Shown here piece by piece: positions 1-64,000 of a stretch of DNA of 64,000 bases (the first letter of the stretch is position 1; each line of letters opens with the position of its first letter). The stretch is from Antedon bifida (lineage: Eukaryota > Echinodermata > Crinoidea > Comatulida > Antedonidae): positions 9,207,395 to 9,271,394 of the forward strand of contig OY727100.1 in the NCBI GenBank assembly GCA_963402885.1. The letters run 5' to 3'. The notes below the pieces were generated by a model, which had not been told where the DNA came from, ran no database searches, and saw only the letters and a program-made list of their open reading frames with translations. The position numbers and the translations under genes were made by a program.

Positions 1-8
1 ATGTGTAG

Positions 9-53
9 AGCTTTCGGGCAACACTAACCCTTCATAAGTGCAAGTGAGAGTAC
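9..53 (+). repeat. Partial copy of the 41 kb MITE terminal repeat
   Basis: This segment matches the left terminal repeat of the element at 41039-41360. Both read agctttcgg, then caacacta, then a cc/ttca block, then agtgcaagtgag and gtac. Only one arm is visible and the window edge is 8 bases away, so the rest of the element may lie outside. It is not a gene. Confidence 0.55.
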
Positions 54-2003
54 AGAATTGAGAATATAAAGCAGAAAAGTACTGCCTGAGTGAACTGAAA
101 TAAGAAATAAATAAATAAAAGAAATAATTTATATATAAAGTATATTTGGGTAAATTGGTAAGCTTTTTTAAAATTTTATTTTACTTTATACAGTATTTTT
201 TTAGCTTTTGATAGTTGAAATTTAGTAGGATTTGATTTCTTGTTCATTGATTTTTTTTTAGTTTATTTCTTATATTGAATATTGTGTTGTGGCTGATATG
301 TTTTACTTCTAAGAAGTAACCAGACAAAGAGTTAGGGTGAACAATACCACAGGATTGGAATATCTGGATAAAGAGGAAACAATTACCCCTGGCTATAATA
401 TCCCTGATGCCAATAATTCTTTAGTTGTTGTTTTGGTTGTTCTTATCAATAATTAATGATTTGTACATTTCATCAGTGTAATTTCTTAAATGTAAGATTA
501 GAGGCCTTTTATATTAGTTAAGTAAATCTTAAAATCCCTTTGATATTGTTCATTTGATAAGTTCTGAAAATGTAAATAGCTTATTGTTTATATAAACAAA
601 ATTCAAACCTCTTAACTGTATAATGACATTTTCAAGTACTTAAAGTTCATATAGCAGATTACAATATAAAAGATATGTTGTCCCCAAAAAAATGAAAAAA
701 ATGGAAGAATAAAAACAAACTTTGCATAGGCCATAAAGTTTTTGGCACAAAACAAATTATGAATTCGTTTATAGAATAAACAAAATAAACAGTTTAATGT
801 AACCTAAAAGTTACAACCAGTTGACTACATTTTTTTTTGTCCTCAAGCTTAACTGGAAATTAGAGATTAGGCCCTCTTACTACTATTTTGAAGATCGAAA
901 GCGTTATATTGCACTAAAGAATAATATAATGTGTTATTTATATTGGCCAGGAAACTCTCAGGAAAGTAAGAAAAAATATAAAGATATAATATAGAAGCAG
1001 GAAATTATATCTGTATATAACCAATACATTGAACTCGTGGCAAAATTGAATAGAAAAAATTATTCACGTGCAATTAAAATCTATGTAATCCATGTTACAG
1101 ATGGTCTATTTAATATAAAGTAGTACCTTCAGAAATATAAATGAAGTATTGTTTACATAATATAATTCTAACCTTTTAACCTTACAATAGATTTCTAAAG
1201 TACTTTTAACATATCATAGTTCATATTCTGTCAGATACATACATATATCGATACCATATTTTTTTTAAATGTGTTTGTTTATTTCCACCTTAAAAATTTG
1301 ATATGTTTGTGTATAATATGATGTTTAAACTTATTTTCTTATTACTTTACCATTTAGTGACTTTGATGACTTCATATTTTTTTGTTATAACATGAATATT
1401 GTATTTATAAGCTTTTAATCACACCCTCTGTATTTATATAATAAATATCCTATTATTGAACATATACGATAATCAATTATGTGTGTACTTCAATTTTTAA
1501 AGTGAACTTGATTAGTTTTTAGCCCTTCCCTTGATATAGTTATTATTATTTGTATGTTACAATGTTTATAATTCATATTTATGGGTAAATATAGAAAGAA
1601 AGAAAGAACTCTCTTAATACCAAATACCAGAAATAACATTTTTTACCATTAAAAACACCACTATTTTTCTGTAGCATATCATAGAATAACTGTTTACTAG
1701 ACTGATGGTTCTCATTAAATATTGAGATGTTTGCATATGTGCTTAAGAAATTCCCATAAAAATATCTTCCACGGTCTTAGCTTTATCGGTATGAAAGGGG
1801 TTCCTCCATTCTTCCATTTCTGCCGTGGAACAAAACATTTATTTGTGTTGTCTTATTCTTATATGTAATGTCTCTACCTTTAAATATTTCATTGGCCAAT
1901 TACCATAATACATTTCTATGTATACTGTAGGCCGGCAATAACGTCAGTTTCCATACCACATTGCCATACTTTGTGTGTGAGAAAAAGGGAATTTCAGGCT
2001 TTC
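54..2003. other. AT-rich spacer, no gene seen
   Basis: All frames are closed quickly by stops and no domain is recognisable. It holds a short (GAAA)n run near 1592-1609 and one end of a MITE family at 667-690 (listed separately). Nothing else is supported. Confidence 0.6.
667..850 (+). repeat. Copy of the AAAGATATATTGTCCCC MITE family, right end uncertain
   Basis: The left end reads aaagatatgttgtcccc followed by an A-rich stretch. It then runs parallel to the element at 49350-49583: both continue with an aaac/aatcaaactttg block, then ataggc and a T-rich block. The right end is only weakly recognisable near 832-850 (a T-run followed by gtcctc). It is probably a decayed non-autonomous DNA transposon. 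Confidence 0.45.
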
Positions 2004-2006
2004 ATA

Positions 2007-2434
2007 GGGTCTGTTTCTGCTGCATAACACAAATTAACCATTTATTTTAAAATAGATTAAAAATAACAAGTACACCGCATTTCTGCTCAATTTGTGCTCT
2101 GAAATAACCGGTTAAATCAGTGGGTGGTCTCGTTGGAATTACCCATAATGCAATTGGTCATGGCGGTTAATTCAAATGTTACTGCAGTGTAGTTTTTTCG
2201 GAGTCAGCAGCTGTTAATCAAATAACCGTTATTTTGTGTTGCAGCGAAAAGTTGCCCAGCGATAACCGGTTAAATGGCGTTCTAACACCGAATTGAATGG
2301 GTGTATTTAAACGGTTATTTTGCGCTGCCTTTTAACTGGTTACCACAAATTTGTCCTGTTTCTGTTCCCAAGAAAATGGAGTTAATGGTCACACCGATTT
2401 TAACCGGTTATTTTTATGCAGCAGAAACAGGCCC
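2007..2434. mobile_element. MITE with GGGYCTGTTTCTGCTGCATA terminal inverted repeats
   Basis: The left end starts GGGTCTGTTTCTGCTGCATA. The reverse complement of the right end starts GGGCCTGTTTCTGCTGCATA, a 20 bp terminal inverted repeat with one mismatch. Both sides are flanked by ATA (2004-2006 and 2435-2437), consistent with a 3 bp target duplication. The interior repeats the palindromic core AACCGGTTA several times (near 2107, 2261 and 2399). There is no transposase frame, so it is non-autonomous. A 3 bp duplication with a GGGCCTGTTT-type end would suit a PIF/Harbinger-like element, but ATA is not the usual TWA target. The superfamily is therefore unresolved. A lone end of the same type lies near 63452. 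Confidence 0.75.
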
Positions 2435-2437
2435 ATA

Positions 2438-4429
2438 GTAATATTATAATGGATAGCTACTACACTCACTTTCAACATGATACATATTTCATATTCCTGT
2501 TAATGATCAATTATTTTGTGTGTACTTCTTAAATCATCATGTCTTTTGAATGTTTTATAAACCACTTCCATCTGTCAGATATCATATTTCTGTAAATAAT
2601 CTATTATTTGTGTGTACTTCAAATGATTCAAATCTACCTCTTAAACTTGCCTTAACCTCCGTGTTAACACAAGGTCAACAATGTCTTTAGGAGTGTTCTT
2701 GGTTAACTACCAGTGTTTTTGTACCACTTCAAATGTTCATTTCATAATACATATTTTTTTTTAAAGATCAATAGTTCAAATGTTGCTTTTTTTGGGTTTT
2801 ATCACATTTTGCAATGTTGTATGCACATGTTTCCCAAAATAAAACCCTACTCACGCCCCTGTTTAATGACTGTACAGTACATCAAAAACTTAGTATCTTA
2901 TACTTCACAAATGTTTTCAAGCCTGTCATTAAATACAACATATGTGTTATGATTGCATTTTCATGAAATTTTAAAAACGCACTCATTATGTATTTATGAG
3001 AGAATTAGATTGATTTGCTCATCTGGATGTAAATAAAAGAGTTAACTTTCCTAAAGGTGTTAAGATTTTGAAAAAGTCTATTTGAATTAAAATTTAATTT
3101 GAATACTTGTACATGTCATACAATTTGAAGTAATGTAAAATCAATCATTTTGCGTGAAAACTCATCTCGCTAGGACCTGATATGAATTTTAGTCATCATG
3201 TATGTCATGTTTGCCCTTAAGATTGATTTCAACTTTTAAATGTAAATACAATACTATTAATAAAAAAATCAAGTTTTCTTACCATGATGTTTTATATTTT
3301 AAATGTTTTCTGCAATCATTGCAATAGAGTACCTACCCCACCCCTCAAGAAATTATTTTTTACATTATAATGCAAAAGATACCAACACCAACATTCTGGA
3401 TCGGATCCTCCACTGCCACTAGATAGAGAATAGTCCGATTTTGGGGATCCTGTCTCTGCCTGGTTGTGTTTGTTGTTTTTTTCTTGTGTATTGTATTTTT
3501 ATGTATCATTTTGAGGCAAAAATAAAATAATGAAATTATTGATGGTTATATGATTCTCAAAACATGTCGCTTAAATATGAGACTGTTTGTATGTTATTAA
3601 ATGCCTTGTTGTATTTATGCTCATCTGTGGGTATAGATGTGAACATAATTTTAATATTATACACAAAATGGATGAGGAGAATAGTGAAAGTTAAAACAGT
3701 TCAATGAATATTTATCCTATTTGTTCTGTACCACACCAACAAGCTGCTTCCATTTTTAACATATTTTGTCCTATCCAGTTAAATTATATGATATAAAAAT
3801 GTAATTTATAATAAAAGTAGGCCTGGTTATAAATGCAGTGACTAATAGACCCCATTTACACTTTAGCTTTTAGCGAGCCTGAGGCCGGCTCCATTGTCAC
3901 CAGCCATCCTCTTTTCACATACCCAGGTGCACCCTGTTCAACGCCTTGTCTACAGAAATCCCATGTTCATGAGCCTGGCTTTTATAGCAAGATGTCAGCT
4001 TGTATAAGTGTACTATTTCTTTCACCATTTCTACCACCAGCAGCGTAGTGCTTTAATTAACTCCACATGCAAGATACTTAGTAAAAAAGACATTGGGATT
4101 AAATCATTAGATTCTTATCTCTAGGACTATTATCATTGTGTTTACAAATCAAACAGTAAGTTAATCCTACCAGGTAACTGTGAACATTTCACACTTAATG
4201 CTTTCAAGTGCTGTAAGCTGGTGTGAAAATAACAGTTAAAAGCTTGTTTTTTTTCTGTTTCTTTCCATTCTTTTATTATAGACTTTGATAAAACAATGTG
4301 CTCAGATCTACTTTAACTAATAAATTTTATTTAAAAAATGGGAAAACAAATCAAAATCATTGTGTGATTATCCATTTGTAGTACTAAGCCCTGATTGATT
4401 ATTCATCATTTGCTACCTGGTTTACCAGT
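2438..4429. other. AT-rich spacer, no gene seen
   Basis: Short open frames only, including a 79-codon frame at 2713-2952 with no recognisable domain. A slightly GC-richer patch near 3850-4010 was read in all frames and matched nothing I know. Confidence 0.55.
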
Positions 4430-4653
4430 TTTTGTTTGTTTTTTTTTGTTTTATTTATTCAATTTCTTCCATATACAATACATAGAAAAAACAAAACAAA
4501 TATAAAAGGCAAGGAAAGACCAAACAGGTGCTAAACACCTATGCTATATTTTTAAATTGCCAGTGGAAAATACAGGATTTGAAAAAAGAGCCAAACTTTC
4601 CAAATTGCAGGAAATGAGTTCCAAAGTTTGGGTCCATAAGAAATAGCATTGAA
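4430..4653 (-). mobile_element. CR1/L2-type LINE 3' remnant
   Basis: On the minus strand, 4653 to 4552 is an uninterrupted 34-codon frame ending in a stop. It begins FNAISYGPKLWNSFPAIW, which fits the extreme C-terminus of CR1/L2-type LINE reverse transcriptases, where an (F/Y)xxxGxxLWNSLP block is typical. What follows toward 4430 looks like a 3' UTR ending in an AT-rich aataaataaaac tail. The expected reverse transcriptase catalytic core is missing, so this is a 5'-truncated dead copy. The C-terminal tail after the LWNS block has drifted, with Phe where Leu is usual. Confidence 0.6.
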
Positions 4654-4921
4654 GCTGGTGCAGTGTAGGTGTTGTGTGTTGCAGTATTATAAAATAAAAA
4701 TTACATATATTAATAATTGTTTATAACTAGCAATTCTTTTTGAAATTTACTTTTAAATAAAGTAAAACTAGTTTTGTCAATGCCTAGAATAAATTTGTTG
4801 CATGCAATTCAGTTTTTTGAGTTCATTGTTTACTTGTTTAATAAGGTAATTTAGGTTTTTTATGTCAATGTATTAAATTAGTATCTGATCAGCAAAGTTC
4901 CAAATTTTTCCTCCACAGTAT

Positions 4922-5039
4922 AAACAAGGCCAACAGCCATTAAGTCGTGTGCTACAATGCATGTGATACCGGACCGACCGACAGACAGACCGACCGACCG
5001 ACATAGTGAACTATAGTGTCGCGTCCACGCGACTAAAAA
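4922..5039 (+). repeat. ~118 bp dispersed repeat, copy 1 (GACC-rich, hairpin end)
   Basis: It begins acaaggccaacagcc, passes gataccgg and a run of GACC/GACA tetramers, then catagtgaactata, and ends in a GTCGCGT-cc-ACGCGAC hairpin followed by taaaaa. The copy at 50333-50448 shares the whole layout, and an inverted fragment lies at 16395-16446. It is either a small MITE or an unclassified SINE-like family. The tetramer run is the most variable part. Confidence 0.65.
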
Positions 5040-5285
5040 CTACGGCTTTGTAGTTGATGCTGAAAATTAGGACCTAAGACACCTTTTATTGTCAATACTG
5101 TATTTTCTTATGTTTTTTTGTTTTCTTGGATTCATGCTTTGTATTTTTGTTTAAATCAATGATTTTCAGTCTAACTTGTCTTGTAATGCCATTGTTTGAT
5201 ATTGCATAATAGTGCATACAAAATATAAGAACAGAAATAAGTTCATTCTAAAAGTTGAGAAAATTAGTGATTGTTTATTTCAGAA

Positions 5286-5326
5286 AAGAGTAAAATTATA
5301 ATATATTATATTATAATTTTACTCTT
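5286..5326. repeat. Perfect 41 bp palindrome (20 bp arms, 1 base centre)
   Basis: The left arm starts aagagtaaaattataat. The right arm from 5307 to 5326 is its exact reverse complement, with a single T between them. It could extrude as a cruciform or fold as an RNA hairpin. The AT-rich core is unsurprising, but the outer GAGT/ACTC ends make chance alone less likely. Confidence 0.85.
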
Positions 5327-8300
5327 CCTTGGTTTATATAAAAGAAAGCTTATTTATTTTTCTATATAAAATTTCTAATGATATTAAACTGCAATCTAGC
5401 TTCAAAGGTTTTAGACAAGTAGTAATAAATATTCGTACAAGCTTTTGCATGCAGGTGCAAATCATAGTCGAGTTTGCCTTTGCATATTGGCCTGAGGGAG
5501 TGGTAATTGTGTTTGTATTATACAACACATTAATAACACACTCTGATTTTAAAGATTCTTGTAATCTTGTGTTAATGTCTAAACACTCATTTGTTATATT
5601 TTTCCAGACAGGTTTTTAAAATAGTACATTTTTTATGTTTTTAGATGTCAGGGCGTAGATTTCCTATGTAAAGACACACATGCATCACATAGAAAGAAAA
5701 AGTGTATATAGAAAGAGTTTAACTATAAAATTGTAGTTGTGATTGTAATTGTAATATTTATATATTCTATAATATAATATAATCATGATCGATGTATTTT
5801 ACTTTGGCATTCCTACAATTTAAACAAAAAAACAAAATATATATTAATACACTTTACATTTTATAACAATTAAAATACATGTCGCTGACTATTATTGTCT
5901 TTAATTTTATTTCACTAATAATTTGGTTTTTTTTTTTCTTTTTTATTTCAAAATTTGGGTTATACAAAAGTAATTATACTTTACCTATTTTGAAAATAAA
6001 GGTTCTGTTCTCATATGTTATTTTTTCATGATGCCTTTAGTTAGTTAAAAGTTATAATATAATAAAAGCATGTATTCAATTTACCAGTATATTAGGCAGT
6101 TGTTTGTAACCCAATTTAGCAGTGTTACCCATTAAACCTAATTCTAAAGCAAATACTGTAGGCAATATATATCACTTGAATTCACTCTGCCATGCTGCTG
6201 GGGTGTTGTGACATGTTTTGAGTTGTTATCCGGTCAAAAACAAGTACTTTAGTACGATCGTTAGGCAGGTGTCTGTAAACTCATTGATAAATCTGCCTTT
6301 GCAAATTTTCTATGTTAATAACAATGTGGGCTTGTCAATTCAGGAAATTTGTAAGAGCTGGGACATGTGAAATCACACATTATGAATGCCTACAACGTGT
6401 TATTCTTGTGTCAATCGCTTCCTGGATATCTTCGTTTTCAATGCGGCCGCGTCTTTCCTACACACTGTTTTTTGACACAATATTTATTACTTTACCAGTC
6501 TGTAAAATAGCAGAGGAAATTAAATAGAGGGCCAATCAATGACTAATTGTTGTGTTTATTCAATCCTTTTACCAAATTCGGATATCAAGTTTAAACAGGT
6601 AAACAAGATTAAATAAAAGGTGAATTAACATGGTGAGGAAATGAAGAGTCTGCCACGAGTCTACCAATATATGCCGTACTGATAGAGTAAAAACAGTTGT
6701 ATAACATTCAAGTTGAATAACTGGTCAAAGCGTGTGCTCACCCGTTAAAACCCGATGACCCAGTTGAGCACGGAAGGTAAACCTGAAAACCGGTCGTTAC
6801 TCTTTGCTGTATCCTTCATTGAAATACCGTGTTTTATGTCGATGTCATGACAAAAAGTAATGAATTATGAAAAATGTGAACTCGGTAATAAAAAGAAATC
6901 TATTAAAATTGAGTGTCATAATAACCCAGACTCCTATTATGATTAATGATTCGCATGAACAATCTGAGAGGCTATCTGGCTGAATGAACTAATACATTAT
7001 AGAGGGCTCAATGTTGCTCACTGGTTATAGTCATCCTCTTATTATATCGGAAATCACTTGATATTAACAGTACAAAAATAAATATTAAAAAATCAAACAA
7101 AATGTATTCGTTTATAACCATTTATTATTCACATAGTAAAACATTATAAATGTATGTACAGGTTGACATTCATAACATACATTATTGCAGAGTACAACAA
7201 TATATATTAAAATACAACTACAAATAATTTTTTAATGAAAGGTTTCATTGCAAAATATATTTTTCTAATTTAGTGTTACTTCTATTTTGTTTTCTGTAGT
7301 TTTTTTTATGTATATGATATAAAAATCATGAAAAATGATTTTTGAAATAATGTAGATCAAATCAAATAAATGATATGCCAAAATAAAAGACTATAATTTG
7401 TATTCCCTTAAATTTTAAAGTTTATGTTGTAGCTATCATAAGTCAATAAATTCCAAAAGGTAAACAAATATATTGTTTATTCTAAAGGTGATAATCAAAA
7501 GTTAAAGAGAAGGATATATTGAATAAATTTTTAATAATTTTAAATATAATTAACCTTTTCACTTTCGTTAATAAAACAAAAACAATGATTTTACTTTATA
7601 AAAAGACAAAATTGTGTAAATTGAGTTGAGCATCATATTTTTGCCTTTCCTTCCAATGTTTTTAACTGATTTTATAGCCAATGAATTATTACACAAAAAT
7701 TTTTTTTTTTTGCAAGAGGAGGAGGGACTTAATTAAAACAAATTAAACACATGTTTACTCCTATTCATGTCTTTTTTGTTATAAATAAACAGAACAGACA
7801 ATACACATTGTTGATACCTACTCTGTTCATGGTCACTTCGCACCTATCATTATTTAATATTGCCAAGTAATTAATTATAACATAAAAAAATGTGACAGGT
7901 CCCCATAATAAACACAATCAACCAGTTAATAATACGGCTGATATATTTTCTTGTCTGTAGCGACACATGTATACGAGAGGAAACCATTGATTTTTTCCGT
8001 TGAAACAAATTGCAATTTTCTATATTTTTCACCTGTTCATTGCGTGTTCCTGGATCAACCTGTTTTTGGACATCCAAAAAAATCCATCTGTATTTTGCAA
8101 TGTAGACATTTTTTTTCCTGTTATAACAGCAATAAATTTTATAATAACATGTTAATTGACAATTGGGAATCTTTCTTTCGATCCAAAACAAATCATTCAT
8201 TTAGATTAACAAGAGCAATACATTTTATTTGAACACTATAACAATTGGCGATTATTAAATAGCTTGGGGTGAGAGTTTATCTCCACTTACGTAGTGGAAA

Positions 8301-8399
8301 CTGTAGCCTTTATCTGAGCGATACACTTTTTTTCAATACAAAAAAGGGTTAAAAATTTATTTACGAATTTACAAACATAAATTATATTAAAACAACAAG

Positions 8400-8460
8400 A
8401 TATATTGTCTCCTGAAATAGTCAAATTGACTGGAAATCAATGGGTTTTTGGTTGAATTTA
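8400..8460 (+). repeat. Partial copy of the AAGATATATTGTCCCC MITE family
   Basis: The end sequence aagatatattgtctcctga matches the terminus of the elements at 667 and 49350, and the partial copy at 29165. About 50 bases further on, ggtttttggtt is also shared with the 29 kb copy. No matching right terminus was found, so this copy is truncated or decayed. Confidence 0.4.
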
Positions 8461-9673
8461 ACCATTTATTTTTTCTTTTTAAAAGTGAAAACATTTTTTT
8501 GGTTTTTTTTTATGTCTGCTGCCAAGAAATTGGTTACTTTTTCGCAGCAGAAATTTGTTATTTGATATCTTGCATTGTATGTTGTGATTTATTTGATACT
8601 GAATGCAAATCTTTTTATTTATTTTATCTTATCTTTTACCTGAATGTGTGATATGTGGCTGAGAATTTCCAAGATGTGTGTTTCAAAAAAATTGATCTAA
8701 AAAACACTGGTTTCGTAGAATATTACCATTCTAACCTAGCCTACACTTCGCAGGAGAAGGTTCACCAGTATGGATGACCCAAGTTGGTTTATTGTTTTAG
8801 TAGAAGAATATAAAGCCTTGGCGTTACCACTGTTTACTACAGCTATATTATAATATATTCAATAAAAATAAAATTTAGAATTTTCAATGAAAGGAAAATA
8901 ATGATTTTGAATAAGTGTGAAAACAATGATATGATGATATTCAGAAAGGCTATACAATGCATTCACATGTTTTGGGATTTTGAAAACATTTGCATATAGA
9001 CAACATTGACCTGTTAAGCCTACACAGTCGGAAAGCCGCGTTGGTAACGCATCACTGATTTCATTCATTGTGAGGGCGCGCTTCGTGGAAAATGTTGGAA
9101 TTTTTGCTATTTTAGTACACTTAGAAAATGGTATAATTTTGATATTAAATGAAATCAATAAACGTATTTCAATAGTTGAACTACAAGCGTAAATAATGAT
9201 AAAAACTGTGATCTAAATTCCACAGATTTTTTGTTTCAAGAAATATCATTATTTTATGTATAAACTTTTTTACTTTAATTTTTTTTTAAATGATGGTAAA
9301 AAATCATTAAATTTCATATCTTCTAGATAAGGTTTCAAAGCGAATTTAAAATCCTTTCAAGATAAACTATTAAGCTATCTATTAAAATAAAAATCTAATT
9401 TTAAGCTTTCTTGGGATGCAACTCCCACTAATCAAACCAAACCTACTACATTTCTGTTCTGTTTCGATCGAAAAATCGCCATTTTGAAACTTTGTTTACG
9501 TTTTACGAAGCTGGTACGAATCGTCCCGGACCGAATCGTGTCTGTGTTCAATACGGTTTTCATGCAGGCGTATTACGTCATAGGCCTAAGATTTCAATTT
9601 GCTCCCCGATTATTGTTCTATTTGGTTTCTGAGCTAGGAAAGGCTACCTACTATAATTACTTACTTGATTTCT

Positions 9674-9719
9674 AGCCTAGCTAGGCCTAAAAATAGTATT
9701 TTCTAGGCCTAGCTAGGCT
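9674..9719. repeat. Near-perfect inverted repeat with TAGGCCTA arms
   Basis: The left arm agcctagctaggcctaaaa and the right arm ttctaggcctagctaggct are reverse complements except for one C inserted or changed in the right arm. They are separated by a short loop around atagta. The arms contain the octamer TAGGCCTA, which recurs throughout the window. Confidence 0.75.
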
Positions 9720-10324
9720 GAGTAATTCTGATATAATACTAATATTAGATAGGTAGGCCTACCCTAGTGAGTGTTAATAATAGTAGCTGGGTATTCTATA
9801 GTCTAGGCTGGTGGTAAGTCTATCCCAGCTCTGCTCATATACCAAGCAAGAAGAAGCCTGAAGGAGAAACTAGGCCCAGAACAAATAAAAAACTGTTAAA
9901 AAAACAATAAATGGAAAAATAAAAATAAATAACCCATTTTCAATTTATATATGGGGAATGTTTTATAAAATCGGGCATGTTTTTTCAGAGACTCAAACGT
10001 GTATTTTTATATGGTCATGTTTTTAAAAAAGATAATTATGGGCCCAGCTGAAACCAAGATATAAAAATATAAGTCCATCATTTACTTGTATATAAATATT
10101 ACTTTATTAGATACAACTTGCATTTCACACAAGCAACCAATTTTTTTTTTAGGTATACAGAATGTGAAAAAGCAGTTTTTAATACAAATATCTTTCAAAC
10201 AATACTGATATAAATAGTAAATACTACTACTACTGTATATATTATTTAAATAGCACCTTGTTCATCAAACATAACAAACTAGCTAGGCCTTAGCCTATAT
10301 CATATTAACTTACGTGAGTCTTAC

Positions 10325-10411
10325 GGTTGTACTGATTTTATGATTGTTTTATATGTTTATATTGTATGTATCTGTGTGACTCTGGTTAATAAAGTAAATC
10401 AATCAATCAAT
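10325..10411 (+). repeat. Probable retroelement 3' tail with (AATC)n
   Basis: The segment ends ctggttaataaagtaaatc followed by repeated AATC units. An aataaa-type signal followed by short tandem repeats instead of poly(A) is common at the 3' ends of CR1/L2/RTE-type LINEs and their SINEs. No coding part is attached that I can recognise. Similar tails occur near 19410-19460, 32540-32595 and, inverted, near 48910-48960. Confidence 0.35.
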
Positions 10412-11750
10412 TGCAACTTAATTTATATCTTATCATTGACTGATCTGAAACGCTTCTAAAACTTGAATGCGCATGAATGTATATGTTATATTATTATTAG
10501 CGAATAAAATGAAAAACTATCAGCTGCAGCAATGATATTGAAATCGAGAAAACCATTACAGCTTCCACCGTCCAACCTCATATTGAAGAACGAGACAGAA
10601 AATCGTCGAGTCTTGATACCAACAAAAAACCTAAAATGAAAATGAATAGCTGAAATGTAATGAATGAAACTATTTAAAAAATTGTCACTATGATATGAAC
10701 AAAACATTGCATCGTTATACAGTATAATTATTCAACAACCTGAAAACATTTTCAGATATAGGCCTACCATGAAAAAGCAGCAAATACAAAATTTCCTTAT
10801 GTCTGTTTATTGTAATAATTATTAATATTATAAATAAATTGTACCCCTCAGTTGACAATAATTTTACTATAAATAAATATTTAACTATATAGAATAGGTA
10901 GGCCTATACCTGTATCAGGCTGCGATTTGCTTAATTATCTTTTTAAAATTTCCCAATGCATCTTCAATATAGAGTAGGATTGTAACGATACTTTAATAAT
11001 ACTAAATTGTAACTAAAGTATTTAAATTATTAACAGAACATGTTACTAGGCCTAGGCCGATATAATACGACAACGATCCACCAGGTCGTGCATATACTCA
11101 CCTACAACAACCACAATCAACACACCATGCACCACACACGACGGAACTAGTGCCGCGAGACGTAACAATATATGACATGAGGACCTTTTTTAAAATGTTC
11201 GCTATAGGAAGCTTAAATAGGGTTTCAAGCCAATTTTAACGTAAAACAGACTATTGATACTTACTCTATCCATATACGTCGGTTTTTTGGTAATTCACTG
11301 TATGGGATGCAAATCCCACTAATGGAAAATTTGTAAACAAACACCTGTTAGAAAACTTCAGTTTTGACGGACGCACACGAACTTTGGAAAGAAATTGTCG
11401 CTGACAACAAATCCAACAAATTATTCAGAAAATTAGGTGACCTGCGACATCTTAAACATATAAGGAACTGATCTTACCATATATGGTTAATTTTTCGCCT
11501 ACTAATGTTTATTAAACAGCTATTAAATGACGTATACTTTATGCTAATGTTTTCGCGCGAAACGTTGATGCTTCTGTGCCGAGAGAGGGCTTCTAAAATT
11601 TATGACGTCATGCGAAGTCGAAAATTCAGCGATAACGGTCATATTTCCCAACGCGGCTCTCCGACTGTACACAAGTCATTTTTGCGTCTTTGATTCGTAT
11701 AGTTTTTAACGTTCATATCGGCTCGGTGAAATCGCATCTTGCGTTAATGC

Positions 11751-12464
11751 AAATAATTTAGTTTGATTATATACAAAGCCAATTTTTATGCTACATTAAT
11801 TCCTAAAGATAGTCCATGAATTTTAGATTACTTGTGATCATTAGTGTTGTGGTGCTTTGCACCCCGCTTTAATTAAAAGAAAACAATCTGGTTGTTTTAT
11901 GTGGATTTGAATACTATCGGGAATTTTGTAGATAATGATACAGCTCTAGGTTTACCTACTGTAAAGTCACATGTTAATGATATATTCAAGGCTGTCTTTC
12001 ACGTCTAATCATGTTTAACACTCAAAACTTTTGTTCTTCATATTATAATGTACCATTGCATAAGGTAGAATATATAAATGAAATTTGTATGGTACTCCAA
12101 ATCATTATTTTAAAAGTATTTTATGAAGAAAATCTACTAGTCCAAGAGAGTTCTAGACCTTTCCTGAAAAAATTAGCTTGTTACCAGAAATGTCCGGGTC
12201 TGCCTATTGTGTATATGTAAATCAATGATGTTGCGTAGCACTGTGTAAATTATATATATCTGCCTATACTATATCTAATGCTCTTGGACTATACTTGGTA
12301 GTGACTATAGATACAGGCCAGCCTGACTTTAAACTTAAGTTAAAAATTAATTTAGTTACAAAGTAGTTCTTGAAGGTTACATTTGTTATATTAAGAAAAA
12401 TAAAAATTGATTGGAAACTAAACTTTTGAAAAATGTCATGCTTCTTGGAGAGGGCACTGAGGGT
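11751..12464. other. AT-rich spacer, no gene seen
   Basis: A 69-codon frame at 12011-12220 has no recognisable domain and no splice or promoter context. Nothing else stands out. Confidence 0.55.
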
Positions 12465-12730
12465 AATTGTTTTTTATATATTTGTTCTTATATAGCATTA
12501 CATGGTTCTAAGTGCTTCACATTATTACCCCAGTCATTTTTTGGACCAAATACATTGAAACTCCCCTACACCCATAATGCAGCTAGTAATCTTAAACTGG
12601 GTATCCTGAGTGGAGAGAGGCAAATGCAAGTAAAGTGTCTTGCCTAGGGATACAAGAAATGCGGCAAGAGTTGGATTCAAACTCACGATCAGTAATCCAA
12701 TGTCCAACACACTGAGCCACATGCCGCCAC
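12465..12730 (-). mobile_element. tRNA-derived SINE
   Basis: On the minus strand the element starts gtggcggcatgtggctcag. It has a Pol III A box (tggctcagtgtgttgga, 12719-12703) and a B box (agtttgaatcc, 12683-12673) at normal tRNA spacing. Then come a ccctaggcaagacactt block, a cctctctccactca block and a distal gtgaagcacttagaac...tatataa tail. This order (tRNA head, central domain, LINE-like tail) is the standard layout of invertebrate tRNA SINEs. The element ends in an AT-rich tract near 12465. It should be transcribed by RNA polymerase III if its boxes still work. I do not assign a named family. Confidence 0.75.
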
Positions 12731-12786
12731 ATAAATTTTAATGAACAAGAAAAATTTAACAAAATATTAAAATGCAATTCAGCACT

Positions 12787-12806
12787 AAAATACTGTACAG
12801 TATTTT
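12787..12806. repeat. Perfect 20 bp palindrome
   Basis: aaaatactgtacagtatttt is fully self-complementary. It lies 56 bases beyond the SINE 5' end. TACTGTA is also frequent elsewhere in the window. Confidence 0.8.
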
Positions 12807-13110
12807 ACAGTACACATAATTATATTATACATACTTTTAATTGTAAAGTTTTATCATTTCTTTTATAATAATTACTGTAATCTAATATTAATAGAAAACT
12901 TAATATAATTTGATTCTAATAAATTCATAATGAAATGATGATTAAATATATTTAAATATTCATTTGTTCTTCAGTCAAATCAAATGTAACAAAAAGCAAG
13001 ATTTTAACGTTATGAGGTCAACAATTAAGATAAACAAAATTAACCAATAAAAATAAATTAAAGTTATTGTTGGCAGCCGTCTGTCTCGAGAGACAATAGG
13101 TATGCGCCCT

Positions 13111-13590
13111 CTATCCGTCATTCGGTGCAGGGTCACAGCGCCTGCTGTGACTAAAAAGTCCAATTTTTGAGCGGCATGATTTGTCACATTTTGGGCAGAT
13201 GTAGGTCGGCTCCTGGTCGGTTGGAGCAGAGGATGCTCTCTCCTTTCTACGTTTCTTGAGTAGCGTCCATTTCTTGTCGCGTCCACTCTCGCTTGTTTGG
13301 ACACACATCTTGATAGTGGATCTCCACATACTGCGATCGGAGGCAACAGCCTCCCAGTTTGTGACGTTTATGTTTCCCGACTTAAGATCACGCTTGCATA
13401 CGTCTTTAAAGCGTAACATGGGCCTTCCTTTAGGTCTAGTTCCAGTGACAAGCTCACCATAGAGTAAGTCCTTTGGTATTCTTCCGTCATCCATGCGCCT
13501 TACATGGCCGAGCCATCGAAGGCGTCTCTGGGTAAGTAGTGAGTACATGCTGGGCAAACTTGCCCGAGTTAGAACGGTTTTGAGACATGA
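13111..13590 (-). pseudogene. LINE C-terminal domain with zinc knuckle
   Basis: This is the continuation of the retrotransposon frame after a one-base shift near 13577-13584. It carries RRLRWLGHVRRMDDGRIPK, then GTRPKGRPMLRFKDVCKRDL, a hallmark of many invertebrate LINE C-termini, then a basic stretch (KKRRKER). It ends with a Cys/His knuckle of the form C-x2-C-x12-H-x4-C that begins CPKCDKSCRSKIGL, likely for nucleic acid binding. The stop at 13111 appears to be the natural end of the protein. Apart from the frameshift I see no internal stop, so decay is slight. Confidence 0.85.
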
Positions 13591-14160
13591 TCCTGCCATT
13601 TGATGCCGAGTATCCTTCTCAGGCAGCGCAGATGAAATGAACTCAATCTGCGCTCTTGGCGGGTGTAAAGAGACCATGATTCACTGCTGTACAATAGGGT
13701 GCTTAGGACACAAGCCTGGTAGATCTTCATCTTGGTGTTTATAGTCAGCATGCGGTTTTTCCAAACCTTATCTGTTAGGCGAGCCATGGCTGATGTCGCT
13801 TTTCCAATCCTGATGTTGAGTTCGGCGTCAAATGAGAGGTTACTGGAAACAGTGGAACCAAGGTAAATGAACTTGTCCACCACCTCAAGAGTATAATCGC
13901 CGATTTTGATCTTAGGAGGAGCATTGGCTGCGTCTTGACTTAGAACGTTCGTTTTCTTAAGGCTGATGGTAAGGCCAAACTCCTCGCATGCATGTGAGAA
14001 GCAGTCAATGAGGCGCTGGAGTGCTTCTACACTGTGGGCTGTGATGGCAGCGTCATCAGCGAAGAGCAACTCTCTAATGAGTAGACGTCGCACCTTGGTC
14101 TTTGCACGAAGGCGGGCAAGGTTGAAGAGATTTCCGTCACTTCGAGTGTGTAGGTTACTT
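13569..14160 (-). pseudogene. Reverse transcriptase fragment with FADD motif
   Basis: This frame carries RELLFADDAAI, the reverse transcriptase catalytic block C (the two Asp that bind Mg2+), at about 14070-14038. It is followed by GLTISLKKTNVL and KFIYLGSTVSS, which fit blocks D and E, and ALLYSSESW further on. Upstream to about 14158 the same frame stays open (SDGNLFNLARLRAKTKV), so coding starts before the first GTG/ATG-like codon and the true N-terminus is lost. The frame ends at a stop at 13569, just after ILGIKWQDHVS, because of a single-base slip. The product would have copied element RNA into DNA at the chromosomal nick. This copy cannot do so. Confidence 0.88.
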
Positions 14161-17100
14161 TAAAGTTAACTCTATTGTTAATGGCAATTAAATGAATAAT
14201 TTCTTCGGAAAAAATCTTAAATTTTTACATGCAAGGGTACAGCCATTTTGGCACAATTGATTAATAGCACGCCATGGTCACAATCATGCCATTGTGGAAA
14301 ATGACATGCAGTTCACAACTGATCATAATATTTGTTCACTGACTGTTTCTATAGGTTTCTGAATGATACACGCAGGTTGTAAACCATGTGATTTGGCATA
14401 GGTAATGGTACAGGTTATGGTATTCATACAATGTGTAGACTATTCGTAACATATAGAATGCATTGAATGCGGAACAGCGCTGGTGTCTATACGGCATTAT
14501 ATATACTCAACACAGGCATGTGGTACATGACTGCGTAGTGGCTATGAATTGATTGGCCAATTGCTGCAGACATAATGTGCGGTCCTTTTCATGGCGAATG
14601 GGCTGTGATTGGATTATAAGAAATTGGAATGATATTTTACAATAAAAAAGTACTATTAGTGTTCTTTAAAAAGTACACAATTGACACAACACAAATGAAA
14701 ATACATCCTTTGAACAACAATTTTATTTGGGTTAACACCCACTTAATGCTTATTTGAGCGAAGCTATTTACACAATTCGTTTCCCGAATTTCACACGTTT
14801 TCTGTTTTCGATTTGTTTTCTCGACTGAAAAGCTCTGCTGGAGAACATGTCACCTATTTGGTTCTTCCAAGTAACTGAAACGGAGCTAATTTTGTGCAAG
14901 TTTATTACCTTGTTTCACTGTGTTAGCAACATCTGTTTTCTCAAGTTATCTTGAATGGACTCAAAGAAACCCGCTCTGATTGAACAAACCATTATAATCT
15001 TTACAATCCAACCTTCCAGTCATTAGTACATATTTGACAGAATAGCTTTATTATTTGAACAGAACACTTCAATGCACAAACTGAAATAGCTAAACAAAAC
15101 TTTCGTGTCGGCAGACTTACAACTTGGAATTTGCTATGTGATCTGTTTTTTTAACTATTGAAAATTAATCACAGAGAGTTGTGAGGTGTGTAAACCCTAC
15201 TGTTCGTTGTTTGGAATTTTCATACATAGGATCAGACCGGTTGAAAGAGTTAAAAAGTTTGGGACGTTTGGTGTGAAATTGAAAATTTCACGTTCTGCCG
15301 GACCCTTTATTTTCACCACCTTAATCCGTAATGATACGAGTGTTAAATAATCTTTTGGCCCTTTTGAAATACCGACAATCATTTGTTCTCCGTACCTCTG
15401 ACCTTGTACCAACAAATCAATTTAAAAATAAAAAGCAATTATGTATAAGCTTGAGTGTTTATTGGCAGAAATTGAACAGGTAATTTAGCGTGAATCTATA
15501 CACACAGTATAGTTATGATAGGCCTGAAATGTGAGACTTGTAAAAAGAATGTTCCAAAACTAAACAGATTCAATTTCTATATTCTTAACCTGCTTAAATC
15601 AAAGCTTTTATTGTTCTATTAACATGATATTACAAGTCATTTTCTTGTAACGAAACTATAAACTATTGTTAACAACTTGTAACCAATCTGTATATACTGC
15701 ATCATATTACACGACAACATACAAGCCACGCTGCTTTTAAATCACACAGCTGCATAAAACTATGGTAAACCAAAAAGAACTTGTTATTTTTTGCTGTTCA
15801 TATTTCACCTATTAATTAGATTCTTAATTTTTAAACCTCCAGGGAATGAATTAAATAGTTTATTTTTCATCATTTCAATTTCATAGCTCATAATCTACTT
15901 ATACATGCATTGGTAGATCAATTATAATTATCATCACAAAATCAAATTAATTGCGTATTGAACCAGTTTTAAAGTTATTTACTGAATCGAATAAAGTATT
16001 AAAGAAACAAAAGAAACAGTTTACTTTATATTTATTTGAAAAGCAGTCTTTATTTTGGTAGTCTTGGTGTTTTATTCAATATGTGAGAAAATAAATGAAT
16101 TGTTTTAATGTATAAAAAGGCCATCTATATATATTTTGTTATTTAAATTACATTCTATACATTCCTCAATGAACTCATTGTTACCTAATGTTATAATATT
16201 TTTCTTCAATATAAAGATATGTAATATAAAATACTTAAAATATTCTCATTCTAGTAGTTTTCATTTAATTTCATCATTCTTCCAATAACAACATAATAGG
16301 AAAGTTTGTTTTTGTTACGGTTTGTCAAAGAGGCCTTCATTAAATTTAGATGTAATATGAAATAGGCCTACCTCAGCCTTTTCAATTAGTTGATTTTAGT
16401 CGCGTCCAAATGCGACTCTAAAGCACACTATGTCAGTCAGTCACTAACTCAAATTTACTAATAAACTCTTTTTCTAGTCATTTTCATTAACAACGTACTG
16501 GAGAAGTTTCTTTGTGTTGTCCAAAACTCTGGGACTTCTTGTGATGTTTCTCCATTATCTTCAAGGTAAAACTTTTAGCCCTTTTTTTATATACACACAT
16601 ACTCTTTTGTATTTTATTTTCATATTTTGTTATCTCACTGTTCTTATCAGTGTTAAATTTGTGAATTATAGATAAGCAAATTATCAATAGATGTAAAAAT
16701 TGCAAAGTATGTACATTAAATACTTTTTTTTCTTAAACCATAAAGAAGTGTGTCACACAGATAAGATAATAAGATAATAATTATCAACAATACATCTTGA
16801 TCAGTCATTTCAAACTACAGATGACAATTCACAAAAAGACAAAATAATTTTATTACATCAGTCCTTTTTACATCATTTTTATATGAAGTATCAATGGCAA
16901 GTTTCTACTAAAAGACTTTCTCTTTAACTCTGGCAAAAGTTTGTAATTTATTTATTATTATGTTAGCACCATAATTAGACCTGAACGAAATCAAAAAACA
17001 TTTTCAATGCCAATATAAACATTTAAAAAATTATATACTAGTTAAATGGGTGGGATAAAATATGTTTTTTTTTAAATTGGTATTTACAATGCTGAATGTA

Positions 17101-17589
17101 CAAATAACAAAAGTAAAATAACTTTGATAAGCTATTAAGTCTGTTACCAATTATGCTGGACTGCTCTGAGTAAAAGGCCAGTTTGCGCCCTTTAATTTTC
17201 TGACACTAATTTGAATTTACATTACAAATTATTAAAACTTACAGCCGTTACACCCTTCAATTTGTTTAAAGAGCATGTATTATTACTTTATTTTAGTATT
17301 GCATTTTTATATCACGCATGATTAATCCAATGTTTCAAATAACTAATACTCATTGTTTTGAAATACAAAGAGTGTCGGTAAAATTATGTTATCGTAAATG
17401 ATCGAATGAGCAGTAATGTTGAATATGTCGCAAAAATATTGTTAATTTTGCTAAGTGACGTTAATAAAGAAGAAGAAGTTATATAATACTGTATGTTCTT
17501 TTTTGTGAGCCCACACATATGTGGCAAAAAAGACACTTAAAAGTTATTGTGTGTGGGTATATGTTACATAGGCTAATTTGCTTCTTTTG
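14161..17589. other. Spacer, no supported gene
   Basis: 14260-15420 is less AT-rich and more complex than its surroundings and includes a 72-codon minus frame at 15197-15415 without a known domain. 15420-17590 is ordinary AT-rich DNA with an inverted fragment of a dispersed repeat at 16395-16446. An ending like ttaataaagaagaagaag near 17461 resembles a retroelement tail. Confidence 0.45.
16395..16446 (-). repeat. ~118 bp dispersed repeat, truncated copy 3
   Basis: Read on the minus strand it gives gactgactgacatagtg, a short divergent stretch, then tagagtcgcatttggacgcg and actaaaa. This is the distal half of the repeat at 4922-5039 and 50333-50448. The proximal half (aaggccaacagcc and gataccgg) is missing. 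Confidence 0.55.
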
Positions 17590-17830
17590 TCCCACAGTCA
17601 GTTATGCTTCGAAGCCCAGAATGGTATTAAAGTCCTTATTTGACCAATACTTATCCAATTTTCCTTAAAAAACGTTCACAGATGTTGCGTTTACTAAGTC
17701 AGATGGCAATGTGTTGCAATGATTAATTATTCTCAAGCTAAAAAAGTGTTTTCTCAGTTCCAAAACCCTTCTTCATTACAGGCTTATATAATTTCATATT
17801 GTGCCTACTAATTACAAAATTATATTAAAA
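17590..17830 (-). mobile_element. CR1/L2-type LINE C-terminal remnant
   Basis: On the minus strand one frame reads LRKHFFSLRIINHCNTLPSD, then LVNATSVNVF, a stop, and GKLDKYWS. This matches the usual end of CR1/L2-like reverse transcriptases, where FF..R.I..WN.LP...V.A.S...FK..LD..W is typical. The Trp of WN is Cys here, there is one in-frame stop, and a one-base frameshift separates an upstream stretch (RHNMKLYKP). It is therefore an old, dead fragment. The end near 17590 is approximate. Confidence 0.65.
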
Positions 17831-19519
17831 AGGCTAGATGTTTAATGAGATAACTTTAAAAGGCAAACCTAAAAAGAGGTGAGAAGAGAATTTTTTTTAT
17901 AAAGGGAACAGCATTCATAAAATTTGACAATTAAAGCTAATTTGTACCAAAGATTATAAATCACGGCATAATCAAAGTGCCGATGATTTCATCAAAGCAG
18001 GTTAAATTACATCTTCCAAGCCAATCAGCAAAAATATGATTAACTTTTGGTTTGTCCACGATTTAAGAAAGCAAATTATAAGTAAGTTGCGATTGCATCA
18101 AGCCTTTATAGGATTAGAAAAGATTAAAGTCAGATGATTAAAAGTGTAATGACTCCTTCTTACGGTACGATCTATACTGTCATTCCAATGGAGCAGGAGA
18201 ACTCTAATTTCACCTTCTGCGTGAGTGAATTACATACGTCGTACAGCAACGATTCTTGATTTTATTTGTTGCAATGTACTTCTAATCATTTCGAACTGGT
18301 TTCACAAGATGTTTGAGGATGTCTCAGGAGGTCAATGGATTTTGCTGTTTACTCGTTTAATTACCGCAGGCAAGCTAAATGCCATGTAAGGCAAACTAGA
18401 TTAAAGAACAATCCGCTGGGAATCTTCCCAGTCGGCAAAGTTGTCATTACAGAATTCACCAAATATATTGAAAAATGATCTACAACGGAATAATGAATTA
18501 TACTTTAAATAGTTCAAATGCAATATTAATTTCCATTAGTTAATTGAAAGATTATTAGATGAAATGAGGTGAGAAAAGAAGGGGTTTGTGAAGAGGAGGA
18601 GAAAGATTAATTAATTATTAAAGTTTTTATATCTAACAATAGGCCTCTGAAATATTGAATTACTTTATTTTTATGCACCCTTTATTTTCAACAAATAAAG
18701 GGCATGAAATGTACATGGATTTTCCAAATCGTAAGGAAATCAAAGAAAAGGAAATAAAATAACCATATCAAGGAAATAAAAGAAATAAGCATGTAGATAG
18801 AAGAAAATAATGTTAGTTCAATTGTTAATGCAAAAACAATAATAATTCTTATTTAAATTCTGTATGTAGTTTTCACTTCCTTTACTTGGAAGATTTCCCA
18901 TATGGAATCCCACATGGAATATAACTTGTTGACGTACACACCTGTTAAGTATACTTGGCACATTGTCAACCAATGTGAACAAGTTACCTTCTTTGTTCCC
19001 TCTGCAACCCCACCTGTGGACATGGTACTTCTCTAGTTAACACATAAGGTGTGATGTTTCCATCATGTGTTCCTGTGTTGTCCAAGTGTTACTTGAGCTA
19101 TAACCTCTTTCCTCTTGGCTCTCTGGAGTCATCATCAAGGCACGACATCGGTCGCAGGTGTGGTCTGGTCAGACCCTATTTATGACTCAGCCACCAGAGA
19201 TTACTGTATGTTGTCGAAACTGATCAAGAATAAATGGAATCAATCGTGAATGCCATTCAGTAAGATTATTTAGAAAATTTCACAGAATTACAGCAAACCG
19301 TTTGTTAGAAATGTTTGACTGTCTATACAATTTGCTTTTCCTTTTTCAAATATCTCTGTGATTTCTTATTAATGTTACCATTGCTGTTATGGAATTGGCA
19401 TTTCTGGTCTCTGTATTGTGCTAAAAATATTTGAAATAATAAACTGAACTGAATTGAATTGAGTTTTTTGTTTTATTCTTTTTTTGTATTGTAATGAAAG
19501 TTAGATGAAAAAACTAACT
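17831..19519. other. Spacer with a more complex 18.15-18.45 kb core
   Basis: No gene is visible. 18150-18450 and 18890-19260 have balanced composition with few homopolymers. They could be non-coding regulatory sequence or unrecognised repeats. 19410-19460 looks like a retroelement 3' tail (aataataaactgaactgaa, then GAATT units). Confidence 0.4.
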
Positions 19520-19525
19520 AAACTA

Positions 19526-19772
19526 TAAAGCCCAAAATGTTTGCGCGAGCCCTTTATTTTCGTGACTTTCGTAATTTCTTTCATATTCTGTAATTTTACT
19601 CGACGCTAATCAATTGTTGTTTGACGTTCATCGCGGAGGTGAAATACATTCACCAATTTGGTTCAACAAATTACATTAGAAACTCAAATCGCAAAAATAA
19701 AAGGTCGCGAAATAGTTAAAAATGTGAAATCGCGAAAATTTAGGGCCGCGAAAATGTTGGCTTACAGTATAT
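19526..19772. mobile_element. MITE with (T)ACTGTAAGCC-type inverted ends
   Basis: The left end reads actataaagcccaaaatgtt then tgcgcgagccctttattttcg. The reverse complement of the right end reads actgtaagccaacattttcg then cggccctaaattttcgcg. The terminal repeats are therefore ~40 bp and imperfect. The interior is rich in TCGCG and AAAAT blocks on both strands, quite unlike the flanks. It has no coding frame. A TA target duplication is possible but cannot be fixed because the flanks are AT-rich. Exact ends are uncertain by a few bases. Confidence 0.65.
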
Positions 19773-22700
19773 ATATTCTTCAAAATTATAGCTCTCTAAA
19801 GATTCTTTCCACTTTCATGCAGTGTTTAGGAACATAACGTCAACTCTCCCAATACCGCCTAATACTCCTGGGCTGACCCAAAAAGGTTTTGTTTTTTCAA
19901 TGTAATTTCAATTATTGTTATAAGTATAACACTAGAGAATTTGTCTTATAAATGTGTCTAAAAGGTCATAGCTTATTTTACTAAATGAAAGTCCAGTGTG
20001 ATTGAGCCTTTTTTAGGCTTAAGCAATGTTTTCGGCAAAAGAAAATCCTGGTACTGAATGACACTAAAATTTGCAGTGGAGGATACATGATTTTGAAAAT
20101 AGGTAAAATTTGCAGTGGAGGATACATGATTTTGAAAATAGGAAGATGTTAAGGCCTAAAAATAGGTTAAAAAAAGTGCTAAACTATTATTAACTGTTAT
20201 AATCTTTTACATGACAGTATTTTACTGAAATTTAGAGCCTTAGACACTAGTATCCAATGGCCGATAAGCAAGTATTTTAACCACAAAGCTTTGCCGGGTT
20301 GTACCAGGTAGTACACAATTTATTATTACATAATAACTTGTGCTTTAATACCAAATGATTGTTGCCCTTTAATAGTATGGATCATTTCCTGTTATATTCT
20401 TTATACATGTAATTCTATTGATAAAGAAATGCCAAATTCTCGCACCTTTTGATTCAATCACAATACTACATGCTCAAAGATTTTCTGATAATAGTTCTAC
20501 CTAGTTTGACGTCGTTTTTGTCGGAAATGTTCGGGTCCTTCAAAGGCATTTCTTATCTGACAGATAATTTTTAGATAAATATATTTTCTATGCCTGTTTT
20601 TTTACGTTTTAATAAGATTTTAAGATATACTATTAGAAAAATTAATTGAAACCCATTTATTTATTAGTGTATATAAATTACCGGAAGTTTAACGGTTATT
20701 ATAACATATTATGTATTTAATTTGTTGATATACTATGGTGAAGACAGGCCTAGTAAAGAGATGGCAATGGACTGTTGATAGAAATAGCAGAATATTACTT
20801 AAAGCTTCATTTTTGTATATACCGGAAAATTGTACATAGCCATGGCAATTCCAAAAGTTTATACCATATTTTGCATTTTTTATTCTTTTCTAGGTAGACT
20901 TAAATCCTTTGAAGTTAACCCTTTCATTAGATATTCTTTGATTAGCCTGTTATTGAAAGTATTCTCACTTTTAGTATTACTTTATGGTTTACAGGGTCAA
21001 GTAAAGATAAGTTGATGTATTTTAAGTATATATTTTTTCCTTATACTTTGTTCAGTCAAAACTATTTTCCTAGGGAGCCTGGTGTACCGGCCTATTGTTA
21101 AAGTCCTTTTCCAAGAAGGCTCGTTCTAACACAAAACCATGGAGCAAGTGGACTTGACCCTTTGCCAATTATATTACTATATTTTCGAGGTTTTACTGTA
21201 AACGTTACCTGTCTATCATCTATTGTGCAAATTGTTTCTGTAACAGGTTCTCCCTGAGTTCTTGTTTTTTTCTGATATTGTGTAATTTTCACTGTTTTTT
21301 TTTTTTTTTCATATATGAAATGAAATGATGTTTCCACTTATGATGATGCTCCATTTCCAAAAATTATATATATATATATATTTTTGGAGTATTTTTTTTT
21401 TCTTTATAAACAAAAAACTCCAAAAACAAATTGACCAGAGATAATACATTACTTTAGTGCAAGTATTTGATTTAAACAAATAATATTACAAAACATAAAA
21501 TAATCCTACAACTCCACAATTGGAATTAGTTTATTTGGTAATTTCTAACCTATTATATTTTATAGGTTACTACTGTACAAATAACTGGTAAAGCATGACA
21601 CTCATTGTATTAACAGGTACTTTTACAGTACAAAATAAAAAGTACATCTTACATAGGGTCATCAATACCAAAACAACGTTATTATTACTTTTGTTAGGTT
21701 ATCACATCTAAAGCTTATCAGATGAAAGGAAGGGGTGTTTGTTATCACCCATTCCTTTGATGCTTAGAAAAAACTTCCGCTAAATACCTTGGTTAAAGTC
21801 TAAAATACACTTTAGACCTATATAGCTAGAGGTGGAACCAGTATTTAAATTCAATTGTATGTTTATTGTAGCCTTTTCACAACTGGATTACAGGCAACCA
21901 GATCCCGAAAAAGGGCTGACTTTACATATAGTAATCCTACGAATTGTGCTAATCTAAATTTTGTACTAGTTTCAATGTACTATTGTTTTCTGCTAATACC
22001 ACTGAGGTGCCGATACCCTTTGATGTTACCCCCTCCAGTTCGGATCTGATTCCCTCCCTCCATTCTACTTGTATAAACCGCTATTATTTTCCTATTTGTT
22101 ATGCTTTGATATCAGTTCAGATCGCTATTGCAAGATTACAGTAATTTCTTTTCATATAGCAACAAAAACTTTTCTGGACTGGTGAATGCCTGATGGCTAC
22201 ATGCTTTCAAAAATACCAACAAACAATTGTGCTTGATTGTTGTTGATAAAATTGTATATTATGCCATTTCCTATGTTTTGTGTTAACTTTGGAGTTTCAA
22301 TTACAAGAGTATTGTTTCTGTTTACTTGTTGATTTTTCGATCAAAGACATTTTTAACAATAATTGGTTGCTAATAATACACCACACAACGCGAATATCAA
22401 AAGAATAGTAGTATATGGTGTATTGTTGTTATAGGTAACTAAAATAACTAGAATTAAAATGAGAATTAAAAATTGTGAATTGTAAATATTTAATTGGTAT
22501 TTTTAGAAGGTTATTGTTGAAATTGATTGTTATTTATTACATTTTTGTATGCTACAACTTTAATAAAGATAATTTAATATGAATTTTTTATTTGAACTTT
22601 AATAATAATAATTTCAGTATTATTCAATTTTTTTTAGAGTTATATACAGTTTATTGGTTGTACTTTGGTTTGGTATTTTTCTATTTTTCCCCGTTGTACT

Positions 22701-25700
22701 GTATATACCAGATATTTGTTTTCATTTTAAAATATGTTCTTTATGTATGTTTTTAATTGCATAATTTCAAATGATTTCAAATTTATGTAAAGGAATAGAA
22801 TTCATACACACTCTATAACATACAAACTATATAGATTCATTCATAATATATTCATAATTCTATGAAAAAATTGCAAATATTTTTAGTTCTCATAATTGAT
22901 TTTCAGCATTTAATAATATTTTATTTGTGTGTCCTTATCAAAATGATGAATGTTAAAACTAACAGACAAGTTTTTAGGCCATAAATTTCTCTTAAAAACA
23001 TTGCTGCAGATAAAAACGATCACCATTACGTGTATAATTAACTCAATGAGGATGGTTCAAACAGCGTTATCTCCTATCATTACATATACTACTTCCGCTA
23101 ATCTGCGGATGACGAGTAGTCACAAACGATTTCATTCCTGGTATTTTTAACAAGATGAATGATAGCACAAAAGATGATGTGATTATCGAGATATAACTGA
23201 AGCTTTAGCTACACAATTACATACAATTTATCTGGATATATGTAGTTTTAACTAAATAATTAATAGTATTTTTGTATGTTAATCAAAGGTAAATTATGCA
23301 TCTACTTCGAGTGTGAAGTGTGATAGTAAATATGATTTATTAAGTTTAGCATACACTGTGAAGTAAGTGTATGGCTCTATTGTAGTAACAAAGGTATCTT
23401 AGTTTTACTACATTTTGCAATAATATGTTACACAGATTATATAGCTTTGTTATCTATTGAACTTAAAATCCTTCTTTACCAGGCCAATAAAAACGATACA
23501 ATGATGATATATGATTTTATCATAAGGTAGGTATTTTTATACCTCAATAAAAACTTTGATTCCTTTATAAAAAAACTGTTATTTTTGTTATAAAATGTAA
23601 CACATTGTAAAGCTTTACACTCAAATCTATCCTTCAAGTTTAACAAAAGTCCCTCTTTATTTTATGACTATGAGAAAATGTATTCTATTAGTCTTCTATT
23701 ATCAATGATATTTGAAAGTAGGTCAGGTTTATAGGGGGACTGATCTGATAAGACAATGTTACTCATTGTGGCCGCTATCTGGTCTACAAAATGTATATTT
23801 GTTCAAATAGTCCGTATACATTGTTCAAGTGTGTATACACATGTAAGCAAATATAAATATTACAAAGAAACATATGTAATTATTTATATAAGAGGTTCAT
23901 TTTTACAGTAGAAACTATTACAAGTGGGCAGATGTTAGAGGTAAGTATGGTGTCCCTAATCGGCGACAGAGTAAATATTTTTGATTGATTTTGTATCGTG
24001 TAGCAGAGCTTGCATTAACTTTGTCTACAATGATACTGACTTTCAAGGCCTTTTGGGACATTTCAGTTTACTCATCTCCATTTTACGCCTACCTCAACTG
24101 AATTAATTAACTGCCGATGTAAATTGTAATGATATTAATATCAAATATATTTATACATATTGTAGCATACAATATGTTAGACTGATCCATGGAAACACAA
24201 CATAGAACATTTTGTTAATAAATATATTTAGATTATGCATTTATCATTGCACTGCTGAAAATGTTCAGTCTGTCATACTACTTTGCAAAAGTATTGATGG
24301 GGATCCATGATTTTGAAATAGGGGAGGGAAACTTAGCTGCTCCAATCCCTTGAATTAGGAAACTAAAAACTCTCACAAAACTGCTTCAATAAACTAAACC
24401 TGACTCTTTACATAGGCCAAATTCTTTCAGGCCAAAATTAGACCAAGACAAAAAAGAAAGATTGGCTACTGTATTCCCTCTATAGCAAGGATAGCAATTA
24501 TTATACAATTCATGTTAGAAGCAATCCTGTGTCTTAATGAGCACAATTAAGAGTGTAATTTAGGGTAGTATTTATTTAAGTGTAAAATATTTTGATGGTT
24601 TTGCTTAAGCCTATATTCAAGACATTTTTCTTGATATCCTAGCATTTGATTGAGGCATATACAATTGTAATTATGTTTTTAATTTGTATAGTAGTATAAG
24701 TGGTGAATCTTTATTCATTCACAAAAAAAACATGTAACAGTTTGTTTTTTATTAAAAACATAACTCAGTCTTATAACTAAAAATTAATAATTATGTAAAG
24801 GAGGTCGACTTACATAGTTCTTTTTACTTTTACAAAAATTCAGTTATAGTTTCCAAAAGAGGATAAATGTGTTCCATGTTTATTAAAATTTTGTACTATA
24901 ACTTTCAGAGGGATAAATCATAATATCTTTATAAGTCAACATCGGATATGAACATAAGTTCCGAGATCTTTAAAAAATGTCTGTAATGATTGAATAGTTG
25001 CATATGCAACAAAAACAGATAATAAAATAAATACAATTTGATTTCAATCTAACTTTCAATTTAAGATAAGTCAAACAGCAAGATATAATTCAAAACCATT
25101 TTGATTTATGTTCTATTTTGGACCGTGTAAATTCACAAAACAACTTGATATAAAGTAGATTAGATTTAAATTAAATTGAACATCTCTCCTCCTCTCTAAT
25201 ACGCTAATATTTAGTTCAATGACATGAAACCAGCATCATAACAAGTTTAATTTTCTAGATATTACATTCATTATTACGTATATTATTTGAGTTGATGAAA
25301 ACCAATAGCCTAGTGCTTCCTTCTAATTGAAATGACTTTATAAATCTGCGGTAGCTAGTACAATTCTTCTGTATAGTATTGCTTGATTGAAATAATCCTA
25401 GCCTGGAGTTAAAATGGATTTGGTACTATAACTAGCTTAAGGCCGTTGATGAAACTGATATACCACTTCATACCAGCTTCCGATAAACAACTAATAATTA
25501 CAATTGTTATCAAATGAAGTCGCACCAGTTTATTAATTCCTATAAGCAAGGAATAACACCATGTTTCTAAAGAGCACATAATATCGATATGTTCTAACAC
25601 ATTGACATAGTGTGTGCAATTTCCTGGCTGTGATGGATGTAATGTTTCAAGCCACAGAAGAATTAAAACTACTCGTTTTCAAAGATCTGAACCATTATGT

Positions 25701-28700
25701 CATATATTTTCAATTAATAGGAGAATGATTTGACTAAAAATCTATGTAATGGAGGAAGTTAATTTAATCAAGAAAGAGTGAAATCACTCTAAATTTTTCT
25801 ATATAAACTTTTTATAACATTCCCAAGTGTATCCTTGCAATTTGATTGGTTATTTTTGTATCAACATGCCATTTCTTCCATTTCAATAATTGAAAAGGAC
25901 TATTGCATGGTCAGCTTGTAAATAGATATAACAAAATTGCCAAGAATAAACCCACCTCTAGAGTGCACTGTCTGTAATTGCTATGCTCTGTTTAACCGCT
26001 TGGAATAGAACAATCTTTCAGAATATTCTTCGTATTCATAATTTTTTTTATATTAAAGTATTTCAAAGCTAATTTTCTTTTCTGTAGATTATTTGGTTAT
26101 AGTAACTAAAATAATGATTCTTTAACATTTAGGCCCTGTACAGTTAGAAAAATTCTTACTATACCTCCTAATAAAGCCAACTATTAAACCAGAGCCCTGA
26201 AAAATGCACCACACAAAACCAATCCATCAAGCAACAGTTGCAATACATTTTCAATAATATTTGATGATAAATGCTATTATTGAAAGATAATCTGGGAAAA
26301 ATACATTATTTAATAGGCTAATCTCTGGAGAATTTATCATTCCTTTACAATAGTGTTATGTATTACTATCAAATACTTCTAATCAATAACCACACTATTC
26401 AAAGGTATCTATAAAAGCCTTAGCACAGAAGACATGTGTAAGGAGCAACAAAACAAATGTAGAAAGACAATAGGTGTTAGCAGATGGACAAGGCACTCCA
26501 CTGTATCTATCACTTAATCCCATCCTAGGATCTGAAATCCATGACTCACAGATAGGATTCTCATTGGTCGAATCTTCTGGGTGTTTAACCATTAACATCT
26601 ATCATTCAGTGTATCTATTCTTCATAATACCAAATCATTTAGGCTTATTCGTTTTATGTTGTCTTTTTAAAGAATGCCTGCTTAATGATTTTTTTCAGTA
26701 AATAGTAATCAATTTAAAACTTTACAATGAAGATTGATTTGTTTGGGGTTGTTTTATTACAATTCATCTCATCCTCATTTAAAATCTTCTCTTGTATCCA
26801 TGAAAATCAATTTCTCTTTTAAACAATGTTGTGATATAAGAGAGGTTTTTAGCAGAATTAAAATATAAATTATCACTAAATTTGAATCCTAAAACCTTAA
26901 ATAGAATTGAGTGTCTATCAGAGAGAACATCTGAAGAAGCTTTCTGCTTCCACATGAGATTCCATCTTCCTGATTCTGGTTGTTTTTGTAAACTAAATAT
27001 TTTTGGGTTAACTTTTATAAAATGTTAGTAACTGGCCTAATAACTGTTGTCATTTCTTTATTTCAAGAATTGCATCTCTGTTCTGTTCTGATGGAAAGAC
27101 ACCATTGTGCCATTAAAGACAGTTTTCCCTTTGATTTACCACCGCTAATCTGACGACTAAGTTTAGTAATACTGTTAGTAATACTGTTGTAGCCGACAAG
27201 AATATCTTTTGTATCCCTAATGTTGTATAAAACAAAGCCGACACCTCAAAGAGGTTTTGATACACAAAAGCTTCTTAATCTCTTGTAAAAAAATAAAAAC
27301 AAAACTTTGCTGCTGATCCTATGACTGTTATCAACTGAATGCCCAAGACTAAATGCCCTTACTACCTATCTATTGTCCCATCACATGGTTTTTAACCAAA
27401 ACAATTGTTTTATTTTACTGTATAGTGTTCACAAATAATGGTATCACTGCGGTGGACTGTGATCAATCAAGCATCATATGTCTTGGGCATTGAGAGGAAT
27501 AGCAACACAGCTATTAATGGTAAATGAGATCTAGCTGCAAGAATCACAATTCGTTTAATTATTTTTAACACAATTGTTTTTACAGAGTGCGACTCTCCTG
27601 TACCTTTGATCTCCCCTTCAGTGTCATTTCCTTGATGCTATTTTATTAACTAAATGATTCTTTTGGTGTTATGAAAATAAAATCAATTTCATCTAGTTAA
27701 TTATTTCTAATTATACAGATTTTGATGCTATGCTAGAAACTATTTAACAAGAAATAATTGTATGTATTTAGGCCTAGCCCATTTATTTTTCACACTTTGT
27801 TCGTGGAATTGATATGTTCAAATCCCAACGGATTGTGAGTATCATTAGTGCTGTAGAATATATCTGTTTTATATTACAAATTTAATTGTAAAATTTGCTG
27901 CATAGACAGATTTTAGGTAGCTTTCAATTTCATGTAGTACCATTCTGTCCACGCTAAAAAACATGAACGATTGCAGAATGACGTTTTTTTCCTGAACAGC
28001 TTTGTCCATTTAAATTAAATTTACTATGATACAAATAATTAATATATGTAATATTCGTGAATATATTTGAACCATTGAATGAATATAATAACATTAATAT
28101 TTGTTTTATATAACGTCATTTGAAGGTCTTGATTGCATATAACAAGAAGAACATGCATAGTACCAAACACTCACATAAAACAAAAATGTACTCTTGATGT
28201 CACATGGGTTCAATGGAGTATTTTATTTATTGAATATCATGTGACCCATGATCGTCCAATCAAATGACAAGGATATACTTACATGGCAATAGTTAATTTT
28301 AGGCTTTCTGCAAAAACCTCATTTCTTCTAAATCAAGTTACCATTTTTATTGTATTTTTTTAATGAATAAATTGTGTCTTCTAAATGTTGGACAAACCCC
28401 TAATAAGAAGTGGCTTTACATCTTGAAAACCTTTGTTAATGTTATTCTCCTGCACTTTCCCTCTTTTTGTATCTTCCCACTAGGACCCACTTACATTCAT
28501 TCTAATTATCTTTAGTTGTAACATCTTCTATATAAAATACTGTAAGTTATATCATCTGTTTAAATTAAATCTATTGAAGCAATGATATGGCCATTGATTT
28601 TTATAGTTCTGTAGACACATTATATCATAAATTTATCAACTAATAAGTTGGTTAGATTGAAGATTTAGATTTATGCTTTTTTAGCACAGATTCATGTCTA

Positions 28701-29160
28701 CGATTGGTTAAATGTAAAGGCGATAAAATGCAGTGTAAACCTATCTAATTCCCTTGAAAATGATAAAGTATCACATGCTAAAGACATGCTATATGTAATA
28801 AGCTTACAAGTGTTTTAGTAATATTATTATGTTGGTTATCTTTCTTAGGTTATTGACTGCCTATTAAATATGAAATCAATATGATAAAATTTATTTATTT
28901 TTTATTTTCATCATCCAGTTGGCTTGCCATTTACAAAACGGAAAAGGACAAATATATGTATATAATAGTTTTTATGTTAGTCTGAATAATATCTAAAGAT
29001 ATTATGGTGTTACTAAAATGTTTATTTGTCTTATTTTTTTTATATAATTTAAATCAATATTTATTTCTTCCAAACATAAGAATTACAATGCAACAACAAA
29101 AGTGTTTTAAAGAAAAAAATATTGAAAAACAAATAATTAAAACAGAGGAAATATTCCTTA
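19773..29160. other. Long AT-rich spacer, no gene seen
   Basis: About 9.4 kb with only short frames (79 codons or fewer) and no domains. Contents I can support are the 39 bp tandem duplication at 20065-20142, a poly(T) tract near 21294-21309 and a (TA)n run near 21366-21381. Patches at 27030-27180 and 27430-27560 are compositionally more complex and could be conserved non-coding sequence. Confidence 0.5.
20065..20142. repeat. Exact 39 bp tandem duplication
   Basis: Two adjacent 39 bp copies (20065-20103 and 20104-20142) starting taaaatttgcagtggagg are identical by eye, which implies a recent duplication. A diverged relative of the unit (ggggatccatgattttgaaa) occurs at 24299-24330, so the unit itself belongs to a dispersed sequence. 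Confidence 0.9.
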
Positions 29161-32100
29161 CATTAAAAGATATATTGTCTCCCTGAAAAAATGAATTAAA
29201 CAATTGTTAAACAATTATATTTATTCACTTTGACCAACAATTGAGTTATTTGCCAGGAAAACCCTTAATTTAAAGAAAGAACACATCACAGGTTTTTGGT
29301 TAGATTTTGGTTTATTTTGTTTATTTTATATAGTTTTTATGTGAATTTAATAAATTTATTAAAACTAAAAAATAGCTTATCCAACGTTTGGATTTTTATT
29401 TCTCATAATTTGATGGACCATAAATCTTTATTACCAGTATTAATTGTGTTCCATTCATTTTTAAATCTCTGTTTAATCTTAAAATTATTTTATAACCTGT
29501 ATAGTCTTCTTCCATTTATGTTTAATTGATATATAGTCATGCATATTCTGTGATTAATTGTATTGTGTACTGTGAAAAAAATATCTTTATATTAATGCTA
29601 CTAAATTGGTTGCATAATTTTATATATCTCCTCTGAAACCGCTGAATGGTACATGCTCACATTTGGCACACTGATGTTTCTCTATGGGCTGCACACGATA
29701 GACTATATCACTTTTCCTGAATTTTAAGGTTACGTCACTTATCAACTACACAACCGCCTCGGTTGTGTACCGCAATGGCCAGATCTACAAATACCATGCC
29801 GAGCCGCCAAAGTAAAAAGTGTTTAGTCTCGGTAGCCAGCCAACGGTATCGACTGATCACATCGTTAAATTAATAAATTACACATATCCTCGGAACAGAA
29901 CAAATTTTGTAAATCACGGCTAGCTCAGTGAGTAAAACGCTGTGGCCATTGATATCAATGCTTAGCATATTCGATATATTGTTGAACATGAAACAACTTA
30001 CCACCAAATTTACGGAAAACAATTATTACCAATTGTGTGAGCAATATGAGGTCCTTTGTATCATGTTTTCATTCGATTTATTTCCACTTTTTTATTTTAT
30101 CGGTAGCTAATTGTGACCCATTGCATACACATCACTGTTTCTGAGCATAAAAACAAAGCTCTTACAAAAAACAAAATATCAAATAATACACCATGAACAC
30201 CCAAAATATATAGTCAACCACTTTCATTTTCGACTACCACAACTTTTTTGTGTTGATTTCAAGTCTGTAAGCAGCTGTAGTTTTATTATTCCAATACTTT
30301 ACATCTTAATTCTATAAATTACCAATTCATATTTTATCATTGAAATGTTTTAAACTGCTGACTGATTGACAGAGTTCAATGTGCATGTCCCATTCATCTA
30401 CTTCTTGCCCTCCTATTCAAAATGTACATGCACGTTGTCATCACTTTCTGATGCGCACCCTAGATTAATATTCACACAACACAATTTTTCTTTAGCGTAT
30501 TTTATTTTCATAAAGTCTTAACACAATAAACTTCCATATTCAGTATTGCTTTCATTTTTTAGCTTACAGTTATTTCAAAGTGAAGAAATACTTTGTGTAT
30601 AACAAAATCAATGGCCGTAAATAGTTCAAAATTTTATTCTTGAAAAATTTTTTTTATAAATAATTTACCAGTGTAGTTTTATCAGGGAGGAGTGCGCTTT
30701 TATTATACTTACTCATCTCATGCAAATTTGTTTATAACCACTTATTAAGGCAAAACTTCTAGTATAAATAATTAAGAAAAATTATTGCTGAAAATAACAT
30801 ATTGAATAACAATTTTTTTATGGTATTTTATTTGGTTTTTAATTATTACCTTTAGTGGTCTAGACTGGCAGTGAAAAGGGGCTATGGAGAAATTCATCAT
30901 TACATATAAATGAGAATTTATTTGATTTTATATGCCTGCTGAGATTGCCTGCAACCTTGGATGGGATGTCTATTGTAAAAAGTAGCATGCTTACACTGTC
31001 CTGCACCACAGGGTTTCCGGGGCATTATAAACTAACTTTATTGAACGTCTGCTTTTTTTAGAGCATTTTCCCAGCATTTTTTATTTTTATATGTGTATTG
31101 TATTTTATTGTATTGTTTTGCTGTCTTGTAATTATTTTTATTTTGTAATCTCTAGGTTTCTTTTGATTGTGGTTTCTTAGCCGATAGTCAGATTTTGTTT
31201 TTTGAAAAGTATTCATTTGTCTTGCCTTTGTTTTTGGAGAACTTTTTACTAATACCATGTAACTGATAGTTTAAATAATCTTATTATTTCTTAGGTAATA
31301 GCTAGTTCCTAAACTGTACTTGTTTCCTAACCCTTAGCTAAGCACAGTCTAGACAACACAGCTTGGTTCCCTGTCTTATGTCTAAAACCATGATTTACAA
31401 TACTTATGTTTACAGAGAGGTGAAAATTAGATAAGTGTTAGCCTTTTAATCACCAATTAATTAACAATAAAACCTAATTCTTATTTCTTGTTTGTTCATT
31501 CAATATTTTGCAGATAGTTAGGGCTATTTTCTCCATGGTTAGGAAAGCATTGTTTTTTATGCCTTGGGAGTTTAGTGGTATTATGTTTGTTAAACTGAAG
31601 AAAAGATATAGCTAATAGTTTGAAGAATTTCTATTATAAATCTAAATTGCAATTAAACATGGTCAGTGCATGGGACAATGACAAACTAAATTAAAACTAC
31701 ACTAAATAATTAAGAAAACTCCCACCACCAATTGCATGTGACTTCTTTTATAATCCACCTTTAGTTGCCAGTAATTAATTGAATTGATAACAAAATCTAT
31801 AGGAAAACCCATACAATGCATGTATTTTTTCCTATCAATAAACTAAAAATTTCCATTTCCATCAAGGTGTTGGTAAAACCATAGTAATAGTATTAGGCCT
31901 ACATCTACCAAAGAATTATTTATTTTAAATAATTCCTCCATGCATATACTATATTTAATATGTAGAGTTTATTTGATTGAGAAAAAATATACCGCTAATA
32001 GTGTATTATACTTATTTTCTTATGAAAGTTATTTGGACATATACATTTAGGTTATTGATCATTGATCATTTTTCATATAATAAAATGAAAATACAGAGAT

Positions 32101-32440
32101 AAATTTTTTTAAATTAAATAATTCTGACAGGAAGGACAATACTTGTTGTTGTTGACTTTTAACTATTTTTGCTAGTATGACATGGTTGTTGCATTAAGAA
32201 TTCACAAAATGTAAAATCAGTACATTCCTTTAACGTTTCTACCCTAAGTGACTGAGGCTAAATAAGGTATTTTTAATAGGTTTAGGAAAAATGCATTTTT
32301 ATGACTGTAACTTTCTGCAACTGTTGGTTTTATTGTTATGTGAAATGTTTTGGCCTAAATCGGAAGTTGTTTCAGATTACCTTTTAGGATGTAGTTCATT
32401 TATTTGCTTTTTTACTCGATATGATACTTGCTGAACTTTA
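29161..32440. other. Spacer with one partial MITE end
   Basis: 29165-29195 begins aaaagatatattgtctccc, the end of the MITE family seen at 667, 8400 and 49350. 29640-29900 is more complex and CpG-bearing, with a short hairpin (acaaccg-cct-cggttgt near 29749). A lone A-box-like tagctcagtgagt lies near 29920. No gene is supported. Confidence 0.45.
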
Positions 32441-32600
32441 TATTTCATTTTCTTGTAATTTTAAGGTACACAATTCAAGATCTTTTGAGTTTTTATGTGT
32501 TTCCTTTTCTTCTTTATCGACTTGTTTTTCTTTTCTTTTTTTTTTTCTTTGTATTTTTCTGATGATGATGAATAAAGAATGTTTGATTTGATATTTGAAA
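32441..32600 (+). repeat. Probable retroelement 3' tail
   Basis: A T-rich tract leads to tgatgatgatgaataaagaa and tgtttgatttgat. The aataaa signal followed by tandem TTTGAT-like units is typical of LINE 3' ends. No recognisable coding sequence precedes it. Confidence 0.35.
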
Positions 32601-35600
32601 TCTTTTTTAACTTTTGGCAGTTTGGAAATATCTTTTAAACAAGATTAAGAGTTTTGAGTTGATTTTTTTATTATTAGGCCATATTTAACTTTAAAAACAT
32701 AATCATCATATGGCATATATCTTGGCCCTTGGAATTAAATGTAATGTTTTAATCCTTCTTTCTTTTTTTCATTGATATAAAGCTTTTTCCAACAAATTCT
32801 GTTAAATTCATATTATTGATTATATTGGAAACAATACACTTATTAAAGAACAAATTTATAATTAAGATAGATCATTATGGAAATTTAATTTTAAAACAAA
32901 ACTGGACATTAAGTAAAACCAGTAGATGGTTACTTTAATTAAATACATTCAACCTATTGTCTTCATCCAGGCCCCTGAAAAGAATTTTATAATTGGAGGA
33001 AGACCTAACACAAAACAAACTTTGAAAAGAGCAATGCTTTCCTTTACATGTTTAATTACATCAATTAATTGAAGTGTCTACTGATCTAGAAAATCTCCAT
33101 TCTTATGTTGGAAGGAATCATTTTGTCTCCAATACAACATAGGTAGGGTATCCAATTACTAATAAACAAAAGCTTATAGAAATTTCTGTTTACTGCTTTT
33201 TTAAAAGACTGTAACAACTTTGCCTAGTATCTAAAGTGCCGCTAGTGTGGTCTAGACAAAAGGTGTGTTTTTGGGTATCATAGGTGCCCCTTCTTCTGAC
33301 TCTAGACTAAAGTCACTAAAACCTCTTTTGACAAAGGTGAAACATAGATAATTGTTGTCTTTTCAAGACTAATTAATGAACAAAAACTTAATTATAGTTC
33401 ATTTGTGATGGTCATTCATTCATTTATATAGTTAGACAAGGATCATTTACCTCTTGGTGCCTTCAGATAGTTAGTCTTTTTGCTTTTTAATTATGTAGGT
33501 ATCTTCAAAGAACTTTTCCAGTGGGATTTTGGATTTAGTTAGATTAGAATAAAGGGTAAGTGAACACTGTAAGACTATAGAATACTTGCTTCACCATTAC
33601 TCTGTCGTAAAACTGCATTGTCTAACCAGAAATCAGAAAAAAGGACAGGGAGATAAGTGTGGATGACAGAAATACCAGGCCTTATTCTCAATGGAAAAAG
33701 AATGACTGATAACTACTAATAACTTATTTGTAACAAACAAAAACCATTTCATTATTTTGATTAAAAAATTCATAATTTGCAAATTGAATAGTGTTTCCAT
33801 TAATTGTTGTCTGTTAATTTATAGTAAAGATACTTTCTTTTTTGTATTAATTTTTAAATTATCTTTTTTTTAAATAATGCCCTATAGCTTTTCACTCTTT
33901 GTAAGTAATTATATATGTAAGTATTTCCTGCCATCACTTGGTGCTACTTACATTTTGTAAAATTAAAATAACTTTAAATTATGCAGTAGAATGTATGAAA
34001 TCAGATGCTGTAAATTCATTAAACACAATAAAATTTAAATTTATTAATAACATTAATTTTTGTTCCATTGTTAGTTTTCCTCATTATTTTAGGGCTTTAC
34101 TGTTTTTTTTTTTGTTTTTCTTATAGAATATTAGAAATAAGATAAATATACAAACCAAGTGATTTGATGGATATGACATATTTTTATAAGATTCTTGAAA
34201 ATTAAAAAATAAAAATGTTCATATGCATAAATGTAATATTATTTCTATCTATGGCTTTTACATGTACCTGGACATATGTTATAATGTGAGTTATGCTGAT
34301 AACGTCTATGGCGATGCTCTGCTTTTCTGATTTCCATTCTCGTTAAGTTAATGATCTGGATGCAGTATCGCCCTACTTAATGATAAATGATATTAAAAAA
34401 CACACTAACCAGGTCAGCAAAGTTTCTCTATCTTTCTGCATGTATTGTGACATGTTCAACACGCTTGCCTGGCTTTTCGCATAGCTTGTGTATAAATGTG
34501 AGATGTTACGTGACAAGGAAAGGGATCTTCAATTGATCCATGCTTAAGATTGTGTTCTATGACTGAAAACAAGAAAAATGATACATTTAATCTCAAAATT
34601 ATTAATTTATCATGAATTTCTTGTTAGAAAGAAAAATCATGTAGCATAACTAGTAGATACCATTATATTATTTATAAAAAGATTAGGCCAACTAAACAAT
34701 TTTTTTTTTGTGTGTTAATTGCCAATTAAAGGCAGGATTGGAAAGGGGCTTCATCAAAATCGAGTAATGCCAATTTAAAAACTTGTCATTTTGAATTTTA
34801 AAAATTAAATTAATTTTAAGTTCATTACCGAAATAATTTTGTTAAAGATGTCTACAAATACATTTCTTTTTTTTTATTTTTACTATTAGGCCTAACAATG
34901 ATAACAATCTATACAACTAGGCCAGACTAGGCTGCTAAACAGGATTTGTATAAGGCCCGGACATATGGCATCACAAGTCGGTTATAGCTTTGGTTGAAAA
35001 TGGAATCGAGGATCAATTTCCCAGTATTCTAGTTGGTGAGTGGTGATTAAGGTACGTTTTAGCCAGCTTGGAGTTGCATTAATTAAATAACTGATGTCAT
35101 CATTCCTGTTACATATGGTTGAAGCATACAAGCTAAGCTTTGCTTAGTTCAAAACTTTTTGTTTTGTTTTTTTCGTTTTCAAGAAAAAACTATGATTTTC
35201 CAATAAAACTTGAATTTGATTTATTGTAAATTAGTATGACTATTGAATAGAATGTGGGATTCATGAAGCATAAACAGAATATTTTGTTATATAAATTGCT
35301 AAGATTCCCACTCCAGTGCATTATTATTAATAGTTTCTTTTTACACCATTGAAACATATTTCATTTTTACTTTCATTGGGTTATTCCATTATTAATTACC
35401 TGATTGAATATTCAGGTAACTTTATTAATATAGAGGGCAGCAAACTATTAACTTTAATTAATTGTGAAACCTTGTTTTATAATGTAATAGCTTTCAGAGT
35501 TATAAGGGAGTTTCTAAATTTGTGTTTATTATCGGAGATGGGATGAACACTTGATTGTCCAATTTCCAGAAATGCATAAAACAATAGTGAATACTTTCAA

Positions 35601-37530
35601 TAGAATTAACATGAACTGAAGAACTGAGAACTGAGAATTATTATTATGTTATTATTACAATTTTAAATATTAATAATACCGTAATGATTACATTTGTTTA
35701 GAATATGCACGTCACCACATTTGTTTTTGCCAAAAAGACTACCGTATTTGCTACTACAATATATGTTTAACAAATAGGTCTATATTTTTTTAATATATAT
35801 ATTTAAAAAAGTTTGCTTGCATTAACACCAATGGAAAAACTATTAATTAGGTGGCATAGAATATACTGAAATAATGATATTATCTTAAAATCAATTGTGA
35901 TAACTATAATACAGTTTTGTATTTACAAGTCATGCTTAGCATATAAAAAGAAAATTTATCAAAACCAATATGGAACCTTTACAAAATAGAAATTTCTAAT
36001 TTGATAAACAATGATTATGCATGTTATCATATTAAGGATAAACAAAAATGGACTGACTTCTTTAGATTTTTATATCCTCAATTTTTGATGGAAAAATGTT
36101 AGTGTATTTTTTTACACTATGATCAAAAGAGAACACAGAAAAAACCACCAAAAAAAGTGTGCCTAGGTAAGGCCTATTGACACTTATATTTTGTGTGTGC
36201 TTATATACACATGTATTTTATTTGTACATGATGTAAACTCAATTACTAAACATTTATTTATTTATGTTCAATATCCAAACTGCACCATTATTTCTACTTT
36301 TTAAGGATCATGCTAGTTTGTTTGTAATTTACTTTTAAATACTGTATAAAAACCTATTTATTAACGAATGATACATCTTTTTAGATGAAATAAAAGTGGG
36401 AAGAACCCACAAAAGACAAAAAAAAAACAAACAAAAATACTATAATACAAGTATGGTAAATTCAAAGACCACCAAATTAAAAAGTTATAAGATAAGACCT
36501 TTTTTCCTACTTTTCGATTTCATCAAAGAGTAAAGAATATGAAACATTTATCTTTGGTTTTGTACATCTCCACCCATTTCTTAAGTCATTATTCAGCTAA
36601 ACCGATTTCAGCTTATTACCACCCACTATCCGCCATCTCAGCTTTACTTTGATTAACCACTGTGATTAATTTAATAGCCTTTTGTATCCCTTTTATATCC
36701 TAGATAATTCCAATATAATCCCTGCTAGATTCAACAATTTACAATCTCTGTGCGATTGTGTTAGGATTAATTGTGATAGCTTTGATGAATCTGGATGTAC
36801 ACAACATGCCTACATCCACTGTAGGCATTTAACCAGCTTTGCACCTGCGCTGTTATACATCTCCTAAGAAACTCCCAATCTTCCTCAATGAATTCTACAT
36901 CCATTGTCTATTTTTATCTACATAATTCATCTTTTCTGTGTGTTTTAAAAATATGTATTGATTCATTTTTGCATATAAAGTTTGTATTGTCCTGTTTCTT
37001 GATCTTGTACAGATGTGTTTTGCCATTTCAATCCTTTTTTGATTGATATTTTCAATAGCTTTTGTCCATAACTGACCTGCTTTATAGTTTTTATTTTTTA
37101 TCGCTATGTTTGAAGTTATTTACATTTTGTAAAGAGAATTATCTTTCCTTTTTTCATTTATTTATTTCATTTCAATGTAAATCAAAAAAGGTGGCGAAAG
37201 GTGGATAAAAGAGATTAAAGGATAATATAAGAAATATATGAAGCCAGGTTTAAACTGGAGGTGCACACAAAAAAATTCAAATTTCATAATTCAGTTTATA
37301 ATAAACATTACTTTCACCTATATTCAAATATTTTTTTAATTTCTTATATGCTACATGGTTATTATGTCTCTAATCTCTCGCAATGATCCTAACGATATAT
37401 AAAATACTGATGTAGGCCTACTATAAAATAAATAAGATAGAGAAAGAAGATTGTTTTGCATGGTTATTCGAACAAAAGAGAAACGTTTAAAGACACTACC
37501 TAATTTAACTTTTAACATACTATATGGACC
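32601..37530. other. AT-rich spacer, no gene seen
   Basis: Frames of 62-65 codons without domains. 34250-34560, 34900-35110 and 36590-36900 are less AT-rich but match nothing I recognise. Confidence 0.5.
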
Positions 37531-37534
37531 TATT

Positions 37535-37640
37535 GCGATAATTTTATTCGTCTCTAAACAGTTAAAAGTGTGAAAAATAATCATTTAAGCGGCCCGCTAT
37601 AAATACCAAAATGTATCGCTTGCTGATTGATATTTTAATA
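37535..37640 (+). repeat. Dispersed repeat with CTATAAATACC core, copy 1
   Basis: It shares with 47925-48045 the ordered blocks ttcgtctctaaacag, tgtgaaaa.taat, aatttaag/catttaag, cc.ctataaatacc and gattgata. The two copies differ by several substitutions and a small indel. The TATA-like core (ctataaata) in both copies is notable. The family is not identified. Confidence 0.55.
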
Positions 37641-40600
37641 TTGTGATGTAGAGACAACATCAGGCTAGGCCTATAGCTAGCGCACTATTGCTGTTACCTA
37701 CAAAACTAAGCCTTACTAGGCCTAGAAATGTCTACAAGAGAACTTTCGACATTTAAGACAAGAAATGACCTGGTTTAATGTTTTTAAAGTTATATACAGT
37801 ATATGCATTATTTTTACAAAACGTCAAAAATTGCATGTCTAGTGTCTTTAATCGTAGGCTAGACCAGAAAAACATGGTTATGCGTTTGTACCAGAAGCTA
37901 GATATTGGCTAGCCTCACTTGATTGGTGACATTGTGGAATGTTAATAAATATATTGTTTATGATAAATTTATTTTAGTTAATCATGGGACTGCGGACTCT
38001 TGTAGTTATACTAATCATACTTACCAATTCATCTATGTAAATGAAATGGGGTTCGTTCGATCAGGATGAAGAGACAAGAATATGTGTGTGTGCGTCTCGC
38101 CAGCTCGTCGAGCATGGCCATGCAGCAACATCGAGAGGAGACGTGACCTTTACAACTAAGGTCATTTTTTGTTGATCGAAAAGAGAACTACCTAACTGGT
38201 GAAAAAACATACAGTGCTCTTTCAATATATTTTTCGGATTTCTCAGAAACTGCTTATTTTTATATGAATTTTTTTGTTTGTACCTACTAAATTAATATAC
38301 TGAAGTAAATAACAGAAAGAAAAGCCCTCTGAGTATACTGTACCTCCACTTAATATTATGAAACTGATTAAATAGCACCTTCTTTTACAGGATAGGACCG
38401 TATTTTGAAAAAGCCAGTTTGTATGTGAATAAAGGTCTAAATGCCCAAATTAATGATCATAAGCTTGATCTGTGCACGTGAAATTGAAGGTCTGAACTAG
38501 CTTCTACTAATTTTATAAAACAAGTTTCCATTTCAAAATATAAATAACAATAAATGAAAATTTAACACACCTGAGCTGTGATGTCCTTTATCATTCTTAT
38601 TTGTATAGAGTTGTTTAAAAATGGTTAATAATTGTGTATTAAATAAATTCATATTTAGTAGAGTTCATAAAACTAATTTCTCTGTGGTTTACAGTAGCTA
38701 TGTATGTAATGGTGCATTGAACTTATATTTTTAGTTCAAGTATGAAGGATTTTTTTCTGCAAGGTCTAACTTAATTATCTATCTTTTGTTGGTTATGTAT
38801 CGTTCACTCAGTGGGGTTCCCTAACACCTCTCTTCATGCAGGTGTTCTCCGTGTCCTTTCTGGTATAATTTCCCTTTACGTCCACAAGTTTCCTTCTTCA
38901 TTCTACTGCTTTTGATATCATGATAATTAACTACATTAATCTCTCTAAAGCTCTTAAAGGAATTTACAAGGTTAAAAATAACTTATTAACATTCATAGGC
39001 AGTGTTACATTAAGTAGTTTGTTTTTTTCTATTCAATGATCATATTTTCCTCTCCCACGTTTGGCATTGAAACGATTTCTATCTACTTTGAAACTGTCCT
39101 GTCAGTGTTTTGATTTATGTTTGTTTTTTGTATATTGATGTTTAATTTTGTTACTAAATATATTTATTGACTTCTTCTTTTGTTGTTCGCTCATCATTAG
39201 AGTTAAAGAATTACCAATTTCAATGTACTTTAAGTTCGTTGGCCAAATTCTGCATCTGCAATGCAATAACTACTAAAATAACAATTTATAGAAACGTTAT
39301 GATGTCACATTATTCTAATATATATATATAGCTATCTTTATTGTTATAAACAAATACTGAACATTATTCTGTAAGAAAAAAGACCAAAACAGATATATTT
39401 GGCCTTGTAAAACATCATTTTTTTCAAATAATGTAATCTTAAATATGTTAAGCCTTCCTACTACAATGAGTATGAACACTTTTAATAAATTGTATCTTAA
39501 TTGTTTTTTTATCATTAAAGGATGGAAAAAGCAAGTAAAAACACCTAAACATTGAAAGATGTGTGTCTATTTCTAGAAAATTTAAAATTCTAAATTTCCT
39601 ATATTTATGTTTTTAAAGAATTGCTTTTTCTTGTACTACATAAACACAGTTGTCTTGTATGTCATTGTATACGTATAGAATTTACATAGAAATCATGTAA
39701 TAATTAAAATGTAACTATCATTCATTTCTATCATTATTAACTTGGAAAACTTATTTTCTTCAACATATCTTTCAATGTCATATATTCTTAAACCAAACTG
39801 TAGTCCTACCAAAGTTTGAAGTTTGACTTAATGAAGTCGGACTTTAGTTGAGCTTAACACATCTTGTAAACAATGACAGGAAAGTAAATGAAAACGAATG
39901 GTTCAAGAATTTATCAAACATGGGGTCAAATGTCCATACAAATAAACCCAATTTAAATACACTTTCCACAGTTTAGTTTAGTTTCTTTGGTTCTTTGTCC
40001 TTTTCATTTCCAAACTAAGGGTTTCTTTTTATTGATAACTTTTAATCATTTCATTTAGTTTGATAAACTTACTTGTTAACAATGTGAATGACTGGTGAAA
40101 AGTAATATGATAAAATATCTAAAACCCGAACACACACTAGTTATAAGAAAACTGATTACTTTTGGAAATGGTATCTATGCGCTCCCTGAAGATTTGCTAA
40201 TAGATTTGTGATCAACTGTGAAAATGGGTTTTCAGAAGATAGTAAGATTGTAATGAAAGAGTTTAATTCCCAAGTTGAATTTGAAAATTGATAAATTAAT
40301 GCATTTTTATTCAGTAGACGAAATCATAATGATAAATGAAGTAAATACACCCTGAAACTGTGTTCATCCCAATGGGACCATGCACACACGGAAAAAAAAT
40401 ACAATGGGAAAATTTACAGACAGTATAAACCTATTTGTTACAGGCATCCTCCTGTTCGTTTGTAATTTTTAAAGGTGAATTCCGGGGTTAAAATTTCTAT
40501 TGTTTTGGATAAGATAATCTGATGACACTTTTATTACAGTTTTAAATTGTGAATGATTGGTGGAAAACATCTGCTATGTACGAATCAATGTGATTGGTTG

Positions 40601-41036
40601 GTTTCTTAATTTGTACACTAATCTTGAACCATGAACTTTCGTAACAAACGAAATGTCAGTGTTGCAAAAGGTAGTAATATACAAACTATTGATTCATTTT
40701 ATAATAAACAATTCAAATGTTAAACCTGGAGTTATACCCTTTAAGCAGTTATTGGTGTATAATCATCCACATTAATAAAACTTTCAAAGAATTCTCGGTT
40801 TGTGACCTCACAGATATTAATATCGATTAAAAGAGGAAAGAATAATTGGAAAATTGAAAACAAATTAGAAAATCGTTTATAAGCAATCAATTTTGGAATT
40901 AAAGATGTGTCAGACATTGACAAAGGCAAGGCAGCTACTTCTGAAATTTATATAAATTCTATTAAAATAGTTTAATCGATATATATATATATACTTTTTC
41001 TCATTCTCACAGATTTCACAAAGTAAAAGATATAAG
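37641..41036. other. Spacer; CpG-richer patch at 38040-38160
   Basis: Mostly AT-rich DNA with no gene. At 38040-38160 there is a short CpG-bearing block adjoining a strong minus-strand donor-like GTAAGTAT (38024-38017). A (TA)n run lies near 39317-39329 and another at 40979-40993. Confidence 0.45.
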
Positions 41037-41038
41037 TA

Positions 41039-41360
41039 AAACAGCCAGTAAAGTTAGCATAGCTTTCGGCAACACTAGCCTTTCATTAGTGCAAGTGAGG
41101 GTACTTGGACAAAGTAGATAGTATTATACAAATCAAAAGGCACAGTATTTTTAAACCGAATGTTCTCAATTGTACACAAATTGAGGAGCCCTGAGCTTTC
41201 AGTAAATTTATTCATAAACAGAATTTTTTTCTTGATATATAAATCCAAAGGCAAAAATTACTGAAAAAATGACAATGCTATGGGTATATATATATTATTT
41301 ACTCGCACTGACAAAGGATTAGTGCTACCTGAAAGCTTGGAAATTTCTTTCTAGCTGTTT
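41039..41360. mobile_element. 322 bp MITE with TA flanks
   Basis: The left end reads AAACAGCCAGTAAAG and contains agctttcggcaacactagcc. The right end, read in reverse complement, starts AAACAGCTAGAAAGA and contains agctttcaggtagcactaat. The terminal inverted repeats are therefore ~65 bp and imperfect. Both ends abut TA (41037-41038 and 41361-41362), the target duplication of Tc1/mariner-type elements. There is no coding frame. One arm of a second copy lies at 9-53. Confidence 0.65.
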
Positions 41361-41362
41361 TA

Positions 41363-44300
41363 TTTTTTCATTTTATTTTAAACTTTTTGCTTATTCATTT
41401 TTTTTGTAGGCCTACTGTATTTCCAGCCAGCGTTATCTACAGCATTTTCATTATTTTTCATCATTTGCTTTTTGATTTATAACTAAAGTAAACAAATATA
41501 TTGTCAATATTCTTTAGTTTTATAAATTGAGGTTTTTTTTTTCAATTTTCAAGATAACATTATTGATATGCAATTATTTTTTGATAAATGTTTTTTTCCT
41601 ATAAATTCAAATTATAGTGTATTTTGAAATATAACAGTAGAGTACACAACTACAGTAGTTTATCTGAAATGAAAACAAGTATGAACTATGAAAAGAAATG
41701 TATTATATAAATTACACAATACTATGCCATGAAGCAATATTTTTAGTTGTAGATGTTACTTCAACATTTCTGATACAGATCTCCTTCCAATTAAAGACTG
41801 CTGTACCGCAGCCCTTGATGATCACCTATCGCTTGAGACCAAATACCTTCAACTTTTCCCTCCAATTAAAAAAAGTTGTAGTAGAGTAGAACAGCGGCCA
41901 TTGAAAGTTTGAAGAAAATACAAATACTTCAGTTTTTTAAATACTGTAGACACAAAAAAAACCAACCTGATTACATTTACTCTTACCATTCAGGGAGCAA
42001 GATAACCATTCTAATTTCCCTTTAAATAGGGTAATTTATTGACCACTTCTAGTGCCTCTCTTTAGATGAACCCTGTTTGTCCCCTGGAGGCACTATACCA
42101 ATTATTTGCGACTCAGTATAATAGGCCTAATGGTTTGTTTTTATTCGATTTCATTTCTTTATAGTATTTGAGATTTTAATTTATTGGTTTTAAAGAGCAC
42201 GTTCCAAATATTTGGTCCACGAATGAATATGCATCTATTACTTATTGCAATGATGAATGAATAATAAATGGTACGCACATTTTCGTTGAATTTCTAAGGG
42301 TTTTTGCATGTTCACTTTTTTTACTGTGATCAAGGATTTCAAAGTAAACAGGCCTATTGGCTATTTATAACTAAAGTAAACAAATTTCTTCTACTATTTG
42401 ATTAATACAATATAGTAATTTTTTGATAATTACATGAAAGGTATAATTAGTGTTTTATAAAGAAAACAGGAAATTATACTATTATATTATCTATATTTTT
42501 TATTGCTATTAATCTATTAAAATCACTAATCATAAATTCATATATTTAAAAACTTAGCACCTGTCGATATCCTCTAAAAAAAACCTAGGATAATTTTCTT
42601 AGGTTTCTAGAGAATGGTAGTATTATATATAAATTGAAAATGCAGTTTTTTACATAGTTCATTGTGTGATCCACATACATATTCTCTGATCAATTTCCGT
42701 TTCCACAAAGCATACACGACGTTCTGAGATAAGCAATATTTAATGATAAATTACGACAATTTTATTATAAAAAAACTCATAGATTCATCAACATCACCAT
42801 GATGATGATCATTTATTGAAGAATACAATGTGTTTTTAATGTGTTCTCTTATGTGGATACTGAAACCTTATTTCCTTCAAAATGGCAACCTCTTTCACAG
42901 AGAAAATATGTATAAACAGATAATGTGACAAAAACAATTATTATCTGTAATATTTCTAACTGTACAGTTTTTGAACAACTATGCTTGAACTTAAAGCAAT
43001 CTACTTCTACAGCTTTTAAACAAAGTGAAATACAACTAATATACGGTACTTAAGTTTTAAATTTTAGGGTGTTTTATATTATGTATAAATCCAAAAAATA
43101 ACTGAAAAAATGATTGGCAGTGACTGGATCTCAATGTACATATAAATAAAATAAGCAATAAATAAGCTAAATCAAAACTTTTTCCAATGAAAAATATAAA
43201 ACATATTTATATAATTGTTTTATTTTAAAATATTTGAAGTGGTTCCCTTATAAAATTGAAATTTCATTACCAATAGGAATCACTGATTACACATATTTTT
43301 ATTAATTTAGTATTTTCAACTAAAAACAAAGAAAGAATAAATGAAAGTTAAATAATACATGCACCTAGGCTTTATTATATATACTTTACATCGAAATGGC
43401 AGTAAAAAAACAACAAATAAATACAGTTCTCCCTGTTGTCACAGATTCTGTAGTTAACGCATATCTTTAGGCATTTCTGTGTACCGTATATATTATTCAC
43501 AATATTAAAGAAGAAAATAATGAAACCTTCTATCTATTATTTTTAATTATTAAAGTACAGTACTATACATTGAGAAATTGTTCCTTAAATATTGTTTTTA
43601 TTTAATAGTTTTTGAAGTATTTAAATTTAACGTTCTTGTAAATAGGCCTACTGAATAAAGGATAAAATACTTCCATACAGTTTATTTAGCAGTTTTAAGA
43701 GTACCGTAATTAAAGAGAATTTCGTTATACATTGTGTTCACTATTCTAATTGAAGAATGCTTTATTTGAAATGGTCTTTAATTGGAAGTCCAAGTTGTTT
43801 CCAATTAGAAGACATTGTAAAGACTGGGCTGCCTGAAAATATCCAGTTTTGAGAGAGTTTTGTCTAAATGGTTTTAAATGTATTTTGAATATTAGAAGAA
43901 CGACAATTAGGTCATTACTCATGTAGTTGGCTTCTGTTAACAAAACAGTAATATTACCAATCAAACACTGCGCACTTTATCTAATTATATTATTTCACTT
44001 TCTTTACTGAACGTATCTTATGAAATGGCATGTAACCCTATACTTCAGTATTCAATCAAAACGAGAGAATGATTGAAAGAAAATGCTTGTTAATTTCATC
44101 AACCTCATTTCCAGCAAGTATAATCTTATTAAGCTATCGTGAACGAAGCCTGCAGTGTTTAATAAACATGAATGCGAGGAACAATTTTTGGGATTGTAAT
44201 TTGCTGTTAATCAAGTTGGTTTGTGTACCTTAGCACTTTCCTATAGCTTGTTGACAGATGTAATGGATTTAGTTGACAAGGTGTTTTCTTGTCCCTTCCA

Positions 44301-44773
44301 ACAAATTGATTTTTAAATCAAAACCGTCCTTATTTGATTGCCATGGAATTATGATGTATAGACAATCAATATATCTACCCATGCCATTATTGGAGAAAAC
44401 ATTAGCAAAGCGAAGTAATCACAAGTAATTTAATTTTTCAAATCACTTGCTTACTTTTTTTTCTTTTTGTTATTTATTTATAATGTTTAATATTACTTTC
44501 AGTTTATATAATAATAGCAATTAATAATAATATAATGCATTAGGAATAATAAAAAAAAGGTATTCCAAGCTAGCACCCATATGAAGAGGGCTGGTTTACT
44601 CCTGGTATCTTTTGCATCCCCTCTCCTTACCTTACTAATTTACTTCATTGCATTAGTTTCTTTATTGTTTTTATATATAACTTTTCATTATTATTGTACA
44701 TTTGTAATTGACTTGTTAAATTTGCAGATTTAAAATTTCAGTTCTTAATGCGTGCACATGTATTGCCTGGTAT
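41363..44773. other. AT-rich spacer with one LINE scrap
   Basis: Short frames only. 44090-44440 is a compositionally balanced patch with TGACAG and homeodomain-like ATTA/TGATT words. It could be a regulatory element, which is weak inference. Nothing else is supported. Confidence 0.45.
42159..42248 (-). mobile_element. Possible LINE C-terminal scrap
   Basis: On the minus strand a 30-codon frame ending in a stop includes CIFIRGPNIWNVLFK. This fits the (V/I)RGP(R/K)(I/L)WNSLP signature near the end of CR1/L2-type reverse transcriptases. It is short and the usual SLP is changed to VLF, so the call rests on about ten residues. Confidence 0.35.
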
Positions 44774-44776
44774 TAA

Positions 44777-45432
44777 AGCCTGTTTTTCTGTTGACGTAAC
44801 GTTATGACGAGTTGCATTGAATTTTCAAATCGTTAAAGTTAAAAATAAATAACGATAATGATGATCGAGCCAGACCACTAATACATACACATTTTTATGC
44901 GACCGTTCATAGTTTTTGGTTCTCTCGAGCATTGCTGGGACATGCGGACGTGAAGTGTTGCAAAACCAAGGCTGGCCACGCAAAGCCGGGACCTTGTGGG
45001 AATGGAAAAAGTTACAGGTTTTGATGCTTCAAGCCAGCCTAGGAAATTTTTTTGCTGATATCTTAATCTATGCTTACACTAAAGACAAACATTGTTTTAA
45101 TTTTTTTTATATTATAATTTAGTTTGACTTTTGAAATTTCTGACCTAAAAATTATACAAAAGAGTCGAAAAACACCATTGCGTTGTAAAATTTCAAGAAT
45201 TGTCAGCACGTACCTATTTTTTCACAAACTGCAATGACGTAATTTGTGAATCATTTGATTGGTCAGTTGTAATGATCGTAACGTTTCAGTCGTAACATTT
45301 CGGTTCAACTTTAACGATTACACATTTCAACGATTTTTAACATTGATTTTTACCCCCCTTTTCTGTAAAATCGTTGAATCCCGTCAATTCAACGCAACTC
45401 GCCGTAACGTTACGTTGACAGGAAAACAGGCT
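44777..45432. mobile_element. 656 bp MITE, PIF/Harbinger- or piggyBac-like
   Basis: The left end reads AGCCTGTTTTTCTGTTGACG then taacgttatgacgagttgc. The right end, reverse complemented, reads AGCCTGTTTTCCTGTCAACG then taacgttacggcgagttgc. That gives a ~60 bp terminal inverted repeat with few mismatches. It is flanked by TAA on both sides (44774-44776 and 45433-45435), which suits a PIF/Harbinger TWA duplication. Reading the left flank as TTAA would also allow piggyBac, but that makes the ends unequal by one base. The interior has no transposase; a 68-codon frame at 44916-45122 lies wholly inside and is probably meaningless. A truncated inverted copy of the interior lies at 59795-59950. Confidence 0.85.
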
Positions 45433-45435
45433 TAA

Positions 45436-48400
45436 ACTGGCCAATCATAGTAATCAAATAGCACACAACTACGCTTTCCTTCAGAGATTTGTCAGGGTTC
45501 GCGTATGCGTGTATGAAAACATGAAATTAATAAAATCTTGTTACAAGTTGTACAAATTTATGCAGATGTGAAAAGAGTATTTGTCTACTGAATAAGTATT
45601 ATTGATATTTATAATATACAATATTTCATTGAGTTTTCATATGGGTTTTTTTTTCATTTAAAAATCATGGTTTGGTTTGCGAATTTGAAGTTGGGGTTTA
45701 AAAGGAAAGAGGTCTTCACAATTCTTACAAAATGTAAAGTAGGTCTATTTCTAATTTTAAATTGTCTTTTCAAAATAATGAATAACTTTTCATTAGAATA
45801 TACATTTATATTTTCCCTGGTTACTTCTCAGTACATTAAACAATCTGTTTGAAGTCGTGCGATTGATAGAAAAACAAATGTATCTTCCTTTGCAACTAAA
45901 ATGATTCTTAAGGGCCCGTTTATGGAACCCTAGTGGTTTTTTTCTAATTTACTTCTATGATTTGATGTTGGTGTGCCCTGATTTCTTTCGAATTGGGAAA
46001 CACTAATTTTTACTTTTCTACTTTTTTTAGTTAAATTTGTTTCAATAGATGATTGGTTGGTTCTACACATTTAATGTTGTTTAAAGCTAGAATTTGCATG
46101 CTAACCGAATTCTATATTTTTAAATGCAAGTTAAACCCTGTTGACAAATGTTGGTCCCGCACTTCAATGCAAATATGTTGGACAATTGCAGGAGCTTTGG
46201 AACAATTTGTGCAAAATTTATTGAAAAATGATTTGTACACACACTAAAAATTCCTAAACTGTGTGCAAATTCACATGATGTAAACAAACATTTAAATATT
46301 CTTAATATCTTAATAATTCTTAATATAATTAATTGATTGATCCACTCTGACCTCTTTTATGAAAAACAGTATGAAAATGATACTAGGCCCACTATTTAGT
46401 AAAGAACAGAACATTTGGTAAATAAGCAGCTAACCCATAACATGCTTCTCCCCATAAGATTGCAACATTGCAACTTCATTAATGTATTTCCATTGTATGT
46501 TTTTTACTTAAAGATGAAAAATGATGTTATTACAAAATAAAACATTACCACAAGAACATCATTCATACTGTCCAAACATGTCAATGATACATTATATTAC
46601 ATCGTCAGTTTTTCTTTATGAAAAATCGTTCAGTAAATATTAAGTTGGGGGTCAACAAGATTCTGTAGTCAGAAAGTCTTGTTAGATGTTGTATTTAAAT
46701 GTTTAAAGTCCTTAAAAATGTAGTTCATGTTGATCAAGCATTTTTAAGCATTGGTGTGTCTGGTAAGATACGTTTTGTCGGTGTCCTTTTTGATGTATTG
46801 TATGATGTGTACCCAGTGTACCAGTGCTTTATGTCTGATACCCTGCACCCTAGTCCCTGCCAGGTTATGTTTGTAGTTTAATAGACGCACAACAAAAGCA
46901 TTGTTCGTGGTAGAATTGCTCAAGATTGTCTACTTTTAGCTCCTTATTCTGATACTTCAGTTCGCATTCAGCTCTATAGATGAACTCGATTATCAAGTGA
47001 CTTTGAATACAATAACCACTATGGAAGAAGAAAATAGTAAAAGAATAAGTATTGACTTAAAACGCCTGATAGCTATACTTAAATATAGCACTTGATCTGC
47101 TAGACATAACCAACTCAATTGACAGATAGTCTTAAGCAAACGTACTTGCACATAACTACCAGGGCATTAACACGTGTTCAAACATGTTTGACGACGAAAA
47201 TCTTCTGAACCTCTACAAAGATTCAAAGACCACACAATTAATTGTGCTACGATGATTGATAGAAAAAAACTAGTAAGGTGAGAAGAGGGGAATTAATCAG
47301 AACTGAGGTTTCTGTAGCATAATTTGAATCTTATAATGAGTAAATTTAGAAGTTTAATACCAATTTGAACAGATTGTAAATAAACCTGATTTACATTTAC
47401 AAGTAAACACAATCACTGCATATGTTAATTCAGTATAACAACAAACAGACTAATTGAACCTTTTAATTAATTAGCCAAATAAAAATTCCTAATTGCACTC
47501 TGTTTGATCATTTCCATATTTAAATTGTTTTCCCAAATTTATAAGGTTAAAAAGTGCATGGTGTATGGGATAGAAACCAGGTCATGTTATTAATTAATAG
47601 CTAGTCATCTTTCCTTGTTTATATAACTTTGTTGTAGAACTTTAAACTTTACAAATTACATTATATCTTAATAATTACAAAATGAGTATGGTGTTTACCT
47701 AATGGAGCATAAACTAAATAATTGGTTTAATTAAATGGTTCTTTTTATTTTTATTATAATAATTGGTATATTCATCATATTAGATTTAAATAATTGTTCC
47801 CATTGTTTGTTGCACAGAAGTACTCATATCCCTGTCTACTGAATAGGGATATATCTAATGAGGGATTCTACTGATTTTTTTTTTTTCATTTATAAAGACA
47901 CAAATTTTCCTTCAATTTTTTCTTGGGCTATTTCGTCTTTAAACAGTCAAAAATGTGAAAAGTAATTCTAATAATTTAAGAAACCCACTATAAATACCGG
48001 CATACAACACACATGGATTGATATGTTCATTTTGCTTCTGTGATGCATCCACTTTTGGTGTGATGGAGTTGACTATTAAGAACAAAAATAGAAGAACCAT
48101 CAATGTTTCAGCGAGAAACTGGGTCTTCCATGAATTGTATTAACCAAAAAAGAAAGACAATTAATTCAGCAATGAGACAATGTGAGGATAGTCATTCTAG
48201 GGTTATCAAGTGGTTATTTCTCTTTGGAGAAACATTTGGAAGAGGATCAATTTGGAGAGAAGAATTGTTTTCATCTCCCAGATGAATTTTATGTACAGTA
48301 ATAGTGTTTTATTCAAAGTAACAATCTCGCAAGACAGTATATAATACTGTTTCATTTTTAAAAAATAAGAAACAGATTAGCCTATTTTTACCTTGCAACT

Positions 48401-48900
48401 TAATTATTTGCGCGGTATTAGTATAAACGAAATCTGAGTCTGTGACCCAATACAACCAGTGCAATACCAGTGTTGCATACAGTACAAGATACCAGTTTAC
48501 AAATTAATTGACATGTTGCTAAATAAAATCTAGGGATATATTATTTTCTTCTAGAATTCAACACCAAATTCACTGAGGTCATTATCTTCTGCTTGTGGCT
48601 ATGTTGTTTGTTGGCGCTGATTTGGCTCCTGTTTGTTTGTAGTATACGTATGCTTTGATCCTATCACCTGAAGATTGTTACCTGATGCCATGGGTGTCAC
48701 ATCATTAGTGGTGATTTCAGAAGATAATTAATTATAGATAAATTCCATCACTTTATTGTATTGTAAGATTGCACTGAAATAGGCCTACTATGTTAGTAGA
48801 AAGCAATTCGTCAAAGAATTTAAATTAAGACGTAGAAAAACAGAAAATGTTTGCACAATTTAATTACTATTCAAAGTTTAAATATGTTAAGTTACTTAAA
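45436..48900. other. AT-rich spacer, no gene seen
   Basis: Apart from the dispersed repeat at 47925-48045 I see only short frames (60-64 codons) without domains, a T-run near 47877-47887 and ordinary spacer. Confidence 0.5.
47925..48045 (+). repeat. Dispersed repeat with CTATAAATACC core, copy 2
   Basis: This is the partner of 37535-37640: tttcgtctttaaacagt, tgtgaaaagtaat, aatttaag, cccactataaataccgg and ggattgata occur in the same order and spacing class. The repeat edges are not sharp. Confidence 0.55.
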
Positions 48901-48904
48901 ACAA

Positions 48905-49020
48905 TTGAAGTTGAGATTCAATCAATCAATTCTTCTTTATTTTTTACATATACACATGGTGGATGCATATTTTAAGACTGTGTTGTGCAGAGCACAGATC
49001 TTTAAAAGCTAATAAATGTA
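48905..49020 (-). repeat. Probable retroelement 3' tail, inverted
   Basis: Read on the minus strand this ends in tgtaaaaaataaagaagaat followed by TGAT/TGAA units, a LINE-like 3' terminus. The upstream minus-strand sequence (gatctgtgctctgcacaaca) has no recognisable coding content. Confidence 0.35.
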
Positions 49021-49349
49021 CCCTAAAAAAATATTGACAATAATGTGATGGTGCTACATGTGGTAGAAGACAATTATGATTACATTTTGATGGTTGCTAC
49101 CTAGTTATTTTCAATTTGATTTAATGAAATTTAATAAGAAAGTGAAAATATGGAAGAAATATATCATAGAGCAAATACACTAGAACAGAATGAAATGAAT
49201 CAGTGTCATGATAATGATAAATCTCCAAATTTATGATTATATCGAATATACAACAATTATATTAAGACCCGTCTGGATATAATGAAGATTTGTACTAATG
49301 CATAACATAAAATATTTTTCTGACAAAAGTTTATTAATACCATGTTTGA

Positions 49350-49583
49350 TTAAAGATGTATTGTTCCCCCAAAAACATGAAAATAAAGGTAAATAAATCA
49401 AACTTTGAATAGGCTGTTTTGTGATTTTAAAAAAGTTCTTCTGCAGAAAAAAATGTTTTCACTTATAAAAAGACAAAGTAAATGGTTAAATTAACCAAAA
49501 ACATATTTACGTCCAAATGGCATATTCAGCAAAAACATTTAAAAAAAGTTATTTTTTCAGGGGGACAATTAATGTATCTTTAA
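49350..49583. mobile_element. 234 bp MITE with TTAAAGAT ends
   Basis: The left end reads ttaaagatgtattgttcccc. The reverse complement of the right end reads ttaaagatacattaattgtc then cccctgaaaaaa. The two are inverted repeats of ~30 bp with a small indel. Related termini occur at 667, 8400 and 29165, making this the most complete member of a local family. There is no coding capacity. The target duplication could be TA, but AT-rich flanks hide it. Confidence 0.65.
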
Positions 49584-50332
49584 ATATTCAAATAGTTTTC
49601 ACAGTGTAGGCCTATACTTTAAATTGCACTTAATCCTATTTTTCTTTTCTAGAAATTTAATCTTCTTTTAGCTTGTAAATGTACCATAAGAACAATGTTT
49701 AGTATGTTCGCTATATGTATGTATATATAATCAGTACAATATTTATCCAAGATATTTTAATTGGGAGCGTAAACATTCACTTGCAATACCCAAAAGCAGG
49801 GCTTGGAGCAGAAGATGGCCTCACCAATCAACACTGTTTACCTAACCTTTAGCTCTTTATCATTAAGATTATAACCTAATGAGTTCAATGTTTGCTAGAC
49901 TTTGAAGATAATTTCAGTCAAAATCAATTTATCATAAACTGTGATGATGGTACATTGTAATGTGTGATGGTTTTAGACATTTCTAAATTAATATTTTACA
50001 CTATAAATTATAATTTATTTATTCTTGTACATTTTGTGAAGTGTAAAGCCTGTTTTCCACTAGTTGAATTTATTCATGACGTCATGAATCATTTCTTCAG
50101 CTATGAATGGTTGCGCAAGTTTCGCTTCGCAAAAAGTAGAAACAATTCCAACTACCAATTTGCTGAAGCAAAAAACTTGAGGAACTAGAAGTCGTTGCAG
50201 AAAGGAATTTGGAAAGATAAATAATGCATGTATAAGCTACAGATGCTTTCAATCCGCGCGAACAAATTATGGTGAAAAATAGGCTTTAGGTGTAAAATAG
50301 AAAACATTGATGTAGACCCTTTAACTCGGATA

Positions 50333-50448
50333 AAAACAAGGCCAACAGCCATAAGTCGCGTGCTAAAACGCATAGTGATACCGGACCGACAGACAGACCG
50401 ACTGACCGACATAGTGAACTATAGAGTCGCGTCCACACGACTAAAAAT
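50333..50448 (+). repeat. ~118 bp dispersed repeat, copy 2
   Basis: It has the same order as 4922-5039: acaaggccaacagcc, aagtcgcgtgct, gataccggaccgac, a GACC/GACA run, catagtgaactata, gagtcgcgtcc, then acgactaaaaa. The terminal hairpin has lost one pairing base (CACACGAC instead of CACGCGAC). Antisense frames that read RSVGLSVGP here are just the tetramer run translated. Confidence 0.7.
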
Positions 50449-50509
50449 ATTGTAGGACTGTATATGAAGGAAAGGATTTGTAGAGGGCATGATTTGACCT
50501 CTCGGAACA

Positions 50510-50985
50510 CACATTCTCTCTGATAATACCTTTGTAAATATGTGAAGAAAAGGTACTGCTAGTTGTGGAAGAAAAAGTAGGAGAAGCTGACAACCACATT
50601 ACACTCAAAATCGGAAAGGGAGTGAGGAAATGCCATTTCATACAAAGTATAGACTACAAAGATGTCTTTGTTAATATTTGAAAAAAAAAGGAGAAGAGGA
50701 AGGGGAAGGCTGATAGCTCTTTACACTCAAAATCGGAAAGGGAGTGGAGAAATGCCATGTCACACAAAGTATAGACTACAAAAATGTCTTTGTGAATATG
50801 TGAAGCAAAACTAGGAACGAGGAGGCTGATAATTAACCCCTCACATTCAAAACCGAAAAGGGAGAGATGCCATTACATATAGGCTACAAAGATGTCTTTG
50901 TGAATATGTTTTTAAGAAAAGGTACTACTAGTTATGGGAGGGGAAGGGGGAGAAGCTGACAACCCCATTACACACAACTCCTGCT
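50510..50985 (+). repeat. Degenerate ~120 bp tandem array, 3-4 units
   Basis: The word actcaaaatcggaaaggga recurs at 50602, 50724 and, changed, 50843 (spacing 122 and 119). Each is followed by aaatgccat, a tatagactacaaa block, gatgtctttgtgaatatg, and a purine-rich GGAGAAG stretch ending in gctgac/ctgata. The first and last partial units share agaaaaggtact.ctagtt. The array starts about 60 bases after the dispersed repeat at 50333. Confidence 0.8.
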
Positions 50986-53219
50986 GTCATAAGGAAATTA
51001 AATTAATTGAATAGACATAATAAGTAATTGCCCATGACATCTTCACTATGCTGCAGGCACTCTTCCTTTTTGTCGCCCGCATACCCCCCATTTTGACACC
51101 CATTCCTATCCCTAGTAGACATTGACTTATATCTCACACATTCATATGTTCATCAAAAATGTTCTGTTTATCCCCTTCCCCAAATGCACAGGTGTTTATA
51201 TTTCTCTCAATTAGATAGTTATTCATTTTAACCCCCTGAGATTATTTAAAAATTGTTGTTTTCCCCCGATTAAATAAAAGTATTTGCGAAATGAAATTAT
51301 TACTTATCAGTCTGGGTTGAGGGGTGCAACTTTGTACCCACTTTGGAAATAAATGTGATATTTAGTAAAGGGTCATGGTATATCTCACTTCCCTACGGCT
51401 GTAAAGACAATTTAATATGTCAGTCATTTCCACGCAATTTATAACTTTACCTATATAATTTCACCCCTGTTTTTATGATTTAAATTGGTTAAACGTTGTT
51501 ATCACTCTGCTTTCCATCGTATTTGACATATAGTTAATGCAAATGAAAGGAAATCTAACTAAGAGATATTGGGCACCTTACTGTGAGCAAAATTATTTAC
51601 GAAAAAGTCTTTAAAAATGACGTGAATAACAAACAGTACAGGTGCGTAGAATGTCTGCAGCTATATTTATCGGCTGCGGCGCTAAATTTCGGAAGCTTTG
51701 AGAATGATTTCTGACAAGAATGTCATAATTGATTAGAACATGGATTTGAGATTATTGACAATTTTTAGATTCTCTAAAGTTTGCTGTTTCACTTGCAGGT
51801 CATTAAAACTATGCTAGGGTTATGTGTGGGGTCAGTATAAACGTGTCAGGTAGGTCATCGCTCATGTTTCTTAGGGCTGTTCTCATGCTGTATGTTGATT
51901 CTGTTTTCGCTGTAGGGATATGAATATATTGTTCATTTTGAGTGGTATTTTTCCACAAACGCAACAGTGAATAAAGGTTTACTTGTTAGGGTGTGTTTAT
52001 CGTGTTACAATTCTTGTTAAAGTGGGGTTTGCATGATGCATATGTAAACATAGCCAGCCCCGTGAGGCCTCAACCCTAAGGTGATGTTTCAATTGTATTT
52101 CTGGTGTAAAGAAAATCTTAAATTAGACAAATAAACCACACTTCTTGACTGCTCTTCTTATGCCCAATTGAAATGTTTCACTATGTACAATTGAAAACAA
52201 TATAGCATTTAAATAACTTTAAATTTATATAAGAAAATATATATAAGAAATAAAATACCGAGTGATTTCACATGTAGACAATTTTTCTAGAAGAGTTTCT
52301 GAAGCATTGTAAACTAAAGTATGAGCCAAGACCTCAGATTTACTTTCTTATTGTCTCGTTAGAATGCAAGGATACAATAGGCATATCACCTCAGTTAAGT
52401 TTGAAAAAGGTTTATTTACAATCATATATCATCATTTTACAATAAATTATTGGCCGTGGGACATGGAGCAGATTACATTACTTGTATAATTAAAGTGTTG
52501 AAAACCCTTTGAGAGTTTGTATGTATGTAAGCAAACTTTGTGACACCAGTGAGTACACTTTGCCTTAAGTCCTTCGCCATGATTAGAAAAGAAAAGAAAG
52601 TCTATTATTGTAATTCACAAAGTCAAATTTCCCTTGTGTGGTGGTTTGAACTGTTTTGCTGAGCTACCAGCCTCCAAGGAATTCTACAGAGAATGTTTGG
52701 GGAAATGATCAAACACTAACGGTAACAGATGCCTGCCGTACCGTAGGGTTAGTTAAATACTTGTCTGTTATAAGAATGCTTAGTTACACTAAGGCCTACT
52801 CACCGATTCTTATACTATTATAACTAGATCTTATCATCTTTGTTGTGACAAATGGTCGATTTGTATGGTACAATTTCACTATTTACACACACTCTACAAA
52901 TATACGCTGATTTTTGTTGCGAGACAATAATAATAGTTTGAAACCCATTAGGTATTTGTTAAAAGCAAGCAAACGTTTCAAATAGACCCATGCAATGTGA
53001 AAATGTACGCTTTTCAACAAAAACTGGACTATATGTTTTCAAGTTCATGGGTTTAAATTTGATGCGATCTCGGACGGTCACACACAAAAGTACTTCTATA
53101 TTCTATTTTATAATTAAAAAATAGATACTGAACTATTTGAATATTAAAATATTTATACCATCATTCAAAAATATAATGCAACTTTTATCTTATTATATTC
53201 TTTCCTTTCTTAAAGAACA
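50986..53219. other. Spacer left of the foldback element, no gene seen
   Basis: Ordinary composition, somewhat less AT-rich than average at 51640-52090. No frame over about 60 codons with a domain and no repeat that I recognise. Confidence 0.5.
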
Positions 53220-53228
53220 TTTTGGTTT
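53220..53228. repeat. Left 9 bp target-site duplication TTTTGGTTT
   Basis: It is identical to 58162-58170, immediately outside the right end of the foldback element. A 9 bp duplication is the size made by Drosophila FB elements and within the range made by Mutator-like elements. Confidence 0.8.
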
Positions 53229-53428
53229 ATGTCTGTGAAGTTGGTTACTAGTTCCTAGTTCCTAGTTCCTTATTCAAATTCAATTAAAGGGACATTCACA
53301 AATATTTAAAAAAAACAGATTTTAATACGTAATAACTGTCTAATTGAGTTGATATTGCACCAACATGTTAGCCTTGACCTCCCCTACTTCTTCCGGTCAA
53401 AGTTTAATAACATTTTATGCATTTACGC

Positions 53429-54945
53429 CCTCTACGGCGAATAAGTAACTGGCTTTACAAACGTTATAACACTTGACCTGCTTAATTTTTTCAAAATATT
53501 TTGGTATGAATCGATCACCCTTGACCTACTCTACCATTTGCCACTCCAGTTCCGTGAACTTTTTTGCGTCTACGCCCTCTACGGCGAATAAGTAACTGGC
53601 TTTACGAACGTTATAACACTTGACCTACTTAATTTTTTCAAAATATTTTGGTATGGATCGATCACCCTTGACCTACTCTACCTTTTGCCACTCCAGTTCC
53701 GCGAACTTTTTTGCGTCTACGCCCTCTACGGCGAATAAGTAACTGGCTTTACGAACGTTATAACACTTGACCTACTTAATTTTTTCAAAATGTTTTGGTA
53801 TGGATCGATCAACCTTGACCTACTTTACCATTTGCCACCCCAGTTCCGCGAACTTTTTTGCATCTTCGCCCTCTACGGCGAATAAGTAACTGGCTTTACG
53901 AACGTTATAACACTTGACCTGCTTAATTTTTTCAAAATATTTTGGTATGAATCGATCACCCTTGACCTACTCTACCATTTGCCACTCCAGTTCCGCGAAC
54001 TTTTTTGCGTCTACGCCCTCTACGGCGAATAAGTAACTGGCTTTACGAACGTTATAACACTTGACCTACTTAATTTTTTTTTAATGTTTTGGTATGGATC
54101 GATCAACCTTGACCTACTTTACCATTTGCCACCCCAGTTCCGCGAACTTTTTTGCATCTTCGCCCTCTACGGCGAATAAGTAACTGGCTTTACGAACGTT
54201 ATAACACTTGACTTACTTAATTTTTTTTAAATAGTTTGGTATGAATCGATCACCCTTGACCTACTCTACCATTTGCCACCCAGTTCCGCGAACTTTTTTT
54301 GCGTCTACGCCCTCTACGGCGAATAAGTAACTGGCTTTACGAACGTTATAACACTTGACCTGCTTAATTTTTTCAAAATATTTTGGTATGAATCGATCAC
54401 CCTTGACCTACTCTACCATTTGCCACTCCAGTTCCGCGAACTTTTTTGCGTCTACGCCCTCTACGGCGAATAAGTAACTGGCTTTACGAACGTTATAACA
54501 CTTGACCTACTTAATTTTTTTTAAATGTTTTGGTATGGATCGATCAACCTTGACCTACTTTACCATTTGCCACCCCAGTTCCGCGAACTTTTTTGCATCT
54601 TCGCCCTCTACGGCGAATAAGTAACTGGCTTTACGAACGTTATAACACTTGACTTACTTAATTTTTTTTAAATAGTTTGGTATGAATCGATCACCCTTGA
54701 CCTACTCTACCATTTGCCACCCAGTTCCGCGAACTTTTTTTGCGTCTACGCCCTCTACGGCGAATAAGTAACTGGCTTTTACGAACGTTATAACACTTGA
54801 CCTACTTAATTTTTTCCAAATAGTTTTTGCATCGACGCCCTCTACGGCGAATAATTAATTTGTTATGGGTAGATGACCCTTGACTACTTTACCATTTGCC
54901 AAACTAGTTCCGCGAACTTTTACCTGTCCTTTTACGGCGAATTCA
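53429..54945 (+). repeat. 147 bp tandem array, left arm (~10 units plus a partial)
   Basis: The word ataagtaactggctttac starts at 53441, 53588, 53735, 53882, 54029, 54176, 54323, 54470, 54617 and 54764, a constant spacing of 147. A partial unit follows at 54851. Each unit also has atcgatca, ccagttccgcgaac and gccctctacggcgaa. Variants alternate (gcgtctacgcc versus gcatcttcgcc). The blocks around 54061-54300 and 54502-54740 are nearly identical at an offset of 441 (3 x 147), so a three-unit higher-order repeat is present. 147 is 49 codons, but no long frame persists. Confidence 0.93.
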
Positions 54946-56849
54946 TTTTAGTTTTGTTTTGACTTGTTACGATTCTAGAAGATAATTTCTGAAGCAAACA
55001 CAAATACAACAGTTTGGTTAAAAACGATAACCACAAGTTATTTATTCCGTTTTATTCATTAACACTTTTCAACACAAGTAGAACATGACTACCTGAAATT
55101 AAAACAGCATTTAAAGTAGGCTCTATCTTAGTATATAAACTAAGAACTAATAAATAACTTCTTACGTCAACATGTGACGACACACTGCATAGTCATTCAA
55201 TACCACCCCACTTCAATAAATGTTATGCCGGGCTAATTTTTCTCGTTAATTGCAACAGTTGCAATCGATCCCAATGTAATATCTTTTTAAACTTGCTTAC
55301 AGTACCCATTTTATAAAAGCGCACAAACCAAATCTGAACTGACGGTTTTGTTGAATGTCATTACAGCAACTGTTACTTAAAAACAGTTTACACTACCTTA
55401 TAACAGCAAAATTAACATATTATTCATTAATACTGTTACCGTTAATATTAAAAAGCGCACAATATTCATTGAGTGATAATAGTCCTTTAAACACAATATA
55501 CAGTAATATTTTTAAAACTATATTTGTAGTACCCGTCTATACCTCACAAACTAAACAATTGGGTGAAATAGTGTTTGAAAAACGGTTTAGGCTTATAGAC
55601 TTTATAACAACAAAATTAACATATTGTGAAATATGCCTTAACCTTTAATGTGAAACATATTCATTAATAATCCTTTATTAATTAACAATTAAAAAGCGCA
55701 CATTCCCTGGGTGATGAAAGCTGTTTTAAAAACAATACAATAATTGTAATGTAACGAATGTAATGTTGAACTGTAAGTAGCTGAAATAATTTTTTATTTA
55801 ACAATTTAAATATGCCTATTACTACTCTTTCATAACTTATATAACATTATACAATAATTTCTTTCAAAACTGTCAAAAGCAATTTTTTTTCCCATTGCAT
55901 TTTGTTTCCTAGGTAATATGATGTAGGAAGATAATTGTATCTAAATGTTAAGCATCACATTAAGTTGTTTAAATGGTGTTCTTACGCATATCGTTTATGG
56001 CATAAATGTCTTTTATTATAAAATCTATAAATTACTAAATGTTTTACCACTGTAGACCTAGAATGTTTGAACAAATCTCTGAATTAAAAATCACCCACAT
56101 AGGCCTACAATGACATCATCTTACAGTACCCATCTATAAGCGCACAAAAAAAACAAAGCTGAACTAATGTTTTTTTTTTCAAATGTCATTACAGCAACTG
56201 TTACTTAAAAACAGTTTACACTACCTTATAACAGCAAAATTAACATATTCATTAATACTGTTACTGTTAATATTTAAAAGCGCACAATATTCATTGAGTG
56301 ATAATAGTCGTTTAAACACAATATACAGTAATATTTTTAAAACTATATTTGTAGTACCCGTCTATATCTCACAAACTAAACAATTGGGTGAAATAGGCAC
56401 TAATGTGGATTTTTTAAATTTCATGATATCAACTGTTACCTGAAACATATTCATTAATAATCCTTTATTAATTAACAATTCAAGCGCACATTAGTCCTTG
56501 AGTGATAATAGTCGTTTTAAACACAATACAAACAATATTTTTTAAACTATATTTTCTACAGTACCCGTCTATAGCGCACAAAAATAAATGTTGAAATAAT
56601 GTTTTTAAAAAATACCTGAAAACGGTTTAGGCTAATAGACTTTATAATATCAAAATTAAGATATTCATTAATAATCCTTTAACCATTAATATTGCCAATT
56701 AAAAAGCACATATTCTTCCATGAGGTATAAAAGTTGTAAAGAGAATACAACAATTTTGATCGAAAGTAATTTTTTTAACTAAGTTGTTTTACCTAATACA
56801 TTACCCATTATAGTGTACAAAGAAAACAATTATGTGAAATAATGTTATT
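54946..56849. repeat. Middle domain of the foldback element: degenerate repeats
   Basis: It contains a second repeat family. The word gtaccc(g/a)tctata recurs near 55529, 56125, 56355 and 56560 (a variant near 55302), each time close to gcgcacaaa or tcacaaact. Other shared words are gagtgataatagtc and cattaataatcc. 55355-55560 and 56183-56388 are almost identical with an 828 base offset. Two short frames of 97 and 86 codons that start alike come from this duplication and are not independent genes. No transposase, helicase or polymerase motif is visible. Confidence 0.7.
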
Positions 56850-56861
56850 CATACCAAATTA

Positions 56862-57964
56862 ATTTGAAAACATTAAGTAGGTCAAGTGTTATAACGTTCG
56901 TAAAAGCCAGTTACTTATTCGCCGTAGAAGGCGTAGACGCAAAAAAGTTCGCGGAACTGGGGTGGCAAATGGTAGAGTAGGTAAAGGGTGATCGATTCAT
57001 ACCAAAATATTTTGAAAAAATTAAGTAGGTCAAGTGTTATAACGTTCGTAAAAGCCAGTTACTTATTCGCCGTTGAGGGCGTAGACGCAAAAAAGTTCGC
57101 GGAACTGGGGTGGCAAATGGTAGAGTAGGTCAAGGGTGATCGATCCATACCAAAATATTTTGAAAAAATTAAGTAGGTCAAGTGTTATAACGTTCGTAAA
57201 GCCAGTTACTTATTCGCCGTAGAGGGCGTAGATGCAAAAAAGTTCGCGGAACTGGGGTGGCAAATGGTAAAGTAGGTCAAGGGTGATCGATTCATACCAA
57301 AATATTTTGAAAAAAATATATAGGTCAAGTGTTATAACGTTCGTAAAAGCCAGTTACTTATTCGCCGTTGAGGGCGTAGACGCAAAAAAGTTCGCGGAAC
57401 TGGGGTGGAAAATGATAGAAAAGGTCAAGGGTGATCGATCTATACCAAAATATTTTGAAAAAATTAAGTAGGTCAAGTGTTATAACGTTCGTAAAGCCAG
57501 TTACTTATTCGTCGTAGAGGGCGTAGATGCCAAAAAGTTCGCGGAACTGGGGTGGCAAATGGTGAAGTAGGTCAAGGGTGATCGATTCATACCAAAACAT
57601 TTTGAAAAAATTAAGTAGGTCAGGTGTTATAACGTTTGTAAAGCCAGTTACTTATTCGCCGTAGAGGGCGTAGACGCAAAAAAGTTCGCGGAACTGGGGT
57701 AGCAATTGGTAGAGTAGGTCAAGGGTGATCGATCCATACCAAAATATTTTGAAAAAATTAAGTAGGTCAAGTGTTATAACGTTCGTAAAGCCAGTTACTT
57801 ATTCGCCGTAGAGGGCGTAGACGCAAAAAAGTTCGCGGAACTGGGGTGGCAAATGGTAGAGTAGGTCAAGGGTGATCGATCCATACCAAAATATTTTGAA
57901 AAAAGGAAGTAGGTCAAGTATTATAACGTTCGTAAAAGCTAGTTACTTATTCGCCGTAGAGGGT
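56862..57964 (-). repeat. 147-148 bp tandem array, right arm (~8 units), inverted
   Basis: The reverse complement of the left-arm unit repeats with ttacttattc at 56911, 57059, 57206, 57354, 57501, 57648, 57795 and 57943 (spacing 147 or 148). The extra base is an added A in gtaaaagcc versus gtaaagcc. Units with gccgttgagg (57059 and 57354) sit two apart, hinting at a dimeric higher-order pattern unlike the left arm. Each unit carries AGGTCA twice. Confidence 0.92.
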
Positions 57965-58161
57965 GTAAATGCATAAAATGTTATTGAACTTTGACCGGAA
58001 GAAGTAGAGGAGGTTAAGGCTAACATGTTGATGCAATAACAAATCAATTAGACAGTTATTACGTATTAAAATCTGTTTTTAAAAATATTTGTGACTGTCC
58101 CTTTAATTGAATTTGAATAAGGAACTAGGAACTAGGAACTAGTAACCAACTTCACAGACAT

Positions 58162-58170
58162 TTTTGGTTT
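58162..58170. repeat. Right 9 bp target-site duplication TTTTGGTTT
   Basis: Identical to 53220-53228. The next base outside differs between the two sides, except that an A follows the right copy where the left element also starts with A. A 10 bp reading would leave an unpaired T at the right end. Confidence 0.8.
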
Positions 58171-58189
58171 ACGGTATATAAGACAGCTA

Positions 58190-58640
58190 GGGGCTCCGCA
58201 AAACATAGGGTTTAATTCACTCCTTGACCATTGTTCTGGTGGTAGAACAAGTCTTCTCATCTGGCTTGTGGGAACTCAAGGGTAGCGGGTTGCTCCGGTA
58301 GTACTGGTCCATTCATCCCCTATCATTGTGGACAGACGATCGGGTGCAGTTTGGTGGCAGCACTCGACACAAAGGGACCCTTAGGAGAGAAGAAAGTTAT
58401 TGTATGTGATGTCCACACCTGTTGGTTAGGCTGCAAGTCACAGGTTATTCCCCAAAATTGACAAGTCAATGTTCATAAATGACCACAATATTAATTTAAC
58501 AGCTCTGTGTGAAAGAGACTTATAGACATTTATTATGTGTAGAGATTGTTTAGGCTAATAATACAGTATGGACTTGAACCCATGACCATAATGTTATCCT
58601 GAAGCACATGAGATCAAATAACCACTTTGCCACTGAAATT
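58190..58640 (-). mobile_element. Possible tRNA-derived SINE
   Basis: On the minus strand an A box (tggcaaagtggttat, 58632-58618) and a B box (gggttcaagtcc, 58581-58570) lie at tRNA-like spacing, giving a head of about 70 bases. Downstream, 58440-58195 is GC-richer, complex sequence without an open frame, which could be the SINE body. I recognise neither a named central domain nor a clear 3' tail. The head is moderately convincing; the 3' limit is a guess. Confidence 0.42.
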
Positions 58641-59208
58641 GACACTAATTTGTACAGTTTTGTTTATACATCTGGCAATATATCTGTAGTTGTTTTAATA
58701 TGATTTATTTTACAGATAATATGTATATTTGTGCAATGAATTAACAGTTCCCATCTGCTTGATGAAGATCTAAGCCTTGGAGCTACTGATTCTGCCAACC
58801 CAAGCGAAGTCCCTCTGGCAACCCTTGCTGGATTCCTTTTGGCAAGAATCTTAAAAACACAAACTTTAAGATATGAGCTACTTGATGGGGTTTTTTATCT
58901 GATCAATTTTCACCTTTATAAGCCCCATAAGCAAAAGTTTATTTTACTGTTGGTTGTTAACATGAAAGAGTTGCTCTAATCAGTAACCTAGGCCAAGAGA
59001 AACCTTTAGGCATCTGTAACAGCTGTTTTGAAGACATGATTTCTTTAGTTTTATTTTCACCCAACTAACTATTCTTCAACCACAGCTGGAGTTTATTTAA
59101 GACACACTGTTTTAACTTAGCGAGCAAACGCAATGTTTATTTGTTTTATTGTGAAGGTTTTTGTTGTGATTTCCAATTATGAGACAAACAGTATCTTAAC
59201 ACCTTCTT
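58641..59208. other. Spacer with one open, ATG-less frame
   Basis: A frame from 58740 to a stop at 58977-58979 stays open for 79 codons. It includes DEDLSLGATDSANPSEVPLA, which looks more protein-like than the surroundings, and a cryptic acceptor-like ttattttacag lies just upstream (ending 58715). No domain is recognised and the second half is AT-rich. I do not call a gene. Confidence 0.3.
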
Positions 59209-59212
59209 TGAT

Positions 59213-59500
59213 TGATATTGTGTTTTAGTTCCACACCTGCATTGTGTGTTTGTGTACCGTTACTCACCTTGACAACAAAGGTTTGTAAGTTATGTTTGCA
59301 CTAATCGTTAATTATTTTCACCACTTTACACTTTAGAATTGGTCCTCATCTTAATTTATTGAGACTAGGCCTAAATACTTTTTAAAGATTTAAACAGTTA
59401 AATAAACATTTGTTTACATCTTTTTTAAAAGATGTAAACAAATGTTTATTTAACTGTGCATTATTACACAATGCAGGTGTGGAACTAAAACACAGTATCA
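59213..59500. repeat. Nested inverted repeat, possible MITE
   Basis: Outer arms: gatattgtgttttagttcca then cacctgcattgtgt (59213-59246) pairs with acacaatgcaggtgtggaac then taaaacacagtatc (59467-59500), with one mismatch by eye. Inside, off-centre, is the perfect palindrome at 59394-59457. The layout resembles a hairpin-forming non-autonomous element. No clear target duplication was found. Confidence 0.6.
59394..59457. repeat. Perfect palindrome, 31 bp arms, 2 base spacer
   Basis: The left arm begins acagttaaataaacatttgt. 59427-59457 is its exact reverse complement, with TT between. The absence of any arm mismatch implies recent origin or active maintenance. Confidence 0.9.
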
Positions 59501-59794
59501 TTAAGACTTAAAAGTCCTAACCAACAACAATATAATTTTAAAACAAATCGCTTTTGTTACTGATGTCTTGTCGACTTACAAGTACAAATGTTAAAATTAT
59601 CACTTAAAAATTTTTTTGTTATATAACTATTTTTATAATTTTTATAAGTTGATATGGAGAGAATAATATTTCATTAGAGATTGGCTGTTTGAAACTCAAG
59701 CTTTCAACGAATGGTAATATTCTCTTCATTCAATTAATACATTTAATACATTCTTTGTTTTATCAGGAGTGGATTTTGGTTGGGGTGGGGGAGG

Positions 59795-59950
59795 GGTTTG
59801 GTAGCGTGCCGGCATCACTTCATGTCCCGTGTCCCAGCACCGCTCGAAAGAACCAAGAAACCACCATTAACGATCGCGTAAATATTCGCAGTCCGGTCAG
59901 ATCATCGTTATCGTTATTTATTTTTAACTTTAACGATTTGATACAAAATT
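59795..59950 (-). mobile_element. Truncated inverted copy of the 44.8 kb MITE
   Basis: Read on the minus strand it follows 44829-44970: caaatcgttaaagttaaaaa, taaataacgataa.gatgatc, gcga.cgtt, a ggttct.tcgagc block, gctgggaca and gaagtg occur in the same order, with scattered substitutions. Neither terminal inverted repeat is preserved. It shows the element has been mobile in this genome. Confidence 0.7.
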
Positions 59951-62900
59951 AACTAATAAAAGGGCACGGTACATTCAGATGTGTTATAATATATATTCTG
60001 CTTGAATGTGGGAAATGAAATTTAAGAAAACAAAGGTTTAGTGTGTAACATGTACACAATGGTGGCAGCATACATAATTTAAGCATTATGATAAATCTTT
60101 TATTTGCTATTTACTAGGACTGATAGAATTAAAACAAGGTAATTTTTTATTGAATAGATAATCCTGGGGCTATAAGCGATCTATATACAGTCTTAGTGTT
60201 AGGCGGCAATAATTTGTGACATAGCAAGTAGTCTTTAATATAGACCATTGCTATACCGCGGTCTAACCTGTAAACAGTCTTTAAAATTAAAGTCTACTCG
60301 AAGGAGTCTTAAAACAATCATAAACCTCTTAAACCGTTGCTTATACATATTTTTGATCGTGAAAGACAAACACATTGAACAGATTTTGAAGTAGATAAAT
60401 AAATAGTAATGTTAATCTTATATAAAATAGATTTTTCACGTAGTAATGTTTGTACTGTTGCAATTGTCAACATAACCTTATTTGATATTCTAAGCGTAAG
60501 GTGTGCCCTCAATTTGTTACTGTCGTAGCTAAGTCTGTTTTCGCGCCACGGCTTTAGCCAGCTATATCCCCAGAGGACTACTCATTCAGAAGCTATATCA
60601 AGAGGAAAGCTTATTATCGACGGCTGATATTTTTGGTATTTTGTAAACTCGACTAATTGAGAGGTCCAACTGCTGGACCCAAAAAGGCCAGACTATATTT
60701 ACACAAAATGTTTACTACTGATTGTTAAATAAAAATAATTGATATAATAAACCATTTTATCTGAAGAAAGAACAAAAGTTGAGCGGCGTTTTTTGTAAGA
60801 AATATTTCTTGTTTAGTAATGGTTTAACAGGGATGGCTTTAGTAAAACCATCTATCTAATAAAGCCAGCCTTAATCGGGAGTTCAGACCATCAGTTAAGA
60901 CTGTTTTGTAGCAACCACCATGGATTTAATTTTCTGTTTTTGCTTCTCCTGGTTTCTAAAATTGTTTGTTGCCAGATTTTTCTAATGTTGTATAATAAAA
61001 TATCTAAACTGAACCTGTGAGTACAATCTTTGTGTTGGCAATCATTTGTTCAAAACTCGATCATTTAAATATAAACTTATTTTATTGTTAAAATTGTATT
61101 TGTATTTTTGTATATAAGAATATAAAAGAACACCCATGAGTTGATCTGGTCCTCCATGGATAAATAAAGTTGATTTATATAGGGTGCAATTAAGGACAAA
61201 AAAGAAAGAAGAGGTTACCCACTCCCCATCAACTTGGTTCCTGCAGGTAGTATTCCTAATAGTGAATTGTGCTGTCACTGCCAAATTTTTTATACTGTAC
61301 AAACTAAATCGCCCGCAAAATTATGTGTCATACAAAATTTAAGTTTCATTTTTCTTAACAAGGAATGACAAGTGTACAAAAGCTTGATAATGGTTTAATA
61401 TAACCAGTTTGAAAATTACATTAAGTTTCCGTAATTGTTACAATGTTCGTTTTATTTTTTCGTGTTCATAGATAACATTCCAAACACTGTCGGCACTGAA
61501 TTTTACCTCCGGTCTGAAAACATCTTAGTTACCAAAAGGATTTCTCTAGAGATGTCTCGTTAATCATAACACTAATATGAAATTATAACAAGATGTGATG
61601 TATTATGACGGGGCAATGTCCGCCTATCGGTGTTTGCCCTCGGTGTATTCATAGTCAACGTATTATCTCAACACACGGTTGTTTAATTTCACCAGCTGAA
61701 CCTCATGCAGTGCTGAACACGTAACTCTAGCTTGGTAACAAGCTACAGGGCTTGACCTTCCATCGGAGGTTATTTTGTCTCTAAAATAGTTCCAGATAAG
61801 CTTTCAACTGGTTCCACATAACTCGGTTTCATCGAACTCTAACGTTGGTATATGTATGCAACAAATACGTACAGGACTTGGTTTAATTTTCTTTTGTTTT
61901 TGCATTGTTTCTAAACAGAAATATGTCAACCATACCCGTCAAAATTACTTCCCATAACAGTTCCGGGGTTGACTCTGGAATGTAAGAGAATCAGTTCAAC
62001 ATCTGCATGATCACTGCCCTGTAAACACAATCAGCAGATACATATCTGGTTTGGGTTCCACAGTGGCGCAATTAACTCCTTCATAAGGAATACAACACTC
62101 TGTTTCTCTGTATGGTACCAATCGTCAATTCTATCTTGACTGCATTATCAATGTAAGGATGTCGTCTGTATCAGATAGCATTCACTTAAAAAACGTGTAC
62201 ATCCTCTCTAATTACGTTAATGAAGACGTGTTTAACATAACTACCCCTGGTGAAAGAATGTTCACAAGTATAGATTTAGCTAAATTGCCATAGAGGCCAG
62301 GCATCTGATTTCACTAACAACTTCCAAAGTTTTGATGATAATTATTATACTCAAAAAACAAAGTGCGAATTATAAACAGCCTTGAAATAACTGATTGTTT
62401 ACTTAGTGTGAACAGGACCTAAATGTGTGGAGTTCAGTAGTATAGCGATGAGTGGTTTAACCCTACTGTTTGTGCTGGTTTTCAACAGCTCGTAGCATTT
62501 AGTAGCAAATTCACTAATTAGGTATATGTGGTATGCGGCATATTTTGTAGGGTTCGTTACAAGCGCCCTAAAGGAGGACACCAAGGCTTGAATGCTTCCA
62601 GTCAAAGTTAATGAAAAATAATGGAGTGTCATGTCTACCTCCTGCCTTTGTTTGTTGTGTGGTCATTATTATACACTTGACATTCATATCAAAATGCGAT
62701 AATTAGCTTTAAAATGTATAAATTGATATTTACATAATAATTTGTTATTGTTATATAAGGCCAAAAGAAAAATAAATTGTAGTTTAATGTTCAGGATTTG
62801 AATTTTTATTAAAATATTAAAACTAATATAAACTAAAAAAAGTAGCCATTCTAAATAATCATTTGTTCTATTTTCATGAAATTAATTGTACTATTGCGCT

Positions 62901-64000
62901 CATAAACTTTTATTATTTGTATACAAACTAACGAATCATGAATGATTTTTAAACAATTTTTGTTACAAAATATGTCAAAAATTTAGTGTATGCATGGTAT
63001 TGGGGTAGTTTACTGTATTAGTGAGAATGTGGGTTGTTCTAAAGATACATACATCCTTTAAAACATTTTGAGTAATGTCCGTAAGGTCCATGAGCACCTA
63101 AATCTTATCAACAAATTTATTTATTTTTCAGAGCTAATTGATTGAAAGATGATTGAGGAAGCAGACATATCCTTAATTAATGTTATATCATCAGTTTTTA
63201 AAGTAATTAAACTTTGATTACTTCACACAATTAGATACAAGAGAAGGACAATGATTTTATGTGTGGGGGCCTGTCTGTATTTTGATTTATAGTCACCTTA
63301 GCCTTGTTTTAATGTTCCTGTGGCTCCAGTGAGATCATTCTGACAACTCCTTTGGTTAACACTTGGTAATGGATGCAATTGATATACTTATCATGTGTGG
63401 GACAGAGGTAGATTGGCAGATATTTCAAAGCTGGTCATGGTCTATTGTACCAATAGGCTTGTTTCTGCTGCATATCTTCAGACATATGTTATAAAAATTA
63501 ATATAGAACCTTTATTCTACAAGGCAAATATACTGTAAACTGAAAAATTATTGAGAAAATGGTATATATTAAATAAAAACTGTATATTTTTTATGAGCCC
63601 GTATCTGCTGTGGGGTGGTTTCCCGAATGATCGTAAAATAAAAGCGGTACTGGGTATGATCAATTACTGTAGCGTTCTTGTCACCAAGCCATCCATTCAT
63701 TAGAAGTACTGATGTACAGTAGCAGCTTATCTGTACAGCGACGAGTTTGGGTTATCCGCGAAAATGCAACATGTACATATGTTAAAATATGAACACCGAG
63801 AATGATTATGCCATCCTATGACATGAAGTAAAAGTGAGATGCGTGCTCTTTTAAAGAGATGAAAATACGAAAATTCAACTGGCCATATGATGACGTCATG
63901 ACATCAGATAGACAAACTGTTTATATGAATTCATATCTAAAATTCAACAACTTTCATAATAAGTTTTAATCATGTGCATCACTATTCCGAGGAGCTATAA
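59951..64000. other. Spacer, no gene seen
   Basis: AT-rich DNA with short frames only (86 codons or fewer). 61490-62280 is the most complex stretch and could be regulatory. A lone MITE end lies at 63452-63474, and a full CRE palindrome TGACGTCA at 63891-63898. Confidence 0.5.
63452..63474 (+). repeat. Lone end of the 2 kb MITE family
   Basis: aggcttgtttctgctgcata matches the terminal repeat of the element at 2007-2434 (GGGCCTGTTTCTGCTGCATA) with few mismatches. No partner end was found in the following 550 bases. Confidence 0.4.

What the first reader, a model, noticed from the sequence alone, without database searches (positions are those of the whole stretch)
53229..58161. Complete 4.9 kb foldback-type transposon whose arms are tandem arrays
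Seen: inverted ends starting ATGTCTGTGAAGTTGG, a 9 bp direct repeat TTTTGGTTT on both sides, and arms made of an outer unique part plus oppositely oriented 147 bp arrays. Known: FB of Drosophila, TU of sea urchin and Galileo have long inverted repeats with internal tandem units; FB makes 9 bp duplications and Mutator-like elements 8-11 bp. Inference: a non-autonomous element of this type, possibly a new family since I recognise no named one.
Basis: partly seen in the sequence, partly recalled or inferred. Interest (0 to 1): 0.88.

Follow-up and report, generated by a model that had tools for sequence, protein, structure and literature searches.

The report
Recently active foldback transposon with arrays
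The stretch is one copy of a family of jumping DNA elements in an animal genome, with long mirror-image arms built from tandem 147-base repeats; identical copies on different chromosomes show that the family jumped very recently, and a 17.6 kb relative carries the likely transposase gene.

Summary
Window 53229-58161 is a 4,933 bp element with identical 16 bp inverted ends, ~184 bp outer domains, oppositely oriented 147 bp arrays (9.6 and 7.7 copies) and an exact 9 bp duplication. The genome holds 173 such ends (controls 3). Of 39 inverted pairs held whole, 31 have exact 9-10 bp duplications, 3 one mismatch, 5 none. Two paralogous empty sites were found. Three size classes (4, 4 and 3 copies, mostly on different chromosomes) differ by 0-1 base in 4.1-4.6 kb, so the family moved very recently. 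The window copy looks like a deletion derivative of a 17.6 kb element that carries a multi-exon gene with a D-D-E-like core, in-frame 46-residue repeats and perhaps a cysteine-peptidase end. Anatomy and duplication length fit Rehavkus; Rehavkus-1_TC of Tribolium also has tandem repeats in its inverted ends. Pfam's MULE model does not match the core, and no Rehavkus sequence was at hand. The mitochondrial code suggests an echinoderm or hemichordate host. A new member of a known kind, transposase unclassified.

The parts
53220..53228 (.). left copy of the 9 bp target-site duplication TTTTGGTTT
53229..53412 (+). left outer domain (terminal inverted repeat, starts ATGTCTGTGAAGTTGG; CTAGTTCC mini-repeats near the end)
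   Evidence: at least 41 genomic matches to 53229-53420
53413..54827 (+). left array, 9.6 units of 147 bp
54828..56849 (+). middle domain: degenerate unit at its left edge, then sequence 99.3% identical (54930-56840) to the 17.6 kb element on C10
55346..55571 (+). first copy of a direct duplication inside the middle domain
   Evidence: D4, D8
56174..56396 (+). second copy of the same duplication, ~825 bp on
   Evidence: D4, D8
56847..56849 (.). 3 bp overlap at the junction of the inferred ~12.5 kb internal deletion relative to the 17.6 kb element
56850..57978 (-). right array, 7.7 units of 147 bp, opposite orientation
57979..58161 (-). right outer domain (terminal inverted repeat)
58162..58170 (.). 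right copy of the 9 bp target-site duplication TTTTGGTTT

Best explanation
The feature is a non-autonomous, foldback-type, cut-and-paste DNA transposon. It most likely arose by an internal deletion (3 bp overlap at the junction) from a 17.6 kb autonomous-type element. A D-D-E transposase made by that larger element (candidate: the C10 copy) binds the 184 bp ends, and probably repeated sites in the 147 bp units, cuts out the element and inserts it at staggered breaks that leave 9-10 bp duplications. Shown here: insertion at many different sites with duplications, sharp ends, paralogous empty sites, near-identical copies, and a gene-carrying relative with the same ends. Inferred: that this gene's product is the enzyme, that the core is a D-D-E domain, that the arrays are binding platforms, and that array length changes by unequal exchange or slippage. 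Likely class: Rehavkus-like, in the wide MULE/Foldback sense (about 0.55 on its own); the confidence below is for the transposon reading with mobilisation in trans.
For: Ends: 86+87 copies of the end 16-mer, controls 1+2. Duplications: 31 of 39 pairs exact at 9-10 bp, 3 of 39 with one mismatch; the 28 exact 9-mers listed are all different. Boundaries: background identity just outside 74 ends. Empty sites: a nested insertion inside another copy's end (L057, TSD ATTAAAGGG; the unbroken site is read in 72 of 79 held ends), and L034, whose joined flanks match L026 across the junction (32 of 32 bases; 537 bp at 98.3% with 4 mismatches and 2 gaps); L034 is the 1 true case among 36 pairs tested that way. 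Recency: 4608 bp class (4 copies), 4136 bp class (4 copies) and 4272 bp class (3 copies), 0-1 differences within each, each copy with its own duplication. Parent: window 53413-56849 matches L021:980-4422 at 96.6%, and 56893-58162 matches L022:6864-8127 at 97.6%. Gene: a 1855-residue open frame on C10; D539, D611, CxxH 658-661 and E845 (P0001 numbering) kept in L061, a relative 30-34% identical; GT-AG introns joining in frame; dN/dS about 0.35 against the C14 copy.
Against: Five of 39 pairs have no duplication (L026, L028, L032, L033 and the 17.7 kb C12 copy), and 28 of the 100 ends listed have no partner within 20 kb. Only one copy with an unbroken core frame was found and its first exon was not located. 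Pfam gives no transposase domain in the core, only sub-threshold hits such as DUF4650 at E 0.0011. A profile comparison with MULEs of the same genome found nothing, no better than an unrelated Harbinger protein (very shallow profiles). No expression or excision data. The dN/dS used only codons in locally similar stretches, which lowers it.
Confidence: 0.9

Rival explanations
1. The transposase belongs to no described superfamily (or to enzymes with a large insertion between the second D and the E, such as hAT-like ones), and the likeness to Rehavkus is convergent.
For: The Pfam MULE model does not match the core although it finds 33 places elsewhere in this genome; the second D and the E lie 234 residues apart, which I recall as long for MULEs; no PHD-like pattern in six frames of L021-L024; hhalign against three own-genome MULEs gives Probab 0.09 on its 0-100 scale.
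Against: 9-10 bp duplications, arrays in the inverted ends and in-frame minisatellites match published Rehavkus traits. The core profile compared was very shallow (Neff 1.39), so the missing match says little.
Confidence: 0.25
2. A sea urchin TU-type or Galileo-type foldback element.
For: Same general anatomy (long inverted arms with tandem units); host probably a relative of sea urchins.
Against: Recalled, from no call: TU has 8 bp duplications and 15 bp units, Galileo 7 bp duplications; here 9-10 bp and 147 bp. No P-type domain in the pieces scanned; a THAP domain in the unlocated first exon would have been missed.
Confidence: 0.05
3. A palindromic satellite or segmental duplication that merely looks like an element.
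For: Tandem arrays dominate the arms; some unpaired ends share identical flanks, as segmental duplicates do (L067-L069, L075/L076, L077/L078, both ends in L060).
Against: Sharp boundaries, a different duplication at each of the 28 insertions with exact 9-mers, and empty sites. In the first 100 listed of 952 unit sites I see no long satellite block.
Confidence: 0.01

Closest known systems
Rehavkus-1_TC (Tribolium castaneum, Repbase; described in PMC10218199, passages seen)
   Same: DNA transposon of 9.5 kb whose inverted termini hold short arrays, mostly five and eight units, of a 164 bp repeat. The Rehavkus row of the table in PMC6446971 gives 9 bp duplications and a minisatellite in the C-terminal part (passages).
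   Different: 147 bp unit and 17.6 kb length here; in-frame repeats on both sides of the core; no PHD finger found; host probably an echinoderm or hemichordate, while PMC6446971 (section 8) calls Rehavkus restricted to insects and annelids. Sequence relation untested.
Tetris (Drosophila virilis, PMC4079207; abstract and section 10 seen)
   Same: Foldback element with an outer flanking domain, then ~220 bp tandem units, then a middle domain; 8-10 bp duplications; unit number varies.
   Different: Tetris has no apparent coding capacity and its units feed kb-size satellite arrays; here a gene-carrying relative exists and no long satellite was seen among the listed sites.
Tm1 (Meloidogyne, PMC3169594; passages seen)
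   Same: Foldback-like composite ends, mostly 9 bp duplications, transposase-bearing and deleted forms.
   Different: Tm1-A encodes a 496 aa protein with FLYWCH and MULE domains; the core here matches neither in Pfam.
Galileo (PMC3688188; abstract seen)
   Same: Long inverted ends with tandem repeats; further transposase binding sites were identified in those repeats.
   Different: P-superfamily transposase with THAP domain; no P-type domain found in the pieces scanned here.
Ginger1 and other transposons with OTU, Ulp1 or C19 peptidases (PMC2836005; passages seen)
   Same: Transposase with a C-terminal ubiquitin/SUMO-type cysteine peptidase domain.
   Different: Here the only likeness is a weak one to USPL1 (E 0.11), and Pfam recognises neither the peptidase nor the core.

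Membership tests
Foldback-type element (structural class) | long inverted arms made of tandem units, flanking a middle domain | tested here: met
Foldback-type element (structural class) | mobile: site duplications at many independent insertions | tested here: met
   31 of 39 exact, 3 of 39 one mismatch, 5 of 39 none
Rehavkus | 9 bp target-site duplication | tested here: met
   three exact ones are 10 bp (L036, L043 and the C10 element)
Rehavkus | tandem repeats in the inverted termini (as in Rehavkus-1_TC) | tested here: met
   compared with PMC10218199 (passages)
Rehavkus | minisatellite in the C-terminal part / before the 3' TIR | tested here: met
   138 bp in-frame arrays on both sides of the core
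Rehavkus | PHD finger in the transposase | tested here: inconclusive
   none by Pfam in the coding pieces scanned nor by a C4HC3 pattern in six frames of L021-L024; a finger split by an intron or in an unlocated exon would be missed
Rehavkus | transposase sequence in the Rehavkus clade | not testable with these tools
   I found no Rehavkus protein sequence in the libraries offered
MULE (Mutator) | PF10551 MULE domain | tested here: not met
   no PF10551 match to the core at E up to 10; 33 other places in the genome do match
MULE (Mutator) | 8-11 bp target-site duplication (range recalled; the table seen gives 9-11 and 9 bp for some groups) | tested here: met
   9-10 bp
Galileo / P superfamily | P-type transposase domain | tested here: not met
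   no such Pfam match in the core or C-terminal part at E up to 10
Galileo / P superfamily | THAP domain | tested here: inconclusive
   none in the pieces scanned, but the first exon was not located
FB-NOF of Drosophila | NOF-type protein | not testable with these tools
   no NOF sequence at hand

The most novel reading that the evidence does not exclude
The 17.6 kb element represents a transposase lineage of its own: a D-D-E enzyme with in-frame 46-residue repeats on both sides of the core and a C-terminal USPL1-like SUMO/ubiquitin peptidase. It has at least one further, 30-34% identical relative in this genome (C12:12344 copy, L061, which keeps the catalytic motifs and the Cys box), and it builds foldback arms from repeats of its own end sequence.
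Probability: 0.25. Interest if true: 0.62.

Novelty: new member of a known kind. Interest (0 to 1): 0.52.

Why it matters
Some foldback families, such as Tetris, are known only as non-autonomous copies whose enzyme is missing (PMC4079207). Here one genome holds a candidate parent gene, deletion derivatives, and 11 near-identical recent copies in three size classes. That makes two open questions testable: which enzyme moves such elements, and how their arm arrays grow. If the Rehavkus link holds, it would add a deuterostome-type host to a group that PMC6446971 (section 8) calls restricted to insects and annelids; I could not check Repbase itself.

Tried and rejected
Swapped duplications as a sign of recombination between copies: none among 101 ends compared; the only hits were identical flanks of probable segmental duplicates. 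Searches of Pfam, the PDB sequences and hhalign for the core gave nothing usable. Sub-threshold Pfam hits were left aside: Tox-HDC E 0.0045, USH1C_N 0.03 and WWE_4 0.32 on the repeat-bearing frame, DUF4650 E 0.0011 on the core, two on an L061 piece. The comparison with an own-genome Harbinger protein scored as low as that with the MULEs. The fragment alignment A1 was poor and was not used. Rfam found nothing in the window or in L021. The empty-site test on 36 pairs printed eight rows; one (L034 in L026) is a true empty site and the others are right-hand junctions of filled sites. An ungapped comparison of the rejoined L057 outer end gave 5, 5 and 9 mismatches of 183 for L032, L042 and L053 but 73-80 for the window, L030 and L037, I think because of indels. 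A fourth size group held copies of unequal length and gave no comparison. The paper searches for sea urchin TU elements, for echinoderm MuDR-Foldback elements, for USPL1 in transposons and for crinoid genomes gave no direct answer in their listings. The USPL1 likeness (E 0.11) ranks below a chance-looking antibody hit (E 0.021) in the same table; I keep it only because it aligns the His and Asp boxes and because the Cys box recurs in L061. The USPL1 idea itself and the box names come from recall.
Full report
What is there. Searches confirm the described anatomy: TTTTGGTTT at 53220-53228 and 58162-58170; mirror-image ends ATGTCTGTGAAGTTGG at 53229 and 58161; a ~184 bp outer domain on each side; 147 bp arrays at 53413-54827 (9.6 units) and 56850-57978 (7.7 units, opposite orientation); and a middle domain with an internal duplication. 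The two outer ends are 94.5% identical over 181 bp. The longest exact inverted match is 127 bp, against at most 20 bp in 50 base-shuffled copies.

The family. The window lies in a 315.6 Mb genome held as G000. The outer 192 bp has at least 41 matches (a lower bound: 40 of 188 candidates were scored). The end 16-mer with up to one mismatch occurs 86+87 times, against 1+2 for the reversed control. One search listed 100 of the 173 ends; these make 36 inverted pairs within 20 kb and 28 ends without a partner. I fetched all 36 pairs, two further pairs known (L058, L059), and count the window copy: 39 pairs. Further copies on C13-C15 seen were not fetched whole. Of the 39, 31 have exact 9 or 10 bp duplications, 3 have one mismatch (L040, L045, L048), and 5 have none (L026, L028, L032, L033 and the C12 17.7 kb copy) (the C10 duplication TGCTTCCTCT and the lack of one in C12 are read from the strings printed). 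The 28 exact 9-mers are all different; I see no strong base preference in their counts. In 74 ends of 37 pairs the commonest base falls to 0.27-0.49 of copies in the 40 bases outside. The first 16 bases inside are identical by selection, since ends were picked by that word, but bases 17-35 remain at 0.95-1.00. The array anchor occurs 952 times genome-wide, control 0; among the first 100 listed sites I see only short arrays.

Empty sites. In L057 a 3,400 bp copy sits inside the outer end of another copy, flanked by ATTAAAGGG; the unbroken site is read in 72 of 79 held ends (the other 7 lack the exact 14-mer for reasons I did not sort). The L034 copy (TSD GCATGTGTT) lies in a repeated sequence whose uninterrupted version is inside L026: the 32 bases across the junction are identical, and the joined flanks align from query position 1 to 537, across the junction at 500, at 98.3% with 4 mismatches and 2 gaps. 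Of 36 pairs tested this way against the sequence in hand, only L034 gave a true empty site. Both cases are paralogous, not allelic.

Recency. L043, L050 and L056 (4,608 bp) are identical and L037 differs from each by one base; L034, L036 and L047 (4,136 bp) are identical and L030 differs by one; L052 and L058 (4,272 bp) are identical and L059 differs by one. They lie on different chromosomes, except that L037 and L043 are both on C8, and each has its own duplication. This is strong evidence for recent movement, by enzyme supplied in trans if these copies lack a gene, as their length suggests. The window copy is from another branch: its middle domain is 99.3% identical to the C10 17.6 kb element; of the 12 other copies compared, nine align over the whole of it at 96.9-98.9%, L024 is more diverged (87.5% over 1.75 kb), and L030 and L058 match in two pieces.

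The parent. The C10 pair spans 17,626 bp. Window 53413-56849 matches its left part at 96.6% and 56893-58162 its right part at 97.6%. The two matches overlap by 3 bp at window 56847-56849, so about 12.5 kb is missing in the window copy; the exact right-hand breakpoint is uncertain by whole array units. The missing part holds a minus-strand gene with one open frame of 1,855 residues. It contains 46-residue (138 bp) repeats before and after a 625-residue core. The core has LDATGSI (D539), ETDYSF (D611), CAAH (658-661) and NAPVEGW (E845) in P0001 numbering; that these are a D-D-E triad with a CxxH motif is my reading from recall. All are kept in L061, a broken relative 30-34% identical. The core was found at four places in the genome: C10 unbroken, C12 with a frame break, C14 with stops, and C12:12344 diverged. 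Downstream, two introns with GT-AG borders lead in frame to a last exon (joined by hand), and the same splice-site strings stand in the C12 copy. The C-terminal part begins with NTCTVDNFL and ends with a GHFVSV...WLYYDG box. Its PDB search gives SUMO isopeptidase USPL1 at E 0.11, below a chance-looking antibody hit, and Pfam gives nothing. So 'USPL1-like cysteine peptidase' is a lead only, helped by the NTCTIDN box in L061. Against the C14 copy dN/dS is about 0.35 over 562 codons; only codons in 15-residue stretches with at least 70% amino-acid identity were used and stops were dropped, which lowers the ratio. In the C14 copy the motif that flanks the C-terminal repeats in C10 runs on towards the downstream sequence without them, so that array may be a later insertion in C10 (inference).

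Mechanism. Shown: insertion with 9-10 bp duplications, conserved ends, recent copying, and a gene-carrying relative with the same ends and flanking sequence. Inferred: the C10 protein is the transposase; it binds the outer ends and possibly each 147 bp unit, as was found for Galileo's repeats (PMC3688188, abstract). Among 113 distinct 147 bp units the longest run above 98% constancy away from the harvest anchor is ATCGATCA, and the unit has short dyads. Anchor counts per orientation range from 0 to 13, or 15 where L057 includes a nested copy, which fits unequal exchange or slippage.

Host. The mitochondrial COX1 scores higher with the echinoderm/flatworm code (811.9 bits) than with the invertebrate code (787 bits). 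All 4 AAA codons in the stretch read fall on Asn of mammalian COX1. The close alignment to mammalian COX1 speaks for an echinoderm or hemichordate rather than a flatworm (inference).

Comparison with what is known. Structurally this is a foldback element. On duplication length, arrays in inverted termini and coding minisatellite it resembles Rehavkus (PMC6446971, passages and section 8; PMC10218199, passages). I could not test the sequence relation. The MULE Pfam domain was tested and not met, though 33 other places of this genome match it, so I do not file it as a canonical MULE. The PHD finger reported for Rehavkus was not found, but the test is inconclusive. I therefore call it 'works like, and probably is, a Rehavkus-type foldback element', at about 0.55.

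Noticed in passing
window 12975-14159, minus strand: Probable remnant of a non-LTR retrotransposon: reverse transcriptase match (PF00078, E 1.3e-6, 28.7 bits, just under its cut-off of 29.6) and a weak C2H2 finger-like match in an overlapping frame.
   Followed up: no
window 20065-20142: Perfect two-copy tandem repeat of 39 bp.
   Followed up: no
L025:2719-4654: The 8.9 kb copy on C1 holds a DDE_Tnp_4 (PIF/Harbinger-type) transposase frame (E 3.7e-27 for 3800-4654), probably a nested foreign insertion.
   Followed up: partly
L067, L068, L069 (C7); L075/L076 (C8); L077/L078 (C9); L060 (C7): Ends with identical 12-base flanks at different places, so the inserted element was probably duplicated later with its surroundings.
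   Followed up: partly
window 53413-54827 and 56850-57978: The unit length, 147 bp, equals the DNA length of a nucleosome core (recalled); may be coincidence, as comparable elements use 164 and ~220 bp units.
   Followed up: no
L021:5985-9998 (minus strand): The motif GWQKKRRKGRTNVFHPKQSTKTVN occurs twice in the frame, at residues 906 and 1173 of P0001, on both sides of the C-terminal repeats, as if that array arose or entered by duplication.
   Followed up: partly
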